64,000 nt of DNA, taken from positions 1,240,001 through 1,304,000 of the forward strand of contig NZ_CP016382.1 of the NCBI RefSeq assembly GCF_002813635.1. The letters run 5' to 3'. Shown piece by piece: positions 1-64,000 of this stretch. This DNA is from Spiribacter roseus. Its GTDB lineage: Bacteria > Pseudomonadota > Gammaproteobacteria > Nitrococcales > Nitrococcaceae. Under the pieces are notes generated by a model that had not been told where the DNA came from, ran no database searches, and was given only the letters and a program-made list of their open reading frames with translations. Numbering within the stretch: the first letter of the stretch is position 1; every line of letters begins with the position of its first letter. The position numbers were made by a program, and so were the translations under genes.

Positions 1-1
1 G

Positions 2-517
2 CGCGGCTGCTCGATCGGCGAGGTGCTGAACATGGAGATCGATCGGGCGGTGGACTTCTTCGCCGCCCATCACCGCCTCCATCACACGCTCGGACTGCTC
101 CGCGACACCGGGCTGGGCTATCTGACCCTGGGTCAGCCCAGCCCGACCCTGTCCGGCGGCGAGGCGCAGCGCATCAAGCTGGTCAGCGAGCTGGCAAAGG
201 CACGCCCCGAATCCGGCGGTGCACGGGCGGCGAAGACGCTCTACATCCTCGATGAGCCCACGGTGGGCCTGCACATCGCCGACGTCGAGCGCCTGATCGG
301 TGTCCTCCACCGGCTGGTGGAGGCAGGCCACAGCGTGGTCGTCATCGAACACAACCTCGACATCCTCGCCGAGGCGGACTGGCTGATCGATCTGGGCCCG
401 GAAGGCGGTGATGGCGGCGGGCGCATCGTCGCTCAGGGCACGCCTGAGCAGGTCTGCCGCAACACCACGTCCCACACCGGCCGGTTGCTCGGCGAGTTCA
501 TGGGCGCCCGGCGCTGA
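2..517 (+). CDS. uvrA: UvrA-family excinuclease ABC subunit A, C-terminal part
   Basis: This is the last 171 residues of a UvrA-family ATPase; the 5' part lies outside the window. UvrA dimers find bulky DNA lesions and load UvrB in nucleotide excision repair. The second ABC ATPase module is visible: the signature LSGGEAQR (visible residues about 50-57), the Walker B stretch YILDEPTVGLH (about 81-91) and the switch-histidine segment VVVIEHN. The short insert between signature and Walker B is longer than in E. coli UvrA, as in some UvrA paralogues of gammaproteobacteria, so this could be a second UvrA-like gene and not the housekeeping copy. Its TGA stop directly abuts the stop codon of the convergent hslR. 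Confidence 0.88.
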   Translation, partial: RGCSIGEVLNMEIDRAVDFFAAHHRLHHTLGLLRDTGLGYLTLGQPSPTLSGGEAQRIKLVSELAKARPESGGARAAKTLYILDEPTVGLHIADVERLIGVLHRLVEAGHSVVVIEHNLDILAEADWLIDLGPEGGDGGGRIVAQGTPEQVCRNTTSHTGRLLGEFMGARR

Positions 518-907
518 TCAGTCCCGCCCGCCCCGCTTGAAAGCCGCCAGACGCTGCCGGTCGCGGCGGTCGGGGCGATGATCAGGCCGCGGCTGGGCGG
601 CGGCGGCCGCCCGCAGCTCGTCGCGCTGGCGCTCGCGGGCGCGGACACTGGCTTCGGTCTCGGTGTAAAGGGCCTGCGCCTGGGGGGCGGGGCCGCGCTG
701 TTCGGCGAGGCCCTCGACATCCACTTCGAAGGTCTGCGGGCCCTTGCGGATCAGCAGCCGGTTACCGGCACGGACCGCCCGGGCCGGCTTGGCGCGCACG
801 CCGTCGACCTCCACCTTGCCGCCCTTGATCGCATCCACCGCCAGCCGCCGGGTCTTGAAAAAACGCGCCGCCCACAGCCAGCGGTCCAGGCGCACCGATT
901 CAGCCAT
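518..907 (-). CDS. hslR: Heat shock protein 15 (S4-domain RNA-binding protein)
   Basis: This 129-residue protein belongs to the Hsp15 family, which binds free 50S subunits carrying stalled nascent chains and helps recycle them. The S4 RNA-binding domain fills residues about 6-65, with the family pattern RLDRWLWAARFFKTR at the N-terminus followed by GGKVEVDG. The C-terminal third is rich in Arg, Ala and Gln, as usual for the family. The start codon overlaps the end of the upstream CBS-domain gene by 8 bases, so rraA, the CBS gene and hslR probably form one transcript. The 3' end abuts the convergent uvrA-family stop in a TGATCA. Confidence 0.9.
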   Translation of the reverse strand: MAESVRLDRWLWAARFFKTRRLAVDAIKGGKVEVDGVRAKPARAVRAGNRLLIRKGPQTFEVDVEGLAEQRGPAPQAQALYTETEASVRARERQRDELRAAAAAQPRPDHRPDRRDRQRLAAFKRGGRD

Positions 908-1358
908 CCGCGTGTCCCGTGTAACTGCCGTGCATGTAGCTGGTCAGCGCCGCCACCTCCATGTCGCGCTCGCGCACGACGGCGGCACTCAGATCCCGCA
1001 CCGACACCATTCCCAGCACGTGCTGCTCATCCATGACCGGTAGATGCCGGACATTGCGCTCGGCCACCAGGGCAAGGGCCTGATCGGTGGTGCCCGAAGG
1101 CCCGATCCAGAACACCTCGCGGGTCATCACCGACTCGAGGGCCGTGGTGGCGGGATCGAGCCGCTCACCCAGAACCCGCCGCAGCACATCGCGCTCGGTA
1201 AAGATCCCCAGCAGGGTTTCGTCGGGCGTCATCACGAGCACGGCGCCGATGTTGCGCCGGTTCATGAGGGCAACGGCGTCGGCGGCCGTGCTCTCCGGCC
1301 CCAGTGCCTGCAGGGATCCGTTTCCCTCGCGCAGCAGCGATCGCATGGTATTGGGCAT
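900..1358 (-). CDS. Tandem CBS-domain protein
   Basis: This is a 152-residue stand-alone pair of CBS domains (about residues 12-70 and 78-132). Such pairs bind adenosine nucleotides and act as energy or redox sensors on partner proteins. The repeats are visible as GIFTERDVLRR and MVSVRDLS, each following a hydrophobic strand, and as the repeated pattern of small residues before MNRRNIGAVLV and VAERNVRHLPV. A strong GGAGGAGAG site precedes the ATG. It sits between rraA (30 bases upstream) and hslR (8-base overlap). The partner protein cannot be told from the sequence. Confidence 0.85.
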   Translation of the reverse strand: MPNTMRSLLREGNGSLQALGPESTAADAVALMNRRNIGAVLVMTPDETLLGIFTERDVLRRVLGERLDPATTALESVMTREVFWIGPSGTTDQALALVAERNVRHLPVMDEQHVLGMVSVRDLSAAVVRERDMEVAALTSYMHGSYTGHADG

Positions 1359-1388
1359 CAGACTCTCCTCCGGTAGTCGCCGCGCCGT

Positions 1389-1868
1389 TTACACCAGCGC
1401 CTGTTCTGCGATGACAATACCGTCGCGATCGGCACAGAGCCACTCACCGGGGGTCATGGTGGCGCCGGCCAGGGTCACCACGACGCCCACCTCGCCCGCG
1501 CCGTCGGGCTGACTGCGGCAGGGGTGGGTGTTGAGTGCCTTGATGCCGATGTCCAGATCGGCCAGATCGGCCGCGTCCCGCACGCAGCCATACACCAGCA
1601 GCCCGGCCCAGCCATTGTCCCGCGCCTTGGCCGCGAGCTGATCGCCCATCAGTGCGCAGCGCAGCGATCCCGAGCCGTCGACCACCAGCACCCGACCCTC
1701 GCCCGGGGTATCGAGCACCTCCCGCACCCGGCTGTTGTCCTCGAAGGTCTTCACGGTCTGAATCACGCCGGCAAAGCCGTGGCGGCCGCCGTAGTCACCG
1801 AAGATCGGGGCCAGCACACGCAGCGCGTCGGCATGGTCGTCGCAGAGATCGGTTGTCTTGATTGCCAT
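1389..1868 (-). CDS. rraA: RraA-family protein (RNase E regulator or HMG aldolase type)
   Basis: This 159-residue protein matches the RraA family throughout (TTDLCDDH near the N-terminus, GRVLVVDGSGSLR at about 58-70, DLDIGIKAL at about 105-113). E. coli RraA inhibits RNase E; related proteins are metal-dependent 4-hydroxy-4-methyl-2-oxoglutarate/oxaloacetate aldolases. The VRD segment (Arg97-Asp98) keeps the Asp that aldolase members use for the metal and E. coli RraA lacks, so aldolase activity is possible. An AAGGAG site lies about six bases before the chosen ATG. The gene leads a probable rraA-CBS-hslR operon and is divergent from the kinase gene at 2015. Confidence 0.86.
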   Translation of the reverse strand: MAIKTTDLCDDHADALRVLAPIFGDYGGRHGFAGVIQTVKTFEDNSRVREVLDTPGEGRVLVVDGSGSLRCALMGDQLAAKARDNGWAGLLVYGCVRDAADLADLDIGIKALNTHPCRSQPDGAGEVGVVVTLAGATMTPGEWLCADRDGIVIAEQALV

Positions 1869-1941
1869 TCCGGGACTCCTTGGATGATGCCCCAACGCTA
1901 ACCGGCCACTGATCCGTGAGCAACTCCGCGGGCCGTCTGGT

Positions 1942-1969
1942 TTGACACGCCGCCGCGGCGGCGGACAAT
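1942..1969 (+). promoter_or_regulatory. Candidate sigma-70 promoter with palindromic spacer
   Basis: A perfect TTGACA (1942-1947) and a GACAAT (1964-1969) are separated by 16 bases. That spacer (1948-1963) is itself a perfect 16-base GC palindrome, which could be an operator. It reads toward the phosphoribulokinase-like gene, leaving a leader of about 40 bases. Confidence 0.5.
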
Positions 1970-2014
1970 ACCGCTACGCGGCCCGTGTGGCCGGATGGCG
2001 GCGCAGGTCGAGCG

Positions 2015-3028
2015 ATGACAGCCAGCTTTTCCCCCGACAAGGCGCCGCGCCCCGGCGCCAATCAGTTGCCTGCCCGACTGGCGGCGCGGGAGCGGCCGAT
2101 CATCATCGGTGTCGCCGGCGACAGCGGCAGCGGCAAGAGCACCTATACCCAGGGCATCGAATGGCTGCTGGGCTCCGAGCGGGTCAGCCAGATCAGTCTT
2201 GACGGCTATCATGCCGAGGATCGGGCGACGCGCCGCGTATCCGGACGCACCCCGCTGGATCCCGAGGCCAACCACCTCGATCGCGCGGTCAGCCACATCA
2301 AGCGCCTGCGCGCCGGCGAAGCGGTCGAGGTGCCAGTGTACGACCATGCCTCGGGCACATTCCGCGCGCCGCGCCTGCATACGCCGACGCCGGTGGTGGT
2401 CATCGAGGGCCTGCACACCCTTTATCCGGCTTTCCGTCCGCTGCTCGACTTCTCGGTGTATGTGGACACGGCCGCCGCCGTGAAGCGCGACTGGAAGCAG
2501 CGCCGTGACACGCGGGAACGCGGCTATGCGGAATCCGATGTGGCCGCCGAGATCGAGCGACGGGCCCATCAGTACGACCGCTGGATCGCCGGCCAGCAGG
2601 ATGTCGCCGATGTCATCCTGCGCATCCACCCCAGCGAGCTCAGCGAACTGGCCGTGGGCCAGCTGAGCGCCGAAATGCCCGAGACCTGCTATCACCTGGA
2701 ACTGATCGTGACGCCCCGTGACGATGATCAGCAGTCGCTGTTCCTGCCGGTGGATCTGAGCAACATGACCCGCCAGACCGCCATGCCCTTCATGCTGGCC
2801 ACCGTGCCCAGTCAGTTCCGCGGCCAATCGGTGAATGTGCTGCATGTCGACGGCTACATGGCGCCCACGGCCCTTGAGACCCTGGAATATGCGATCTCCG
2901 CCTTTGTGGGACTGGACGCGCCAGCGGGTGATCCGGTCAACGGCGCCACGCAGCCATCCACAGTCCGCTTCGCGCAGATGCTGGTGGCCTGGCCGGTGCT
3001 CAACCGCATTGTTGCACTGAGCGGCTAG
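2015..3028 (+). CDS. Phosphoribulokinase-family protein (class II-like)
   Basis: This 337-residue P-loop kinase resembles the cyanobacterial/plant (class II) phosphoribulokinase family. The Walker A loop GDSGSGKS is at about residues 35-42, SLDGYHAEDR at about 61-70 matches the catalytic-Asp region (LDDYH in class II enzymes), and VVIEGLHTLYP and DFSVYVDT follow the class II order. Known enzymes phosphorylate ribulose 5-phosphate in the Calvin cycle; the broader family includes uridine kinases and uncharacterised PRK-like proteins in heterotrophs. No RuBisCO or other Calvin-cycle gene is in the window, so the substrate is open. The ATG at 2015 is preferred over an upstream GTG at 1985. The stop overlaps the convergent patatin stop within CTAG. 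Confidence 0.75.
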   Translation: MTASFSPDKAPRPGANQLPARLAARERPIIIGVAGDSGSGKSTYTQGIEWLLGSERVSQISLDGYHAEDRATRRVSGRTPLDPEANHLDRAVSHIKRLRAGEAVEVPVYDHASGTFRAPRLHTPTPVVVIEGLHTLYPAFRPLLDFSVYVDTAAAVKRDWKQRRDTRERGYAESDVAAEIERRAHQYDRWIAGQQDVADVILRIHPSELSELAVGQLSAEMPETCYHLELIVTPRDDDQQSLFLPVDLSNMTRQTAMPFMLATVPSQFRGQSVNVLHVDGYMAPTALETLEYAISAFVGLDAPAGDPVNGATQPSTVRFAQMLVAWPVLNRIVALSG

Positions 3029-3858
3029 TCGCGCAGGAAGGTCTCGATGGCGGGCTGCAGACGCGCAACCGCCGCCTCGCCCTCGGCGATCGCATCATCG
3101 GCACGATGCAGTTCCAGCAGATCGATGTGGGCGAGCTGCGGGGCGATCAACAGATCCGGCGGATCTCCAGCCATGCGGCTGCGGGTGATGCGATCCTGCA
3201 TGACGTTCACCGCCGTGGCGATCACATCGAGCACCCCCGGTGGGGCGCTGGCATCGGCGGGCTGCGCCGGAATGCGCCGGCCCATCAGGCCGTCGCTGAG
3301 GTTGACGGCGATCACCCGATCGGCCCCCATCGCGTGGCACAGTGAAATGGGCACCGGATTGACCAGCCCGCCATCCGCCAGCCACTCGGAATCCCGGTAG
3401 ACCGGGGTAAAGAGCCCCGGCAGCGCCATTGACGCGCGCACCGCGCTGGCCAGATCCCCCCTGCGCAGCCAGCGCTCCTGGCCGCTGTACAGGTCCGTGG
3501 CCACCACCCCCAGCGGGCGCTGCAGGTCAGCAAAATCCACTGCCCCCAGGGTGCGGTCGAGCTGCGCCATCAATCGATGCCCCTGGATGAAACCGCCATG
3601 CCCCAGATTGACGTCGATGTAGCTCAGGACATCGCGGCGCTTGAGCGATCGCACCCAGGTCTCGAACGCGTCCAGCCGGCCGTTGCAGAACATCGCGGCG
3701 ACGATGGCACCCACTGACGTCCCGGCGATGATTGACGGCTCGATGCCCTGCTGACGCAGGGCGCGGATGACGCCGATGTGTGCCCAGCCGCGCGCCGCGC
3801 CGCCGCCCAGGGCGAGGCCGATGCGCCCGCCCGGCGGCGACGGGCGTGACTCAGTCAT
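3025..3858 (-). CDS. rssA: Patatin-like phospholipase (RssA type)
   Basis: This 277-residue serine hydrolase has the patatin layout: glycine-rich oxyanion loop GGGAARG (residues 18-24), nucleophile elbow GTSVG with Ser48, and the DGG of the Ser-Asp dyad in the second half. Bacterial RssA/NTE-type proteins hydrolyse phospholipids or lysophospholipids; the exact substrate is not known. No signal peptide is visible, so it is probably cytoplasmic or membrane-associated. Its start overlaps the 3' end of the YceI gene by 8 bases, which suggests co-transcription with YceI and the CDP-alcohol phosphatidyltransferase upstream. A role in turning over a lipid made by that transferase is speculation. Confidence 0.85.
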   Translation of the reverse strand: MTESRPSPPGGRIGLALGGGAARGWAHIGVIRALRQQGIEPSIIAGTSVGAIVAAMFCNGRLDAFETWVRSLKRRDVLSYIDVNLGHGGFIQGHRLMAQLDRTLGAVDFADLQRPLGVVATDLYSGQERWLRRGDLASAVRASMALPGLFTPVYRDSEWLADGGLVNPVPISLCHAMGADRVIAVNLSDGLMGRRIPAQPADASAPPGVLDVIATAVNVMQDRITRSRMAGDPPDLLIAPQLAHIDLLELHRADDAIAEGEAAVARLQPAIETFLRD

Positions 3859-4447
3859 CCTCGCGGATGGCCTCGAACTCGATGATCAGTTCGACCCGGT
3901 CACCCACCAGCTCATTCTCGAGCGCGTAGTCCATGCCGAACTCGCTGCGCCGGATCGCGCCACGCGCCGATCCGCCCAGGGTGTCGGCACCGCCAATGGG
4001 ATGCTCACCGCGGCGATTGAGGGTCAGATCGAGCTCAATGGGGCGCGTGACGCCGAGCATCGTCAGCTCGCCGCGCAGGATGCCCTCGCCCTCGCCGGTG
4101 GGTTCATAGCCGCTGGCCTCAAAGACGATCGTCGGATGGGCGTCCGCGGCCAGGAAGTCCCCGTCGCGCACATGACCATCGCGTTCATCGTGGCCGGTAA
4201 AGACGCTGTCGGCCGCCACTTCGACCCGCCCCGATTCAAGCGTTCGGGTCTCCGCGTCATAACGGAACCCGCCGCTGACATCGGTGAACTGGCCGAGGAC
4301 ATCGGCAAAGCGGGCATGCCCGATCAGGAAACCGACACTGACATGGCTTTCATCCAGCCGGAAACGCTCCGGCTCGGCCTGGACCGGTGCCGTCATCAGG
4401 CCCAGCGCGAGCAACGGGGCCAGCGCGCGCATTGCATTGTGAACCAT
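3851..4447 (-). CDS. YceI-family periplasmic lipid/isoprenoid-binding protein
   Basis: This 198-residue secreted protein has the YceI lipocalin-like beta-barrel: an N-terminal signal peptide (cleavage expected after VQA, about residue 24), the FRLDESHVSVGFLIGH opening strand, and DFLAADAHPTIVFEA in the middle. YceI barrels bind polyprenyl or amphiphilic ligands in the periplasm. The ATG at 4447 is chosen because GAGGAGG lies six bases upstream; an upstream in-frame TTG would place that site inside the gene. It follows the CDP-alcohol phosphatidyltransferase stop by 11 bases and overlaps rssA by 8 bases, a lipid-themed operon beside the pterin-like cluster. Confidence 0.88.
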   Translation of the reverse strand: MVHNAMRALAPLLALGLMTAPVQAEPERFRLDESHVSVGFLIGHARFADVLGQFTDVSGGFRYDAETRTLESGRVEVAADSVFTGHDERDGHVRDGDFLAADAHPTIVFEASGYEPTGEGEGILRGELTMLGVTRPIELDLTLNRRGEHPIGGADTLGGSARGAIRRSEFGMDYALENELVGDRVELIIEFEAIREDD

Positions 4448-4458
4448 GAGAGACCTCC

Positions 4459-5175
4459 TCAATGATCGGCTGTCCGCGATAAAGTGACCCCGTCCACGAT
4501 AAAGGAATAACTGAGCAGGATCAGCAGCACGGCGGCCGACGGCGGCACCCAGGCGGCGGGAAAGTCCGGTGCCAGCAACACCACGAGGGCACCGGTCTGC
4601 ACCCCGCAGATCACCCGGCGACGCTGTGAGGGCGGCAGGGGCCGGCGCAGCGCGGGACGCCAGTAACCGGCAAGGATGAACGCATAGCGCCAGCCACCGA
4701 TGGCGAGCACCCAGGCACCCGCGAGATCAAGCCGGAGCAGCCACAGTGCCAGCACCAGCAGCAGCACGGCATCCAGCTCCATATCAAAGCGCGCCCCTGC
4801 AGGGGTCTGACAACCCAGACGCCGCGCCACCCAGCCATCGATGCCATCCAGCACAAAGGCCGTCATGCCGAGCGCGAAGGGCAGCATGGCGACGTTCGGC
4901 CCGCTCCCGGCAGCGGGCAGGAGCCCGACCAGCAACATCACGAGCAGGCCGCGCCCCATGGTCACCCGATCAGCGGGGGTCAGTACCCGGTTGCCCACCA
5001 GCCGCCACACCAGCAGGGCCAGCGCGGCATAGGCGGCCAGCGCCAGCGGCAGCACCCCGGCGGGCAGATCCAGCGTCTGCTGCAACCCGCCGGCGGCGGC
5101 GGTCAGCACAATGGCCGCCACCAGCAGGTCGGGTAGGATCTGCAGGGGTGAATCGTCCGTCCCGGGGGGAACCAA
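4459..5175 (-). CDS. CDP-alcohol phosphatidyltransferase family protein
   Basis: This polytopic membrane enzyme has 238 residues from a TTG start; the true start is uncertain because no clear ATG or Shine-Dalgarno site fits. The family motif D-x2-DG-x2-AR-x8-G-x3-D-x3-D is complete (Asp110, Asp113, Gly114, Ala117-Arg118, Gly127, Asp131, Asp135). These enzymes move a phosphatidyl group, or in some members another phospho-alcohol, from a CDP-alcohol to an acceptor hydroxyl. About five or six hydrophobic helices surround the motif. The acceptor cannot be read from sequence; this is not obviously PgsA or PssA. It is divergent from the BchC-like gene by 60 bases, so both may share a control region. 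Confidence 0.82.
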   Translation of the reverse strand: MVPPGTDDSPLQILPDLLVAAIVLTAAAGGLQQTLDLPAGVLPLALAAYAALALLVWRLVGNRVLTPADRVTMGRGLLVMLLVGLLPAAGSGPNVAMLPFALGMTAFVLDGIDGWVARRLGCQTPAGARFDMELDAVLLLVLALWLLRLDLAGAWVLAIGGWRYAFILAGYWRPALRRPLPPSQRRRVICGVQTGALVVLLAPDFPAAWVPPSAAVLLILLSYSFIVDGVTLSRTADH

Positions 5176-5235
5176 TGCTACGCTCCGTTTTCCGAGTCAA
5201 TTCGCCAAGTCTAGCAGCATGAGGACCGCACCGGC

Positions 5236-6210
5236 GTGACCCGTCAACATAGCAGTCAGGCCTTCTGGATCGTGGCGCCGCGCAGCGGCGGGATCCGCGA
5301 TGAATCGGTCGCGGTAGCCGACGACGATTCGGTGGGCATCCGCGCCCTTTACTCGGGCATCAGTCATGGCACCGAGTCGCTGGTCTGGCAGGCGCGGATC
5401 CCTGTCAGCCAGCAGACCCGCATGCGCGCACCTTTCCAGGCCGGCGAGTTTCCAGCGCCGGTCAAGTATGGCTATGCCAGTGTCGGCGTGGTCGAGTCCG
5501 GCGCCGAGGCATTGATCGGACAGACGGTGTTCTGCCTCTACCCCCACCAGCGCCGCTACACCGTGCCGCTTGCCGCCGCCCATCCACTGCCGGCGGGCCT
5601 GCCGCCGGAGCGCGCGGTACTGGCCGCCAACGTCGAGACCGCCCTGAACATCTGCTGGGACGCCGAACCCCGAGCCGGCGAGCGCATCAGCGTGATCGGC
5701 GCGGGCGTGGTGGGTGCGCTCGCCGCCGCGCTCTGCGCCGAAATCCCCGGCACCGAGGTGGAGCTGGTGGACATCAATCCGGATCGCCACGCGCTTGCGG
5801 CGCCGCTGGGTGTCGCCTTTGCCACACCCGATGCCGCGCGCCCCGACAACGACCGGGTCATTCACGCGAGCGCCAGCGAGTCCGGCCTGGCCCTGGCCCT
5901 GAGGATCGCCGCAGACGAGGCCATGCTGATCGAGGCAAGCTGGTTTGGTGACCACCCGCCCCAGGTGCCACTGGGCGAGGCCTTTCACTCGCGCCGCCTG
6001 ACCCTGCGCGCCAGCCAGGTCGGACAGCTCGCCCCGGTCATGCGCCCGCGCTGGGACCATGGCCGACGCATGCGCAAGGCCCTGGAACTGCTGGCTCATC
6101 GCACCCACTGGGATTGTCTGATCGACGGCGAGACCGCCTTTGATGATCTGCCAGCGACGATGGACTCGATCGTCACCCGGCCGGGTCTGTGTCACCGCAT
6201 CAAGTACTAA
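5236..6210 (+). CDS. BchC-like MDR-fold dehydrogenase lacking catalytic zinc ligands
   Basis: This 324-residue protein (GTG start) has the medium-chain dehydrogenase fold: a GroES-like N-terminal half and a Rossmann half opening with VIGAGVVGALAA. The segment SGISHGTESLVW (about residues 40-51) resembles bacteriochlorophyllide dehydrogenase BchC (SGISTGTE-type), while the usual zinc ligands of alcohol dehydrogenases (Cys in GxCHTD, His in GHE) are replaced by Ser and Tyr. It is expected to be an NAD(P)-dependent oxidoreductase of a hydroxylated ring or side chain, not a standard zinc alcohol dehydrogenase. It opens a tightly packed five-gene operon; the next gene starts 9 bases downstream. 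BchC function itself is unlikely, since no photosynthesis genes are nearby. Confidence 0.75.
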   Translation: MTRQHSSQAFWIVAPRSGGIRDESVAVADDDSVGIRALYSGISHGTESLVWQARIPVSQQTRMRAPFQAGEFPAPVKYGYASVGVVESGAEALIGQTVFCLYPHQRRYTVPLAAAHPLPAGLPPERAVLAANVETALNICWDAEPRAGERISVIGAGVVGALAAALCAEIPGTEVELVDINPDRHALAAPLGVAFATPDAARPDNDRVIHASASESGLALALRIAADEAMLIEASWFGDHPPQVPLGEAFHSRRLTLRASQVGQLAPVMRPRWDHGRRMRKALELLAHRTHWDCLIDGETAFDDLPATMDSIVTRPGLCHRIKY

Positions 6211-6219
6211 GGAGACAGA

Positions 6220-6624
6220 ATGTACAGCGTCAACGTCCGCGATCACTTCATGATCGCCCACAGCTTTCAGGGCGAGACATTCGGGCCCGCCCAGGCCCTG
6301 CACGGCGCCACTTACGTCACCGATGCCACGTTCTTTCGCGACGGCCTCGACGATGACAATGTGGTGGTGGACATTGCCCGCGCCAGCACGGTGCTGCACG
6401 ACATCCTGTCGCGCTACAACCTCGTCAACCTCGACAGCCTGCCGGAGTTCGAGGGCGTCAACACCACCACGGAGTTTCTCGCCCGGCATATCGCCGATGC
6501 GCTGGCGACCGCCATTCACGCCGGTGAACTGGGCGAAACCGCCCGCACCCTGGATCGACTGCGGATCACCCTGCACGAGTCGCACATCGCCTCGGCCGCC
6601 TACGAGCGCTCGCTCCAGCTGTGA
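6220..6624 (+). CDS. Degenerate 6-pyruvoyltetrahydropterin synthase / QueD-like protein
   Basis: This 134-residue T-fold protein is recognisable as PTPS/QueD by AHSF (His14), ALHGATY (His28) and the NTTTEFLARHIA helix (residues 81-91, with the conserved Glu85). It departs at the active site. The third zinc histidine (HGH in true enzymes) is Ala30, there is no catalytic Cys between the first and second zinc histidines, and the LDH motif is replaced near YNLVNLD (66-72). It probably binds a pterin-like or pyrimidine ligand but should not catalyse the normal side-chain reaction. An AAGGAG-type site precedes the ATG. Its stop overlaps the GTG of the glycosyltransferase by four bases. Confidence 0.78.
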   Translation: MYSVNVRDHFMIAHSFQGETFGPAQALHGATYVTDATFFRDGLDDDNVVVDIARASTVLHDILSRYNLVNLDSLPEFEGVNTTTEFLARHIADALATAIHAGELGETARTLDRLRITLHESHIASAAYERSLQL

Positions 6625-7697
6625 CCGTCTGCCATTTCCTGGTGCCGGGGTCACTGGACCGACCCACCGGGGGAAGCCGTTATGACCGCCGGATCATCGA
6701 CGGCCTGCGCGGTGCGGGCGTTAGCGTCGACGTCGACGCCCTACCCGGCTGCTTTCCGGATGCCGACCCCACCGCCCGCGAGGCCGTGGATGCCGCGCTT
6801 GCGCGGATCCCGGATGGTCGGGTGGTGGTGATCGACGGTCTGGTGCTGGGACGACTGGCGTCGACGGTGGCCCCGCACGCCGGGCGCCTTCGCATTCATG
6901 CGCTGGTGCATCACCCCCTGGCCGATGAAACCGACCATGACCCCGCCCGGGTGGAGCAACTGATCCATGACGAAGCCCGTGCGCTGGGCGCGGCGACCCG
7001 CGTCATCGCCACCAGCGCCTTCACCGCCCAACGGCTGCGGACGCTGGGGTTGAACGCGGGCGAAGTCAGCGTCATCCCACCCGGATGCACGCCGCGACCG
7101 CTCGCCACGGGACGGCCGGGGCAGCCGCCGTTGCTGCTCTGCGTCGCCTCGATCACGCCGCGCAAGGCCCAGCATCGCCTGATCGAGGCGCTAGCCGGGC
7201 TGGTCGACCGACCCTGGCAGTGCCAGCTCATCGGCGCCTTGGATCTGGATCCCGACTATGCCGCCGCCATCGCCAGACAGCGCGACGCCGAGGGCCTGCA
7301 GGACCGCATCACCCTCACCGGCGCCGCCGACGAGCAGCGTCTGGACGAGGCCTATCGCCAGGCCGAGCTGTTCGTCCTGCCGTCGCTCTACGAGGGCTAC
7401 GGCATGGTGATCAGCGAGGCCGTCGCCTACGGGCTGCCGGTAATCACCACCACCGGTGGTGCGCTGGCAACCACCCTTCCGCCGGAGGCCGGCATCGCTG
7501 TCCCGCCGGACGACCCGACAGCGCTGCGCGACGCCATCGCCGCGCTACTGGATGACCCCTCCCGACGTCAGGCCCTGGCGCGGGGGGCCCGTCGCGCCCG
7601 CCGCGAGCTCAATGACTGGGATCGGAGCGTCGCGCTTTTCATGGCTCTCATCGAGGAGGCATCGCCATGCCCGAGCAGTTTGCCGCCCGCTGGCTGA
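6621..7697 (+). CDS. Glycosyltransferase family 4 (GT-B fold)
   Basis: This 358-residue enzyme has the two-Rossmann GT-B layout of GT4: a glycine-rich N-terminal loop (RPTGGSRYDRRI), the hinge region LLLCVASITPRKAQ, and the C-terminal EX7E nucleotide-sugar motif in PSLYEGYGMVISEAV. GT4 enzymes are retaining and use NDP-sugars on lipids, polysaccharides or small molecules. It starts with GTG in a GTGA overlap with the PTPS-like gene, and its 3' end overlaps the methyltransferase by 31 bases, so it is clearly part of this operon. The likely acceptor is the product of the neighbouring pterin-like enzymes; that is inference. Confidence 0.85.
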   Translation: MTVCHFLVPGSLDRPTGGSRYDRRIIDGLRGAGVSVDVDALPGCFPDADPTAREAVDAALARIPDGRVVVIDGLVLGRLASTVAPHAGRLRIHALVHHPLADETDHDPARVEQLIHDEARALGAATRVIATSAFTAQRLRTLGLNAGEVSVIPPGCTPRPLATGRPGQPPLLLCVASITPRKAQHRLIEALAGLVDRPWQCQLIGALDLDPDYAAAIARQRDAEGLQDRITLTGAADEQRLDEAYRQAELFVLPSLYEGYGMVISEAVAYGLPVITTTGGALATTLPPEAGIAVPPDDPTALRDAIAALLDDPSRRQALARGARRARRELNDWDRSVALFMALIEEASPCPSSLPPAG

Positions 7698-8488
7698 CCC
7701 TGCGTGAGCCGGCCGACCATGCGGCCCGTGACGACACGCTACTCACGCCCCTGATCGACGTCCTGCCGCGGGATCGAACGATCCGTATCACCGATCTGGG
7801 CGCCGGTGCCGGCAGCAACCTGCGCTACCTGGGCCCACGCCTGCCCCGGGCGCAGGCGTGGACGCTCATCGATCACGATCGCGGGCTGCTCGACCAGGCG
7901 GTGGCCCTGGCGCATCCAGCCGGCGACGATCGCCACGTGGCACGGGTTCAGGCCCGGGCCCACCCGGCCGATCTCGGCACATTCCCCGACTGCCTCGACA
8001 CAACGCCCGATCTGCTCACCGCCTCGGCCCTGCTCGATCTGGTGCCGGACGCCTGGCTGCGGCGGGTGGTGGACACCTGCTGCCGGCGCGGTCTGCCGGC
8101 CCTGTTCGCACTCAACGTGGACGGCCGCCTGGCGTTTTCCCCCACGCTGGAGGCTGACCAGCAGGTCGAGGCCGCGGTCCTTGCCCACCAGCGCGGAGCC
8201 AAGGACATGGGACCGGCGCTGGGCCCGGATGCCCCCGCCGTTGCAGCGCAGATGTTCCGCGAGCGCGGGGCAAGCGTTGACTGCCGGGCCAGCGACTGGC
8301 ATCTCACGCCGGAACAGGCTGCGCTGCAGCGGCCACTCATCGAGGGCTGGCATGCCGCCGCCCGAGCCCAGCAACCCGACGCCGCCGCGGTCATCGATCG
8401 CTGGAGGGACGAGCGCCTGCGCGCGCTCGAGCACAGTTTCATCACGGTCGGGCATCAGGACCTGCTGGTCATTCCGTGCCGCGACTGA
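7667..8488 (+). CDS. Class I SAM-dependent methyltransferase
   Basis: This 273-residue Rossmann-fold methyltransferase has motif I DLGAGAGSN at residues 43-51, an acidic residue at the end of strand 2 (TLIDHDRGLL) and a motif IV-like stretch (LLTASALLDLVPD). Members of this family methylate small molecules; the acceptor is unknown. The ATG is chosen because GAGGAGG lies seven bases upstream, even though this makes the gene overlap the glycosyltransferase by 31 bases. It overlaps the next gene by 13 bases. Its place between a glycosyltransferase and a membrane protein suggests a late tailoring step. Confidence 0.84.
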   Translation: MPEQFAARWLTLREPADHAARDDTLLTPLIDVLPRDRTIRITDLGAGAGSNLRYLGPRLPRAQAWTLIDHDRGLLDQAVALAHPAGDDRHVARVQARAHPADLGTFPDCLDTTPDLLTASALLDLVPDAWLRRVVDTCCRRGLPALFALNVDGRLAFSPTLEADQQVEAAVLAHQRGAKDMGPALGPDAPAVAAQMFRERGASVDCRASDWHLTPEQAALQRPLIEGWHAAARAQQPDAAAVIDRWRDERLRALEHSFITVGHQDLLVIPCRD

Positions 8489-9354
8489 TCCGGCTGCTGG
8501 TCAGCCTGGCCATTCTGGGCCTGATCGCCCGGCAATTCGGGGCCGGCGTGCTCGAGCGGCTGCAGGCCATCGAGCCGGGCTGGATGATCGTGGGGTTGTC
8601 CATCACCGTTGCCCAGGTGCTGCTGTCGGCATGGCGTTGGCGATTTACCGCGGCCCGGCTGCAGATCGCGCTGCCGGCGGGCCGCGCCGTGGGCGAGTAC
8701 TACCTGGCGACGCTGGTCAATCAGGTGCTGCCCGGCGGTGTGGTAGGCGACGCTCAGCGCGCCTGGCGCCATAGTCAGGGCATGCCGCGGCGTGGACCGG
8801 CCTTTCAGGCGGTGGTCATCGAGCGGCTATCGGGTCAGCTCGCCATGGTGGCCATCGCGGTGGGCGTATGGGTCTACTGGCCACCCGGTGGCGCGCTGAG
8901 CCTGCCCATTTCGTCGGGCGGCCTGGCATTGACCGCGCTGACGGCCGCCGCGGTGGTCATCGCCATCGGCCTGATTCCGCGCCACCGGCGCGCCTGGCTC
9001 GGCGACTGGCGCCGCGCACTGCACTCGGCGCTGCTGACCCCCCGCGTGCTGCCCATCCAGCTGGCCGCTTCCCTGGCCGTCGCGGCCAGCTATATCGCGG
9101 TCTACGCCTGCTGCGTCCTGGCACTGGATCCGGCGGCACCGGCGTCCGCCTGGCTGCCACTGATACCACTGGTCCTGTTCACCATGCTGATCCCCGCAAG
9201 CATCGCGGGATGGGGACTACGCGAGGGGGCGGCCGCCCTGCTCTGGCCGCTGGCCGGGTTGCCCGCGGCGGAGGGCATCACCGCTGCGGTACTCTACGGC
9301 GCGCTGTCACTGGCGGCCAGCACGCCCGGTCTGATCATGCTGATACGGCGTTGA
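8476..9354 (+). CDS. UPF0104 / lysylphosphatidylglycerol-synthase-type membrane protein
   Basis: This 292-residue integral membrane protein (GTG start) has about seven or eight hydrophobic helices and the UPF0104 pattern: an early RLIRLLVSLAILGLI helix, the YYLATLVNQVLPGGVVGDAQRA-like loop (about 75-95) and the late IPASIAGWGLREGAAALLWPL segment. The family includes the membrane domain of MprF, which flips lipids, and proteins found with glycosyltransferases. A role in moving a lipid-linked product across the inner membrane fits its operon with a glycosyltransferase and a nearby CDP-alcohol phosphatidyltransferase. Its 3' end overlaps the convergent RibD-type gene by 20 bases. Confidence 0.82.
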   Translation: MPRLIRLLVSLAILGLIARQFGAGVLERLQAIEPGWMIVGLSITVAQVLLSAWRWRFTAARLQIALPAGRAVGEYYLATLVNQVLPGGVVGDAQRAWRHSQGMPRRGPAFQAVVIERLSGQLAMVAIAVGVWVYWPPGGALSLPISSGGLALTALTAAAVVIAIGLIPRHRRAWLGDWRRALHSALLTPRVLPIQLAASLAVAASYIAVYACCVLALDPAAPASAWLPLIPLVLFTMLIPASIAGWGLREGAAALLWPLAGLPAAEGITAAVLYGALSLAASTPGLIMLIRR

Positions 9355-10159
9355 AATCGAGCCGGTAGAGCCGATCATCCCCCAGGTCGAAGGGCGTCAC
9401 CGCGGGGCGCAGGGCCTCGTCCATGTGATCGATGCGCGGCAGATTCAGGCCGGTTGGCCCTGATCCAATGATCACCGGCGCGACCACCAGATAGAGCGTA
9501 TCTACCAGGCCCGCCGCCAGCCATGCGGAAACGGTTCTGGCCCCACCTTCCACCAGCAGTCGCTGCACACCCGCCGCGGCCAGGCACTGCAGCGCTGTGG
9601 CCGGCGCCAGATCGGGCAGCGCAAAACGGCGATCCACCGCGGGAGCCGCCACCGACGGGCCGGTCAGCGCCCAGGTGGGGGCCGCGCCATCCCGCAGGAG
9701 CGCCGCGTCAGCCGGCAGCCCGCTGCGACTCATGATCACCGCTCGAACCGGGTTGGGTCCCGCCACTTCACGGACGGTCAGGCGTGGATTGTCGGCGACG
9801 ACGGTCCCGGCGCCGACCAGCACCGCATCGCAGAGCGCCCGCAGGCGATGCAGGTGGGCCCGGTCAGCGGCGCCCGTCACGTAATGGGAATGCCCGGTTG
9901 CCGTGGCGATACGCCCGTCGAGGCTCTGGCCAAGCTGCGCGACCACCCGCGGCCGTTGCCGGACCGGGGCGAGCAACGGGGCATAGCGCGCCTGCAGTGC
10001 CGGGGCGACGGCCTCGGCAGCGATTCCGCCGATATCCGCCGGCCATTCCACCGGTTGCGCCGCAGCGGGCAGGGAACAGCGCCGGCACTGGGCGACGAGC
10101 GCTTCCCAGCCCATCGGCGGTGGGGCCGCCGCCCCGCGGGATCGGTTATGCTGTGTCAT
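9335..10159 (-). CDS. RibD C-terminal-type reductase
   Basis: This 274-residue protein contains only the reductase half of RibD (dihydrofolate-reductase fold), not the zinc deaminase half. Recognisable segments are LGQSLDGRIA (about 76-85), the AVLVGAGTVVADNPRLTVR loop (about 112-130) and LLVEGGARTVSAWL followed by VVAPVIIG (NADPH site). RibD and the Rib7/Arr family reduce the ribosyl side chain of a GTP-derived pyrimidine to ribityl. About 70 extra N-terminal residues include a CRRC pair of unknown purpose. It is divergent from the GTP cyclohydrolase II gene, 62 bases apart, so the two early-pathway genes may be co-regulated. Confidence 0.83.
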   Translation of the reverse strand: MTQHNRSRGAAAPPPMGWEALVAQCRRCSLPAAAQPVEWPADIGGIAAEAVAPALQARYAPLLAPVRQRPRVVAQLGQSLDGRIATATGHSHYVTGAADRAHLHRLRALCDAVLVGAGTVVADNPRLTVREVAGPNPVRAVIMSRSGLPADAALLRDGAAPTWALTGPSVAAPAVDRRFALPDLAPATALQCLAAAGVQRLLVEGGARTVSAWLAAGLVDTLYLVVAPVIIGSGPTGLNLPRIDHMDEALRPAVTPFDLGDDRLYRLDFNAVSA

Positions 10160-10221
10160 ATTGACGGAATTGTTGCAGGCATGAACGGTCTATTGCGAAA
10201 AGTTGATTCCAAGGAGCAGGC

Positions 10222-11334
10222 ATGCAGCGCATCCGGCGCGCACTGATCGACCTCAGACGGGGTGAGCCCGTCCACGTGACCCATCCCGCCGGCGCGATGC
10301 TGGTGCTGGCACTGGAAAACCTCAGCGACGGTCTGATGGCCCGGGCGCGGTCGCTGGCCTCCGGGGAGGCGCGGCTGCTGATGACCCGCCACCGGGCACG
10401 GGCCATCGGCATGGAAACCGCTCCCGGCGAGGATCTGGCCGTTCCCCTGGATACCGATGACGGCGTCGCGACCGCGGTCACACTGGCCGGCGATCTCACT
10501 ACCCGCAGCGCCGAGCCGGTGGCCCGTAATGCCCGCGCCGACGAGCAGGCTGCCCTGGATCTGGCCCGTCAGGCCACACTGCTGCCAGCGCTGATCGCCA
10601 TCGATACCCATGACAACGACCGCGCATTGGTCGATGACATCCGCAATGGCGAAATCCTCTCGGTTGATGTCGCGGATATCCACGCAGCGGGTATCGAGAA
10701 TGCCCGCCAGCCGGAGCGCATCAGCGAAGCGCAGGTCCCGCTGGCCGATTCAGAGCAATCGCGGTTCATTCTCTACCGCGAGGCGGACGGGCTGCTCGAG
10801 CATGTCGCGCTGATGGTGGGCGATCCCGACCACTGGCCGGACACGCCGGCGCTGCGTATGCACTCGGCCTGCCTCACCGGGGATCTGTTCGGATCGCTGC
10901 GCTGCGACTGCGGCGAGCAGCTGCGCAGTGCCGTGGGCACGATCGCCGATGAGGGCGGCGGGATCCTGCTCTACCTCGCCCAGGAGGGGCGCGGCATTGG
11001 TCTTGCCAATAAACTGAGGGCCTACGGTCTCCAGGACACGGGCCTCGATACCGTCGACGCCGATCGGCTGCTGGGCTTCGGCGCGGATGAACGCCGTTAT
11101 GAGGTGGCCGCGGCCATGCTCGACGATCTGGGGATCAGCCGCGTCCGCCTGATGACCAACAACCCCGGCAAGATTGCGGCCCTCGAGCGGCACGGCATTC
11201 AGATCGCCGGCCGCGAGGCGGTTCACGGCGCACTCAACCGCCACAACGAGCGCTACCTGACCACCAAGGCGGAGCGCGCGGGCCACTGGCTGGATGATGT
11301 GGTTTCGCAGTCGGTGGGCGAACAGCCCCGCTAG
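10222..11334 (+). CDS. GTP cyclohydrolase II with degenerate RibB-like N-terminal domain
   Basis: This protein has 370 residues. The C-terminal domain (about 172-360) is a complete GTP cyclohydrolase II: zinc ligands Cys217, Cys228 and Cys230 (CLTGDLFGSLRCDC), the EGRGIGLANKL loop, and Tyr293 at the position that GCH II enzymes use for full hydrolysis. The first 170 residues have the length and order of 3,4-dihydroxybutanone-phosphate synthase (RibB) but lack its acidic DREN-EGD active-site loop, so that half should be inactive. The expected product is the diaminopyrimidine that also begins riboflavin synthesis. An AAGGAG site precedes the ATG. The clustering with non-riboflavin genes suggests a dedicated paralogue. 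Its stop overlaps the convergent creatininase stop in CTAG. Confidence 0.87.
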   Translation: MQRIRRALIDLRRGEPVHVTHPAGAMLVLALENLSDGLMARARSLASGEARLLMTRHRARAIGMETAPGEDLAVPLDTDDGVATAVTLAGDLTTRSAEPVARNARADEQAALDLARQATLLPALIAIDTHDNDRALVDDIRNGEILSVDVADIHAAGIENARQPERISEAQVPLADSEQSRFILYREADGLLEHVALMVGDPDHWPDTPALRMHSACLTGDLFGSLRCDCGEQLRSAVGTIADEGGGILLYLAQEGRGIGLANKLRAYGLQDTGLDTVDADRLLGFGADERRYEVAAAMLDDLGISRVRLMTNNPGKIAALERHGIQIAGREAVHGALNRHNERYLTTKAERAGHWLDDVVSQSVGEQPR

Positions 11335-12140
11335 TACCCGGGCGCTGGCGGCGACAGGCACGCCAGGGGGAAATCCGCCGCCTCGGTCAGAATGGCGGCC
11401 AGTGCATCGGCATAGTGCCGGGCCAGGCGGGCACCCAGCGCCGCATCCGCCAACCGGGCATCCCCGCAGACGCCGGCCGGATTGAGGTCGCCGGCCAGCC
11501 AGGCGAATCGTGCCGGGCGCGACTCGGCACCGATCCACTCAAACGCCGCCAGGGCCTCGAACTCCACCGAGGTATGATGGGCAATCGCGCTGGCCACCAC
11601 CTGCTGCGGCGCGAAGTGCCACATCAACGCCGTCTCCAGCGCGCCGCCGTGCAGCCCCTCGCGGGCCTCGCGGGCGGTCAGCGCATCAGCAGGGGGCGGA
11701 AAGTCGAAATAACAGGCCTGCACCACCAGCAGACCAAAATCCCGGCGCAGCCGCAGCGCCGCGGTAGCCATCGCCGCCAGGTTGCCACCATGCGCGGAGA
11801 ACATCACCACGCGGCGCAGCCCGGCGCGGGCCAGCGACGCCCCCAGATCATAGAGCATGGCCTCGAAGGTGGCCGGGGAAAGCGCCAGGGTACCGGCCCA
11901 ATCCATGTGCTCAACACCCTGTCCCAGTGCCTGGGTAGGCATCCGCAACACGTGCACCCGCTTATCACAGCGCTGCATGGCCGCTTTTGAGAGCCCCTCC
12001 GCGATCCAGGCGTCAGTGGCCAGTGGCAGGTGCCCCCCGTGCTGCTCTATGGCCCCCAGCGGCAGCAGTGCGACACTCGCCTCGCTGATATCGTCGCGCA
12101 GGGAATGGGTGGTGTGGTCGGCCCAGTCGTGGGCGGTCAT
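11331..12140 (-). CDS. Creatininase-family metal-dependent amidohydrolase
   Basis: This 269-residue protein belongs to the creatininase family. Metal-site residues are visible: GAIEQHGGHLPLATD carries Glu32, His34 and Asp43, SAHGGN carries His117, and GGALETALM carries Glu169. Characterised members include creatininase, the mycofactocin protease MftE and the archaeal deformylase ArfB, which acts on a GTP-derived formamidopyrimidine in riboflavin and F420 synthesis. The convergent GTP cyclohydrolase II gene makes an ArfB-like or other GTP-pathway amidase role attractive. Its start overlaps the stop of a uracil-DNA-glycosylase-family gene in ATGA, so it is translationally coupled to a DNA-repair-type gene, which weakens the pathway argument. 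Confidence 0.83.
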   Translation of the reverse strand: MTAHDWADHTTHSLRDDISEASVALLPLGAIEQHGGHLPLATDAWIAEGLSKAAMQRCDKRVHVLRMPTQALGQGVEHMDWAGTLALSPATFEAMLYDLGASLARAGLRRVVMFSAHGGNLAAMATAALRLRRDFGLLVVQACYFDFPPPADALTAREAREGLHGGALETALMWHFAPQQVVASAIAHHTSVEFEALAAFEWIGAESRPARFAWLAGDLNPAGVCGDARLADAALGARLARHYADALAAILTEAADFPLACLSPPAPGY

Positions 12141-12817
12141 GCCTGGCCCTCCAGCGCGTCCAGGCGCGCCGCCAGCAGACCCGGGAAGCGCTTGAACCAG
12201 GTTGCATTGAGCGGCGAGGGATGCGGCAGCGGATGCAATCGCAGCGACCGTCGCCGTCCATCCGGGCCGTGGAATGCCATGTCGAGGGATTTTGAGAAAC
12301 GCCCATCAAGCCGCCAGTGATCATCCAGCCGCCGGCGCTCGGCCGGCGACTGTTCAAGACCGAACCAGAAGAAGGCTTCGCGCCCGAGGGTGATCACCTC
12401 GCGCCCCTGCCATTGATCCAGCAACAGTTCGGCGACCAGGGGCTGGAAGTGTCGTTTGACGCCCATGGGCCAGGCCTTGTTGCCAACGGGTTTGTAGGGG
12501 ACGGTGTTGGCCCAGAAATAGGGCTCACCGGCGGCCAGCGCCCCGGCGGTGTCGGTGAGCGGGGCGTGAAACCGGCGCTCGTGCAGCACCCGTCGGACCT
12601 GCCGGCCGCCGGCGCCGATGAAGGGCACGCCGACATGCACCTCATCGCGCCCCGGGTCGCGACCGAAAAAGGCAATGCGAGCATCCGCCGGACCGAGACC
12701 GAATATCGGTTCGGTCGGGTCCCGCCCGGCGGCGGCATAGACCGCATCATCGCGACCGGTGAGCCCGGCGGCCGCCGTGCGAAAGCGCTCGCGCAGGGCG
12801 CCGGGCAGGGTCCGCAT
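12137..12817 (-). CDS. Uracil-DNA-glycosylase superfamily protein
   Basis: This 226-residue protein has the UDG fold motifs: a GRDPGRDEVHVGVPFIGAGG active-site loop (a GEAPG-type motif 1) and HPSPLN near the C-terminus (motif 2). Family 4/5-type enzymes carry Cys ligands for a 4Fe-4S cluster; no such set of cysteines is seen here, so this is a distinct subfamily with an uncertain substrate. The ATG at 12817 lies one base after the stop of the upstream 139-residue gene, and the stop overlaps the creatininase start in ATGA. The three genes therefore probably share a transcript. Confidence 0.8.
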   Translation of the reverse strand: MRTLPGALRERFRTAAAGLTGRDDAVYAAAGRDPTEPIFGLGPADARIAFFGRDPGRDEVHVGVPFIGAGGRQVRRVLHERRFHAPLTDTAGALAAGEPYFWANTVPYKPVGNKAWPMGVKRHFQPLVAELLLDQWQGREVITLGREAFFWFGLEQSPAERRRLDDHWRLDGRFSKSLDMAFHGPDGRRRSLRLHPLPHPSPLNATWFKRFPGLLAARLDALEGQA

Positions 12818-12818
12818 G

Positions 12819-13238
12819 TCAGTGCACGGTGGCCTGACGCTCGCGGGATTCCTTGAGCACGCCCACGACGTCTTCTTCCCAGCTCTTGGCGAGTGGCGAC
12901 TGGGCCACCAGTGCCGAGACCTCGTCGGCGCTGACGGGATCACCCCCATCGTCGCCGACGGCGAGGCGGAAGTGATCCGCGTCGCGCAGCTCGTAGGCGC
13001 GCTCCCCGCTGTCGCCATCGCCCACGCGCAGCGTGATCTCGTCGGCGTCGACAATCGCCCGCCAGTTGACCTGCGCCATCCAGCCGCGGGCGTTGGAGTA
13101 CAGGGACACGCCCGCCAGCTCATGGCCGCTGCCCCGCTGATTGTCCATGACGTGGACGCTGCTCGAGAGGTGCTCGAATGGATTGTCTTCGAGAATCTGC
13201 AGGAGCTCTTGCTTGGGGATAACGGGCTCTGCTCTCAT
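12819..13238 (-). CDS. Conserved-looking protein of unknown function
   Basis: I do not recognise this 139-residue protein. It is acidic, apparently soluble and without a signal peptide or membrane segment; it has the look of alternating strands and helices (SVHVMDNQRG, WMAQVNWRAIVDADEITLRVG). The ATG at 13238 is chosen because AGGTGG lies eight bases upstream; in-frame ATGs further up would run into the divergent proQ promoter. It lies directly upstream of the UDG-family gene with one base between them, so a DNA-related role is possible but unproven. Confidence 0.65.
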   Translation of the reverse strand: MRAEPVIPKQELLQILEDNPFEHLSSSVHVMDNQRGSGHELAGVSLYSNARGWMAQVNWRAIVDADEITLRVGDGDSGERAYELRDADHFRLAVGDDGGDPVSADEVSALVAQSPLAKSWEEDVVGVLKESRERQATVH

Positions 13239-13299
13239 CGAATCCACCTTTGCAGTCACATGTTTCATGGTTGCATCATACAACCCGACCGCCGGTCTG

Positions 13300-13326
13300 T
13301 TGACCCATATCCGCATCGCGTATGCT
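13300..13326 (+). promoter_or_regulatory. Candidate proQ promoter, possibly giving a leaderless mRNA
   Basis: TTGACC (13300-13305) and TATGCT (13321-13326) are separated by 15 bases, slightly short. The expected start of transcription falls at or next to the A of the proQ ATG at 13333, and no Shine-Dalgarno site is visible before that ATG. Confidence 0.4.
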
Positions 13327-13332
13327 TTAGCC

Positions 13333-13779
13333 ATGTCTAATTCCAATCGCCAGAGGCAGCGGCGCGCCGAGCGCACCCGCGAATTCCTCAACGAACTCAG
13401 CCAGCGCTATCCGGCGTGCTTTGCCCGCCAGCGGGACCGGATCCGTCCCCTGGAGATCGGTATTGAGAAGGCATTGCGCAGCGACCTCGATGACCCGCCC
13501 GCCGACGAGCCGATCCCCAACTGGCTCATCCGCCAGGCACTCGCCCGGTATACGCGGGCACCCGCCTATCTGAACGCCATCATCGCCGGCCATGACCGGG
13601 TCAATCTACAGGGCGAGCCGGTCGAGGCAGTGACCGAATCGGCCATCAGCCGCGCCCGCGAACAGCGCGCCGAGCAGAAACAGCGCAGCGCGGAGCGCAA
13701 ACGCCAGCAGGCGGAGGAAGCCGAGGCCCGCCAGCGTCAGGAAAAACTCGAGCAGCTCGCCAACCGCTTCAATCAGTAA
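13333..13779 (+). CDS. proQ: ProQ/FinO-family RNA chaperone, short form
   Basis: This 148-residue protein has the FinO/ProQ RNA-binding domain at about residues 14-105 (LNELSQRYPACF, RPLEIGIEKAL, ALARYTRAPAYLNAI) and then a highly charged coiled-coil-like tail rich in Arg, Glu, Gln and Lys. E. coli ProQ is longer and ends in a Tudor-like domain, which is missing here. ProQ proteins bind 3' ends and structured small RNAs and affect mRNA stability. The ATG at 13333 fits the family start; a possible promoter ends six bases before it. The divergent gene at 13238 lies across a 94-base gap. Confidence 0.87.
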   Translation: MSNSNRQRQRRAERTREFLNELSQRYPACFARQRDRIRPLEIGIEKALRSDLDDPPADEPIPNWLIRQALARYTRAPAYLNAIIAGHDRVNLQGEPVEAVTESAISRAREQRAEQKQRSAERKRQQAEEAEARQRQEKLEQLANRFNQ

Positions 13780-13810
13780 TCAATTCAACCTTTCGCAGCA
13801 GGACCTATCA

Positions 13811-13993
13811 TTGAACCGGAGCATTGATCTGAAGGCGTTGAGCCGGGAGGCGCTTGACGCGCTGCGCGGCCAGATCGACCAGGAGCTCGAAGCACGCGCG
13901 TTCGAGCAGCGGCTGCGCCGTGACCTGGAGTCCCATCGCAATCGGCAGGCCTGGATCGACAGCCACCACTCGGGCCAGCGCCGTCGACGCTAG
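13811..13993 (+). CDS. Small hypothetical protein, 60 residues
   Basis: This possible gene starts with TTG, about nine bases after an AGGA, and ends 12 bases before the BtuF-like gene. The 60-residue product is highly charged (many Arg, Glu, Gln and Asp), predicted helical and ends in four arginines. Base composition looks like that of its neighbours, and it fills the otherwise empty gap between proQ and the next gene. I do not recognise a family. It could be a real small helical protein or a chance frame. Confidence 0.4.
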   Translation: MNRSIDLKALSREALDALRGQIDQELEARAFEQRLRRDLESHRNRQAWIDSHHSGQRRRR

Positions 13994-14005
13994 CGCCGGC
14001 TGACC

Positions 14006-14926
14006 ATGAGCCAGCGCATTGTCTCCCTGCTCCCCGGTGCCACCGAAATCGTCGCCGCACTGGGACTCGGCGATCAGCTGGTGGGGATTTCGGCGGAGTG
14101 TGATCAGCCACCGGCGCTGATGGATCGCCCGCGGGTCAGTCTGGCCGCACTGGAAACCACCGAAAGCGACCCGGCGGCGATTGACCGCGAAGTCCGCGAC
14201 CGACTCGCCCGAGGGGCCCCGCTTTTCCAGGCCGACCCGGAAACGCTTCGGGCCCTGCGTCCGGATCTGATCCTCTCGCAGTCGCTGTGTGACGTATGCG
14301 CGGCGACGCCCGCCAGCCTGACCGCCGAGGCCATCGGCGCCGCGACCGTGCTCGCACTCGATGGGCGTGACCTCTCCGGCCTGCTGCAGGACATCCGACG
14401 GGTGGCGGAGGCCGCCGGTGTGCTGGCCCGTGGCGAGGCACTCATCGCGGCACTCGACCGGCGGCGTCACGCCATTGCACCCGCGACCGGCGAGCGGCCC
14501 CGGGTACTGGCGGTGGAATGGCCCGAGCCGCTGTTCGTCGGGGGGCACTGGGTGCCCGATATGATCGTCAGCGCCGGGGGGCGGCCGCTCAACGCGCCGG
14601 GCGATCACTCGGTGGTCATCGACTGGGACGCGGTGCGCGCTTTCGCCCCCTCACATATTCTGGTGCTACCCTGCGGCCAGTCGCTGGCGGGGGCGGAGGA
14701 AGGGTTGCGGCGCCTGCGCGGGCGCCCCGGCTGGAGCGAACTGCCCGCCGTCCTGGACGCCCGGGTCCATCTGCTCGACGGCAACCGATTCTTCAGTCGC
14801 CCGGGGCCGGCCGCCGTGACGGGGCTGGAGATCGTCGCCCATCTCCTTGGCACTGGATCGAGCGCCGACCCCGCTCCCGGGGCATGGCGAACCGCGACGC
14901 CGACCGAGATCAGACCGGGGGCTTGA
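14006..14926 (+). CDS. BtuF-like periplasmic-binding-fold protein without signal peptide
   Basis: This 306-residue protein matches the helical-backbone metal/cobalamin receptor fold (BtuF/FecB type): RIVSLLPGATEIVAALGLGDQLVGIS at the start is split here between residues 4 and 29, and DLILSQSLCDVCA and LEIVAHLLG follow. Known relatives bind vitamin B12 or ferric siderophores for ABC import. No signal peptide is visible and no ABC transporter genes flank it, so it may be cytoplasmic or have another role. A B12 link is plausible because the window's ribonucleotide reductase is the B12-dependent type, but that is inference. Confidence 0.78.
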   Translation: MSQRIVSLLPGATEIVAALGLGDQLVGISAECDQPPALMDRPRVSLAALETTESDPAAIDREVRDRLARGAPLFQADPETLRALRPDLILSQSLCDVCAATPASLTAEAIGAATVLALDGRDLSGLLQDIRRVAEAAGVLARGEALIAALDRRRHAIAPATGERPRVLAVEWPEPLFVGGHWVPDMIVSAGGRPLNAPGDHSVVIDWDAVRAFAPSHILVLPCGQSLAGAEEGLRRLRGRPGWSELPAVLDARVHLLDGNRFFSRPGPAAVTGLEIVAHLLGTGSSADPAPGAWRTATPTEIRPGA

Positions 14927-14940
14927 ACGGCAACGGAGTA

Positions 14941-16737
14941 ATGCCGATGGGTTGGGAAGGCTGGCTGACGATTCTTGTGGTCCTGTCGGTATTGGCAGGG
15001 CTGGCGAGCGGCATTGCCTCGCCGGTCGGGGTGCTGTTCGCCGCACTGGCCGTACTGGTCACGGCGACGGCGGTCAGTGGCAGCGGGCAGCTGCTCGACG
15101 CCGCCAGCGCCGCCCAGGGGTTCGGCAGCAGCGGCCTGATCACCGTCGGGCTGCTGTTCGTGGTCGCGTCCGGGCTGACCCGGACCGGCGCCATCGCCAT
15201 GATCGCCGACCCGCTGATCACCCGCTCGCGCGGCCTCCGCTCCGCGCAGCTGGGGCTGTTGACGCCGGTGGCGGGGCTCAGCGCCTTTCTCAACAACACC
15301 CCCATCGTCGCCGTCTTCCTGCCGGTGGTCGATGACCTGGCGCGGCGCCTTCAGCTGCCGGCCTCGCGGCTCTATCTGCCCCTGAGCTATGCCGCCATTC
15401 TGGGCGGGACATGCACGCTCATTGGCACCAGCACCAACCTGATCATCAACGAGCTCGCCCGCGACGGCCGCGGCCTGCCGGGGCTGGGCCTGTTCGAGCT
15501 GGCCTGGGTGGGTGTGCCCATCACCGCGGTGGGGCTGATCTATCTGCTGGCGGCCTCGCCCTGGCTGCTGCCGGACCGCCGTGACCTGAGCGCCGACCGA
15601 CTCGACCCCCGCCAGTACACCGTCGAGGTGGAAGTGGTCCAGGACGGCCCGCTGGTCGGCAAACGCATCGAGGAGGCGGGGCTGCGCCATCTGCCCGGCC
15701 TGTTCCTGGCCGAAATCGAGCGTCAGGGCGAGGTCATTCCGGCGGTGGGGCCCACCGAAAAACTCCGCGCCGGCGACCGACTGGTGTTTGTCGGGGTGCT
15801 GGAGTCCGTGGTCGACCTGCACAAGATGCGCGGACTGCGACCGGCCACCCGGGCGGTGGAAGACCTGGACGAGCCGCGCCGGGAACGGTGCCTGGTGGAG
15901 GCCGTGGTCTCTGAAGCGTGCCCGCTGGTGGGCCGCAGCATTCGCGATGGCCGTTTCCGCGAGCGCTATCAGGCGGCGGTCATCGCGGTGGCCCGAGGCG
16001 GTCGCCAGCTGCCCGGCAAGATCGGCGACATCGTGCTGCGCCCGGGCGATACCCTGTTGCTCGAAACCCACCCGAGCTTTGTGCGTCGCCAGCGCGACGC
16101 CCGCGACTTCTATCTGGTCAGCGGCGTCGAGGACTCGGCACCCCCCCAGCATGATAAGGCCGGACTGGCCATCCCGATCCTGATCGGCATGGTGGCCCTG
16201 GCGGCAAGCCCGTGGATGAGCATGCTCAATGCCGCCCTGCTCGCGGCAATGGCCCTGGTGATCACGCGCTGCATCGAGCTGGGCGAGGCCATCCGCAACG
16301 TCAACTGGAACGTCCTGCTGGTCATCGGTGCGGCATTGGGCGTCGGTCAGGCCATGGACAACAGTGGGGCCGCCGCGGCCATCGGCAGCCAGGTCATCGC
16401 CCTGACCGCCGATCGCCCGCTGCTGACCCTCGCGGCGATCTATCTACTGACGCTGGTCACCACCGAGATGATCACCAACAACGCCGCCGCCGTGCTGATC
16501 TTTCCCATTGCCATGGCGGCGGCGGAATCCCTCGGGGTCTCATCGACGCCGTTCGCCGTGACCATCATGATCGCGGCCTCGGCGGCCTTTGCCACGCCCA
16601 TCGGCTATCAGACCAACCTCATGGTGTTCGGACCGGGCGGCTACCGGTTCGGCGACTATGTCCGCTTCGGCCTGCCCCTGAATCTGATCGCCATGCTGTT
16701 GGCATTGCTGATCATCCCCCGGGTCTGGCCCCTCTAG
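14941..16737 (+). CDS. SLC13-family (DASS-type) transporter with two TrkA-C domains
   Basis: This 598-residue membrane protein has SLC13/CitM-like membrane halves (about 1-200 and 400-598, about ten or eleven helices) interrupted by two TrkA-C (RCK-C) domains (about 220-385, with [16 protein letters not shown] and [13 protein letters not shown]). The family moves dicarboxylates, citrate or sulfate with sodium. Family hallmarks LNNTPIV (first half) and ITNNAAAVL (second half) are present. Two nearby ATGs (14941 and 14947) are possible; a GGAG site favours the second. No metabolic gene next to it reveals the substrate. Confidence 0.85.
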
Positions 16738-16791
16738 GAACGGATCGATAGGCTGAGCCCTCCAAGCCCGGACAGACAATCAGAGGCGTAC

Positions 16792-18213
16792 ATGAGCGGC
16801 TATCTCAATCTGGAACAGGCACAGGCCATGGTCGAGTCGGACTGGCGCGAAAGCATTCGCCCGGCACTCGAGGCGTTCATCCGCATTCCCGCGAAGTCGC
16901 CCGCCTTTGACCGCGACTGGTCGGCAAACGGGTACATTGACGAGGCCGTCGCCCAGGTCGAGGCCTGGTGCCGGGCCCAGGCGCCCGCGGGCAGTCATGT
17001 CGAAGTGATCCGGCTGCGGGGTCGCACGCCCCTGCTCTGGGTGGATATACCGGGCACCGGCCCGGGCGAGACCCTGCTCTATGGGCATCTCGACAAACAG
17101 CCCGAAGCCAGCGGCTGGGACAGCGACAAGGGCCCCTGGACACCGGTGGTCGAGGGCGATCGGCTGTATGGCCGCGGCGCGGCGGATGACGGCTATGCCG
17201 TTTTCTCCTCGCTCGAGGCGGTGCGGCTGCTCCACGAACAGGGCGTTCCCTGCCCGCGCTGCATGCTGTTGATCGAGTGCGCCGAGGAAAGCGGCAGCCC
17301 CGATCTGCCCGCCTACATCGAGCATCTCGGTCCGCGCCTCGGGCAGCCGGGGCTGGTGGTCTGCCTCGACTCGGGCTGCGCGAACTACGAGCAGCTCTGG
17401 GTCACCACCTCGCTGCGCGGGATGGCCGCCGGTGACCTGACGGTGCGGGTGCTCGATCAGGGCGTCCACTCGGGGGACGCCGGCGGCGTGGTGCCGTCGA
17501 GTTTCCGGATCGCCCGGGCACTGCTCGAGCGGATCGAAGACGCCGCCACGGGGGCGATCCGCCTGCCGGCGCTGCAGGCCGAGATCCCCGCCGAGCGGGT
17601 GGAGCAGGCCGAGCTTGCCGCGTCAGTGATCGGGTCCGATCTGGCCGACAAGTACCCGTGGGCGAGCGCCACCCGGCCCAACAGCGAGTCGACGCCGACC
17701 CTGATCCTCAACCGCACATGGCGCCCGGCCCTGGAAGTGATCGGTGCCGATGGACTGCCGCCCCGCACCGAGGCCGGGAACGTGCTGCGCCCGGCGACCA
17801 CCCTGCGGCTGTCACTGCGACTGCCACCGACGGTGGACGGCGAGGCGGCCACCCGCGCACTCCAGCAGACCCTGACCGAGGCCCCGCCGCAGAGTGCCGA
17901 GGTGCAGTTCCATCCCGCGGGTGCCGCCAACGGCTGGAATGCCCCGGCGTTCGCCGGCTGGCTGGGTGACAGCCTCGGTGCCAGCTCCCGGGCCTGGTTC
18001 GGTCAACCCGCCGTGTTCATGGGCGAGGGCGGCAGCATCCCGCTGATGAACCTGCTTGGGGCGCACTTCCCGGCGGCGCGGTTCCTGGTCACGGGCGTCC
18101 TGGGCCCCGGCTCCAACGCCCATGGGCCCAACGAGTTCCTGCACATGCCCATGGCCCAGCGCCTGAGCGGTGTGGTGGCCGAGGCACTGGCCGCGCAGTC
18201 AGCCGCCGACTAG
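16792..18213 (+). CDS. M20-family metallopeptidase (dipeptidase-like)
   Basis: This 473-residue zinc peptidase has the M20 residues in order: YGHLDKQP (His and catalytic Asp), RGAADDGYA (bridging Asp), CAEESGSPD (catalytic Glu and metal Glu), a later CLDSG Asp, and a C-terminal HGPNEF histidine. The lid domain lies between about residues 215 and 370. Relatives cleave dipeptides such as carnosine-type or beta-Ala peptides, or deacylate small molecules. An AGAGG site precedes the ATG. It follows the SLC13 gene by 54 bases, and the convergent SDR gene ends seven bases after its stop. Confidence 0.87.
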   Translation: MSGYLNLEQAQAMVESDWRESIRPALEAFIRIPAKSPAFDRDWSANGYIDEAVAQVEAWCRAQAPAGSHVEVIRLRGRTPLLWVDIPGTGPGETLLYGHLDKQPEASGWDSDKGPWTPVVEGDRLYGRGAADDGYAVFSSLEAVRLLHEQGVPCPRCMLLIECAEESGSPDLPAYIEHLGPRLGQPGLVVCLDSGCANYEQLWVTTSLRGMAAGDLTVRVLDQGVHSGDAGGVVPSSFRIARALLERIEDAATGAIRLPALQAEIPAERVEQAELAASVIGSDLADKYPWASATRPNSESTPTLILNRTWRPALEVIGADGLPPRTEAGNVLRPATTLRLSLRLPPTVDGEAATRALQQTLTEAPPQSAEVQFHPAGAANGWNAPAFAGWLGDSLGASSRAWFGQPAVFMGEGGSIPLMNLLGAHFPAARFLVTGVLGPGSNAHGPNEFLHMPMAQRLSGVVAEALAAQSAAD

Positions 18214-18220
18214 CCGACGC

Positions 18221-18988
18221 CTACCAAGGGATCGGTGCGCCGTCCCAGGCATAGAACCCGCCATTGTCCGCCGTCGTGGCGGCATCGATGCGGGCGAGCA
18301 GCTTGCCGGCGGCGAACGCCGGGGTGAACAGTTTGCCCTCGGGGACGCGCGCCTGAAACGGTTCAGACAGATCGGTGCGGGTGGTGCCGGGGTGCAGCGC
18401 CAGGCAGATCACCCGACGGGCCCGACGCGTGCATTCGATGGCCAGGTCGCGGGTGAGCATGTTCTGGGCCGCCTTGCTGGTGCGATAGGCATACCACCCG
18501 CCCAGACGGTTGTCGCCGATGCTGCCCACCCGCGCGGAGAGGCTGGCAAACACCGCGCGCTGCGAGTGGTTGAGAAGCCCCAGGCACTCACGGGCGATCA
18601 GCGCCGGCGCCAGGGTATTGACCCGATAGCTGGTGAGCATGCCCTCGGCGCTGATCGACTCGACGCGCTTTTCCGGCCAGATGCCCTGCGCCTCGTCATG
18701 GAGCAGGCCAAACGCATTGATCAGCAGGTGCAGCCGCGGCTGATCGGCCCGCAGTGTCGCCGCCATCGCAGCGATGCTGGCCTCATCGAGGATATCCACG
18801 GCCAGCGGCATACAGCGCTCGCCATAGGCTTCGCGCAGGGCGGTCAGCCGGGGGCTGTCCGGGGTACGTGTGGCCGCCCAGACCCGACGCGCCGACGAGC
18901 CGGCCAGCAGCTGCTCCACCAGCGCCGCACCAATCCCGCCGCTGGCGCCGACCACCAGGACATTCGAGCCGTGATCGAGCGTTTCCAT
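18221..18988 (-). CDS. Short-chain dehydrogenase/reductase
   Basis: This 255-residue SDR has the classical NAD(P) site (VGASGGIGAA, residues 13-22), a LINAFG segment in place of NNAG, and the active-site Ser with YAYRTSK (Tyr and Lys). It resembles C-factor-like SDRs of gammaproteobacteria whose substrates are unknown. The ATG at 18988 follows AAGGAA at a good distance. It is divergent, by 35 bases, from the ligase-associated exonuclease gene, but nothing ties it to DNA repair. Confidence 0.83.
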   Translation of the reverse strand: METLDHGSNVLVVGASGGIGAALVEQLLAGSSARRVWAATRTPDSPRLTALREAYGERCMPLAVDILDEASIAAMAATLRADQPRLHLLINAFGLLHDEAQGIWPEKRVESISAEGMLTSYRVNTLAPALIARECLGLLNHSQRAVFASLSARVGSIGDNRLGGWYAYRTSKAAQNMLTRDLAIECTRRARRVICLALHPGTTRTDLSEPFQARVPEGKLFTPAFAAGKLLARIDAATTADNGGFYAWDGAPIPW

Positions 18989-19023
18989 CAATCGATTCCT
19001 TCTGCCGCGTTACAATGCCCATT

Positions 19024-20028
19024 ATGGCAGCCCCGCTCATTCAGCCCACCCGGCACGGTCTCTACTGTGCGGCCGGTGATTTTCATATCGACCCCTGGCG
19101 ACCGGTGCCCCGGGCGCTGATCACCCACGCCCATGCCGATCACGCACGCCCCGGCAGTGAGGCGTACTGGAGCCTGCGCGACGGACTCGGGCTGATGCGC
19201 CGGCGGCTCGGTGGCAGGGCCTGCCTGAACACGGTGGACGAGGGCGAGCGGCTGCAGTTCGGCCCGGTCAGCGTCAGCTTTCACCCGGCCGGTCATGTCC
19301 TCGGCTCGGCGCAGATCCGCGTCGAGCACGAAGGCGCGGTGTGGGTGGCATCCGGCGACTACAAACGGGATCCGGATCCGACCTGCGCCCCCTTCGAGCC
19401 GGTGGCCTGCGACACCTTCATCACCGAGGCGACCTTCGCACTGCCCGTCTACCGCTGGCCCGCGGTGGAGACGGTCGCCGCGGACATCCACCAGTGGTGG
19501 CACAACAATGCGGCGAACGGGCGCACCACGGTGCTGTTCTCGTACGCCCTCGGCAAGGCCCAGCGGCTGATGGCGGCGCTGCCGGCCCCCCACCCCGGTC
19601 CCATCTATCTGCACGGCGCCGTCGCCCCGCTCACCCAGGACTATCGCGACGCCGGCATCGAACTGCCGCCCACCCATCGCGTCAGTGAGGCACCCGGTGA
19701 CGAGGACTATGGCCGGGCGCTGGTGATCGCACCGCCGAGCGCGGCGGGTTCAACCTGGATGCGACGCTTCCGTCAGCCCGCTCTGGGGTTTGCCTCGGGC
19801 TGGATGCGCATTCGTGGCAACCGCCGCCGGCGGGGCTATGACCGCGGCTTCGTCATCTCGGATCACGTTGACTGGCCCGGGCTTTTGCAGACCATCGAAG
19901 ACACCGGCGCCCGCGAGATCCTGACCACCCACGGCCGCGCGGATGAGCTGGTGCGCTACCTGGGCGAACGCGGCCTCGACGCCCGGCCTCTGGCCACGCT
20001 CTATGGCGACGCCGGAGAGGATGACTGA
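19024..20028 (+). CDS. Ligase-associated metallo-beta-lactamase-fold DNA exonuclease
   Basis: This 334-residue protein has the metallo-beta-lactamase/beta-CASP layout of the ligase-associated exonuclease family: zinc motif HAHADH at residues 35-40, FHPAGHVLGSAQI, ASGDYKRDPD, and the late TTHG histidine. Enzymes of this type process DNA ends before joining. It opens a four-gene operon with the ligase, helicase and PdeM genes; its stop overlaps the ligase ATG in TGATG. An in-frame ATG at 19015 is an alternative start. The family's role is inferred from consistent gene association more than from biochemistry. Confidence 0.85.
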   Translation: MAAPLIQPTRHGLYCAAGDFHIDPWRPVPRALITHAHADHARPGSEAYWSLRDGLGLMRRRLGGRACLNTVDEGERLQFGPVSVSFHPAGHVLGSAQIRVEHEGAVWVASGDYKRDPDPTCAPFEPVACDTFITEATFALPVYRWPAVETVAADIHQWWHNNAANGRTTVLFSYALGKAQRLMAALPAPHPGPIYLHGAVAPLTQDYRDAGIELPPTHRVSEAPGDEDYGRALVIAPPSAAGSTWMRRFRQPALGFASGWMRIRGNRRRRGYDRGFVISDHVDWPGLLQTIEDTGAREILTTHGRADELVRYLGERGLDARPLATLYGDAGEDD

Positions 20029-21617
20029 TGCAGGGGTTCGCCGAACTGTTCCGCGCCCTCGACGAGCAGCGCGGCACCAACGCCAAGGTCGCGGCCATGG
20101 CGGACTATTTCAGCCGGGTATCCGCCGCGGACGGCGCCTGGGCGGTGTACTTTCTCAGCGGACGACGCCTGAAACGCCTCATCGGCCCCGTGCAGCTGCG
20201 CGAATGGCTGGCGCAGATGACCGGTCTGCCGGCCTGGCTGGTCGACGAGACCCATCAGCATGTCGGTGATCTCGCCGAGACGGTCGCACTCATGCTCGAC
20301 ACCCCGGTGGACGGCGACGCGGCGCCCGATCCGGGGCTTGCCCACTGGGTCGAAACACGCATCCAGTCCCTGCGCGACTGCGACGACGGGCAGCGTCGCG
20401 CGGCGGTAACGGCGGCCTGGCGCGAGCTCGACGAAGCGGAGCGCTTTCTGCATACCAAACTGCTCACCGGGGCCCTGCGCGTTGGCGTATCGCAGACACT
20501 TGTCGAGCGGGCACTGGCCCGGGCGAGCGGCTTGCCCCGTCCGGTGATTGCCCACCGCATGATGGGTCAGTGGCGCCCCGAGCCAGCTTTTTTCGAGGGA
20601 CTGTTCGATGCCCGGTCCGGCGAGGAAGATGCCTCGCGCCCCTACCCGTTCTTTCTCGCCCATCCGCTGGAGGGCGACCCCGCGGACGCCCTGGGCGCGA
20701 TCGATGCCTGGCAGCTCGAGTGGAAGTGGGACGGCATCCGGGCGCAGCTCGTGCGCCGCGCCGATGCGGTGTACCTGTGGTCGCGCGGCGAAGCACTGGT
20801 CACCGATACCTTTCCGGAACTGATCGAAGCCGCCCGGGCAATGCCCGCGGATACCGTCCTTGATGGCGAGATCCTTGCCTGGCGCGATCAGGTCCTGCCG
20901 TTCGCACAGCTGCAGCGACGACTGGGTCGCAAGCGCGTGACGCGGCGCTTCATGAACGAGGTGCCGGTGCGACTGATGGCCTACGATCTGCTCGAATCCG
21001 CTGGCAGGGATCGGCGGGACGATCCGCTGCAATCCCGCCGGGCCCGGCTCGAGGCCCTGCTCGAGGACGCCGAGCCGCCGCTGATGCTCTCGCCACTGAT
21101 CGATGCACCGGACTGGGCCACGCTGGCCGCACGTCGCGACGAATCCCGCGACCGGGGCGTCGAGGGGATCATGCTCAAGGGCCGTCACACGGCCTACGCC
21201 ACCGGGCGGCCACGCGGGCCGTGGTGGAAGTGGAAGATCAGCCCGCTGACGCTCGACGTCATCCTGCTCTACGCCCAGCCCGGTCATGGCCGACGCGCCA
21301 ACCTGTACACCGACTACAGCTTCGCCGTGCCCGACGGTGACCAGCTGGTGCCAATCGCCAAGGCCTATTCGGGCCTCGACGATGCCGAAATCCGCCGGCT
21401 GGATCGATGGATCCGGCGCAATACCCGCGAGCGATTCGGTCCGGTCCGCTCGGTGGAGCCGGTCCAGGTGTTCGAGCTGGCATTCGAGGGCATCAGCCCG
21501 TCGTCACGCCACAAATCCGGGCTTGCCCTGCGCTTTCCACGCATCAGCCGCTGGCGCGAGGATCTGGGCCCCGGTGATGCCGATACCCTCGATCAGGCCC
21601 GGGCATTGCTGCCATGA
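20028..21617 (+). CDS. ATP-dependent DNA ligase (damage-response type)
   Basis: This 529-residue ligase has the adenylation motif KWDGIR with nucleophile Lys233, later nucleotidyltransferase motifs (VLDGEILAW; GVEGIMLKG; WWKWK) and an OB-fold C-terminal third ending in the RFPRISRWRED segment typical of bacterial LigC/LigB-type enzymes linked to cisplatin tolerance. The first 190 residues form a helical DNA-binding domain. It is additional to the NAD-dependent replicative ligase every bacterium needs, which is not in the window. Translation is coupled on both sides (TGATG upstream, ATGA downstream), placing it firmly in the repair operon. Confidence 0.9.
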   Translation: MQGFAELFRALDEQRGTNAKVAAMADYFSRVSAADGAWAVYFLSGRRLKRLIGPVQLREWLAQMTGLPAWLVDETHQHVGDLAETVALMLDTPVDGDAAPDPGLAHWVETRIQSLRDCDDGQRRAAVTAAWRELDEAERFLHTKLLTGALRVGVSQTLVERALARASGLPRPVIAHRMMGQWRPEPAFFEGLFDARSGEEDASRPYPFFLAHPLEGDPADALGAIDAWQLEWKWDGIRAQLVRRADAVYLWSRGEALVTDTFPELIEAARAMPADTVLDGEILAWRDQVLPFAQLQRRLGRKRVTRRFMNEVPVRLMAYDLLESAGRDRRDDPLQSRRARLEALLEDAEPPLMLSPLIDAPDWATLAARRDESRDRGVEGIMLKGRHTAYATGRPRGPWWKWKISPLTLDVILLYAQPGHGRRANLYTDYSFAVPDGDQLVPIAKAYSGLDDAEIRRLDRWIRRNTRERFGPVRSVEPVQVFELAFEGISPSSRHKSGLALRFPRISRWREDLGPGDADTLDQARALLP

Positions 21618-24073
21618 CCGTGGCGGCGTCGAACCGGTTGACCGAATGGTTCGCCGGCAATGGCTGGACTCCGGCCGAGTTCCAGCAGACCGCCTGGGCG
21701 GCCTACGCCGCGGGCGAGAGCGGGCTGATCCACTCGGCTACGGGGTCAGGCAAGTCCCTGGCGGCCTGGGGTGGGCCGCTGCTTGAGGGGCTTGAACAGG
21801 CCGCCGCCGGGCATCAGACGGCGGCGGGTTTCCGGGTGCTGTGGATCACGCCGCTGCGCGCCCTTGCCGGCGATACGCTCGACAGTCTGCGCACCGCCGC
21901 CGCCGGCGTCGGACTGGACTGGCGCATCGAAAAGCGCACCGGGGACACCTCGGGCGGCGCTCGGACCCGGCAGCGGCGGCGTCCGCCGGAGGCGCTGGTC
22001 ACCACCCCCGAGAGCCTGTCGCTGCTGCTCTCCTACCGCGATGCGGCGCGCCAGTTCGTGCCGCTGCGGGCCGTGATCGTCGATGAATGGCACGAGCTCA
22101 TCGGGACCAAACGCGGTGTGCAGCTTGAACTGGCACTGGCGCGACTGCGGGCGCTGGCGCCGGGCCTGCGGACCTGGGGACTCTCCGCCACCCTTGGCAA
22201 CCTCGACGAGGCCCGGGACTGCCTGCTGGGTGGTAGCGCCCGCGACGGGCGCCTGATCCAGGGCCCGCCGGCCCGGCCCATCCATATCCGCACCCTGGAA
22301 CCGACCCAGGAGGAGCGCTTTCCGTGGGCGGGGCACCTCGGTACCCAACTGATTGACGGGGTGATCGAGGCTCTCGAGGGAGACGGCACCTGCCTGCTGT
22401 TCACCAATACCCGATCGCAGGCCGAGCGCTGGTTCGAAGCGCTGGTGCGGGCACGGCCCGACTGGATCGAGGGCCTGGGGCTGCATCACGGCTCCATCGA
22501 CCGGTCCCTGCGCGATCGCATCGAGGCGGGACTCGCCGCCGGGGCATTCCGCTGCGTGGTGGCCACCTCAAGCCTCGATCTGGGGGTCGACTTTGCCCCG
22601 GTGGACCGGGTGATCCAGATCGGCAGCCCCAAGGGCGTGGCGCGACTCGCCCAGCGTGCCGGGCGCAGTGGTCATCAGCCCGGGCGGCACAGTCAGATCC
22701 TGTGCGTGCCCACCAACGCCCTCGAGATGATCGAGATCGCCGCCGCGCGGCAGGCGTGGGCAGCCGGTGAGGTGGAATCCCGGCCGCCTCTGCGCGAGAG
22801 CCTGGATGTGCTCGCACAGCATCTGGTGACCCTCGCGGCCGGCGACGGCTTTGAACCGGACGCCCTTTATGCCGAGGTGCGGACCACCTTCGCCTACGCT
22901 GGTCTGGATGAGGCGGCCTGGCAGTGGACACTGGACTTTGTGACCCGCGGCGGACCGGTTCTGGCCGCCTACCCCGACTTCCAGCGTGTGGTCGCGGGCA
23001 TCGACGGCCGCTACCGGATCGCCGGTCGTGGCCATGCCAGCCGGCACCGCATGAGCATTGGCACCATCACCAGCGACGCCGCCATCGCCGTGCGCTATCA
23101 GGGCGGCGGACACATCGGCACCATTGAGGAGAGCTTCATCGCTCGCCTGCGTCCCGGCGATGTCTTCCTGTTCGCCGGCCGAAGCCTGGCCCTGGTGCGG
23201 GTGCGTGATCTGACCGCGTACGTCCGCCTCGCCAGCGCCCGCCGCCAGGCGGTTCCGCGCTGGCAGGGCGGGCGCCTGCCCCTGTCCACCGCCCTCGCCG
23301 ACCGCGTCCTGAGTCTGCTGGCCGAGGCGGCTGGCGGCCACTTCGACGAGCCCGAGATGCGCGCCATCCGCCCGCTGCTGACGGTCCAGTCGCAGTGGTC
23401 CGAGCTACCCCGCCCGGGTCGACTGATCATCGAGCGCACGACCTCCCGCGAGGGCGAGCATGTCTTCATCTATCCATTCGCCGGCCGCCTGGCCCACGAG
23501 GGTCTGGCCACCCTCTGCGCCTGGCGGCTCGGGCAGATCACGCCGGCCACCTACAGCCTGTCAGTGAATGATTATGGCTTTGAACTGCTGGGCCGCGATC
23601 TCCCTGAGCTGAGCACTGACGACTGGCGGTCCCTGTTTGATGCCGATGGGCTGGTCGAGGATCTGGCGGCGGCGATGAATGCCAGCGAGCTCGCGCGTCG
23701 CCAGTTCCGTGATATCGCCCGGGTGGCGGGACTGGTGTTTCAGGGCTATCCGGGCAAGGGCAAGAGTGCACGCCAGCTCCAGGCCTCGAGCGGGCTCATG
23801 TTCGACACCATTGACCGCTATGATCCCGACAACCGCCTGCTCGACCAGGCCCGGCGTGAAGTCCTTGACAGCGCCCTCGAGGTGGATCGCCTGCGCGCGG
23901 CGCTGCAGCAGATGGCCGCCGCTGAACTGGCCCTCCATCACCCGGCGCGATTCACGCCACTGGCTTTCCCCCTCTGGGCGGAGCGGCTGCGTAACCGGCT
24001 CAGCACCCAGAGCTGGCAGGATCGCGTAGCCCGCATGGTCGCCCAGCTTGAAAAGGCCGCGGATCGGCCATGA
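21614..24073 (+). CDS. Ligase-associated Lhr-like DEXH-box helicase
   Basis: This 819-residue superfamily 2 helicase has Walker A SATGSGKS (residues 41-48), the DExH box DEWH (157-160), SATLGN, the motif IV-VI part with HHGSIDRS and QRAGRSGHQPG, and an Lhr-type C-terminal extension (about 420-819). Lhr-like helicases unwind RNA:DNA and branched DNA with 3' to 5' polarity and associate with repair nucleases and ligases. It starts in an ATGA overlap with the ligase stop and ends in an ATGA overlap with pdeM, so ligase, helicase and phosphoesterase are made together. Confidence 0.9.
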   Translation: MTVAASNRLTEWFAGNGWTPAEFQQTAWAAYAAGESGLIHSATGSGKSLAAWGGPLLEGLEQAAAGHQTAAGFRVLWITPLRALAGDTLDSLRTAAAGVGLDWRIEKRTGDTSGGARTRQRRRPPEALVTTPESLSLLLSYRDAARQFVPLRAVIVDEWHELIGTKRGVQLELALARLRALAPGLRTWGLSATLGNLDEARDCLLGGSARDGRLIQGPPARPIHIRTLEPTQEERFPWAGHLGTQLIDGVIEALEGDGTCLLFTNTRSQAERWFEALVRARPDWIEGLGLHHGSIDRSLRDRIEAGLAAGAFRCVVATSSLDLGVDFAPVDRVIQIGSPKGVARLAQRAGRSGHQPGRHSQILCVPTNALEMIEIAAARQAWAAGEVESRPPLRESLDVLAQHLVTLAAGDGFEPDALYAEVRTTFAYAGLDEAAWQWTLDFVTRGGPVLAAYPDFQRVVAGIDGRYRIAGRGHASRHRMSIGTITSDAAIAVRYQGGGHIGTIEESFIARLRPGDVFLFAGRSLALVRVRDLTAYVRLASARRQAVPRWQGGRLPLSTALADRVLSLLAEAAGGHFDEPEMRAIRPLLTVQSQWSELPRPGRLIIERTTSREGEHVFIYPFAGRLAHEGLATLCAWRLGQITPATYSLSVNDYGFELLGRDLPELSTDDWRSLFDADGLVEDLAAAMNASELARRQFRDIARVAGLVFQGYPGKGKSARQLQASSGLMFDTIDRYDPDNRLLDQARREVLDSALEVDRLRAALQQMAAAELALHHPARFTPLAFPLWAERLRNRLSTQSWQDRVARMVAQLEKAADRP

Positions 24074-24726
24074 CCGGCCCTGTCGTTGATCTGAACGGCC
24101 AGCGCCTCGAGCTGCTGCCCGAACGCGCCGTGTTCTGGCCGGCAACCGCGACATTGCTGCTGGCCGATCTGCACCTGGGCAAGGCCGCGCGTTTCCGCCG
24201 CGCCGGGCTGGCAGTCCCCGAGGGCGACAATCAGGCGACACTGGCGCGCGTCGATGCGCTGATCGAAGCGCGGCGGCCCGCCACGCTCATCCTTCTGGGG
24301 GACATCCTGCACGCCTCGCTGGCCGCCGATCCGGCGCTGCGCGACACACTGCTCGCCTGGCGCGCCCGCCATCCGACAGTCGAGATGATCGCCATTGTCG
24401 GCAACCATGACCGGGATATCCGTGGCCTCGAGCCCGCCCTCCCCTGTGCGGCCGAGGGGCTCCTGCATCATGGCCTGAGTCTGCGCCATCATCCGCCAGA
24501 GGGCCCGGTGGATACGCCCTGGCTTGCCGGCCACTGGCACCCGGTGGTGCGACTCAGCGCCGCCGGCGACAGCCTGCGTCTGCCCGCTTTTGTCGAAGCC
24601 CCGGATGTCGGGCTGGTACTGCCAGCATTTGGCGGGCTGACCGGCGGGGCACTGATCCACCGGCGTGCCGGCCGCCGCCGTTATGTGACCAGCGGTGAAG
24701 GGGTGTTCGCCGTGGATCCGGGCTAG
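24070..24726 (+). CDS. pdeM: Ligase-associated metallophosphoesterase PdeM
   Basis: This 218-residue calcineurin-fold enzyme has the metal motifs LLLADLHLGK (Asp and His), LLGDILHA, GNHDRD and a late GHWHP. PdeM proteins are the fourth member of the ligase-associated set and are predicted DNA endonucleases or phosphodiesterases. The gene overlaps the helicase stop in ATGA and closes the operon. The downstream 97-base gap carries a terminator that serves the opposite-strand photolyase operon; no separate terminator with a T-run is seen for this strand. Confidence 0.87.
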   Translation: MTGPVVDLNGQRLELLPERAVFWPATATLLLADLHLGKAARFRRAGLAVPEGDNQATLARVDALIEARRPATLILLGDILHASLAADPALRDTLLAWRARHPTVEMIAIVGNHDRDIRGLEPALPCAAEGLLHHGLSLRHHPPEGPVDTPWLAGHWHPVVRLSAAGDSLRLPAFVEAPDVGLVLPAFGGLTGGALIHRRAGRRRYVTSGEGVFAVDPG

Positions 24727-24734
24727 GACCGCGC

Positions 24735-24760
24735 AAAAAAAAGCCGACGGGATCGTCGGC
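24735..24760 (-). terminator. Rho-independent terminator of the photolyase operon
   Basis: Read on the minus strand, a GCCGAC/GTCGGC stem (24743-24748 with 24755-24760) with a six-base loop is followed by eight Ts (24742-24735). It lies about 64 bases beyond the photolyase stop codon. Confidence 0.75.
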
Positions 24761-24823
24761 CAAGAGGAGGAGAGAGAGAACTAACTGTGTTGCGATGCAA
24801 TATAGCACCCCTCGCCTTTCCTC

Positions 24824-26401
24824 TCAACCCTTTGTGGCAGGGTCGTGCTCCGCCCCCATCCGGCTGCGGAGTGACTCGGCCTGGGCCCGGATCGCGGCGC
24901 GCTGATCCTCGCTTTTGCGCTGCAGATTGCGGAACTGAAACTGCAGGCGCCGATTGCCGGCGAGCTGGGCCTCATGACGGTCCAGGAAGTCCCAGTACAG
25001 CGTGGTGAACGGGCAGGCCGTCTCGCCGACGGCCTCCCGCGGATTGAACCGGCACTGGCTGCAGGCATTGCTCATTCGGTCGATGTAGGCACCGCTGGCG
25101 CAGTAGGGCTTGGTGCCGACCACCCCGCCGTCGCCAAACTGGCTCATCCCCAGGGCGTTGGGCAGGCTGACCCAGTCGGCGGCGTCCAGATACAGCGCCG
25201 CATGCCATTCATGGAATCGGTAGGGGTGCACGCCATAGAGCTGGGCGAACAGGCCCAGCACCATCAGACGCTGGATATGATGGGCGTACCCGTGGCGCAG
25301 CAGCGCCGCCATCGCATCGGCCACACAGGCCATGTCGGTCTGCCCGTCCCAGAAAAACGCCGGCAGCTCGGCCTGATGATCAAGGGCATTGAGCTCGGCA
25401 TACCCGGGCATCCGCAGCCAGTACACGCCGCGGATGAACTCTCGCCAGCCAAGGATCTGGCGGACAAAACCTTCCACGGCATTGATCGGTGCGGCACCGG
25501 CGTCCAGCGCCGCCTCGGCGCGGGCCAGACAACGCCGCGGGTCGAGCAGATGCAGGTTGAGCGAAGTCGACAGGCGGGCATGGTAGAGCAGCGGCTCACC
25601 CACCCAGATGGCGTCCTGCCAGGTGCCGAAGGCCGGCAGTCGATGACGGATGAAATCGTCGAGCGCGGTCTCCGCCTGCGCCGGCGTCACCGGTTGATCA
25701 AAGTCGGCGGCACGACCGGGGAAATGCCCGTAACGCTCGGCCACCAGCGCGATCACGGCCTGAGTGGTGGCATCCGGCTCGAACACCGGATGGCCCGGCA
25801 GATCACCCGGCCCGCCGGCGCCAAAGGCCGCGCGGTTGTCCTTGTCGAAATTCCACGCCCCGCCGCGCGGCTGGCCACCGTCCATCAGCACGTCATGGCG
25901 CTTTCGCATGCTGCGGTAGAAGTATTCCATGGTCAGGCTCTTGCGATTCGACGCCCACTCCTGGAACGCCTCACGGCTTGCCATGAAATGCCAGTCGCGG
26001 TGCCACTCCAACGCGACATCCAGTGGCTCAATGCACTCGAGCAGGGCCTGTTCCAGGGACCAGTCGCCGGCCTCCATCATGACCACGCTGGCCGGTCCGA
26101 GTGCCGCCAGGTCCTCGGCCAGCTGCCCGGGCAGGGTGGTATCGGTCAATGCCGCCCCGGGACCCGCGTCGGCGGCATGGTAGTGCACGGCGACGCCCTG
26201 CTGGCGCAGGGCATCGCGCAGGTGCCGCATGGCCGACCAATACAGCACCAGGCGTTGCTGATGCGGCGCGCCCCCGGCCGGTTGATTGACGGTCTCGGCC
26301 ATCCAGACCGCGTCCCGGGCGGGGTCGATGTCACTGAGGAGCGGACCATTGCGATCAAGCTGATCGGCCTGCACCACGATAAGCCGGCGGAGCGTGTTCA
26401 T
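24824..26401 (-). CDS. Fe-S bacterial cryptochrome/photolyase (PhrB/CryB type)
   Basis: This 525-residue flavoprotein belongs to the iron-sulfur photolyases that repair (6-4) photoproducts. The four cluster cysteines are at 359, 447, 450 and 463, with the same spacing (88, 3, 13) as the four in Agrobacterium PhrB. The HGYAHHIQRLMVLG helix carries the conserved histidines near the FAD. Characterised members use FAD plus 6,7-dimethyl-8-ribityllumazine as antenna. The start overlaps the M23 peptidase stop in ATGA, and an intrinsic terminator follows the gene. Light-driven repair fits a surface-water halophile. Confidence 0.9.
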   Translation of the reverse strand: MNTLRRLIVVQADQLDRNGPLLSDIDPARDAVWMAETVNQPAGGAPHQQRLVLYWSAMRHLRDALRQQGVAVHYHAADAGPGAALTDTTLPGQLAEDLAALGPASVVMMEAGDWSLEQALLECIEPLDVALEWHRDWHFMASREAFQEWASNRKSLTMEYFYRSMRKRHDVLMDGGQPRGGAWNFDKDNRAAFGAGGPGDLPGHPVFEPDATTQAVIALVAERYGHFPGRAADFDQPVTPAQAETALDDFIRHRLPAFGTWQDAIWVGEPLLYHARLSTSLNLHLLDPRRCLARAEAALDAGAAPINAVEGFVRQILGWREFIRGVYWLRMPGYAELNALDHQAELPAFFWDGQTDMACVADAMAALLRHGYAHHIQRLMVLGLFAQLYGVHPYRFHEWHAALYLDAADWVSLPNALGMSQFGDGGVVGTKPYCASGAYIDRMSNACSQCRFNPREAVGETACPFTTLYWDFLDRHEAQLAGNRRLQFQFRNLQRKSEDQRAAIRAQAESLRSRMGAEHDPATKG

Positions 26402-27222
26402 TGGGTGGAGGCCTCCGTCATCGGTGGAACCAGCATCGAGGGGTCGATGCGTTGATCGAACCAGTTCATCCGCCAGTCGAGATGGGCACCGGTCACCCGC
26501 CCGCTCGCGCCGACCTCGGCGATGACCTCGCCCTGGCGGACCCTATCACCCACCGCCACGCGCATCGCCGACAGGTGCAGGAAGCTCGACGACAGGCCCT
26601 GACCGTGATCGAGGATCAGCGTGCCGCCCGAGAAGAACAGATCCTCGGCGGCCAGGGTGACCACGCCATCGGACGGGGCCCGCACCGGCGTCCCGGTGGG
26701 CCGGGCGATATCAATGCCGTAGTGGGGCTGACGCGGTTCGCCATTGAGAATCCGCTGACTGCCGTAGATCCCGGAAATCGGCCCGGTCACCGGCCAGATC
26801 CAGCCGGCATCGAAGTGCCGCGCCGGCAGGCGCCTGGCGCGTGCTGCCCGCACCGCCGATGCATCGCGCCGGATCCGATCGAGGGTCTCGGCGTCGGGAC
26901 TGACCTGGTTGCGGTCAAGCCCGTCAATGCGCTGGACGTCATAGCGCCGCTGGGCAACCTCCAGGGTGCGCTGGCGACGCGTGCCATCCGGGCTGACCGC
27001 CGTCACCGTGACCACGGCCGGCGCATCGCGGCCCAGCCCCAGCACGAAACGCCCGGCTGAATCTACGGGGATCGTGTGGCCGAGGGCCCGCACCTCGGCG
27101 CCGGGGGGCGCCTCGCCATGCAGCAGCCCGCCCTGCCGCCGTGGACCGTCGATGTCGAGCGCGCCGGCGACCAGCGGCAGGAGGCCAAGCAGCAGACCAA
27201 GGGTTCGAGTCAATCGGATCAT
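26398..27222 (-). CDS. Secreted M23-family (LytM-type) peptidase
   Basis: This 274-residue protein begins with a signal peptide (IRLTRTLGLLLGLLPLVAGA), has a beta-rich N-terminal domain, and ends in an M23 domain (about 140-265): HYGIDIARPTGTPV with the first zinc His and Asp, SSSFLHLS and GAHLDW with the HxH-like metal/catalytic part. Such enzymes cut peptidoglycan cross-bridges or, when degenerate, activate amidases. The ATG at 27222 is favoured by a GGGGAA site and by the signal peptide. It lies four bases after zur and overlaps the photolyase start. Confidence 0.85.
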   Translation of the reverse strand: MIRLTRTLGLLLGLLPLVAGALDIDGPRRQGGLLHGEAPPGAEVRALGHTIPVDSAGRFVLGLGRDAPAVVTVTAVSPDGTRRQRTLEVAQRRYDVQRIDGLDRNQVSPDAETLDRIRRDASAVRAARARRLPARHFDAGWIWPVTGPISGIYGSQRILNGEPRQPHYGIDIARPTGTPVRAPSDGVVTLAAEDLFFSGGTLILDHGQGLSSSFLHLSAMRVAVGDRVRQGEVIAEVGASGRVTGAHLDWRMNWFDQRIDPSMLVPPMTEASTQ

Positions 27223-27226
27223 GATT

Positions 27227-27700
27227 TCATTCCCCGCGACAGGCCGGGCAGACGCCCTCGATCTCGACGGTCTGGGCCAGTTGGGCGAAGCCCAGATCGC
27301 CAGCGCGCTGGGCGAGCGCCGCCTCGATGCCGTGGTCGTCAAGCTCGGCCACACGGTGGCAGTGGCGGCAGATCAGGAACTGGCCGTTATGACTGTGTTC
27401 AGGATGCCCGCAGCCGACATAGGCATTGATCGACGCCAGCCGGTGGACAAAGCGCTCGGCCATCAGAAAATCCAGCGTGCGGTACACCGTCGGCGGCGCC
27501 GCCGATGCCGAGCCCTGACGCAGTCGTGCCAAAAGATCATACGCCTTGACCGGCTGGTGGCTCTCCCAGATCAGCTCGAGCACCCGCCGGCGCAGCGGCG
27601 TGAGTCGCCGGCCACGCTGCAGACAGAGTCTCTCAGCCTCGCCCAGCGCGGCATCAATGCAACGCTGATGGTCATGGTCCTCGCCCGGGAAAGCGCTCAT
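27227..27700 (-). CDS. zur: Fur-family regulator, Zur type
   Basis: This 157-residue repressor has the winged helix of the Fur family (TPLRRRVLELIW to PPTVYRTLDFLMAE, about 34-82) and a C-terminal metal domain. Four cysteines (111, 114, 151, 154) match the structural zinc site of E. coli Zur, and Cys97 with the HPEHSH histidines resembles Zur's regulatory zinc site. Zur shuts off zinc uptake when zinc is plentiful. The ATG at 27700 follows AGAGG and lies five bases after the tsaB stop; an upstream GTG is possible. No zinc-transport genes are nearby, so its targets lie elsewhere. Confidence 0.85.
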   Translation of the reverse strand: MSAFPGEDHDHQRCIDAALGEAERLCLQRGRRLTPLRRRVLELIWESHQPVKAYDLLARLRQGSASAAPPTVYRTLDFLMAERFVHRLASINAYVGCGHPEHSHNGQFLICRHCHRVAELDDHGIEAALAQRAGDLGFAQLAQTVEIEGVCPACRGE

Positions 27701-27705
27701 CCGCC

Positions 27706-28398
27706 TCACCTCTTTTGCGCGTGGGTCACGCGGTTGCGCAGATAGACCGGTTCAAGCGCCGCCGCCGCGACCGCCTCACCGGCAGCCAGACGCTGCCGTG
27801 CCAGCGGCATGGCCGCGGCGATATCCGGATCGCAGTCGGCATTCACCGCGCTCAGTCCCGCCCCATCGGCGATGGCCGGCCAGGCGGCGAAGCCGCTGCC
27901 GGCCCCGGACCACTGCCCCGCGGGCAGCGGCGGGCAGACCGGCGCACCCAGCCATTCATCACCCACCGGCAGCGTCCCGGGCTCCGCGGTCGGCGGATGC
28001 CGGAAAAGCCCGCCATAGACCTCGCCCATGCGCGCGTCCAGCAGCACCAGCGTGCCTGTGGGTGTGGGATCGTTCCGCCAGGCCGTCTCGGCCACCACCT
28101 GCAAGGTCGACAGTGCCACCACCGGCCGATCAAGACCCAGCGCGAGGCCCTGACCGACGCCGGTGGTCACCCGCACGCCGGTGAACCCGCCCGGGCCACG
28201 GGTACAGGCGACGGCATCGACGCCGGTACGGCCGAGACCTGCCTCTGCCAGCAGCGCATCGGCGGCCGCCAGTACCGCCCGGGTCTGACCCTGTCGCTGG
28301 CGGGTGGTTCGAGTGATAATCGTATCACCCACCGCCAGCGCCACGGTGCAGACCCCGGTGGTGGCGTCGATGCCCAGGATAACGGGGGATGCCGTCAT
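27706..28398 (-). CDS. tsaB: tRNA threonylcarbamoyladenosine biosynthesis protein TsaB
   Basis: This 230-residue protein is the inactive Kae1/TsaD-like partner that holds TsaD and TsaE in the t6A tRNA-modification complex. It has the ASKHA start GIDATTGVCTVAL (about 9-21), GPGGFTGVRVTTGVGQGLAL (about 68-87) and lacks TsaD's metal HxxxH motif, as expected. Its start overlaps the MFS stop in ATGA, so it is the second gene of a five-gene operon whose last gene is the photolyase. Confidence 0.92.
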   Translation of the reverse strand: MTASPVILGIDATTGVCTVALAVGDTIITRTTRQRQGQTRAVLAAADALLAEAGLGRTGVDAVACTRGPGGFTGVRVTTGVGQGLALGLDRPVVALSTLQVVAETAWRNDPTPTGTLVLLDARMGEVYGGLFRHPPTAEPGTLPVGDEWLGAPVCPPLPAGQWSGAGSGFAAWPAIADGAGLSAVNADCDPDIAAAMPLARQRLAAGEAVAAAALEPVYLRNRVTHAQKR

Positions 28399-29684
28399 GG
28401 TTCAGCCTCCGGCTCGGGCGCCTCAGTTGTATCGGTCTCAAAATCCAGCTCCAGCTGCACCGCCTCATAGCGCGGGTCGAGCCCACCGGCATAGACCGCT
28501 TCCTGGGGGACGACGCGGTAGGTGGACGGCTCGCCCACGGGGATCGGCGGACCGATGCGCTGGCGCAGCCAGGCAAACCCGCCCAGAAGCAGGCCAGCCC
28601 CCGCGAGGGTCCAGAACAGCCCGGCCGGGCCGAGCAGGGTCATCAGCTGGGTGGCGATCAGCGGGCCGAAGATCATCCCCGCCCCATGCACCAGCAGCAG
28701 GCTGGCGCTGGCGCCCAGCATCTGCTGGGGCTCGAGAAAGTCGTTGGCGAGCGACAGCGAGATGGGGTAGAGGGTGAACGCAAGCCCGCCCCAGACCACC
28801 GCCATGCCGATCACGGCCCATTCATGGGCACCGGTCATGTAGACAATGCCGAGGCTCGTCGCGGTCATCAAAAAACTGACTCCCATCAGGACATCGCGCC
28901 GATTGAAACGATCCGACAGGTGGCCGATCGGCCACTGCAGGACAAAGCCGCCGAGGATGCTCAGGCCCATGAGCCAGGCGATATGGCCGTCGCTGAACCC
29001 GACGCCGCGGGCATACACCGGCGCCAGGCCCAGAAACGCCCCACCCACCGTCCCGGCCAGCGCCGAGCCCACCACACCCAGTGGCGAGGCATCGAACAGG
29101 TCCCGCAGGCCGACCCGCTCCACCACCGGCAGCGCCGGTGAAGCGATTCGGGTGATCGTCACCGGCACCACCGCAGCGGCAATCAGCATGGCGGCCAGAC
29201 TGAACAGTTCAAAACCGCCGGGCGCGCCCACCATCAGCAGGAACTGCCCGCCGCCAAGGCCGACATAGCTGACGATGCTGTAAACGCCCAGCACCTGGCC
29301 GCGTCGCTCACTGGGCGTGCGATCGTTGAGCCAGCTCTCGGTCACCATATACAGGCCCGCCAGGCTGAACCCGAAGGCGAGGCGCATCAGCCCCCACAGC
29401 CAGGGTTCGAGCAACAGCGGATAGGCCAATGTGCTGATTGCCGCCATGGCCGCGAAGGCCGCAAAGCTGCGGATGTGTCCCACCCGGGCAATGAGCCCGG
29501 CGCACACCCAGGTCGCCATGACGAAACCCACCGAATAGCAGGCGGTGACGAGGCCGATGACGCGGGTGTCGAAGGCCTCCTCGGACATGCGCACACCCAC
29601 CAGGGTGGTCAGCAGCCCCCCGCCGCTCAGCAGCAGTCCGAATGAAACGAACAGTGCGATAAACGGTGAGATCGTGCGCTGCAT
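28395..29684 (-). CDS. Major facilitator superfamily transporter
   Basis: This 429-residue membrane protein has 12 predicted helices in two halves. The MFS motif A-like loops are GHIRSF and GHLSDRFNRRDVL (between helices 8 and 9), and SWLNDRTPSERRGQVLG lies between helices 4 and 5, as in the YcaD-like group. The substrate is unknown. The ATG at 29684 replaces a much longer frame whose first 113 residues have no membrane character. The last 60 residues form an acidic cytoplasmic tail. It leads the tsaB-zur-M23-photolyase operon and diverges from ectA by 117 bases. Confidence 0.85.
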   Translation of the reverse strand: MQRTISPFIALFVSFGLLLSGGGLLTTLVGVRMSEEAFDTRVIGLVTACYSVGFVMATWVCAGLIARVGHIRSFAAFAAMAAISTLAYPLLLEPWLWGLMRLAFGFSLAGLYMVTESWLNDRTPSERRGQVLGVYSIVSYVGLGGGQFLLMVGAPGGFELFSLAAMLIAAAVVPVTITRIASPALPVVERVGLRDLFDASPLGVVGSALAGTVGGAFLGLAPVYARGVGFSDGHIAWLMGLSILGGFVLQWPIGHLSDRFNRRDVLMGVSFLMTATSLGIVYMTGAHEWAVIGMAVVWGGLAFTLYPISLSLANDFLEPQQMLGASASLLLVHGAGMIFGPLIATQLMTLLGPAGLFWTLAGAGLLLGGFAWLRQRIGPPIPVGEPSTYRVVPQEAVYAGGLDPRYEAVQLELDFETDTTEAPEPEAEP

Positions 29685-29801
29685 GCGGGTACCGGTGGTG
29701 GCGTCGGGAGTGCGTCTACGGGGGTGTGCCGAGGATAGTCGACCTGCCCCGGCATTGCTACTATCACAGGCGACACCCGCCAATGCACGAGGGAGACAGT
29801 A

Positions 29802-30335
29802 TTGATCGACGAGGAAATCCCCGACCAGGGCATCCGGCTGCGCTCGCCCAATGCCGATGAGGGGGGCGCCATGTGGTCGGTGGCGAGAGACACGCAGACG
29901 CTGGACCTGAACTCGAGCTATCTCTATATGCTGCTGGCCCGCGACTTCGCGGACACCTGCGTCATTGCAGAACACGAGGGCCGGATCGTCGGCTTCGCCA
30001 GCGGCTATCGCCGCCCGCGGCATCCCGAGGTGGTGTTCCTCTGGCAGGTGGGGATCCGGCCCGGACTGCAGGGACAGGGACTGGGCAAGCGGCTGATTGC
30101 GGCCTTCCTGCGTCAGCCCGGGGCCGATCGGGCGAGCATGCTCGAGACGACCATTGCGCCGGATAACGAAGCCTCACGGGCCCTTTTCCAGTCGATGGCG
30201 CGCGAGCTCGACACCGACTGCCAGATCAGCCCCTGCTTTCGGGCGGAGGATTTCCCGGACAATGGCCACTCGGCGGAGGAGCTGTTCACCATCGGCCCCT
30301 ACCGGCCATCGGCGCTCAACCAGCTGGCGCCGTGA
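29802..30335 (+). CDS. ectA: L-2,4-diaminobutyrate acetyltransferase
   Basis: This 177-residue GNAT enzyme acetylates 2,4-diaminobutyrate, the second step of ectoine synthesis. It aligns along its length with EctA: LDLNSSYLYMLLARDFADTC, VFLWQVGIRPGLQGQGLGKRL (acetyl-CoA loop) and LETTIAPDNEAS, each shown here in short parts at about 33-52, 75-95 and 108-119. It starts with TTG behind a GGGAG site. Ectoine is the main compatible solute of many halophilic gammaproteobacteria. EctC follows after only 48 bases; the aminotransferase ectB that normally sits between them is missing. Confidence 0.9.
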   Translation: MIDEEIPDQGIRLRSPNADEGGAMWSVARDTQTLDLNSSYLYMLLARDFADTCVIAEHEGRIVGFASGYRRPRHPEVVFLWQVGIRPGLQGQGLGKRLIAAFLRQPGADRASMLETTIAPDNEASRALFQSMARELDTDCQISPCFRAEDFPDNGHSAEELFTIGPYRPSALNQLAP

Positions 30336-30383
30336 GCACCCAGTCACCCACACACCGCAGTCACTCCGAACAGGGGAGAAAGA

Positions 30384-30773
30384 ATGAAAATCGTCGATCT
30401 TGAGGTCATCAAGGGTTCCGAGCGCGAAGTCCACGGCCCGGGCTGGACCAGCCGGCGGCTATTGCTGAGAAAGGACGGGATGGGGTTCTCGTTTCACGAG
30501 ACCATCATTCCCGCGGGTGCCGAAATGACGCTGTGGTACAAGAACCATCTCGAGGCGGTCTACTGCGTTGAGGGCAATGGCAGCGTCGAGGACCTGGCCA
30601 CCGGCGAGCGCCATGAGCTGCGCGACGGCGTGCTCTATGCGCTGGATCAGAATGACCGCCATGTCCTGCGCGGCGGCACCGAGGACATGCGCCTGATCTG
30701 CGCGTTCAACCCGCCGGTCACGGGTCGCGAGACCCATGATGCCGATGGCTCCTACGAGCTCGTCGAGGACTGA
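30384..30773 (+). CDS. ectC: Ectoine synthase
   Basis: This 129-residue cupin cyclises N-gamma-acetyl-diaminobutyrate to ectoine. The three iron ligands of characterised EctC (Glu57, Tyr85, His93) are all at the expected positions, and [14 protein letters not shown] (51-64) is the family core. A GGGGAGAAAG site precedes the ATG. It is the second and last gene of a short ectA-ectC unit. Its 3' end overlaps the convergent YoaA helicase gene by 22 bases. Confidence 0.93.
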
Positions 30774-32680
30774 TCGGCGAAAAAGTCGTTGACCGCCTCG
30801 ATGTCGCGGACCAGTGGCATCGGCGGCAGACTGGCGCGGAACAGCCGGCCATAGGGCTTGCTGATGAGGCGCGTATCGCCGAGTACCAGGACGCCGCGAT
30901 CGGCGGTGTCGCGGATCAGCCGCCCCACCCCCTGCCGGAGGCCGATAATGGCCTCCGGCAGTTGATGGTCGGCGAAGGAGCTCCGCCCCTGATCCTTCAG
31001 CCAGGCGGCCCTCGCCTGCAGGACCGGATCACCGGGTGAGGCAAACGGCAGGCGGTCGATCATCACACAGGACAGGGCCGGGCCGCGGACATCCACTCCC
31101 TCCCAGAACGACTGTGTGCCCAGCAGGATCGCGCCCTGCGTGGCCCGGAACCGCTCCAGCAGCTGCTTGGGTGCGGCATCCCCTTGGACCATCAATGCCG
31201 ACCAGCCCCGCGCCCGCAGCCAGTCGGCGGCATGACGCAGGGCGCGATGACTGGTGAACAGCATGAAAGCCCGCCCCTCGCTGGCCTCGAGCACGGGCTC
31301 GACGGCCTGCAGGTAGGCCTCGTCAAAGCGCGGGTCGCGCGGCTCTGGCAGTGACGCCGGGAGATAAAGCCGGGTATTGCGGGCATAATCAAAGGGGCTG
31401 TCGAGCTGCAGGGTCTGCGCCGAGTCGATCCCCAGGCGACGCTGGAAATGCTCGAATGAGCCGTTCACGCCCAGCGTCGCCGAAGTAAGCACCCAGGACT
31501 GACCGTGCCGGGCGCGGCTGCGACGGAAATGCTCGGCGACATCCAGTGGCGTCAGCCGCAGCGCAAACCCCTGGCCGCGGGTCTCGACCCAGGCCACTTC
31601 ACGGGACTCGGCATCATTGGCCAGAAACCCGCGTAGCGACGACTGCAGCTCATCGCTGCGTTTGTGACAGTTCTCGAGGCCGCGTCCCCGGGGCGCCTGG
31701 GGGGCGAGGGCCGCGGTCAGCGATTCAAGGGCCGCCGCCAGCTCGGCCGCCGCCTCGTGGGGTGCCTCGCCGGCATCCGCCCATGCCATGCGCGAGCTCT
31801 CCCCCAGCGCCCGGCGCAACTCGGCCGCGGCACGCTCGACCCGCGCGGCGTGCTCCGCCAGATCCGGGGAGTCACCGGCCTCGCGCTGCTGCTCGAGACG
31901 CGTATCCCGCACCAGATCCTGTAGCTGGCGGCTTGAAACCGTCACCCCGAAGAACCGGGCCGCCGTCTCGGGCAGCTGGTGGGCTTCATCGAGGATATAC
32001 ACATCGGCACTGGGCAGCACCTCGCCGTAGCCACCCTCACGCAGCGCCCAGTCCGCCATCAGCAGATGGTGGTTGACGACGACCACATCCGCCTCCTGCG
32101 CCTCACGGCGGGCCTCCATCAAAAAGCATTCACTGTAGAGCGGGCAGTTCTGGCCCAGACAGTTGTCGGCGGTGGACGTGACCCGCGGCTGCAGACGCCC
32201 GTCCACGCTGCCGGCCGGCGCTTCGGCCAGATCACCACTTCGGGTGCGCCCCGCCCAGGCCCGCAGCTTTTGCAGCCCATCGGCCATCGCCGCGGTCTCG
32301 AGACGGCCCTCTTCGGCGGTGCGCTCCATGCGATAGAGACACAGATAGTTGCCGCGCCCCTTGAGCAGTGCCATGCGGACAGGCCGCTCGAGTGCCGCCC
32401 GGGCAATCGGCAGATCGCGATGATAGAGCTGATCCTGGAGCGTGCGCGTGCCGGTGGAGATCACCACACGCTTGCCCGAGTGCAGCGCGGGGATCAGATA
32501 GGCGAGCGTCTTGCCGGTGCCCGTACCAGCCTCGACCACCAGCGAGTCCTCGGCCTCAATGGCCGCCGCCACGGCCTGCGCCATACGCTGCTGCTCTTCA
32601 CGGGGCGAGTAGTCATCGAGCAGGTCGGCCAGCGGTCCATCGGCGGCGAGCGCGCGATCCAGCGCGGCATCGTCGGTCAT
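30752..32680 (-). CDS. yoaA: YoaA/DinG-family Fe-S DNA helicase
   Basis: This 642-residue XPD-like superfamily 2 helicase has Walker A AGTGTGKT (51-58), the DEAH box ([11 protein letters not shown]), and four cysteines for a 4Fe-4S cluster (one in NYLCLYR, then CLGQNC and SEC). YoaA works 5' to 3' on DNA and in E. coli pairs with the chi subunit of polymerase III during repair. It is YoaA- and not DinG-like because of its length and motif spacing. The ATG at 32680 overlaps the dsbB stop; a longer frame upstream is antisense-like sequence inside dsbB. Confidence 0.88.
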
Positions 32681-33186
32681 TGGCCACCCGCCGCGCGGCG
32701 GCCGCGAAGGTTGGCGGCAACGGCCAGCCCCCCGATGACCCCATAGGTCAGCAGCGTCCAGGCCGGAATACTCACACCCAGCACCCGATCCACGGCCGCG
32801 CACTCACCGGATCCCGACAGCACCAGCGTGATCACCTCAGTGACTGGAAACACCCCCAGAAGATAGTCCAGACCCGGGCCGCAGGCCGGCACCTGATCCG
32901 CCGGCAGCGACTGCAGCCAGAGGTGCCGCCCGGCGAGACCGATGCCACCGAGGCAGGCGAGCACGGTCAGCACCGCGACGCTGCGACCCGGCACCACCAT
33001 TCCCGCGAGCAGCACGACACCCATGGCAATAAAGGCGATGCGCTGGAATACGCACAGCGGACAGGGTTCCATGCCACCCACCCACTCAAGCACCAGGGCA
33101 ATCGCCACCAGCGCGAAGCAGATCAGTGCCAGCAGGCCGTTGATATGTGCGGGTCGGCGCCACTGGCGCTGAAGGAATGCCATCAT
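32677..33186 (-). CDS. dsbB: Disulfide bond formation protein DsbB
   Basis: This 169-residue inner-membrane protein has four helices and two redox cysteine pairs: Cys42-Cys45 (EPCPLCVFQR) and Cys102-Cys129. DsbB reoxidises periplasmic DsbA and passes electrons to quinones. Two adjacent ATGs (33186 and 33183) are possible after GGGCGG. Its stop overlaps the yoaA start in ATGA. DsbA itself is not in the window, but a DsbG/C-like protein is encoded at 38891. Confidence 0.92.
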   Translation of the reverse strand: MMAFLQRQWRRPAHINGLLALICFALVAIALVLEWVGGMEPCPLCVFQRIAFIAMGVVLLAGMVVPGRSVAVLTVLACLGGIGLAGRHLWLQSLPADQVPACGPGLDYLLGVFPVTEVITLVLSGSGECAAVDRVLGVSIPAWTLLTYGVIGGLAVAANLRGRRAAGGQ

Positions 33187-33251
33187 CCGCCCAGTTTGCC
33201 GAATGGGGGACGGCCTCGCCATCCCCATGGGCCATCGGATACGGTGACGTT

Positions 33252-34775
33252 ATGACGCAATTCACACTCGACAACCGTTATCCCGACGCACTCCCGGCGA
33301 CCGGCTACGCACACTGCGACCCGGCCCCCGCTCCGGCGCCGGCGCTGCTGCTGGTCAATGAACCACTCGCCGAAGCCCTCAACATCGCGCCATCGTGGTT
33401 GCAGGGTGCCGATGGCGCCGCGCTATGGACCGGCAACGGGCCCCTCGCCGGCACACGACCCGTTGCACTGGCCTATGCCGGGCATCAGTTCGGCCAGCCG
33501 GTGCCGCAGCTTGGCGACGGCCGGGCCCTGATTCTGGGACAGGTCACCACCCGTGACGGCGCCGTCGTTGACCTGCAGTTGAAAGGCTCCGGACGCACGC
33601 CTTTCTCGCGTGGCGGCGACGGACAGGCGGCGCTCGGGCCGGTGCTTCGGGAGTATATCGTCAGCGAGGCGATGCACGCGCTGGGTATCCCGACCACCCG
33701 GGCGCTGACCGTGGCCACCACCGGCGCAACGCTCGAGCGGCAGTTCGGCCCCGAGCCCGGCGCGGTCCTGACCCGCGTCGCGGCCAGTCATCTGCGCTTT
33801 GGCAGTTTCGAGTATTTTGCCCATCGCGGCGATACCGACGGACTGCAGGCACTGGTCGACATGGCCATCGACTGGCATGACCCGGACTGGCGCGATGCCT
33901 CGGCCAGCGAGCGCGCCGCCGCCCTGCTCGACCGCGTGGTCGAGCGCACCGCGGCGCTGATCAGCGAATGGTTGCGGGTGGGTTTCATTCACGGGGTGAT
34001 GAACACCGACAACATGACCCTCAGTGGCGAAACCCTCGACTACGGCCCATGTGCCTTCATGGACGGATTCCGGCCCGATCGAGTCTACAGCTCCATTGAT
34101 GTGCGTGGGCGCTACGCCTGGAACCAGCAGCCGCGCATCGGGCACTGGAACCTGACACGTCTGGCCGAATGCCTGCTGCCGTTGCTCGACCCCGATGAAG
34201 CGAGCGCCACACAGCGGGCGGAGCGGATCCTTGCCACCTACCCGGGCCGCTTCGAGGCGCACTACAACCGCGCACTGTCAGCCAAACTGGGGCTCACGGA
34301 CCTGCGCGGAGGCACGGACCCGGCCGTCGGGGAGGAAGCCACCGGGGAAGATGCCGAGCTCGCTGAGCGTTTGCTTGGACTGATGGCCCGGCATGAAGCG
34401 GACTTCACCAACACCTGGCGGGTGCTCGCCACAGACCGGCCCGATTCACCCGGCCAGTGCCGGGCGATGGGCGAGTGGCTGGGGCACGACGACGCCCTGG
34501 CGCAATGGATGGATGATTACGCCGCGCGTCTGCAGGCGGCGGGCATTGCCGAATCCACACGCCAGTCGCGGATGAACCACGCCAATCCGGCCGTGATTCC
34601 CCGCAACCATCAGGTCGAAGCCGCCCTCGACGCCGCCCGGCAAGGCGACATGGCGCCGGCCCGGCAACTGATCGACGCGCTCCAGTCGCCCTATCACCCC
34701 CCGCCGTCGGCGGCCTGGCTGCAACGGCCGCCGTCGTTGGCCGAGGTCGTGCCCGCCACGTTCTGCGGGACCTGA
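33252..34775 (+). CDS. selO: SelO/YdiU pseudokinase-fold protein AMPylase
   Basis: This 507-residue protein belongs to SelO, which transfers AMP to Ser, Thr or Tyr residues of partner proteins and is linked to redox stress. The nucleotide-binding core is seen in RTPFSRGGDGQAALGPVLRE (about 118-137) and the active site in GVMNTDNM and DYGPCAFMD. The conserved redox Cys is third from the C-terminus (Cys505, ending CGT), the position that holds selenocysteine in eukaryotes. The ATG at 33252 fits the family start. The last 82 bases overlap the convergent FNR-like regulator gene. Confidence 0.9.
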   Translation: MTQFTLDNRYPDALPATGYAHCDPAPAPAPALLLVNEPLAEALNIAPSWLQGADGAALWTGNGPLAGTRPVALAYAGHQFGQPVPQLGDGRALILGQVTTRDGAVVDLQLKGSGRTPFSRGGDGQAALGPVLREYIVSEAMHALGIPTTRALTVATTGATLERQFGPEPGAVLTRVAASHLRFGSFEYFAHRGDTDGLQALVDMAIDWHDPDWRDASASERAAALLDRVVERTAALISEWLRVGFIHGVMNTDNMTLSGETLDYGPCAFMDGFRPDRVYSSIDVRGRYAWNQQPRIGHWNLTRLAECLLPLLDPDEASATQRAERILATYPGRFEAHYNRALSAKLGLTDLRGGTDPAVGEEATGEDAELAERLLGLMARHEADFTNTWRVLATDRPDSPGQCRAMGEWLGHDDALAQWMDDYAARLQAAGIAESTRQSRMNHANPAVIPRNHQVEAALDAARQGDMAPARQLIDALQSPYHPPPSAAWLQRPPSLAEVVPATFCGT

Positions 34776-35503
34776 CGGGAGGGCGCCGCTGGACTGATCG
34801 AGGCGGCCATTGCCTGCAGACGCACCGTATCCAGGAACCGCACCCGGCGGCCGCTCGCGTGAATCAGGCCGTGGCGCCGGAACTGACCGAAGACCCGGCT
34901 CGTCGTCTCCGGCGTCAGCCCGACCGACTGCCCCAGATCCGCCCTCGACATCGGCAATCGCAGGGTCTCGGCCGAAGCCTCTGGCTCGGGCATGCGACGG
35001 CGCAGCGCCAGCAGGATGAACGCCAGCCTGGCCGGTGCCGCATGACCGGCCAGGGCCGCGTGGGCATCCTGCTCATTGAGGATGACCCCGCTCATCAGGC
35101 GCATGAGTTGACGCCGTAGCGCCGGGTGCTCATCGGCGACGCGGGACAGCGCCGGAAAGGACAGCGAACACACGGCGGTTCGCTCAAGGGCAATGGCGGT
35201 GTTGACGTAGTGACCGGCATGAATGGCGGTCAGGCCAAAGAATTCACCCGGCAGACGGAAGGACAGGACCTGCTCGTCGCCCGCAGCATCGTTGACAACG
35301 GTTTTTACGGCCCCGACGCGCACCGCATAGATCGCCTGAAAAGGCTCACCCTGCCGGTAGAGGGTGGTCCCTGCGGGAACTGAAGCATGCTGGGTCGCCA
35401 GCTGGCGTAGCCGATCCATGACGCTTGCCCCAAGGACGGCAGGGGAAACGGCATCCAGCACCAGGCAGGGTGAGGACTCACTTGGGGGGTTATCGTTATC
35501 CAT
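34694..35503 (-). CDS. FNR/Anr-like regulator lacking the Fe-S cysteines
   Basis: This 269-residue regulator aligns with FNR through the effector domain (LYAIRSG-like YAVRVGAV, GDEQVLSFRLPGEFFG) and the DNA-binding helix (ETTSRVFGQF, residues 199-208), which keeps the Glu-x-x-Ser-Arg pattern that reads TTGAT half-sites. FNR needs three N-terminal cysteines plus one internal one for its oxygen-sensing cluster; here only Cys13 and Cys112 (equivalent to the internal one) remain, so it cannot hold the normal cluster. The last 30 residues are an unusual tail encoded opposite selO. It is divergent, by 140 bases, from the SQR-like operon, its likely target. Confidence 0.85.
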   Translation of the reverse strand: MDNDNPPSESSPCLVLDAVSPAVLGASVMDRLRQLATQHASVPAGTTLYRQGEPFQAIYAVRVGAVKTVVNDAAGDEQVLSFRLPGEFFGLTAIHAGHYVNTAIALERTAVCSLSFPALSRVADEHPALRRQLMRLMSGVILNEQDAHAALAGHAAPARLAFILLALRRRMPEPEASAETLRLPMSRADLGQSVGLTPETTSRVFGQFRRHGLIHASGRRVRFLDTVRLQAMAASISPAAPSRQVPQNVAGTTSANDGGRCSQAADGGG

Positions 35504-35560
35504 GGCTATCCGTCTTCAATGGATAATCCGACAGTCTTGCAGAGATGACGCCGGGGCTCG

Positions 35561-35573
35561 GTGACATTGTCAC
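35561..35573. promoter_or_regulatory. Perfect palindrome, candidate CRP/FNR-family operator
   Basis: GTGACATTGTCAC is a perfect 13-base inverted repeat between the FNR-like gene and the SQR-like operon. It has TGA and TCA half-site cores separated by five bases, one fewer than in FNR sites. Its centre lies about 42 bases before the start expected from a CATGAT (35597-35602), where such activators usually bind. Confidence 0.5.
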
Positions 35574-35594
35574 TGTCCCCCCACCGATTGCCGC

Positions 35595-35608
35595 GCCATG
35601 ATCATGGC
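35595..35608. promoter_or_regulatory. Perfect 14-base palindrome overlapping the presumed promoter
   Basis: GCCATGATCATGGC is a perfect inverted repeat about 36 bases before the SQR-like start codon. It overlaps the possible -10 element and could be a second operator. Confidence 0.35.
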
Positions 35609-35643
35609 ATGAAGGCATAAAGACCTTCCCCTAGGAGGACAGA

Positions 35644-36978
35644 ATGACTGATTCAGATCCCGTAAAGACCTCCCGCCGGCGGTTTCTTGCCGGTTCCGCC
35701 ATGGCGGCCGGTGCGGCCGCCAGCGGCATCGCCGGCGGCGCCCTTTTCAAAAGCGGCAGTGCCCGGGCGGTGTCGACCAATGCGCGCATCGTCATCGCCG
35801 GTGCCGGCGCCGCGGGGCTTTCCATCGCCACCCGTCTGAGCCGGCAGCTGGACGGCGCCCGCATCACCCTCATCGACAGCCGCGAGATCCATCTCTACCA
35901 GCCCGGATTGACGCTGGTTGGCACAGGCATCTGGGAACCTGCCCAGGTTGAGGATCGAAATGCCCGATACATCCCCGATCAGGCGGAATGGATCCGCGAT
36001 GACGTCGTTGCCTTCCACCCCGACAGCAACCAGGTCGAGACGTCGGGGGGCAGTCGGGTCGACTACGACTATCTGGTCGTCACCACCGGGCTGCAACTGA
36101 ACTTCGATGAGATCGAGGGCATGGACCCAAGCCTGATTGGCAGCGACGGAATCGGCTGTGTCTATGCCAGTCCACAGAATGCCTCGCGCACCTGGGAGGC
36201 GGCCCGGCAGTATATCGATGAAGGCGGCGTCGGGCTTTTCACCCGTCCCCCGGGGCCGATCAAATGTGCCGGCGCACCGCTGAAGGTGACCATGCTCATC
36301 GAGGATGAGCTGCAGAACAACGGCACCCGGGCCGAGGCGGAGATGCATTATCTGCCGCCCGGTGAGGGGCTGTTCTCGCAGCCCGACATCCACGAGTTTC
36401 TCAAAAGCTATTTCCCCGAACAGCGGGATATCGCCATTGACTGGAGTCATCCGCTGACCGGCATCGACCCGGGCAACCGGCGGGCGACCTTCGGCACGCC
36501 GGAGGGGGCGCAGACAATCGACTACGACTTCATCCATGTCGTACCGCCCATGTCGGCCCCGGACATGATCCGCTATGGCGATCTGGGCTGGCAGGAAGGC
36601 GATTTCCAGGGCTGGATGGAAGTGGATCAGTACAGCCTGCAGCACCGCCGCTACCCGAACGTCTTCGGTGCCGGTGACGTGGTGGGCACGCCGGTGGGCA
36701 AGACCGCTGCCAGTGTCAAGGCCCAGGCACCGGTGGTCGCCGACAACGTGGTGGCCGCCATCGAGGACCGCGAACTCCCCATGGAATGGACGGGCTATAC
36801 CTCCTGCCCGCTCATTACCGAGAAGGGCCAGGCCATGCTGGTCGAGTTCGACTTCAGCCTCGAGATGACGCCCTCGTTCGACTTCCTCAATCCGTTCGAG
36901 CCGCAGTGGGCCCCATGGTTTCTCAAGGAACGCATGCTGCATGCCGCCTACAACGCGATGATGCGCGGCCGGGTATAA
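35644..36978 (+). CDS. Tat-exported SQR-like FAD-dependent oxidoreductase
   Basis: This 444-residue flavoprotein resembles sulfide:quinone oxidoreductase. A twin-arginine signal (SRRRFLAG, residues 10-17) sends it to the periplasmic side; the FAD site is IVIAGAGAAGLS (49-60) and the second dinucleotide motif is FGAGDVVG (341-348). Three cysteines, 172, 208 (IKCAGAP) and 388 (TSCPLI), correspond in order to the catalytic cysteines of SQR. The enzyme probably oxidises sulfide and feeds quinones, although a flavocytochrome-c-like role is possible. An AGGAGG site lies five bases before the ATG. It leads a three-gene operon with a small membrane protein and a SLAC1 channel, with a HiPIP gene next. 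Confidence 0.85.
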   Translation: MTDSDPVKTSRRRFLAGSAMAAGAAASGIAGGALFKSGSARAVSTNARIVIAGAGAAGLSIATRLSRQLDGARITLIDSREIHLYQPGLTLVGTGIWEPAQVEDRNARYIPDQAEWIRDDVVAFHPDSNQVETSGGSRVDYDYLVVTTGLQLNFDEIEGMDPSLIGSDGIGCVYASPQNASRTWEAARQYIDEGGVGLFTRPPGPIKCAGAPLKVTMLIEDELQNNGTRAEAEMHYLPPGEGLFSQPDIHEFLKSYFPEQRDIAIDWSHPLTGIDPGNRRATFGTPEGAQTIDYDFIHVVPPMSAPDMIRYGDLGWQEGDFQGWMEVDQYSLQHRRYPNVFGAGDVVGTPVGKTAASVKAQAPVVADNVVAAIEDRELPMEWTGYTSCPLITEKGQAMLVEFDFSLEMTPSFDFLNPFEPQWAPWFLKERMLHAAYNAMMRGRV

Positions 36979-36989
36979 GGAGGCCTGTC

Positions 36990-37337
36990 ATGGAATTTTC
37001 GATTTTTGGCATTCTGGCCGTTGTTCTCGAGCTGTTCCGGCCGATCCTTCTGCCGCTGGGAGTCCTGATTGCGGCCGATCTTTTGCTACTGGCCATCGTC
37101 ATCGGCCGGCATCGGCGCCTGAACGTGGCACGCGGGCTCCGCACGGCGGCCAGCATCGGCGTTGTGCTGGGCCTCGCGGCGGCGCTGTACTTTCCCGTCT
37201 GGACCGGCGCCGGCCTGACCCAGCTGCAGAGTCTGGTCGACTATCTCGCCATCATTGCGGCGGGCGTGGGCATCGGTTTTGCCGCGGCCTGCGCGGTGTA
37301 TCCGCCCGTTCAACTGTTACTGAGGAAAACCGCCTGA
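36990..37337 (+). CDS. Small membrane protein of unknown function
   Basis: I do not recognise this 115-residue protein with confidence. It has about three hydrophobic helices (residues 5-32, 50-70 and 80-108), a short basic loop GRHRRLN between the first two, and no obvious cofactor residues. AAGGAGG precedes the ATG. It lies 11 bases after the SQR-like gene and three before the SLAC1 gene, so it is probably a partner subunit, perhaps a membrane anchor for the flavoprotein or a channel accessory. Confidence 0.72.
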   Translation: MEFSIFGILAVVLELFRPILLPLGVLIAADLLLLAIVIGRHRRLNVARGLRTAASIGVVLGLAAALYFPVWTGAGLTQLQSLVDYLAIIAAGVGIGFAAACAVYPPVQLLLRKTA

Positions 37338-37340
37338 TCC

Positions 37341-38297
37341 ATGAGCGAACACTCGCGACTGCAGCACCTGCCCATTGCCCTGTTCGCCATGGTGATGGGC
37401 CTGTCGGGCCTGACACTGGTCTGGCAGAAATCCGCGACAATGCTCCCGCTGTCCCCCGCGATCGGTCAGGGCCTTCTAGTCCTGACCGGGGGACTGTTCA
37501 CCGTGCTACTGCTCGCCTATGCCCTCAAGGCGGTCCGCTATCGTGACGCGGTGCGTGCGGAGCTCGATCACCCGGTCAAGCTCAGCTTTTTCCCCACCAT
37601 CAGCATCAGCCTGATTCTGCTGGGCACCGCTACACGGCACTCCCTGCCCGACCTTTCGATCGTGCTCTGGGGCATCGGTGCGGCGCTGCATCTGGTGCTA
37701 ACCCTGTTCATCGTCAATCGCTGGATGCATCACGAACACTTTCAGATCATCCACATCAACCCGGCCTGGTTCATTCCCGCGGTAGGCAACATCCTCATCC
37801 CCATCGCCGGCATGACCCATGGCCAAGTCTCGATTTCGTGGTTTTTCTTCAGCATTGGCCTGGTTTTCTGGATCATCCTGCTGACCATCATTTTCTACCG
37901 GGTGATCTTCCATGACCCGCTCCCGGGGCGGCTCCTGCCAACGCTGTTCATCCTGGTCGCGCCGCCCGCCGTGGGCTTCATCGCCTACGAGGGAATGGTC
38001 GGCGACATTGATCCGTTCAGTCGTATCCTGTTCAACACCGCGCTGTTCATGACGCTGCTGCTGGTCACGCAGGTCCGGCGGTTTGCCGCCCTGTCGTTCT
38101 TTCTGTCGTTCTGGGCCTACTCCTTCCCGCTGGCCGCAATGACCATCGCCGCGATGGTCTACTACCAGCAGACAGCCGCGAACTGGGCCCTGGGCCTGAG
38201 CGGGCTGCTGCTCGCAGTCACCAGCGCGGTGATTGCATGGCTGATCGTACTCACCATCCGGGCCGCCAGTCGGGGCCAGATCTGTGTGCCCGAATGA
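37341..38297 (+). CDS. SLAC1/TehA-family anion channel or transporter
   Basis: This 318-residue membrane protein has ten predicted helices of the tellurite/SLAC1 type, with the HPVKLSFFPTISISLILLG segment (parts at about 76-94), HPA/INPAWFIPAVG (about 138-149) and regular proline-containing helices. Family members conduct small anions; Ssu1-type relatives export sulfite. Co-transcription with an SQR-like enzyme suggests export or balance of a sulfur oxyanion or other anion made during sulfide oxidation. It follows the small membrane protein by three bases. Confidence 0.83.
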   Translation: MSEHSRLQHLPIALFAMVMGLSGLTLVWQKSATMLPLSPAIGQGLLVLTGGLFTVLLLAYALKAVRYRDAVRAELDHPVKLSFFPTISISLILLGTATRHSLPDLSIVLWGIGAALHLVLTLFIVNRWMHHEHFQIIHINPAWFIPAVGNILIPIAGMTHGQVSISWFFFSIGLVFWIILLTIIFYRVIFHDPLPGRLLPTLFILVAPPAVGFIAYEGMVGDIDPFSRILFNTALFMTLLLVTQVRRFAALSFFLSFWAYSFPLAAMTIAAMVYYQQTAANWALGLSGLLLAVTSAVIAWLIVLTIRAASRGQICVPE

Positions 38298-38442
38298 CCG
38301 ATCCGTGCGCCGGAATCGAACTTGCGCCAGATCAACTCCTGCCGCCCCAAGGCTTTCCCGCAGCCGTCGCAGCGGTTACCGTACGCATGGAGATTGAAAC
38401 GTTTACAAATCAATTTCCTGATGACCATCAAGGGGAAAATCA
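38298..38442. other. Intergenic region before the HiPIP gene
   Basis: This 145-base gap is locally AT-richer near its end. It holds a TTGAAA (38394-38399) that could be a -35 element and an AAGGGG Shine-Dalgarno site before the HiPIP ATG. No convincing -10 element, operator or terminator was found. Confidence 0.4.
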
Positions 38443-38781
38443 ATGACTGACAATAACTTCCGTAACGATCGCCGGCGCCTGCTGCGGGGCGCGCTGATGG
38501 GCATTGCCGCTGCGCCCATCGGTTACATGGGTCTGCGCGGCTCCAACGCTCTGGCGCAGGACATGCCCAAGCTCGCCGAGGACGATCCCCAGGCGATCGC
38601 CCTCAATTATGTGCATGACGCCACTGAAAAGGACGACATGCGTGAGCCGGACGCTGTCTGCGCCAACTGCCGCCTCTACCTCGGCAGCCGCGGCGACGAG
38701 TGGGGCGGCTGCACGGCCTTCCCCGGCAAGGCGGTCAACACCAACGGCTGGTGCAGCGCCTGGGTGCGTGCCAGCGGCTGA
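38443..38781 (+). CDS. hip: High-potential iron-sulfur protein (HiPIP)
   Basis: This 112-residue periplasmic electron carrier has a Tat signal (DRRRLLRGA near residues 9-17, ending near ALA-Q) and a mature domain with four cluster cysteines, 73, 76, 90 and 104, in the HiPIP arrangement C-x2-C-x13-C-x13-C, with the usual GG before the third and GW before the fourth. HiPIPs carry electrons between the bc1 complex and oxidases or reaction centres in purple bacteria and halophiles. It lies just after the SQR/SLAC1 operon, separated by a 145-base gap, and is followed by a strong terminator. Confidence 0.93.
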   Translation: MTDNNFRNDRRRLLRGALMGIAAAPIGYMGLRGSNALAQDMPKLAEDDPQAIALNYVHDATEKDDMREPDAVCANCRLYLGSRGDEWGGCTAFPGKAVNTNGWCSAWVRASG

Positions 38782-38805
38782 CAGCCGTCCGCGTCAACGC
38801 CCTGC

Positions 38806-38841
38806 AACCCCCGGGCTCGCGCCGCGAGCCGGGGGTTTTTT
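38806..38841 (+). terminator. Rho-independent terminator after HiPIP
   Basis: A long GC-rich stem (AACCCCC/GGGGGTT with a second part CTCGC/GCGAG and one bulged G) is followed by six Ts. It lies 25 bases beyond the HiPIP stop. Confidence 0.85.
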
Positions 38842-38890
38842 CGCCCCCACAGCCGCTAGCCCCCAAGCCCGCCACCGGAGGCCACCTGGC

Positions 38891-39664
38891 ATGACCCGAT
38901 CCCTACTTGCGACCCTCATTCTTCTGATCCCCGGCCTGGCCGGCGCCCAGGCCCAGGACCCGGCACTGCCCGATCCGATCGCGGCCCTGGAGGACCGGGG
39001 GGCGACCATCGGTGAGACCTTTGACGCACCGGGCGGCCTCACCGGGTATACCGTGAGCTTTCAGGGTCAGACCCTCACCGCTTATGTCACCAACGCTCAG
39101 GATCATGTGGTCGTGGGCACGCTCCTCGACGGTGACGGCACCAACCTGTCCCAGCCGGTCCTGTCCGCGGCAGCCAACGCCGCGCGGCCACAGAGCGAAT
39201 GGGATGAGGTGGCCAACGCCAGCTGGATCGCCGATGGCAGCGACTCGGCCGAGCGTGTGATCTATGCCTTTACCGACCCGAACTGCCCCTACTGCAGCCG
39301 TTTCTACGAGCAGACCCGCGACTGGGTGGATGCCGGGGCCGTGCAGATCCGCCACGTCATGGTGGGTGTCCTGCGCGAGGACAGTCTCGGCAAAGCCGCG
39401 ACTCTGCTGGCGGCGGATGATCCGGCCGCCGCACTGGCCGAACATGAGGCCCGTTTCGACAGTGGTGGTACGCCACCCGCCGAGTCCATCCCGGCGTCCA
39501 GTCAGCAGGCCGTGGCATCCAATAACGAATTGATGAGCCGACTGGGGATTCGCGGTACGCCCTCGGTCTACTACCGCGACGACAGTGGCGATATCCGCCT
39601 GGTGCGCGGCCTGCCGCGTGGCGAGCGGCTCATCGATGTGATGGGCGGGGCAAAGCCCGAGTAA
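38891..39664 (+). CDS. dsbG: DsbG/DsbC-like thiol:disulfide interchange protein
   Basis: This 257-residue secreted protein begins with a signal peptide (cleavage expected after AGAQA, about residue 21), has an N-terminal dimerisation domain (about 25-95), and a thioredoxin domain with the redox pair Cys132-Cys135 (DPNCPYC) and the cis-proline loop GTPSVYY. Its closest family is DsbG/DsbC, which isomerises disulfides or protects single cysteines. The stop codon directly abuts that of the convergent aminotransferase. Confidence 0.83.
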   Translation: MTRSLLATLILLIPGLAGAQAQDPALPDPIAALEDRGATIGETFDAPGGLTGYTVSFQGQTLTAYVTNAQDHVVVGTLLDGDGTNLSQPVLSAAANAARPQSEWDEVANASWIADGSDSAERVIYAFTDPNCPYCSRFYEQTRDWVDAGAVQIRHVMVGVLREDSLGKAATLLAADDPAAALAEHEARFDSGGTPPAESIPASSQQAVASNNELMSRLGIRGTPSVYYRDDSGDIRLVRGLPRGERLIDVMGGAKPE

Positions 39665-40522
39665 TCAGTACTGCAGCCGCTCGCGGCTGCGCTGAATATA
39701 GTGCGAGCGGATCCGGTGGGTGGCCGGCCCCGGCCTGCCATCACCGATGGCCACGCCGTCCACCGCCACCACCGGGGTCACGAACGCCGTGGCACTGGTG
39801 ATGAACGCCTCGCGCGCCTGCTGGGCCTCGGCCACCGTGAATGGGCGCTCGATGACCGCAGCGCCGGTCTCCCGCGAGTAATCCAGAACCGCCGCGCGGG
39901 TGATCCCGTGGAGGATATCCGGCGACGTAGGCCGGGTGACGAGCGCCCCGTCGGCACGGATGATGTGCGCGTTGCTGGAGCTGCCCTCAGTGACCGTTCC
40001 TCCTTCCACCATCCAGACATCATCCGCGCCCTGCTCCACCGCCAGGGTCTTCATCATTGATGGGTAGAGCAGCTGGGTGGTCTTGATGTCACGCCGGTGC
40101 CAGCGCAGATCCGGCTGGGTGATCACCCTCAGCCCGGTCCCGGTGGCGGCGGTCTCGAGCAGCGACTGAGCCTGGGTGAAGAGCACGACCGAGGGTTGGC
40201 AGGTGGTGGGCTGGAGAAAGCTGCGATCCGCCACGCCTCGGCTGACCTGCAGATAGACCAGCCCCTCGTTCAGGGCATTACGGCGGATGAGCTCGCGATG
40301 CAGCTCGAGCAGTCCGGCAGCCCGGAGGTCGAAATCGATGCCGAGCTCGGCAAGGCTTCGGCACAGCCGCTGCTGGTGGGCCTCGAAATCCACCATCCCG
40401 CCATCCACCACGGCGGTGACTTCGTAGACCGCATCGGCAAAGAGGACGCCGCGATCAAAGACGGACAGGCAGGCGGCGTCCTCAGGCAGAAACTCGCCGT
40501 TGACGTAAACGATGCGCGACAT
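39665..40522 (-). CDS. dat: D-amino-acid transaminase (PLP fold type IV)
   Basis: This 285-residue PLP enzyme matches D-amino-acid transaminase: VFDRGVLFADAVYEV (22-36), the PLP lysine Lys147 in RRDIKTTQLLYPSM, and EGGTVTEGSSSNAHI. D-amino-acid transaminases make D-Ala and D-Glu from D-amino donors; related branched-chain enzymes share the fold, but RRDIKT favours the D-type. The ATG at 40522 matches the family start. The pilX gene ends 39 bases upstream, so it may be transcribed with the pilin genes. It is not an EctB substitute, since EctB is fold type I. Confidence 0.83.
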   Translation of the reverse strand: MSRIVYVNGEFLPEDAACLSVFDRGVLFADAVYEVTAVVDGGMVDFEAHQQRLCRSLAELGIDFDLRAAGLLELHRELIRRNALNEGLVYLQVSRGVADRSFLQPTTCQPSVVLFTQAQSLLETAATGTGLRVITQPDLRWHRRDIKTTQLLYPSMMKTLAVEQGADDVWMVEGGTVTEGSSSNAHIIRADGALVTRPTSPDILHGITRAAVLDYSRETGAAVIERPFTVAEAQQAREAFITSATAFVTPVVAVDGVAIGDGRPGPATHRIRSHYIQRSRERLQY

Positions 40523-40561
40523 CTCTCGACTTCCCCCCGGCACGGATGAGCATCAAGGATA

Positions 40562-41050
40562 TCACTGCAGCGCCCGCCAGGTTCGCAGCGGTGAACCGTC
40601 CACGAGCCTCGCCTGCAGCAGCACACTGGCCCGGGTGGCACCACGGCCACCGGCGAGCGCTGAGATGCGATAGCCGCAGCCACCGTCGCTGCAGTCGGGC
40701 CTGCTTACCGGGCGAAGCCGTTCGACGAGAACCCGCAGGGGTGGCGCGCCATCGTCTGTCCGGTGGGGCAGCGACAGCGTCCGGCCCTCGGCCATAAGCA
40801 CCGCCCGCCAGGCACGCCGGCGGGGCACCGGCGTGGGCTGCAGGGCCGGCCGGGACCACTGCGCGGCCTGCCGGGCCGCCTCGCGCAGGGCGAACTCCGC
40901 CGCCTCGAGGGCCTGGGCCTGATCGATGGTCGCCGTGACGGTGCGAATCTGCAGACGGGCGCGCTCGAGTGCCGTCAGCGTAATGAGCGAGACGATCAAC
41001 ACCACGCCCAGAACCCCGACAAGCGCGATCCCGCGTTGCCGGCGTCTCAT
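40562..41050 (-). CDS. pilX: PilX-type minor pilin assembly protein
   Basis: This 162-residue protein has a short basic leader ending RQRG, then IALVGVLGVVLIVSLITL, the hydrophobic helix of type IV prepilins with PilX-type features (no conserved Glu5). The rest is a soluble domain with a Cys pair (CSDGGC). It follows pilW with a four-base overlap. PilX-family proteins join the initiation complex of type IV pili. Identification rests on leader and order, not on a strong family match. Confidence 0.7.
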   Translation of the reverse strand: MRRRQRGIALVGVLGVVLIVSLITLTALERARLQIRTVTATIDQAQALEAAEFALREAARQAAQWSRPALQPTPVPRRRAWRAVLMAEGRTLSLPHRTDDGAPPLRVLVERLRPVSRPDCSDGGCGYRISALAGGRGATRASVLLQARLVDGSPLRTWRALQ

Positions 41051-41892
41051 GGGCGACCGTTGCGCAGCGCGACGGTGGTGGCCAGATCCACCGACTGGGC
41101 CTGCAGCCGGATGCGGACCGCCACCACCGCTGCACCCGCCAGGTCGGCATTGCCCGACACCCAGCGATCGACAGCGCCATCGCCAACGATGTCGACCCCT
41201 GCGGTGGCGCTCAGCGATTCCACGCCCACCACCAGCTCCTCACGGTGACCGCTGTTTGCCCGTCGGCGGCGGAAAAGGCTGAGGCGGTCACCGCCCACCG
41301 AGGTGTCGATGTAGTACTCGGTCCGCGCCGGCACGAGGATTTCGATGGCCTCGCCCAGCGGGCCATGCCCCCGGGTGGGCCGCTCGTTGATACCCGCCAC
41401 GCCGGGGCCACGGTTCAACACGGACGGGTCGTCGCCGGCATGACGGAACAGCACGCAGTCCGTGCCGCGCCGGTTGACCACCATCACCGGCGCACCCGGT
41501 GCAATGCCATGCCGCCGATCCAGCACAAGGCGGTCGCTGCGCGTGGGCGCGTCGTTCACCCGGGCCTGTGCCTGGTGGCGCATTGACCGAAGGGTCAGCC
41601 CATCGCCGGTGGCGACCACCGGCTCGACCCAGTCATGGCCGGCACTGATCAACGATTGGCGCCTGCTCGGGTGACAGCCCGGATAGCCCGCCTGCCGCAC
41701 CGAGCGCGCCATGAGTGTCAGCGCCAGATGCAACGCATCCAACTGCTCGGCCTCCGTCTGATCGGCCCGTTCAATGGCCCGCGACATCACCAGAACCTCG
41801 CCGGCGGTGAGCACGACCATTGCCCCGAGTGCCGAGGCGATCAGCAGTTCCATCAGGGTGAACCCCCGCTGCCGCGGGGCGAGCCCGATCAT
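41047..41892 (-). CDS. pilW: PilW-family minor pilin-like protein
   Basis: This 281-residue protein has a prepilin leader PRQRG with the cleavage-site Phe and Glu5 (FTLMELLIAS), followed by a hydrophobic helix (ALGAMVVLTAG). The soluble domain has the PilW look: LMARSVRQAGYPGC and regular beta segments. PilW with PilV and PilX primes type IV pilus assembly. The ATG overlaps the pilV stop in ATGA; the longer upstream frame is antisense to pilV. Confidence 0.78.
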   Translation of the reverse strand: MIGLAPRQRGFTLMELLIASALGAMVVLTAGEVLVMSRAIERADQTEAEQLDALHLALTLMARSVRQAGYPGCHPSRRQSLISAGHDWVEPVVATGDGLTLRSMRHQAQARVNDAPTRSDRLVLDRRHGIAPGAPVMVVNRRGTDCVLFRHAGDDPSVLNRGPGVAGINERPTRGHGPLGEAIEILVPARTEYYIDTSVGGDRLSLFRRRRANSGHREELVVGVESLSATAGVDIVGDGAVDRWVSGNADLAGAAVVAVRIRLQAQSVDLATTVALRNGRP

Positions 41893-42281
41893 GGGCGAAA
41901 CACGTAGTTCAGGGACCCAGGATCCGACCGGTCGCTGACACGCCAAGTGATGGTCAATGTGCCCGGAGTGGGCGGGGGACCGGGCCATTGCACGCGGGCC
42001 TCACCCCGGGGCAACTGCTCGGCGACCCGCTCGCGCCAGGCGATGAGGCGGCTGGCCGGCAGCGGCCCCGGACGGTAGGCGCGGGCCTGCTCGGCCAGGT
42101 CCATGGCCAGAAATTGCGCCTGGACATGTTCATGCATCTGGCGCAGGTCAAGGGAGGCTCGCGATTGGCCCATCACCAGGCCCAGCACGCCAATGGCGAG
42201 CAGGCTCGAGGCCGCCAAAACCTCCACCAGCGAGCTGCCGGTCTGACGGTACGGGGGAACGGATCGGGAGAGGGAGCGCAT
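41889..42281 (-). CDS. pilV: PilV-family minor pilin-like protein
   Basis: This 130-residue protein has a basic prepilin leader ending in QTG, then SSLVEVLAASSLLAIGVLGL, the N-terminal pilin helix with Glu5. The order pilV-pilW-pilX on one strand matches type IV pilus minor pilin operons, but fimT/pilU and the large tip adhesin pilY1 are not adjacent, so this is a partial set. Nothing upstream resembles a clear promoter within the 75-base gap after nrdJb. Confidence 0.75.
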   Translation of the reverse strand: MRSLSRSVPPYRQTGSSLVEVLAASSLLAIGVLGLVMGQSRASLDLRQMHEHVQAQFLAMDLAEQARAYRPGPLPASRLIAWRERVAEQLPRGEARVQWPGPPPTPGTLTITWRVSDRSDPGSLNYVFRP

Positions 42282-42356
42282 GGCTCCAGACTAGCAAGCC
42301 GGCGATCAGCCGGGGCCACCGCTCATCGGTCGCCCCGATCCGTCAGGCCATTGCGG

Positions 42357-43076
42357 TCAGCCGCACTTGCTGTCGCCGCAGTTGAGGCAGGTGAGGCATC
42401 CGTCCATGACGACCATCGCCTTGACGTGACACTTGCCACACAGCTCGGCGCCGGCGGGATAACCATCGTCGCGGGCCTCGTCCGCGGGCTCGGCGGTCTC
42501 CGCCTGTTCACCCCGCGCCATGGCCTCGGCCTTTTTCTGCTCGATGTAGCGACGCTGGTGCTCGTCGAGGCCCTCCGACTCGATCATGCCGATGGATCGC
42601 AGATGCTGCTCGAGCACCTCGCCGATCTCGGCAACCAGCGACGGCATGAACCGACCACCCTTCTTGAAATATCCGCCGCGTGGATCAAACACGCTGCGCA
42701 GTTCCTCGACCAGAAAGGTGCAGTCCCCGCCCTTGCGGAACACCGCCGAGATGATGCGGGTCAGGGCCACGATCCACTGGAAGTGGTCCATGTTCTTGGA
42801 ATTGATAAACACCTCGAACGGCCGGCGCAGCTCGTGCTCGGTCCCCTCGTTGAGGATCAGATCGTTCACCGTCACGTACAGCGCATGCTCGGACAGGGGC
42901 GTCTTGATCTTGTAGGTCTGCCCCTCGAGTCGCTCCGGGCGCTGCAGCTCCTCGTGCATGTGTTCGATGGCGGCCGCGGACGGTGCGCCGGCGTCATTGG
43001 CCGCCGCGGCTTCGGCCTCAGCGTCGGCCTGACCGACTTCGTAGTCGACGATCTTGGTATCGATTTTTACTGCCAT
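42357..43076 (-). CDS. nrdJb: Class II ribonucleotide reductase, small split part (NrdJb)
   Basis: This 239-residue protein is the second half of a split B12-dependent ribonucleotide reductase, as in Pseudomonas NrdJa/NrdJb. It has a TSCPD-type domain (about 60-165, with NSKNMDHFQWIVALTR) and ends in a cysteine-rich tail (CGKCHVK and CLTCLNCGDSKCG) that passes reducing equivalents to the active site. It follows nrdJa by 11 bases. Both genes are made from the NrdR-controlled promoter upstream of nrdJa. Confidence 0.88.
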   Translation of the reverse strand: MAVKIDTKIVDYEVGQADAEAEAAAANDAGAPSAAAIEHMHEELQRPERLEGQTYKIKTPLSEHALYVTVNDLILNEGTEHELRRPFEVFINSKNMDHFQWIVALTRIISAVFRKGGDCTFLVEELRSVFDPRGGYFKKGGRFMPSLVAEIGEVLEQHLRSIGMIESEGLDEHQRRYIEQKKAEAMARGEQAETAEPADEARDDGYPAGAELCGKCHVKAMVVMDGCLTCLNCGDSKCG

Positions 43077-43087
43077 GGCGTGTGTCC

Positions 43088-45244
43088 TCAGAATTTCCCG
43101 TAGTACCCTTCCTTGAGGGCGTCATAGAGGTTCGCGGCGGTGTGCACTTCGCCGTCGTACTCGACCTCGTCGCCGCCTCTCACCTCGACGGTGCGACCAT
43201 CCTCGAGCTTGAACCGATAGATCGTGTTCTCCAGATCCGACTCCTTGACCAGCACACCCTGGAACGCCTCAGGGTTGAAGCGGAACGTGGTGCAGCCCTT
43301 GAGGCCGTTTTCGTAGGCGTACTGATAGATGCCCTTGAAGTCCTCGTAGGGATACTCGGTGGGCACGTTGGCGGTCTTCGAGATGCTCGAGTCCACCCAT
43401 TTCTGGGCCGCGGACTGGATGTCGACGTGCTGCTTCGGCGTCACATCGTCAGCGGCGATGAAGTAGTCGGGCAGATTGCGGGTCTCCGCATCCATGCTCG
43501 GCAGCGCGTTTTCGTTGATGAGCGTGCGATACGCAAGCAGCTCAAAACTGAATACGTCCACCTTCTCCTTCGACTTCTTGCCCTCCCGGATCACATTGCG
43601 GAAGTAGTGATGGGCAAAGCTCGGCTCGATGCCGTTGGAGGCATTATTCGCCAGCGACAGGCTGATGGTGCCCGTGGGCGCGATCGAAGTGTGGTGCGTG
43701 AACCGGGCCCCCTTTTCGACCAGTGCGTCGACAAGCTCCGGCGCCTCGCCGGCGACCCGCTGCATGTAGCGGCTGTAGCGCCCCCAGAGCACCCGACCCT
43801 TGATGCTGTCACCCACCTTATAGCCGGCATCACGCAGCTCGGGGCGCCAGGCCATCATGCGCTCGGTCAGCGTGAAATCCTCTTCCATGATCGGCGCCGG
43901 GCCCTTTTCCTCGGCAAGGCGCAGCGCCTCGCGCCATCCCTCCAGGGCCATCTCGCGGGAGACGTCCTCGGTAAAGGCCAGCGACTCCGGCTCGCCATAC
44001 TTCATGCGCAGCATGGTCACCGTGGAGCCCAGCCCCAGAAAGCCCATGCCGTGACGGCGCTTGCGCTCGATCTCTTCGCGCTGCCTGTCCAGCGGCAGGC
44101 CGTTGATCTCCACCACGTTATCAAGCATGCGGGTGAACAGCGCCACCACCCGGCGGTACTCGTCCCAGTCGAAGTGGGCGCGCTCGGTGAAGGGCTCACG
44201 AACGAACTTGGTCAGGTTGACCGAGCCCAGCAGGCAGGCGCCATAGGGCGGCAGGGGCTGCTCACCGCAGGGGTTGGTGGCGCGGATTTCCTCGCAGAAC
44301 CAGTTGTTGTTCATCTCGTTGACGCGATCGATGAGCACGAACCCCGGCTCGGCATAGTCGTAGGTCGAGGTCATGATCATGTCCCAGATCCGCTGCGCCT
44401 TGACCCAGCGATAGATCCGGCAGGCCACCAGCCCGTCCTCGCGGGTCAGATAGCCGCTTTTACGGTTGGGCCACTCGCGCCAGAGGACCTGATCGGGATC
44501 GTTGACATCGACCCCCTCGCTCTCGGCCTCGTCGGGCTTGATCGGGAACGCCAGCGGCCAGTCGCTGCCCTCGCGCACGGCCTGCATGAAGCCGTCGGTG
44601 ATCAGCAGCGAGAGATTGAACTGACGCAGCCGCCCGTCCTCGCGCTTGGCGCGGATGAAGTCCATGACGTCGGGATGGCCGACGTCGAAGGTCGCCATCT
44701 GAGCGCCGCGACGGCCACCGGCGGACGACACCGTAAAGCACATCTTGTCGTAGATATCCATGAACGACAGCGGTCCCGAAGTGTAGGCGCCGGCACCGGA
44801 GACATAGGCGCCCTTGGGGCGCAGCGTCGAGAACTCGTAACCGATGCCGCAACCGGCCTTCAGCGTCAGACCCGCCTCGTGAACCTTGTCGAGGATGTCG
44901 TCCATGGAATCGCCCACGGTGGACGAGACGGTGCAGTTGATCGTCGAGGTGGCGGGCTTGTGGTCCCAGGCACCGGCATTGGACGTAATGCGGCCGGCGG
45001 GGATGGCCCCGTGGCGCAGCGCCCAGAGGAACTGCTCGTACCAGTGCTCACGGTCTTTCTCGGGCTCGACATCGGCGAGCGCCCGGGCGACCCGCTTGTA
45101 GGTATCGTCAACCGTCTTGTCGACGACCACGTCTTCCTTGGACTTGAGCCGGTACTTTTTGTCCCAGATATCCGCCGAGGCGGGTTGAATGGGGATATCC
45201 GTTACGGCCTTGGGGAGCGCACGCAATTTTGTTGCGGTCGTCAT
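43088..45244 (-). CDS. nrdJa: Class II (B12-dependent) ribonucleotide reductase, large split part (NrdJa)
   Basis: This 718-residue protein contains the ten-stranded barrel of ribonucleotide reductase. NRITSNAGAWD-like ITSNAGAWDHK, ATNPCGEQPLPPYGACLLGSVNLT (parts at about 325-347, with the active-site Cys and the conserved NPCGEQ) and APTGTISLSLANNASNGIEP (parts at about 525-545) are class hallmarks. NrdJ uses adenosylcobalamin to start the radical and works with or without oxygen. The ATG follows AAGGAG by seven bases. The 167-base upstream region contains a promoter and two NrdR-box-like sites. Confidence 0.92.
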   Translation of the reverse strand: MTTATKLRALPKAVTDIPIQPASADIWDKKYRLKSKEDVVVDKTVDDTYKRVARALADVEPEKDREHWYEQFLWALRHGAIPAGRITSNAGAWDHKPATSTINCTVSSTVGDSMDDILDKVHEAGLTLKAGCGIGYEFSTLRPKGAYVSGAGAYTSGPLSFMDIYDKMCFTVSSAGGRRGAQMATFDVGHPDVMDFIRAKREDGRLRQFNLSLLITDGFMQAVREGSDWPLAFPIKPDEAESEGVDVNDPDQVLWREWPNRKSGYLTREDGLVACRIYRWVKAQRIWDMIMTSTYDYAEPGFVLIDRVNEMNNNWFCEEIRATNPCGEQPLPPYGACLLGSVNLTKFVREPFTERAHFDWDEYRRVVALFTRMLDNVVEINGLPLDRQREEIERKRRHGMGFLGLGSTVTMLRMKYGEPESLAFTEDVSREMALEGWREALRLAEEKGPAPIMEEDFTLTERMMAWRPELRDAGYKVGDSIKGRVLWGRYSRYMQRVAGEAPELVDALVEKGARFTHHTSIAPTGTISLSLANNASNGIEPSFAHHYFRNVIREGKKSKEKVDVFSFELLAYRTLINENALPSMDAETRNLPDYFIAADDVTPKQHVDIQSAAQKWVDSSISKTANVPTEYPYEDFKGIYQYAYENGLKGCTTFRFNPEAFQGVLVKESDLENTIYRFKLEDGRTVEVRGGDEVEYDGEVHTAANLYDALKEGYYGKF

Positions 45245-45310
45245 GGGAGTCTCCTTGCGCTGTTCGATTCATCTCGGGAACCGCGACAGAGGCGGCTTGC
45301 CGGCGGTTAT

Positions 45311-45326
45311 CCACAACATGTATCGG
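45311..45326. promoter_or_regulatory. NrdR box-like site, downstream copy
   Basis: The 16-base site matches the core CWATATAWG-type pattern (CAACATGTA) of NrdR boxes but departs at its last bases. It starts 31 bases, about three helical turns, from the second site. Confidence 0.55.
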
Positions 45327-45341
45327 GATTCCTCGCGATGC

Positions 45342-45357
45342 CCACTACATGTTGTGT
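45342..45357. promoter_or_regulatory. NrdR box-like site, upstream copy
   Basis: CCACTACATGTTGTGT matches the NrdR consensus acaCwAtATaTwGtgt at nearly all conserved bases. Lying just downstream of the predicted transcription start of nrdJa, it fits repression by NrdR when dATP is plentiful. Confidence 0.65.
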
Positions 45358-45367
45358 AGTTGATGCC

Positions 45368-45395
45368 AGCTTAACCCAACACAGGCACAAGTCAA
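45368..45395 (-). promoter_or_regulatory. Candidate nrdJ promoter
   Basis: On the minus strand, TTGACT (45395-45390) and TAAGCT (45373-45368) are 16 bases apart. The start expected near 45361 lies directly beside the NrdR box-like sites. Confidence 0.5.
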
Positions 45396-45411
45396 CCCGG
45401 GCCGGCGGGCC

Positions 45412-45894
45412 TCAGCACTCGATGTCGTGATCAGTAACGGGGATGAACCGGGCGCCGTCGCACTCCGGCTGCAGGACCAGGATATCGGCCTTCCGGAACA
45501 CCCCCGGTCCAAGTCCCTGACTCTGATGCGCCAGGGCTTCGACGGTTGGCGTTTCCAGGGCCGCTTCGGGCAGATCGAGCAGAAACCCGATGACCCGTTC
45601 GTCATCGAGGGCAAGCGCCCAGTCGGTTTCGTTGTGCGCCCGCAGGAGTTCGCGATCGAGATCTGGATCATCGACGGCCCGGGTGCGGCCCGCCGTGACC
45701 GCCTGCATCAGCCGCTCGGCCAGCGCCGTACTGGCCTCGCCACTGCGATCACCGGGGACCTGCGGCCCCCCGGCATCAACAAACGCCCGGGCAAACGTCA
45801 GCCGATCGCGGCTACCGGCCTGGCGGACCGCCTGGCGACCCGCCGCGATCGCATCGCGGATGCGTGCAACCTGTCGGGCCCGGAATGCCGCCAT
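45412..45894 (-). CDS. Protein of unknown function, 160 residues
   Basis: I do not recognise a family. The 160-residue protein starts with a basic helix (FRARQVARIRDAIAAGR) and continues as mixed helix and acidic stretches, ending with a hydrophobic strand pattern (ADILVLQP). It has no signal peptide or membrane segment. The ATG overlaps the TAA stop of the TerB-family gene by one base (TAATG), so the two are translationally coupled. Confidence 0.62.
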   Translation of the reverse strand: MAAFRARQVARIRDAIAAGRQAVRQAGSRDRLTFARAFVDAGGPQVPGDRSGEASTALAERLMQAVTAGRTRAVDDPDLDRELLRAHNETDWALALDDERVIGFLLDLPEAALETPTVEALAHQSQGLGPGVFRKADILVLQPECDGARFIPVTDHDIEC

Positions 45895-46391
45895 TACTCG
45901 TAGTCGTCGTAGTCGCCGAGGTGACTGGTGGCGGTGTAGTCCCGCTGGACCTTGAGCTTGGCGGCGATGAAGTCGCTGTGCTCGATGTAGAGCAGTTCGG
46001 CGATCTTGCGCACCAGATGCTCTTCGTAGCGGTCCATTTCGGCGTCGGCAAGGCATACGCGCCACAGCAGCTCCACCACCCGGCACTTGCGGGCGTAGTC
46101 AAACTGCTGGTTGATCAGCTGGGTGAACTCAAACTGATCCACCGCCTCGTGGACCTCCTGATCGGCCAGATCGATGACTTCTGAAGTTTCCTCGGGCGTG
46201 AGCTCGAAGACCTCGATGATGCCGTCGTGAATGGCCTGGAATTCGACGCTATGGCGCTGGTTGTCGGCCTGCGCCATTTCGATGAGGAGTGCCGCCGTGG
46301 CGAGCTGCAGCCGATGCGGCTCCGGGTCGTCGGCGGTCGCTGCGCCCGGGTTGATCCGCGTTTCGTAGAACTGCTTGATGGCTTCAATCAT
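45894..46391 (-). CDS. TerB-family tellurite-resistance-like protein
   Basis: This 165-residue acidic helical protein matches the TerB/DjlA N-terminal fold: LATAALLIEMAQADN and VVELLWRVCLADAEMDRYEEHLVRKIAELLYI (parts at about 100-130) carry the paired Asp/Glu metal-binding helices typical of TerB. TerB proteins are soluble or membrane-associated stress proteins of unknown mechanism. The ATG at 46391 follows AGGTCC; a longer frame lacks support. Its end is coupled to the unknown 160-residue gene. Confidence 0.78.
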   Translation of the reverse strand: MIEAIKQFYETRINPGAATADDPEPHRLQLATAALLIEMAQADNQRHSVEFQAIHDGIIEVFELTPEETSEVIDLADQEVHEAVDQFEFTQLINQQFDYARKCRVVELLWRVCLADAEMDRYEEHLVRKIAELLYIEHSDFIAAKLKVQRDYTATSHLGDYDDYE

Positions 46392-46431
46392 CTCGAGGAC
46401 CTGGTTGCGTTCATCCGGAACGTCCCTCTTA

Positions 46432-47874
46432 TCAGGGCTCGTCGGCCATGTCGACCACGGCGACCGACGCGGCGCGGCTGACAATCAGCTGCTGGCCCGC
46501 TTGGATCCGGTCGGGATGATCGAGTTCATTCAGACGCATCAGCTGATCGGTGCCAACATCGTGACGCACCGCGATGGCACCGAGGGTGTCCCCCGGCCGG
46601 ACTTCATACTGCCGGCGGCCCACGCTGCGAGGGTCGGACCCGGCGAGGGGCAGATCCAGGCGCTGGCCGGCCCGCAGCCGGCGTGGATCGGCGAGGCCAT
46701 TGGCAGCCATCAGCGTCGGGACATCGACGTCATATCGCATGGCAATGCCGGACAGGGTCTGCCCGGCCTGCACACGATGCACCTGACTGGGGCGCTGATC
46801 CTGATACAGTCGATCCCCGGGCAGTCGCGCCACGGCAGCTGACCAGTCGCCCTGATCCGCCCGCGGCAGGACCAGACCGTAGCCGCGTGGGATGAACTTG
46901 CGGCCGTCCCAGACCGACGGACCGAGGGCGGGGTTGAGGCGCTGCAGCGTGCCCCGGTCGATGGCCAGCTCCGTCAGCAGGGTATCGACCGGTGTGTAGT
47001 GCGGCAGCTCGACGCGCATGACCGGGGCTGGTGCCTCGCGCTCCAGATCAGGAAAGTACCTGCGGGCATCCCGGTCCACCCGGGCAGCGGCGATCAGGGC
47101 CGGATAGAAATTCTTCGATGAAAACCCGAAACGCGCCCCCTCGTAGTGCTCGCGGATCTCCATGTAGTGCGTCGAGCCGACAGCGCGGACCGCACGACGC
47201 ATGCCATTAAGGCCGTGGTTGTAGGCGGTGATGGCCAGTGGCCAGTGGCCGATCTCGGCGTAATTGTGGGCCAGGAGCGCGGCCGCCGCAGTGGTGCTCC
47301 GCCACGGGTCAAGCCGCTCGTCGATCAACGGATCGATACGCAGGAACCGGCGCCCGGTGCCGGCCGTGAACTGCCACAGGCCAGCGGCACCGGCGTGCGA
47401 ACGGGCCCGGGGATTGAACGACGACTCGACGTGGGGGAGTGCCGCCAGTGCCGCGGGCACACCGCGTTCAGCCAGTGCGGTGCGAATATGCGACCGCCAG
47501 CGCCCGGAGCGCACCAGCCCCTCGCGGAAACGCTCGCGCAGCCCGCCCTGAAAACGCAGCCGTTCGGCCAGCGCCGGCGAACCTGCGGCGTTCAATGCCT
47601 TGCGATGCCGCGCCAACGCCGCCTCAATCGCGTCGCGGCGGGCCTGCCATTGGGGCGGTCGCGGCACATCGATACGGGCGATGATCCGCATCTGCCCGTC
47701 GGTGTCGTGGATCACGCCCTCACCCACCCCTACGTCGGTGTAGATGCGCTCCCAGAAGGCAATGGCCGGCTCCAGCGCCGCCGGTACGGGCAGGCTGGCC
47801 GGGGGTGCAGCGGCCGCCGGGCCCGCAGCCGCCAGCAGCAGGCCGGTTTGCAGGATACGTCGAAGGGTTAACAT
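46432..47874 (-). CDS. MltD-like LysM lytic transglycosylase, second copy
   Basis: This 480-residue protein has a cleavable signal peptide (no lipobox), an SLT/MltD-like domain (about 120-240, with catalytic Glu in PHVESSFNPRARSHAGAAG), a central linker and two C-terminal LysM repeats (about 363-410 and 424-470). Lytic transglycosylases cut glycan strands of peptidoglycan to make room for growth. The window holds a second MltD-like lipoprotein at 58367 with three LysM repeats, so this one may be a periplasmic counterpart. It is divergent from cardiolipin synthase, 63 bases away. Confidence 0.85.
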   Translation of the reverse strand: MLTLRRILQTGLLLAAAGPAAAAPPASLPVPAALEPAIAFWERIYTDVGVGEGVIHDTDGQMRIIARIDVPRPPQWQARRDAIEAALARHRKALNAAGSPALAERLRFQGGLRERFREGLVRSGRWRSHIRTALAERGVPAALAALPHVESSFNPRARSHAGAAGLWQFTAGTGRRFLRIDPLIDERLDPWRSTTAAAALLAHNYAEIGHWPLAITAYNHGLNGMRRAVRAVGSTHYMEIREHYEGARFGFSSKNFYPALIAAARVDRDARRYFPDLEREAPAPVMRVELPHYTPVDTLLTELAIDRGTLQRLNPALGPSVWDGRKFIPRGYGLVLPRADQGDWSAAVARLPGDRLYQDQRPSQVHRVQAGQTLSGIAMRYDVDVPTLMAANGLADPRRLRAGQRLDLPLAGSDPRSVGRRQYEVRPGDTLGAIAVRHDVGTDQLMRLNELDHPDRIQAGQQLIVSRAASVAVVDMADEP

Positions 47875-47937
47875 GACACCCTCACTGTGGGGATGGACAC
47901 CTCATTAGGATAGTAGTCTTGGAGAGGGGCGCAGACA

Positions 47938-49347
47938 ATGCAGCCGGTACAATGGATTCTCGTGGTGGCTGTCGCCCTCGTCTCGACCGCCAGCGCCGTC
48001 CACGCGCTGCTGTTCAAGCGCGAGCCGGCGGCGGCGTTCGGCTGGATCGCCTTCTGCCTGCTGTTTCCGGTGGTCGGCCCGATCTTCTACTACCTGCTGG
48101 GGATCAACCGCATCCGCATGCGCGCCCGACGCCTGCGCGGCGAGCAGCTGGCCGGGCTCGACGTGGCGAACGCCAGCGTGCCCGAATCCATCCCCACCGC
48201 CTTTCGCACGCAGGCCCAGATATCGCGGGCGGTGACCGGGCTGCCCATGACCCACGACAACCGCATCGAGAGTCTGGTTGGCGGCGAGGCGGCCTACCCC
48301 GCGATGCTCGAAGCCATCGAGCAGGCCACCGACCGGGTCTATCTGTCCACCTATATCTTCGAGAGCAATCAGACCGGCCAGCGATTCGCCGATGCGCTGG
48401 CCGCCGCCACGGCGCGTGGCGTTGACGTGCGGGTGCTGCTGGACGGCGCCGGCGAATTCTACAACCGGCCGGCGATCCGCCATCGCCTGCGCCGTGACGG
48501 CGTGCGCGTCGAGCGCTTCCTGCCCCCGCGGCTGATCCCCCCGAGCCCGGTCATCAACCTGCGCAACCACCGCAAGCTGCTCATCACCGACGGCGGGACG
48601 GTGTTCGTCGGTGGCATGAATATCGGCGATCGCCATCTCATCGAGCGGCCGGATCACCGCGAGGGCATCCGCGATATCCACTTCCGCGTCAACGGACCGG
48701 TCACCCGGCAGCTCGAGGATGTCTTCCTCGACGACTGGGAGTTCATTACCGGTGAGCGCCCTGATCCGCCATCATCAAGCGCGCCGACGGCCGGTGGCGC
48801 CGCCCTCGGTCGTACCCTGGTCGACGGCCCCAACGAGGACCTGCATCGGCTGACCATGGTGCTGGTGGGGGCGGTGGCAGCCGCGCGCGAGCACATCGCC
48901 ATCATGACGCCCTACTTCCTTCCACCCCGGGAGCTGGTCGCGGCGCTGCAGGCGGCCGCTGTGCGCGGCACCCGCGTCGACATCATCCTGCCCGGCCACA
49001 ACAATCTGCCATTCATGCACTGGGCGAGCCGCAACATGCTCTGGGAGCTGGTCAAATGGAACGTCGGCGTCTACTACCAGCCCGGCCCATTCGATCACAC
49101 CAAGCTGATCGTGGTGGACCGGCATTACACTCAGGTCGGATCCGCCAACCTCGATGCCCGCAGCCTGCGGCTTAATTTCGAGATCATGCTCGAGGTCTAT
49201 GACACGGACTTCGGCGGGCGCATGGCCCGCCATATCGAGGCGGCGCGGCGCGAGGCACACCGCGTGACACTCAGCGAACTCGACGAGCGACCGATGCTGC
49301 CGCGCATCCGCGACGCCATTGCGTGGCTGTTTACGCCGTACCTGTGA
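47938..49347 (+). CDS. cls: Cardiolipin synthase
   Basis: This 469-residue membrane enzyme joins two phosphatidylglycerols. Two N-terminal membrane helices are followed by a pair of phospholipase-D HKD motifs: His211-Lys213-Asp218 in NHRKLLITDGG and His387-Lys389-Asp394 in HTKLIVVD, each followed by a Gly-Gly or Gly-Ser stretch and Asn (GGMNIGDRH and GSANLDARS). It starts at an ATG behind GGAGAGG. Cardiolipin production supports osmotic stress tolerance. Its 3' end overlaps the convergent DUF3429 fusion gene by 17 bases. Confidence 0.92.
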   Translation: MQPVQWILVVAVALVSTASAVHALLFKREPAAAFGWIAFCLLFPVVGPIFYYLLGINRIRMRARRLRGEQLAGLDVANASVPESIPTAFRTQAQISRAVTGLPMTHDNRIESLVGGEAAYPAMLEAIEQATDRVYLSTYIFESNQTGQRFADALAAATARGVDVRVLLDGAGEFYNRPAIRHRLRRDGVRVERFLPPRLIPPSPVINLRNHRKLLITDGGTVFVGGMNIGDRHLIERPDHREGIRDIHFRVNGPVTRQLEDVFLDDWEFITGERPDPPSSSAPTAGGAALGRTLVDGPNEDLHRLTMVLVGAVAAAREHIAIMTPYFLPPRELVAALQAAAVRGTRVDIILPGHNNLPFMHWASRNMLWELVKWNVGVYYQPGPFDHTKLIVVDRHYTQVGSANLDARSLRLNFEIMLEVYDTDFGGRMARHIEAARREAHRVTLSELDERPMLPRIRDAIAWLFTPYL

Positions 49348-50035
49348 ACGGCAGCAGCGCCAGCCATCCGGCCGCCAGGGCAACGGCCGCCCCCACACTC
49401 AGCACCGTGCGCAGTCGCCGGAACCAGCGCGGCAGCGTCGGCTCAACGAATCGGTACTCGCCATAGCGCCAAGCGATGAAGGCGGCGGCCATCACTGGCA
49501 ATGCGATGATCACTGGCAGCATCAGCACCACCCAGGCGACCAGCGCCGGGATCACCGAGGTGTAGAAAGCGGCTGGCGGCGGATTGCGCTGACCCATGGC
49601 GAGCCCCCAATGGATCGCGCCGATGAACGACAGGATCACCGCGCCATAGGCGAGCAGCCAGTCGCTGGTCCAGGCCATGCCCAGCCAGGGACCCGCCGCG
49701 GTGGCGGCGAACGGGATCAGGCCCAGATAGCCCATCCAGTCCGCTGCCATGCGGTGCCGCCCCTCGGCCTGCAGACGGGCGCTGGCGGCGCGCAGACCAC
49801 CGACAAAGTGGCCCCCGATGAACACCTGGGGCAATGTCGCGGAGCCGGTCAGGGCCTTCAGACGGGCGAACTGCTCGCGGTTTTCCGCTGAACCCATGCC
49901 CATTTCCACCGCCCGCCAGTCGCGCCCCGAGTCCTCGAGCAGCTCATCAAGCCCGCCCAGGTCGGTGACGGTGGAATGAAACACGACAACGTCCGCGCTG
50001 GCGGCCAGCTCCCGAAGGCTTTGATCGTCTGACAT
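49331..50035 (-). CDS. Degenerate glutaredoxin-like domain fused to DUF3429 membrane domain
   Basis: This 234-residue protein joins a glutaredoxin fold (about 1-95) to a C-terminal membrane domain (about 100-232, DUF3429 type with GLIPFAATAAGPWLG and LSFIGAIHWGLAMG). The glutaredoxin half keeps the TLPQVFIGGHFVGG loop, but the CPYC-type active site is absent: VVVFHSTVTDLGG has no Cys, and the whole soluble domain has none. It probably binds glutathione-like or protein ligands instead of doing thiol chemistry. The ATG at 50035 removes a 45-residue extension with no support. It overlaps cls at the 3' end. Confidence 0.75.
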   Translation of the reverse strand: MSDDQSLRELAASADVVVFHSTVTDLGGLDELLEDSGRDWRAVEMGMGSAENREQFARLKALTGSATLPQVFIGGHFVGGLRAASARLQAEGRHRMAADWMGYLGLIPFAATAAGPWLGMAWTSDWLLAYGAVILSFIGAIHWGLAMGQRNPPPAAFYTSVIPALVAWVVLMLPVIIALPVMAAAFIAWRYGEYRFVEPTLPRWFRRLRTVLSVGAAVALAAGWLALLPFTGTA

Positions 50036-50123
50036 GGCGCATCCCACGGTTGAGAATTCTACGTGCATGATAGGGTCAAATGAGGCATAACCCAATCTAT
50101 CAACGCATGCCCCGGAGGTTTTC

Positions 50124-50687
50124 ATGACGCGATTTCGCCTGCTGGCCCTGTCCCTTGTCACAGCGGTCACCCTTGTCCTCGCCGGCTGCGCGGGGGTAGC
50201 GCCCGAGGACTACGCGGGCACCTCACCCGAACTGCGCCTGGAGGAATACTTCGACGGCGAGGTGACCGCCTGGGGGATGTTCCAGTCGCGCAGCGGCGAG
50301 GTGAAGCGGCGGTTCACCGTGGACATCACCGGGACCGTCGAGGGCGACCGGATCACCCTGGATGAACGGTTTGCCTATGCGGATGGCGAAACCGACCGCC
50401 GGGTCTGGGAGATCGAGCGCATCGACGAGCACACCTATGAGGGCACGGCCGGTGATGTGGTCGGCGTGGCCAAGGGCAAGCGCTATGGCAATGCCTTCAA
50501 CTGGCAGTACACCCTCGCCCTCGAAGTGGGCGACCGGACCTGGAACGTGCAGTTCGACGACTGGATGTATCTGCACGACGACAACACCCTGGTGAATACC
50601 GCCGAGGTGACCAAGTTCGGCTTCCGGGTCGGGACGGTGACGCTGTTCTTCCGGCGCGACGATGCCGGGGAGGCAGACAATGGGTAA
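50124..50687 (+). CDS. DUF3833-family lipoprotein
   Basis: This 187-residue outer-membrane-type lipoprotein has a lipobox ending LAGC (Cys22) and a beta-rich domain with YFDGEVTAWGMFQSRSGEVKRRF (parts at about 43-65) typical of DUF3833. It is unknown in function; in marine gammaproteobacteria it commonly sits in a cluster for envelope lipid modification and light stress, together with the chalcone-isomerase-like protein found next here. A CGGAGG site precedes the ATG, and its 3' end overlaps the next gene by eight bases. Confidence 0.82.
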   Translation: MTRFRLLALSLVTAVTLVLAGCAGVAPEDYAGTSPELRLEEYFDGEVTAWGMFQSRSGEVKRRFTVDITGTVEGDRITLDERFAYADGETDRRVWEIERIDEHTYEGTAGDVVGVAKGKRYGNAFNWQYTLALEVGDRTWNVQFDDWMYLHDDNTLVNTAEVTKFGFRVGTVTLFFRRDDAGEADNG

Positions 50688-51270
50688 CCTTCTGATCGCG
50701 GGACTCACCGCCATCATGCTGATGGTGCCGACGCTGACGGGTGCCACGGTGGAGCAGAACGGCGCGCGTTTCGATGAACGCATCGAGCAGGCCGGTGAGC
50801 GACTGCGCCTGACCGGCACGGGCGTCGCCAAATACCGGATCGTGTTCACCGTCTATGCCGCGGGTCTGTATCTGCCGCCCGATGCGGATGCCGATCAGGC
50901 ACTGGCCACGGACACGCCCCGGCGCCTGGAAATCGAGTATTTCCATGACATCAGTGCCGAGGACATCATCCGGGCCGCCAACACCAAGCTCGACGAGCAG
51001 CTGAGTCCGGCCCGGCAGACCCGGCTTCAGCCAAAGATCGACCGCTTCCACGCGCTGTTCCAGGCCGTCTCGGACGGCGATCGCTACCGCATGGAATACA
51101 TTCCCGGTGAGGGGACACGCCTTGCATTCAACGGCAAGCCGGTCGGTCAGGTGGCCGGGGGCGATTTCGCCGCGGCGTATTTCGGGATCTGGCTGGATGC
51201 CGACGATCCGCTGTCCCGCGGACTGCGCCGGGATCTGCTGGCAGGCGCGGAGTCCTCCGGAACCGACTGA
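50680..51270 (+). CDS. Chalcone-isomerase-like secreted protein
   Basis: This 196-residue protein has a signal peptide (MGNLLIAGLTAIMLMVPTLTG, split at cleavage near residue 20) and a chalcone-isomerase-like lipid-binding fold (YRIVFTVYAAGLYLPP, YFHDISAEDIIRA, YFGIWLDADDPLSRGLRRDLL in part). Such bacterial proteins are not flavonoid enzymes; they probably bind fatty acyl chains. It overlaps the DUF3833 gene and completes a two-gene unit. Its TGA abuts the convergent symporter stop in TGATCA. Confidence 0.8.
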   Translation: MGNLLIAGLTAIMLMVPTLTGATVEQNGARFDERIEQAGERLRLTGTGVAKYRIVFTVYAAGLYLPPDADADQALATDTPRRLEIEYFHDISAEDIIRAANTKLDEQLSPARQTRLQPKIDRFHALFQAVSDGDRYRMEYIPGEGTRLAFNGKPVGQVAGGDFAAAYFGIWLDADDPLSRGLRRDLLAGAESSGTD

Positions 51271-52737
51271 TCAGCGGATGCGGTGCTCCGCGAGTCCCGC
51301 CTCGACTGGCGCCAGAAACGCATCGGCCCGGGCCGAATCCGCCCGGGTCGCCAGGCTGACGCCCACGAAAAGGGCCACGGCGAGTGCGCCACCGCAGATC
51401 GAGGCGGGAATGCCCAATGGATCGAAACCGGTCAGCTGCAGGGCCGTCACCACCACGCCCGCTCCGAGCATGCTGACAATGGCGCCGCTTGCCGTACCCC
51501 GCCGCCAGAAAAAGCAGCCGACAATGCTCGGCACCGTCACCAGTAACCCCGACGACGCCGCCACCGACAGCACGGTGATCAGGTCGAGCTGCAGCCGGGC
51601 AAAGAGGATGGCCAGCGCGGTGACGATCAGTATCACCGCCTGACCGGCGATCATCTGATGGCCACCGCTCGGGGCGAGGGGTCGATAAAGGTCCCGCGCG
51701 GCCAGCGCGGACAGGCTCAGCAGAATCGAGTCCACCGTGGACACGGCCGCGGCGACGATCCCCACCACCAGCACGATCGCCACCGGCGCCGGGACCGCAT
51801 CGGTGGCCAGCAGACGCGGTGTGGCGAGGTCGGGCTGGTCCAGATCGGGCACCAGCTGCAGGGCGGAGAATCCCCAGATGACCGAGATCAGGGTGTAGAC
51901 AAAGCCAAGAATCAGAAAGCCCAGCAGCATGGTGCGCATGGCACCGATGGACTCGGTGGTGAACAGCCGCTGACTGACCTGCGGGTTGCTGATCGAGAAG
52001 AAAAACCACGGCACGGTCAGACCGATGAACGTGGTCAGGCTGAACAGGCCGGGACCCGGCACGCTCAGCCATTCGCCGTGGTCGGCCCGGGTCGATTCGA
52101 GGAACGCCACCGGGCCGCCCAGCGCGGCGATCACGAAGCCAGCCGCGATCAGGCTGGTCACCAGCATGACGACCACCTGCAATGCGTCGGTCCAGAGCAC
52201 CGAGCGCATGCCCGCCGCCAGCGTCCAGATCAGCGCCAGTGCGGCGCCGATCAGGATCCCCTGCTCAAAGCCGATTGCCGCGTCAGTCACCCCCGAGACC
52301 AGGTAGCCGATGCCCATGAGCTGGACCGCGCTGTAGGGGATCAGGAAGACGCAGGCGGTCAGCGCCATGACCGCCCCCACCCAGCGGCTGGCGTAGCGAT
52401 GGCTGAGCATCTCGGCGGGCGTAATGAAGCCGAAAGCGCGACTGGCCAGCCAGAACCGCGGGCCAAAGATCGCCACCAGTCCGAGACCGGCCAGATACAC
52501 CAGCTCGAAGCCCAGGGCACCGACACCGCCGGCATAGGTCAGCCCGGCGAGCCCCACCATCATGAACGCGCTGTAGGTGGTCGCGCCGTAACTGAGCGCC
52601 GAGATGATGCCACCCGCCCGGCGTCCGGCCAGATAATACTCCGCCGCCCCCGCGCCCAACCCACGGCGCGCGGCGAAGGCGACACCAATGCCGATCAGGG
52701 CGTAGACGGTCAGCGCCGCGATCAGGCCCGGGGTCAT
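51271..52737 (-). CDS. Sodium:solute symporter (SSS family)
   Basis: This 488-residue protein has about 13 membrane helices of the LeuT-like SSS fold: YYLAGRRAGGIISALSYGATTYSAF (parts at about 34-58), the sodium-site helix near LIPYSAVQLMGIGY, and VVGIVAAAVSTVDSILLSLSALAARDLYR (parts) with Ser residues of the sodium site. The substrate, probably a small organic acid or amino acid, is unknown. The ATG overlaps the stop of the 63-residue membrane protein, which is likely its companion. Confidence 0.87.
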   Translation of the reverse strand: MTPGLIAALTVYALIGIGVAFAARRGLGAGAAEYYLAGRRAGGIISALSYGATTYSAFMMVGLAGLTYAGGVGALGFELVYLAGLGLVAIFGPRFWLASRAFGFITPAEMLSHRYASRWVGAVMALTACVFLIPYSAVQLMGIGYLVSGVTDAAIGFEQGILIGAALALIWTLAAGMRSVLWTDALQVVVMLVTSLIAAGFVIAALGGPVAFLESTRADHGEWLSVPGPGLFSLTTFIGLTVPWFFFSISNPQVSQRLFTTESIGAMRTMLLGFLILGFVYTLISVIWGFSALQLVPDLDQPDLATPRLLATDAVPAPVAIVLVVGIVAAAVSTVDSILLSLSALAARDLYRPLAPSGGHQMIAGQAVILIVTALAILFARLQLDLITVLSVAASSGLLVTVPSIVGCFFWRRGTASGAIVSMLGAGVVVTALQLTGFDPLGIPASICGGALAVALFVGVSLATRADSARADAFLAPVEAGLAEHRIR

Positions 52738-52925
52738 GGCCGCCAGCCCGAAACGAGGCGCGCGATCAGACCGATCGCCACCGCACCAAACACCAGCCAG
52801 ACCAGAAACGCGCCGTGCCACACGGGCTGATCTCGCAGCAGCCCGTAGGGCACCACATAGGCCACGACAATGGCCACGGCCAGCCACGCCAGCGTTCGAT
52901 TGCCGCGTCGGCGATAGTCACTCAT
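52734..52925 (-). CDS. Small two-helix protein associated with the symporter
   Basis: This 63-residue protein has two hydrophobic helices (about residues 10-30 and 38-57), a basic N-terminus (DYRRRGNR) and a basic C-terminus. Short partner proteins of this kind often precede SSS symporters and may stabilise them. Its stop overlaps the symporter start in ATGA. The in-frame ATG at 52925 is taken because the alternative three codons upstream lacks support. Confidence 0.7.
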   Translation of the reverse strand: MSDYRRRGNRTLAWLAVAIVVAYVVPYGLLRDQPVWHGAFLVWLVFGAVAIGLIARLVSGWRP

Positions 52926-52946
52926 CACGGACATCCTTGGCGATTG

Positions 52947-54089
52947 TCAGTCGTAGCGCGCCCGGGGGTCGGTACCGGTCAGCAGCTGCGCCGCCACCAC
53001 GCAGGTCAGCCCGAAGGGCAGATAGCCCGCGTACCCGAGCAGTGGCATCTCGAAGATGTGGAGCACCTGAGCGTTGGGGATATGGTACGTCCAGCGCGCC
53101 AGACTGAATACATTCCACAGCTCCCAGCACAGGCCGCAGAAGAGTGCCGCCAACACCGCCAGCCAGGCGTCGCGCCACTGCCCGGTGGCGACACCGCTGA
53201 ACAGATGACGCTCGCCGCTGATCGCCTGAATGGCGACGATCAGCATCGGCGGCCCGACCCAGACCAGTGAGAAGAACGTATCCGGCCGGATCGCAATCGC
53301 CACAAGCCCGAGACCACCCGCCACCAGCACCGCCCAGGCGGTCGCCACCGGCTGCGGCGGGCTTATCCGAATGAAATCATCCAGCCCGCGGGACAGCGTC
53401 GGCCAGGTGGCGAACAGGTCACGGGTGACGAGCACGGCCGGCAGCACCGTGCTGAACGGCAGCGCCGAGCGCACGAACCAGTTGAGCGCATCATGCTCGG
53501 CCACGCCGGTGCCGGTATAGATCCAGTTGCCGGTGAACTGGTTGAGGTACTCGAACAGATACCAGAACAGGGCGCTCGCCGGGAATAGCGCCAGAAACCG
53601 CCGGGGTTGCTCACACAATAACACCCGCCCGCCGCGCTGCCGGATCCAGGCACTGATCACGCCGATATAAGCGAGCCACAGGGGCGTAAAGCTGTAGCGG
53701 CGCAGTGCCTCGAGCCCCGGGATCGGCACCCAGGCGATCACCCAGACAATCAGCAGAGCCACCAGCGCCACACTGCCCCAGCGCGGCCATGCCGCCGACG
53801 CTGTCCGTGGCGCCGGCGCGCCATCGGCGGTGCGCCGGTTGGCCACAATGATGCGGACCACGAACGGCAGCAGCGTGCCGACGATGAGCACCGCATAGAG
53901 CGTGAAGACCGGCAGCGAGAAACTCCCCGGCGCCGGTTCCAGCGGCCTTGGCGGAAAGCGCAGATAGACCTCGGGGTCGCCGCCGGCGAGCAGCCGGCCG
54001 AGCAGCGGTGCCATGATCATGAGGGCCACCACAGCCAGGGCCTGGCGCAGGTGCGAGCGGCCTCGCCTCTCGAGCACCTCAGTCGCCAT
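52947..54089 (-). CDS. Polytopic membrane protein of unknown function
   Basis: This 380-residue protein has about nine or ten hydrophobic helices and no signal peptide. Distinctive polar-aromatic segments are FWYLFEYLNQFTGNWIY (about 168-184) and CWELWNVFSLARWTYHIPNA (parts, about 314-333) followed by FEMPLLGYAGYLPFG, which look conserved and could form a cofactor or substrate site. I do not recognise the family. The ATG overlaps the CinA-like gene's stop by 11 bases, and the small symporter partner starts 21 bases downstream, so it is in one operon with them. Confidence 0.65.
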   Translation of the reverse strand: MATEVLERRGRSHLRQALAVVALMIMAPLLGRLLAGGDPEVYLRFPPRPLEPAPGSFSLPVFTLYAVLIVGTLLPFVVRIIVANRRTADGAPAPRTASAAWPRWGSVALVALLIVWVIAWVPIPGLEALRRYSFTPLWLAYIGVISAWIRQRGGRVLLCEQPRRFLALFPASALFWYLFEYLNQFTGNWIYTGTGVAEHDALNWFVRSALPFSTVLPAVLVTRDLFATWPTLSRGLDDFIRISPPQPVATAWAVLVAGGLGLVAIAIRPDTFFSLVWVGPPMLIVAIQAISGERHLFSGVATGQWRDAWLAVLAALFCGLCWELWNVFSLARWTYHIPNAQVLHIFEMPLLGYAGYLPFGLTCVVAAQLLTGTDPRARYD

Positions 54090-54861
54090 CGCCACCGCTC
54101 ACCGGCGCAGGGCGCACGCTGAAGCCCATGGCCTCCACCGCCTCGCGGAGCGCCCGCATGGCGGCCTCCACCGCGGCCGGTGCGCCGCGCAGCCCCAGCT
54201 CCAGCGAGTAGCCGTCCTCGCGCAGCGTTGGCAGGCAGGACAGGCGCAGCTCGGGATAATCCCCCTCGAAGCGCTCGAGGAGCGGGATCACATCGCTTTC
54301 CCGGGCATCGTGGACGATGATCGATGCCTCGGTCAGCCGATCCGGGTCCTGCCACCCGCCATAGTGCTCATCGAGAACCCACTCCATCATGGGCCAGGCC
54401 ATGCTCGGGAAGCCGGGCATAAAGTGATGGCCGGCGACGCTGAACCCCGGCACCTGATTGACCGGGTTGGGGATCACCGATGCGCCTTCGGGAAACTCCA
54501 CTAGATGCAGCCGGCGTGAGGGCTCGACCGGCCGGCCGAACCGCGCCTCCAGCATGGCGACCCCTTCAGGGTGAAACGCCAGCGGCCGTCCAAGCGCGGC
54601 CGCGGCGCACTGGCGCGTGCGATCATCGGGCGTGGCACCGATGCCGCCACAGCTGAACACCACATCGTCCCCGGCAAAGGTTTCCTCGAGGGTTCGGGTC
54701 ACCAGAGCCGGCTCATCGCTGATCATGCGCACCCAGCGCAGCTCGAGCCCGCGATCGGCGAGCAGGCCCACCAGGTGCGGGAAGTGTTTGTCGCGGCGCT
54801 TGCCGGAGAGGAGTTCATCTCCGATCACGATCAGGCCGAAGCCCTGTACCGATTCAGCCAT
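54079..54861 (-). CDS. CinA/MoeA-like molybdopterin-binding-domain protein
   Basis: This 260-residue protein has the molybdopterin-binding (MoCF) fold of the CinA N-terminal domain: GLIVIGDELLSGKRRDKH (parts at about 8-25), SCGGIGATPDDRT (about 70-82) and MPGFPSMAWPM (about 147-157). It lacks the C-terminal NMN deamidase domain of full CinA. Members act as nucleotide pyrophosphatases, for example on ADP-ribose or CoA; the activity here is inference. The ATG overlaps the HAD gene's stop in TGATG. Confidence 0.8.
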   Translation of the reverse strand: MAESVQGFGLIVIGDELLSGKRRDKHFPHLVGLLADRGLELRWVRMISDEPALVTRTLEETFAGDDVVFSCGGIGATPDDRTRQCAAAALGRPLAFHPEGVAMLEARFGRPVEPSRRLHLVEFPEGASVIPNPVNQVPGFSVAGHHFMPGFPSMAWPMMEWVLDEHYGGWQDPDRLTEASIIVHDARESDVIPLLERFEGDYPELRLSCLPTLREDGYSLELGLRGAPAAVEAAMRALREAVEAMGFSVRPAPVSGGDGD

Positions 54862-55598
54862 CACACCGACTCCCGGATCAGTCCCAGCAGCATGCCCTCG
54901 AGGCCCGCGAGGCTGTCGACGCGGGTATGCGGCACATCGGGCACATCATCGGGCCAGCCGGCATCATCACGATTCAGCCAGACGGCCTGCAGGCCACTGG
55001 TCGCCGCCCCGTAGACATCGCTGTGCACGTCGTCGCCGATATGGATGATGCGCTCGGGCGCAACGCCGGCGCGTACCGCGGCCGTCTCGAACACCAGGTG
55101 TGAAGGCTTAGCGGCGCCCAGATCAACAGCGGACAGCGAAAAGTCGAAGTACCCCTGCAGCCCCACGCGGGCGATCTCGGCGTTGCCATTGGTGATCGCG
55201 CCGATGGGGAGGCGGCCATGCAGGGCCCGCAGCAGGGGCAGCGTGTCCGGATAGAGCCGAACGGCATGGCGGGCCTCGAGGAATACCTCAAAGGCCTCCT
55301 CCACCAGTGTATCCAGGGCCGCGCCCCGATAGCCCGACACCTCACCGGCCCGACGCAGCCCCGCGCGGCGCAGTGCGGTGACATCATGAGCGATATCCGG
55401 GCGCTCAGCGGCGATCCCGTCGCGCAGGGTCCTCAGGCCCTGCGAGTCGAAACGTGCCGCCACCGCCGGGTAATGCTGTTCGAGCAGGCCCTGGCAGACC
55501 GCCTCGGCATGCTGGAGGACACCGTTGAGATCCCAGAGGGTGAAGTCGAGATCGAAAGTGACCGCGCCAATGGGCGCATTGAGCGAACGCTGCGTCAC
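54861..55598 (-). CDS. HAD-superfamily hydrolase
   Basis: This 245-residue phosphatase-type enzyme has the HAD motifs: DLDFTLW with nucleophile Asp16 and acid Asp18, ITNGN (motif II Thr), KPS lysine (motif III) and HIGDDVHSDVYGA (motif IV acidic pair). The helical cap after motif I places it in subfamily I, near YjjG/phosphoglycolate-phosphatase-like proteins. It starts with GTG inside the dnaQ stop (GTGA). The substrate is probably a nucleotide or sugar phosphate. Confidence 0.85.
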   Translation of the reverse strand: MTQRSLNAPIGAVTFDLDFTLWDLNGVLQHAEAVCQGLLEQHYPAVAARFDSQGLRTLRDGIAAERPDIAHDVTALRRAGLRRAGEVSGYRGAALDTLVEEAFEVFLEARHAVRLYPDTLPLLRALHGRLPIGAITNGNAEIARVGLQGYFDFSLSAVDLGAAKPSHLVFETAAVRAGVAPERIIHIGDDVHSDVYGAATSGLQAVWLNRDDAGWPDDVPDVPHTRVDSLAGLEGMLLGLIRESV

Positions 55599-56323
55599 GC
55601 GCGGGCCTCCCCGGTCAGCGACCGCCAGACACATGCGCCATCGCTGTCACGGTCGAGCTGCTCCAGCCATGCGGCATGCGCGGCCGCTTCCTCGGCGGTG
55701 GGCTCGATGACCGGCAGACGGCGACGATCGGCACTCACCGCCTGGTCGCCCGCCACCGGCTGGGCCGGCCCCTCATTATCGCGGGCCCCCAGGTGCAGGG
55801 TGACCTGCCCGCCGGTCATGGCCAGATAGACTTCGGCGAGGATTTCGGCGTCGAGCAGCGCGCCATGCAGGCTACGCCCGCTGTTATCAATGGCATACCG
55901 CCGGCACAGTGCGTCAAGGCTGTTGCGCTGCCCGGGATGGCGGCGCCGGGCCAGTGCCAGACTGTCGGTGACCCGGCAGTAGTCGGCCAGCTGCCCCCAT
56001 TGCGCGCCCAGGCGCGAGAATTCGCTGTCGAGGAACCCGACGTCGAAAGGGGCGTTGTGGATGATCAGCTCGGCGTCGGTGACGAAGTCGATGAAACGGG
56101 CCGCGATGTCGGCGAACCGGGGCTTGTCCATCAAGTCCTGATCGGTGATGCCGTGCACTTCCACCGCTTCGGGGTCGACGCTGCGATCGGGGTTGAGGTA
56201 TTCGTGAAAGCGTCGCCCGGTGGGTCGACGCTGCTCAATCTCATATCCACCGATCTCGATGATCCGGTGACCATTCTCAGGCTCGAGCCCGGTGGTCTCG
56301 GTATCGAGGATAATCTGTCGCAT
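55595..56323 (-). CDS. dnaQ: DNA polymerase III epsilon subunit, proofreading exonuclease
   Basis: This 242-residue protein has the DEDDh exonuclease motifs: LDTETTGL (ExoI, residues 6-13), HNAPFDVGFLD (ExoII, about 89-99) and the ExoIII region with HGALLDAEILAEVY (catalytic His and Asp, about 153-166). It proofreads replicative synthesis with the alpha subunit. The C-terminal tail likely contacts alpha. It starts in a TGATG overlap with rnhA, the usual rnhA-dnaQ arrangement. Confidence 0.93.
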   Translation of the reverse strand: MRQIILDTETTGLEPENGHRIIEIGGYEIEQRRPTGRRFHEYLNPDRSVDPEAVEVHGITDQDLMDKPRFADIAARFIDFVTDAELIIHNAPFDVGFLDSEFSRLGAQWGQLADYCRVTDSLALARRRHPGQRNSLDALCRRYAIDNSGRSLHGALLDAEILAEVYLAMTGGQVTLHLGARDNEGPAQPVAGDQAVSADRRRLPVIEPTAEEAAAHAAWLEQLDRDSDGACVWRSLTGEARA

Positions 56324-56769
56324 CAGTTGTCTGCCCCTTCCAGCTCATCGATTCCGCGGTTGGCAAGATCGTCCACGCGCTCATTGCCATCATGGCCGGT
56401 ATGCCCGCGCACCCAGTGCCAGCGTATCTCATGACGCTGGGAAAGCGTATCGAGACGCTCCCAGAGGTCGCGGTTCTTGACCGGCTGGCGGCTGGCGGTT
56501 TTCCAGCCCCGCCGTTTCCATGCGGCCATCCACTCGGTGATGCCCTTGCGCACGTACTGCGAATCAGTGGTCAGATCCACGGAGCAGGGGCGACTCAGCG
56601 CCTCCAGCGCCTGGATGGCGGCCATCAGCTCCATCCGGTTATTGGTGGTCCGGGCCTCTCCCCCGTGGAGCGTTTTCTCGACTCCATCGTAGCGCATCAG
56701 AACGCCCCAGCCCCCTGGCCCCGGGTTGCCCCGGCAGGCGCCGTCCGTGTAAATCTCAACCGGCGTCAT
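56323..56769 (-). CDS. rnhA: Ribonuclease HI
   Basis: This 148-residue enzyme cuts the RNA strand of RNA:DNA hybrids. Catalytic motifs are visible: [16 protein letters not shown] (Asp in residues 7-22), NRMELMAA (Glu), TTDSQYV (Asp) and the late NERVDDLAN (Asp). The ATG at 56769 matches the family start; the longer frame covers the upstream methyltransferase end. It overlaps that gene by 14 bases and dnaQ by one. Confidence 0.94.
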
Positions 56770-57517
56770 GCCAGCTCTCCCTTTGACTGCGGGTGGCCCC
56801 GGCACCGGCCTGGTTCAGTCCGCCGGGGATGAGTTCGAATCGCCGTCGCCATTGCTGCGGCGGGTTGGCCGTCCCGTTCACGCGTTTCTGGCCAATCACC
56901 AGATTGACGCCGCCGATCCAGCTCAGCCCCGGCCCCAGCGACTCGCGGCCGCGGTGGAGCTGGGCCGTGTGCTGCTGCTGCCACCAGCGGCGCAGCGGCG
57001 GCGGCAGGATCGCCAGCCCCTCGGGGCGGCGCGGCACCATCCCGAGCAGCTGCATCCAGTCGGCGACGCGTCGCGGTGCAAGATACCGGCCCGACCATGG
57101 CGGTGTCCCGGGGCCCGTCGCGACGATGCGACGCAGTCCCCACAGGCTGTGGGGATTGAAGCCCATCACCAGCAGATGCCCCTCGGGCGCGAGCACCCGC
57201 GCCGCTTCGCGGATCACCTGATGCGGCGCGGCGGTAAATTCGAGTTGATGGATCAGCACCACCACATCGACGCTGCTGGAGGCCAGCGGCATGACCCGGC
57301 TGTCAGCCTCGAGGTCGATCGGTCCACCGGACCAGTCATCCACCACCCACTGGCGGACATTGCCGAACACGGCCGGACTGCGTCCCTGGCCGTAGGCGCC
57401 GACCTGCAGGACCCGACGGGCGTAGAGCCCGGCGAGCCGCCGCGTCAGCAGCCGCGATTCGCGCTCGGCCAGATCCTGCCCGGTCGGGGTGGCAAACCAC
57501 TCATGCAGCGCACGCAT
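56756..57517 (-). CDS. SAM-dependent methyltransferase-like protein
   Basis: This 253-residue protein sits just upstream of rnhA, the position occupied in many gammaproteobacteria by a class I methyltransferase gene of unknown target. The SAM site is weak but present: [12 protein letters not shown] (motif I, about 37-48), an acidic strand-2 region ([27 protein letters not shown] parts) and [14 protein letters not shown]. The ATG at 57517 follows GGAGGAGTC. It is divergent from gloB, 70 bases away. Confidence 0.8.
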
Positions 57518-57587
57518 TGATGACTCCTCCCCGTTGGTCGCTGGATGGGCAATTGAGGCAAGCGGTCGGTCGGGGTAGCATGCGACG

Positions 57588-58355
57588 ATGCTGGAAATTA
57601 CCCCGATTCCCGTCCTCAGCGACAACTATACGTGGCTCATCCATCACCCGCAGTCAACCGCTGCCGTGGTGGTCGACCCGGGCGAGGCGGCTCCGGTGGC
57701 CCATGCCCTTGAAAGCCTGGGCCTGACGCTGAGCGCGATCCTCATCACCCATCACCACGGCGATCATGTCGCCGGCATCGCGGGCCTGCGGGATGACGCC
57801 ATCCCCGTCTACGGTCCGGCTGACAGCGATATCCCGCACCTCACCCAGCCATTAAAACATGGCGACCGGATCACCCCCGGCGGCCTCGGCGTCGAGTTCG
57901 AAGTGATCGCGGTCCCCGGTCATACCCTTGATCATATCGCCTACCTGGGCGACGCCAGTCTGTTTGCCGGGGATGCCCTGTTTGCCGGCGGATGCGGGCG
58001 CATGTTCGAGGGTACCCCGGCCCCCATGCAGGGCTATCTTGCCAAGCTGCGGGCACTGCCGCCGGCGACGCGGGTCTACTGTGGCCACGAATACACCCAG
58101 GCCAACCTGGCCTTCGCCCGGGCGGTCGAGCCCGAGAATACGGCGCTGCAGGCGCGGGCCGAGCGCGTGCACGAGCAGCGTCAGCGCGGCGCCATCACAT
58201 TGCCCTCAACCATCGGCGAGGAGCGCGCCACCAATCCCTTCATGCGCTGGGACAGTGACGCGGTACGCCGGCACGCCGGCGAGCATGCCGGGCGGACACC
58301 GGAGGGGCCAGCAGACGTCTTTGCCATCCTTCGCGACTGGAAAGACAACTTCTAA
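57588..58355 (+). CDS. gloB: Hydroxyacylglutathione hydrolase (glyoxalase II)
   Basis: This 255-residue metallo-beta-lactamase-fold enzyme hydrolyses S-lactoylglutathione in methylglyoxal detoxification. Metal motifs are THHHGDHVAG (about 54-63), the GHTLDHIAYL histidine, the FAGDALFAGGCGR aspartate and the GHEYTQANLAFA histidine. The C-terminal helical domain for glutathione is present. Length is normal for the family. It is followed 11 bases later by mltD, which it may be transcribed with. Confidence 0.92.
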   Translation: MLEITPIPVLSDNYTWLIHHPQSTAAVVVDPGEAAPVAHALESLGLTLSAILITHHHGDHVAGIAGLRDDAIPVYGPADSDIPHLTQPLKHGDRITPGGLGVEFEVIAVPGHTLDHIAYLGDASLFAGDALFAGGCGRMFEGTPAPMQGYLAKLRALPPATRVYCGHEYTQANLAFARAVEPENTALQARAERVHEQRQRGAITLPSTIGEERATNPFMRWDSDAVRRHAGEHAGRTPEGPADVFAILRDWKDNF

Positions 58356-58366
58356 GGAACACACCC

Positions 58367-60007
58367 GTGAATCGCTCCCTCCTGCTACCGCTCATCGCGG
58401 CCCTCACCCTCGCCGGCTGTGCCAGTGTCCCACCCGAGGACGCGACCGGCACCGGTGACGGGACCGCCGCCACCGACCCGCAGGCATCGGCATCGCCGCC
58501 GCCGTTAATGACCGGCAACCGGGCGGTCTCGGATCCGCCGGGCAGCCGCCAGGCAACGGACGAGGCCGCGCCGCCGGATGACCTCTGGGAGCGGATCCGC
58601 CGCGGCTACGCCATACCCGGGCATGACAACCCGCGGGTTGCCCGTCAGTTCAATGACTATGCGTCCTACGGCGATTACTGGTTGCGGGTCTCGCGACGCG
58701 CGCAGCCCTACCTCCATCCCATCGTCGAAACCCTCGATGACCGCGGGATCCCGCTGGAGCTGGCGCTGCTTCCGATCGTCGAGAGCGCATTCCGCCCATT
58801 TGCCTACTCCCACGGCCGGGCCGCCGGCATATGGCAGTTCATTCCAGCCACGGGACGGCACTACGGCCTTGAGCAGAACTGGTGGTACGACGGGCGCCGT
58901 GACGTCCTGGCCGCCACAGAGGCGGCGGTCGACTACCTGACCTATCTCGGCGAGATGTTCGAGGGCGACTGGCTGCTGGCGATTGCCGCCTACAATGCCG
59001 GAGAAGGCACTGTTCAGCGGGCCATCGAGCGCAATCGCCGGGCCGGCCGGCCGACCGATTACTGGTCGCTGGATCTGCCCGAGGAGACCATGAACTACGT
59101 ACCCCGGCTGCTGGCGATCAGCGAGCTGGTGGCCGATCCTGAACGCCACGGCATTGAGCTCGAGCCCATCGCCAACCGACCGGCGGTGGAACAGATCGAA
59201 CTCGACCGCCAGATCGATCTGGCCCTGGCGGCCGACCTTGCCGACATCGACATGGAAACGCTCTACCGCCTCAACCCCGGCTACAATCGCTGGGCCACTC
59301 CGCCCACCGGGCCTCATCGGCTGCTGCTACCCCGTGACCGCGCCCGGGCATTCCGCGCCCGGCTGGCCGAGCAGCCCGACAACGCCTGGATGCGCTGGCA
59401 GCGCCACCAGATCGCCCGCGGTGAAACCCTTGGTGGCATCGCCGCGCAGTACCACATCACGGTCGACTCGCTGCGCTCGGCCAACGACCTCGACGGCGCC
59501 CTGATCCGGGCCGGTGATCACCTACTGGTCCCCATCGCCAGCCGGCCCACCGGCGAGTATGTGATGACCGCCGGGGCCCGGCAGCAGAAGACCCGCAACC
59601 GCCAGCGCGATGAAGGCGAGCGTCGCCTCTACACGGTCCGCTCCGGGGACAGCTTCTGGTCCATCGCCCAGCGTTTCGGGGTCGGCGTGCGCCCGCTGGC
59701 GCGCTGGAATGGCATGGCCCCCGGGGACACGCTGGGTGTTGGCGAGCAGCTGGTGGTCTGGACGCAGCGCGGGAGCAGCGACCCGCAGCCCGATCGCCGC
59801 GCCCGGCCCGGAATTGCGGCGGGCGATCGCCTACAGTCGGTGACCTACTCGGTCCGCGAGGGGGATTCGCTGTATCGCATCGCCCGGCAGTTCAACGTGA
59901 GCATTAACGATCTGCAGCGCTGGAACGATCTGTCCGCCGATGCCTACCTGCAGCCCGGGCAGTCCCTGCGCATGCGTGTCGACGTGACCGCCCAGAGCAG
60001 TCCCTGA
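58367..60007 (+). CDS. mltD: Membrane-bound lytic murein transglycosylase D
   Basis: This 546-residue lipoprotein (GTG start; lipobox LAGC with Cys18) has an MltD-type transglycosylase domain (about 95-250) with catalytic Glu in PIVESAFRPFAYSHGRAAGIWQF (parts at about 135-157), and three C-terminal LysM repeats (about 344-388, 421-466 and 497-540). MltD releases anhydromuropeptides and spaces new peptidoglycan. It follows gloB by 11 bases, the common gloB-mltD pair of gammaproteobacteria. A second MltD-like gene lies at 46432. Confidence 0.92.
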   Translation: MNRSLLLPLIAALTLAGCASVPPEDATGTGDGTAATDPQASASPPPLMTGNRAVSDPPGSRQATDEAAPPDDLWERIRRGYAIPGHDNPRVARQFNDYASYGDYWLRVSRRAQPYLHPIVETLDDRGIPLELALLPIVESAFRPFAYSHGRAAGIWQFIPATGRHYGLEQNWWYDGRRDVLAATEAAVDYLTYLGEMFEGDWLLAIAAYNAGEGTVQRAIERNRRAGRPTDYWSLDLPEETMNYVPRLLAISELVADPERHGIELEPIANRPAVEQIELDRQIDLALAADLADIDMETLYRLNPGYNRWATPPTGPHRLLLPRDRARAFRARLAEQPDNAWMRWQRHQIARGETLGGIAAQYHITVDSLRSANDLDGALIRAGDHLLVPIASRPTGEYVMTAGARQQKTRNRQRDEGERRLYTVRSGDSFWSIAQRFGVGVRPLARWNGMAPGDTLGVGEQLVVWTQRGSSDPQPDRRARPGIAAGDRLQSVTYSVREGDSLYRIARQFNVSINDLQRWNDLSADAYLQPGQSLRMRVDVTAQSSP

Positions 60008-60037
60008 GCGGCCCCATCGCGGCTCAGCCCGCAGCGG

Positions 60038-60292
60038 CTAATCGCTGTCGGGCAGGGTGACGTTCAGCTCGAGCACCTCGCAGTCGCCTTCGCGGTCAAC
60101 CTCGATGCGGACGGCGTCGTCGTCGACCTCGATATAGCGGCGGATGACCTGCAGGATCTCCTGTTGCAGCGCCGGGAGATAATCCGGGCCACCCCGGTTG
60201 CCCCGCTCACGCGCGACGATGACCTGCAATCGCTCCTTGGCCAGCGATGCGCTGCGTTTTTTCTCCGAGCGGAAATAATCCAGAAAAGCCAT
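60038..60292 (-). CDS. minE: Cell division topological specificity factor MinE
   Basis: This 84-residue protein has the N-terminal MinD-contact and membrane-binding helix (FLDYFRSEKKRSASLAKERLQVIVA parts) and the C-terminal dimerisation domain (RRYIEVDDDAVRIEV). MinE drives MinD oscillation so the Z-ring forms at mid-cell. It follows minD by four bases and ends the htpG-minC-minD-minE series. The convergent mltD stop is 30 bases away, with no clear terminator. Confidence 0.94.
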   Translation of the reverse strand: MAFLDYFRSEKKRSASLAKERLQVIVARERGNRGGPDYLPALQQEILQVIRRYIEVDDDAVRIEVDREGDCEVLELNVTLPDSD

Positions 60293-60296
60293 TGCG

Positions 60297-61103
60297 CTAG
60301 CCCTTGAACAGTCGGCCGAACAGTCCCTTTTTCTCGGTCAGGAAGCGATGATCGCGCGCTTCGCCGAGATAGCGCGAGACGATGTCATCGTAGGCCTGAC
60401 CGGCGTCGGTCTTTTCCTCCATGATCACCGGCACGCCGGCGTTCGAGGCGTTGAGCACGGCGCTGGACTCCGGCACCACACCAAGCAGATCAATCGAGAG
60501 GATCTCGCAGATGTCCTCGATGCTCAGCATCTCGCCCTTGCCCACCCGGGCCGCCGCGTAGCGGGTCACCACCAGGTGCTCCCGGACGGGCTCGTCGCCC
60601 TGTTCGGCACGTCGGGTCTTGCTTGAAAGCAGCCCCAGCACCCGATCGGAGTCACGCACCGAGGAGACCTCGGGATTGGTCACCACCAGCGCATCATCGG
60701 CAAAGTACATCGCCAGGTGCGCCCCGCGCTCGATGCCCGCCGGTGAGTCGCAGATCACATAGTCATGGGTGCTCGCCAGCGTCTCGAGCACCGACTGGAC
60801 ACCTTCGAAAGTGAGCGCGTCCTTGTCACGGGTCTGCGAGGCCGGGAGGATCTCGAGGCCGTCGACACGCTTGTCCCGGATCAGGGCCTGATTGAGATTG
60901 GCCTCGCCATTGATGACGTTGACGAAGTCATAGACCACCCGCCGCTCGCACCCCATGATGAGGTCGAGGTTGCGCAGCCCGACATCGAAGTCGACCACCA
61001 CCGTGCGATAGCCCGCGCGGGCCAGACCCGCCCCGAATGCAGCACTGGTGGTCGTTTTTCCAACGCCCCCCTTGCCGGATGTTACAACCACGATTCGCGC
61101 CAC
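60297..61103 (-). CDS. minD: Septum site-determining ATPase MinD
   Basis: This 268-residue P-loop ATPase has the deviant Walker A GKGGVGKTT and family segments DFDVGLRNLDLIMGCERR (parts at about 38-55) and VTNPEVSSVRDSDRV, and ends in an amphipathic membrane-binding helix (KKGLFGRLFKG). GTG at 61103 fits the family start and lies five bases after GGGAGG; an upstream GTG also exists. It forms polar gradients with MinC to block division away from mid-cell. Confidence 0.95.
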   Translation of the reverse strand: MARIVVVTSGKGGVGKTTTSAAFGAGLARAGYRTVVVDFDVGLRNLDLIMGCERRVVYDFVNVINGEANLNQALIRDKRVDGLEILPASQTRDKDALTFEGVQSVLETLASTHDYVICDSPAGIERGAHLAMYFADDALVVTNPEVSSVRDSDRVLGLLSSKTRRAEQGDEPVREHLVVTRYAAARVGKGEMLSIEDICEILSIDLLGVVPESSAVLNASNAGVPVIMEEKTDAGQAYDDIVSRYLGEARDHRFLTEKKGLFGRLFKG

Positions 61104-61119
61104 ATTCACCTCCCGATTG

Positions 61120-61821
61120 TCAGAGCGCGTTGAGTTCAAGCTCGCCGTCACGCAGCGAGGCCATTGCCGCCGCGCCACGCAGCTCGGCGTCGATCTGGTC
61201 GCTGAGCCGGTACTGCCCGGCAATCGCGATCAGTTCAGCCTTGAGCGATCGACAGAAGATACGCGCATTCTCGTCCCCCTGCACACCGGCCAGTGCCCGA
61301 CCGCGCAGGGTGTCATAGACATGGATATGGCCATCGGCCATCAGCTCGGCACCGGCACTCACCGGCGCCGTCACCACCAGATCGCCCCCACGCGCATACA
61401 CCTGCTGCCCGGAGCGCACCGGCTGGGTGACCAGCCGAGCCGCGCCGGCCGCGGCTTTGGCCGGGGCCTCGCGACGCCCGCCTTCAGCGGACCCCGATCG
61501 CGCGGCCTCGAGATTGCGGATCAGTCCCAGCCCGGCAACCGCGGCGGTTTCAGCGGGCAGCCCCGACGCCGCCACCGGCAGCAGTGAACGCTCACGCAGG
61601 CCAGTCACTAGGGCGTCGAGGCTGGCCCCCTCAAGGCTCACCGCCTCGGCGGGCGCCACCACGAGGGGCATACCGGCAAAAAAGTCCGGTGCCTGCGCGA
61701 GCCGCGCATCGAGCTGAGCCAGTACCGCGTCAACATCGGCCGTCCGGACCTGGAGCACCGTAAACGGCGCCATCCGCCCCTTGAGATCGAAGGCCGCACC
61801 GGCCGGCGCATTGACTGCCAT
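61120..61821 (-). CDS. minC: Septum site-determining protein MinC
   Basis: This 233-residue inhibitor of FtsZ has the N-terminal domain (about 10-105) that meets FtsZ and the C-terminal beta-helix (about 130-230) with LVTQPVRSGQQVYARGGDLVV, DGHIHVYDTLRGRALAGVQGDENARIFC (parts) that binds MinD. The central linker is rich in Ala and Gly, as usual. Its start overlaps the htpG stop in TGATG, so its production is coupled to the chaperone. Confidence 0.9.
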   Translation of the reverse strand: MAVNAPAGAAFDLKGRMAPFTVLQVRTADVDAVLAQLDARLAQAPDFFAGMPLVVAPAEAVSLEGASLDALVTGLRERSLLPVAASGLPAETAAVAGLGLIRNLEAARSGSAEGGRREAPAKAAAGAARLVTQPVRSGQQVYARGGDLVVTAPVSAGAELMADGHIHVYDTLRGRALAGVQGDENARIFCRSLKAELIAIAGQYRLSDQIDAELRGAAAMASLRDGELELNAL

Positions 61822-63689
61822 CAGTCGAGCAGCCGGTTCATGCGTCGGACGAAGCCGGCCGGGTCATCCAGCCGACCGCCGTCCATGAGCACCGACTGCT
61901 CGAGCAGCAGCGTGGCCCACTCATCGATCGGTGCGTCATCGCTCGCCGCCAGCCGCTCGATGATGGAATGCTGGGGATTGATCTCAAGCACCGGCTTCTG
62001 CTGCGGCAGTTCGTGACCGGCCGCCTTGAGCATGCGCTGCATGTTCAGACCGAACTCGTCATCCCCGACCACGATGCAGGCCGGCGAATCCGTCAGCCGG
62101 CTGCTGGCGCGCACCTCCGAGACCTGGTCGCCCAACGCCTCGCGGATCCGGCCGATCAGCGCATCGACGGGCTCGCTGGTCTCGGGCTGTTCGGGTTTTT
62201 CCTCAGGGCTGTCACCCAGTCCGTCCAGATTGAGATCGCCCTTGGCGACGCTCTGCAGCGGCACGCCGTCGTATTCGCTCAGATGCGCGACCAGCCACTC
62301 GTCGATGGGCTCGGCCAGCAGCAGCACTTCGATATCGCGCTGACGGAAGATCTCCAGATGGGGGCTGTTGCGCACCGCAGCCAGGCTTTCCCCGGTGAGA
62401 TAATAGATCGCGGTCTGACCCTCGTGACGACGCGCAAGATAGTCCGCCAGCGAGACCGTCTGACCGCCGTCGCCGTGGGTCGAGTGAAAGCGCAGCAGCC
62501 CCGCGACTTTCTCGGCGTTGCCGGGATCTTCCACCGGCCCTTCCTTGAGTACGGTGCCAAAGGACGACCAGAACCGCACGTAGCGTTCGGCATCATCCCG
62601 GGCCATACGCTCAAGGCTGTCGAGCACGCGCTTGACCGAGGCGCTGCGGATGCGATCGATCAGCCGATTGTGCTGGAGCAGCTCACGGGAGACGTTGAGC
62701 GGCAGGTCATCCGAATCCACCAGCCCGCGCACAAACCGCAGATAGCGCGGCAGCAGCCGGTTCTCGCGGTCCTCCATGATGAACACGCGCCGCACGTACA
62801 GACGCAGCCCCTGCTGGGTGTCCGCCTCGAACAGATCGAACGGCCGCTGGGCAGGGATGTAGAGCAGCGATGTGTAGGACTGATTGCCCTCCACCTTGTT
62901 GTGCAGCCACTCCAGCGGCGGCTCCGGATCGTAGGTCAGCTGCTGGTAGAACTGCTGATAGTCCTCGTCACTGATCTCCGACTTGGGCCGCATCCACAGT
63001 GCCGAGGCCTGGTTGACGGTCTCCATCTCACCCTGTTCGTCCTCGAGTTCGATGGGCAGAGCGATGTGATCGGAGTAGCGGCGCACGATCTGGCGCAGCC
63101 GCTGCCGCTCGAGGAATTCATCCTGGCCCTCGGCCAGATGCAGCGTCACTGCCGTGCCGCGCCGCTCCCGCGGTGCCGGTTCGAGGGTGAAGGCGCCCTT
63201 GCCGTCGGAGCGCCACAGCACGCCCTGATCGGCGGATTCGCCGGCGCGGCGGGTGTGCACGCTGACCGAGTCGGCCACGATGAACGCCGAGTAGAAGCCG
63301 ACCCCGAACTGGCCGATGAGCTGGGCGTCCTGCTTCTGGTCGCCGGTCATGGCATCAAGGAAGCGTCGCGTACCGGAGCGCGCGATGGTGCCGAGGTTGT
63401 CGATGACATCCTCTCGATTCATGCCCACGCCGTTGTCACTGATGGTCAGTGTCCGGGCATCGGCATCCACCTGAATGCTCACCCGTGGCTTCGGATCGTC
63501 CTCGAGCAGTGATTCATCCTGTATCGCCTCGAACCGCAGCCGGTCGGCCGCATCGGCGGCGTTGGAGACGAGCTCGCGCAGAAAGATCTCGCGATTGCTG
63601 TAGAGGGAGTGGATCATGAGGTCCAGCAGCTGCCGGACCTCGGCCTGGAATTCGTGGGTTTCCGCGGCTTGTGCGTCGTTGTTGCTCAT
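61821..63689 (-). CDS. htpG: Bacterial Hsp90 chaperone HtpG
   Basis: This 622-residue protein has the HATPase domain with REIFLRELVSNAADAADRLRF (parts at about 33-53), the DNGVGM lid (about 84-89) and QFGVGFYSAF (about 128-137), and the middle and C-terminal domains that make the Hsp90 dimer. HtpG folds and stabilises client proteins under heat and other stress. A weak ACAGGA site precedes the ATG. Its stop overlaps minC, an uncommon operon partner. Confidence 0.95.
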   Translation of the reverse strand: MSNNDAQAAETHEFQAEVRQLLDLMIHSLYSNREIFLRELVSNAADAADRLRFEAIQDESLLEDDPKPRVSIQVDADARTLTISDNGVGMNREDVIDNLGTIARSGTRRFLDAMTGDQKQDAQLIGQFGVGFYSAFIVADSVSVHTRRAGESADQGVLWRSDGKGAFTLEPAPRERRGTAVTLHLAEGQDEFLERQRLRQIVRRYSDHIALPIELEDEQGEMETVNQASALWMRPKSEISDEDYQQFYQQLTYDPEPPLEWLHNKVEGNQSYTSLLYIPAQRPFDLFEADTQQGLRLYVRRVFIMEDRENRLLPRYLRFVRGLVDSDDLPLNVSRELLQHNRLIDRIRSASVKRVLDSLERMARDDAERYVRFWSSFGTVLKEGPVEDPGNAEKVAGLLRFHSTHGDGGQTVSLADYLARRHEGQTAIYYLTGESLAAVRNSPHLEIFRQRDIEVLLLAEPIDEWLVAHLSEYDGVPLQSVAKGDLNLDGLGDSPEEKPEQPETSEPVDALIGRIREALGDQVSEVRASSRLTDSPACIVVGDDEFGLNMQRMLKAAGHELPQQKPVLEINPQHSIIERLAASDDAPIDEWATLLLEQSVLMDGGRLDDPAGFVRRMNRLLD

Positions 63690-63755
63690 TCCTGTTTCCG
63701 TTTCGTCCCGAACCTTGCCGCGTAATGGGGTCGGGCGGTCATGTTTTCAATGCGC

Positions 63756-64000
63756 TCAGAATGATTCGCTGGGACCAACCCGGCCGTGTCGGCCGATCTC
63801 GGGTATCTCGCGCGCCGGGATGTACTCACCGGTCACCATCTGCTTGTAGCCCATGCCGGGGCCGACCATCGGATACACCGAGGCGTCGGGATCGACGTTG
63901 ACCTCGAGAAAGGCCGGGCCGTCAAAGCCGATGAACGCCGCCAGCGTGTCTTCCATTTCGGCCGGATCCGACACATTGCGGGCGAACTCGAAGCCGTCGG
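63756..64000 (-). CDS. Acetolactate-synthase-type TPP enzyme, C-terminal end
   Basis: This is the last 81 residues of a gene that continues beyond the window's right edge. They match the end of TPP-dependent acetolactate synthase large subunits: a VSDPAEMEDTLAAFI helix, then GPAFLEVNVDPDASVYPMV, which pairs an acidic strand with the conserved YPM. The MVGPGMGYKQM loop differs somewhat from E. coli IlvI, so another member of the TPP family (for example a related synthase) is possible. Upstream, the frame stays open to base 64000. No terminator is seen between it and htpG. Confidence 0.78.
   Translation of the reverse strand, partial: DGFEFARNVSDPAEMEDTLAAFIGFDGPAFLEVNVDPDASVYPMVGPGMGYKQMVTGEYIPAREIPEIGRHGRVGPSESF

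Follow-up and report, generated by a model that had tools for sequence, protein, structure and literature searches.

A conserved PTPS-IV gene cluster of Spiribacter roseus with a predicted pathway to a GTP-derived, methylated and glycosylated compound

The locus described here occupies positions 4459–12140 of a 64,000-nucleotide window (the whole stretch of DNA that was analysed, i.e. positions 1,240,001 to 1,304,000 of contig NZ_CP016382.1) from the genome of Spiribacter roseus, which consists of a single contig of 1.93 Mb. It covers nine genes, of which all nine, listed already in the initial annotation, were borne out in both coordinates and families by the translations of the open reading frames and by profile matches from Pfam and NCBIfam. 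A gene for a YceI-like protein, absent from that annotation, adjoins them. The features are as follows:

3851–4462, minus strand: YceI-like periplasmic lipid-binding protein, associated gene (PF04264, 2.7e-35)
4459–5175, minus strand: CDP-alcohol phosphatidyltransferase (CDP-OH; PF01066, CDP-OH_P_transf, 6.8e-13), motif intact
5236–6210, plus strand: medium-chain (MDR) dehydrogenase, core (TIGR01202, 33.6 bits)
6220–6624, plus strand: PTPS-IV protein, core (PF01242, 1.9e-20; FGPAQ signature)
6621–7697, plus strand: GT4 glycosyltransferase, core (PF00534, 5.9e-31)
7667–8488, plus strand: class I SAM methyltransferase (MT), core (predicted fold)
8476–9354, plus strand: UPF0104/LPG_synthase_TM membrane protein, flippase-like (PF03706, 1.4e-35)
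9335–10159, minus strand: RibD_C reductase without a deaminase domain (PF01872, 1.8e-40)
10222–11334, plus strand: GTP cyclohydrolase II (GCHII) paralogue (PF00925, 2.6e-56)
11331–12140, minus strand: creatininase-family amidohydrolase (PF02633, 3.4e-59)

The five middle genes, from the dehydrogenase through PTPS, GT4 and MT to UPF0104, form one tight run on the plus strand (5236–9354), in which a 9-base gap is followed by overlaps of 4, 31 and 13 bases, as expected from the operon proposed for them earlier. The genes for CDP-OH, RibD_C, GCHII and the creatininase belong to other transcripts flanking this run—that for CDP-OH overlaps yceI by 4 bases, that for RibD_C is convergent to the run, that for GCHII is separate, and that for the creatininase shares a 4-base overlap with a UDG-family gene.

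The PTPS-like protein of the window contains, at residues 21–25, the sequence FGPAQ, the signature of PTPS-IV (PMC5445326), and is thus a member of this subfamily (COG0720), its closest solved relative being SCO6650 (PDB 3D7J; 5.5e-47). In an alignment of 31 sequences, the zinc histidines H14 and H28 as well as Glu120 are invariant; in the bacterial PTPS-IV members, the third zinc histidine is replaced by alanine, and the catalytic cysteine is missing. At the site of the QueD motif LDH, they have LNY or similar residues in the profile alignment to QueD/PTPS. Judged from these residues, Glu120 appears to be the pterin-anchoring glutamate that reads the 2-amino-4-oxo ring, the catalysis of PTPS and QueD being apparently lost. 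The paper on the 3D7J structure reportedly describes a protein that has lost both the zinc and the catalytic triad but retains the residues binding the pterin. The protein can be taken neither for QueD/PTPS-I of queuosine synthesis, having AxxxHGA instead of CxxxHGH and scoring 34 bits with TIGR03367 against a cut-off of 89, nor for PTPS-II (biopterin) or PTPS-III (folate), because it reads PAQALHGA and not CxxxxxHGH or ExxHGH. Concerning the dehydrogenase, the residues S43, E47, H104 and E134 are invariant. Its former label, "BchC-like", goes back to a weak match to TIGR01202 (33.6 bits against an equivalog cut-off of 291), so that an identity with BchC has to be rejected; the protein is a divergent medium-chain dehydrogenase.

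The GCHII paralogue is distinguished by about 165 extra N-terminal residues (335 bits as PRK08815-like, below the cut-off of 464). Its zinc Cys triad, catalytic Tyr (Tyr105-type), Asp and Arg are all kept, which places it in the GCHII family; the residues were judged against a reference sequence of E. coli RibA, which, as a control, is 60% identical to the ordinary RibA of this genome. In SCO6655 from S. coelicolor, the residue that switches the product to FAPy is reportedly a Met in place of this Tyr. The window protein and nearly all GCHIIs of the cluster keep the Tyr—a His is found at this site in Actinomadura only—so that the SCO6655 switch residue gives no ground for predicting a formylated (FAPy) product of this GCHII. 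Next to the QEGRG motif, the paralogue has Ala253, whereas the ordinary RibA of the genome has Arg (YLAQEGRG and YLRQEGRG, respectively). A creatininase accompanies 25 of the 29 GCHIIs with Ala, Gly or Ser at this position and 0 of the 5 with Asp, a comparison confounded by phylogeny; the change from Arg to Ala or Asp, tracking the presence of the creatininase, should be regarded as a lead.

For RibD_C, the best solved match is 6p8c, a 2,5-diamino-6-ribosylaminopyrimidinone phosphate reductase (100 bits; 71 bits for RibD from B. subtilis), and the protein, having no deaminase domain, is of the non-deaminating (archaeal/fungal) type. Among the NCBIfam models, TIGR00227 (132 bits) scores higher than the archaeal TIGR01508 (97 bits), both below their cut-offs, the substrate specificity being thus a prediction. 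The creatininase-family protein has a precedent in BrbF, a formamidase of the same family that was shown, in Sinorhizobium and Brucella, to remove the formyl group from the first pyrimidine derived from GTP (PMC9478397); it therefore fits a GTP-derived pathway and is proposed, by analogy, as a formamidase in the role of BrbF/ArfB. As for the remaining enzymes, the motif DG-x2-AR-x8-G-x3-D-x3-D, read in the translation of CDP-OH, is intact and confirms its family, the proposed role being that of lipid attachment. The predicted structure of MT (pLDDT 95) has the class I methyltransferase fold, with the best Z of 19.4 to 3mgg, and the fold search narrowed its identity to the general class I.

When the PTPS-like protein was compared with GTDB-species genomes, 178 relatives were obtained, the best 80 of which were examined for their neighbourhoods; being the closest relatives, these 80 are a biased sample, and some of the loci are cut by contig ends. 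They originate from Thioalkalivibrio, Halomonas, Variovorax, Amycolatopsis, Actinomadura, Gemmatimonadota and one Acidobacteria bin, two genomes labelled Spiribacter being found among the nearest ones. Within this set, the dehydrogenase is a neighbour in 80/80 loci, MT in 76/80 and GT4 in 75/80, followed by CDP-OH (62–63/80), RibD_C (44–50/80), UPF0104 (24/80), the creatininase (23/80) and GCHII (18/80). The yceI gene adjoins the cluster in 40/80, and that at 3851–4462 accordingly belongs with it. The four-gene core of dehydrogenase, PTPS, GT4 and MT thus spans Pseudomonadota, Actinomycetota, Gemmatimonadota and Acidobacteria, although GT4 is missing from the Amycolatopsis loci and PTPS-IV is found without the rest of the cluster on some Streptomyces plasmids.

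The bias of the above sample was offset by an even draw of 299 Pseudomonadota, 239 of them well assembled. PTPS-IV is present in 19 of these 239 (~8%), the host genome counted, and its 18 further loci contain the dehydrogenase (18/18), GT4 (18/18), MT (16/18) and RibD_C (15/18), with GCHII, CDP-OH and UPF0104 each at 7/18. By our own rough estimate, a gene with one or two copies in a genome would be linked by chance in about 1% of cases, a frequency exceeded by the observed linkage; the recurrence of the families elsewhere, on which the earlier reading depended, is supported across phyla when the 80 relatives and the even draw are taken together. CDP-OH, frequent among the closest relatives but less so in the even draw, is probably a variable tailoring step. 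At several even-draw loci, the position upstream of the dehydrogenase that is elsewhere occupied by CDP-OH holds an MdoH-like GT2.

In a set of 59 related genomes, the dehydrogenase and the strong PTPS matches occur in the identical 23 and in no others, a pattern also followed by the cluster RibD_C paralogue save for incomplete or contig-edge cases. The long GCHII is also found in six related genomes which have neither PTPS nor the cluster RibD_C, and no match to it was obtained in two Variovorax genomes. In six Thioalkalivibrio genomes, the core locus has neither RibD_C nor GCHII, but the two are neighbours at another site of the genome, i.e. the pair stays together. Between the cluster proteins, the matrices of pairwise distances are correlated (Mantel, r 0.48–0.84), which partly reflects the relatedness of the species.

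A more distant version of the cluster is located on six haloarchaeal plasmids. Four of these haloarchaea have the dehydrogenase, the PTPS-like protein, GT4 and MT in the bacterial order, and in two Haloarcula, the dehydrogenase, the PTPS-like protein and MT are adjacent, with GT4 further off. The homology to the bacterial core is confirmed by the scores of models built from the bacterial proteins, amounting to 44–255 bits for the dehydrogenase, PTPS and GT4 and 39–67 bits for MT; haloarchaeal homologues of CDP-OH score 67–85 bits with the cluster model. With an identity of only ~35%, the haloarchaeal PTPS, in which an HxH motif is kept, may catalyse a different reaction. The place of GCHII in the two Haloarcula clusters is taken by GCH III (PF05165, 3.4e-81), a GTP cyclohydrolase unrelated to GCHII, and this swap is the best evidence from sequences that the pathway begins with GTP, a start that is inferred and not universal in the cluster, GCHII being near in 18/80 and 7/18 loci. 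In H. sinaiiensis, a creatininase and a CDP-alcohol transferase lie near the core; with this haloarchaeal case added to the 23/80 among the best 80 of the 178 relatives and to the BrbF precedent, the link of the creatininase to the cluster is stronger than was initially thought. RibD_C was found near the core in none of the six plasmid clusters. In the riboflavin synthesis of archaea, reduction precedes deamination (the ArfC order), whereas bacteria deaminate first. The distribution of RibD_C fits this difference, since archaea would already have the reduction in the right place and bacteria could retain the 2-amino group only by means of a dedicated reductase.

The uneven linkage outside the core might be explained by two systems, in which the core would use another precursor, CDP-OH, UPF0104 and YceI would form an independent envelope-lipid module, and GCHII and RibD_C would be linked by regulation only. 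CDP-OH, UPF0104, GCHII, the creatininase and YceI are indeed each missing from many loci, and the replacement of CDP-OH by the MdoH-like GT2 points in the same direction; however, CDP-OH and the creatininase recur with the haloarchaeal core too, and RibD_C is present in 15/18 even-draw loci, which makes this explanation unlikely.

Based on the above results, it appears, with a probability of roughly 0.6, that the cluster encodes a conserved pathway to a GTP-derived, methylated and glycosylated compound. In the first predicted step, GCHII would open GTP to 2,5-diamino-6-ribosylamino-4(3H)-pyrimidinone 5'-phosphate, the creatininase-family protein, by analogy with BrbF/ArfB, removing the formyl group in those cases in which it is not released by the cyclohydrolase. 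The stand-alone RibD_C, to judge from its nearest solved relative, would then reduce this non-deaminated pyrimidine to its ribityl form, the 2-amino group being kept. By acting on the side chain and the ring, the dehydrogenase and PTPS-IV would give rise to a compound of the pterin type or a related one, which, as suggested by the families and their strict linkage, MT would methylate and GT4 would furnish with a sugar. In many genomes including the host, but not in all, CDP-OH might finally join the compound to a lipid, UPF0104 might carry the lipid-linked compound across the membrane, and YceI may bind it; this lipid attachment is plausible, yet held with less certainty than the preceding steps. 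The earlier interpretation is thus retained in the co-occurrence of the genes, in the start from GTP (owing to the GCH III swap) and in the separateness from riboflavin synthesis, and abandoned in the BchC label.

The middle steps could also follow a more specific course. GCH I, the mechanism of which is established, passes through a keto intermediate. If RibD_C reduced C1' and the dehydrogenase oxidised C2', the same intermediate would be reached without GCH I and would undergo ring closure to a dihydroneopterin phosphate, the methylation and glycosylation of which would yield a pterin glycoside resembling the cyanobacterial ones. By our own reasoning, such a bypass is chemically consistent with the enzymes present, and it agrees with the pterin-anchoring glutamate kept in PTPS-IV as well as with the occurrence of pterin glycosides in cyanobacteria and in Chlorobium (PMC13259868, PMC5683033). 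It depends, nevertheless, on a putative oxidation of C2' by the dehydrogenase, and as a special case of the pathway proposed above, it is considered somewhat less probable still than the division into two systems.

The separateness of the cluster from riboflavin synthesis is established by the rest of the genome, which contains a complete riboflavin operon ribD-ribE-ribBA-ribH elsewhere and, separately from it, an ordinary ribA; the GCHII and RibD_C of the cluster are therefore extra copies, and a riboflavin supply was rejected as its role. The Pfam and NCBIfam profiles revealed no ribB, ribD deaminase, ribH or ribE within 4459–12140, in line with the view that this is not a normal riboflavin set; queuosine synthesis was rejected on the motif and the score of the PTPS-like protein. 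A second riboflavin or flavin-secretion branch, fed by the RibA- and RibD-like proteins of the cluster, would explain why GCHII, RibD_C and the creatininase (with its BrbF precedent) are all of types known from the early riboflavin pathway; it is very improbable, however, in the light of the missing ribB, ribH and ribE, the full operon elsewhere, the RibD_C without a deaminase, and a strict linkage that concerns the dehydrogenase, PTPS, GT4 and MT instead. A function of PTPS-IV in coenzyme F420 synthesis, stated as unpublished for archaea (PMC5041015), can practically be dismissed for these bacteria, because CofH had no match in the host genome and no CofH/FbiC exceeded the family cut-off in any of the 59 related genomes (0/59, with 3/14 control genomes positive), yet 22/59 besides the host carry PTPS-IV.

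It should be pointed out that PF00925 and PF01872 were already reported as neighbours of PTPS-IV for 561 sequences, the function not being given (AGeNNT 2017, PMC5445326); PF00925 is called GTP cyclohydrolase I (FolE2) there, whereas in Pfam it is GTP cyclohydrolase II. The cluster has in common with the PTPS-IV proteins of that study, of Zallot 2016 (PMC5041015) and with SCO6650 the FGPAQ signature, the GCHII/RibD_C neighbours and the match to 3D7J, a pathway or product not being named in the two papers. Neither a description of the dehydrogenase-PTPS-GT4-MT core, the whole pathway or its product, nor a published function for PTPS-IV, despite the solved structure, was found in the open-licence literature. 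The links of GT4, MT, the dehydrogenase, CDP-OH, the creatininase and the haloarchaeal GCH III come from this work.

Cyanopterin carries a methyl group besides the sugar on its pterin. A sugar on a GTP-derived pterin is the likeness proposed here with the pterin glycosides, i.e. cyanopterin and those of the limipterin type with their pteridine glycosyltransferase (PMC5683033, PMC13259868); these start, however, from GCH I and tetrahydrobiopterin or its relatives, whereas the cluster has GCHII or GCH III with RibD_C, and a lipid step may follow. With the ArfA/ArfB/ArfC order of riboflavin and F420 synthesis and with BrbF, it shares the non-deaminating reductase, GCH III (in Haloarcula) and the role of a separate creatininase-family formamidase, but it differs by its other core genes and has no deaminase, lumazine synthase or riboflavin synthase.

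If the proposed pathway is true, PTPS-IV—a subfamily present in ~8% of well-assembled Pseudomonadota (19/239, even draw) and in other phyla—gains a pathway, a novel metabolite derived from GTP, which might be a lipid, is predicted, and the labels of queuosine, riboflavin or chlorophyll enzymes that these genes routinely receive are corrected. Membrane-anchored, glycosylated and methylated pterin-like compounds made from GTP, with GCHII or GCH III at the head of the pathway, might even constitute a class not described before and shared by Bacteria and haloarchaea, a generalisation that is rather doubtful at present.

Cytochrome b561 recurs beside the cluster, as does YceI. By association alone, the two suggest a membrane or periplasmic role, and an anchored pterin-like compound of this kind would possibly be a periplasmic redox or UV-absorbing one.

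The cluster in the window is adjoined by two further genes, the first lying next to yceI and the second overlapping the start of the creatininase-family amidohydrolase gene:

window:3025-3858, patatin-like protein
window:12137-13123, UDG-family protein

The patatin-like gene is retained beside yceI in the Spiribacter-type relatives and in one other genome (L041), and none was seen at the more distant clusters. The UDG-family gene, the product of which carries ~130 N-terminal residues beyond the UDG domain, adjoins the cluster in close relatives only. At the position of residue 253 of the window's GTP cyclohydrolase II paralogue (window:10222-11334), preceding the QEGRG motif, the cluster-borne GTP cyclohydrolases II possess Ala, Gly, Ser, Asn or Asp, whereas the ordinary RibA has Arg; all five Asp forms originate from clusters without a nearby creatininase.

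Concerning the loci of other genomes, one additional neighbour is a membrane protein annotated as sulfatase and without any Pfam match at 1e-5:

L137:4205-5791, membrane protein

Among the 80 loci (the best 80 of 178 PTPS relatives), 23 have a relative of this protein close to the cluster, often accompanied by an FkbM methyltransferase or cytochrome b561. In eight loci (L163, L169, L171, L173, L174, L175, L177 and L135), an MdoH-like GT2 glycosyltransferase is positioned upstream of the dehydrogenase, at the place occupied elsewhere by the CDP-alcohol phosphatidyltransferase, cytochrome b561 being near the cluster in six of them.

The PTPS-IV gene is also found without the rest of the core (dehydrogenase, GT4 and methyltransferase) on Streptomyces linear plasmids, in the vicinity of genes for a BTAD-type regulator, a sigma factor, an MBL-fold hydrolase and a cupin:

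L134:10001-10399, lone PTPS-IV gene
L136:10001-10426, lone PTPS-IV gene

Finally, L126 has a Proteobacteria-like copy of the cluster, yet its contig is labelled as a Bifidobacterium breve MAG, and it is probably a mislabelled bin.
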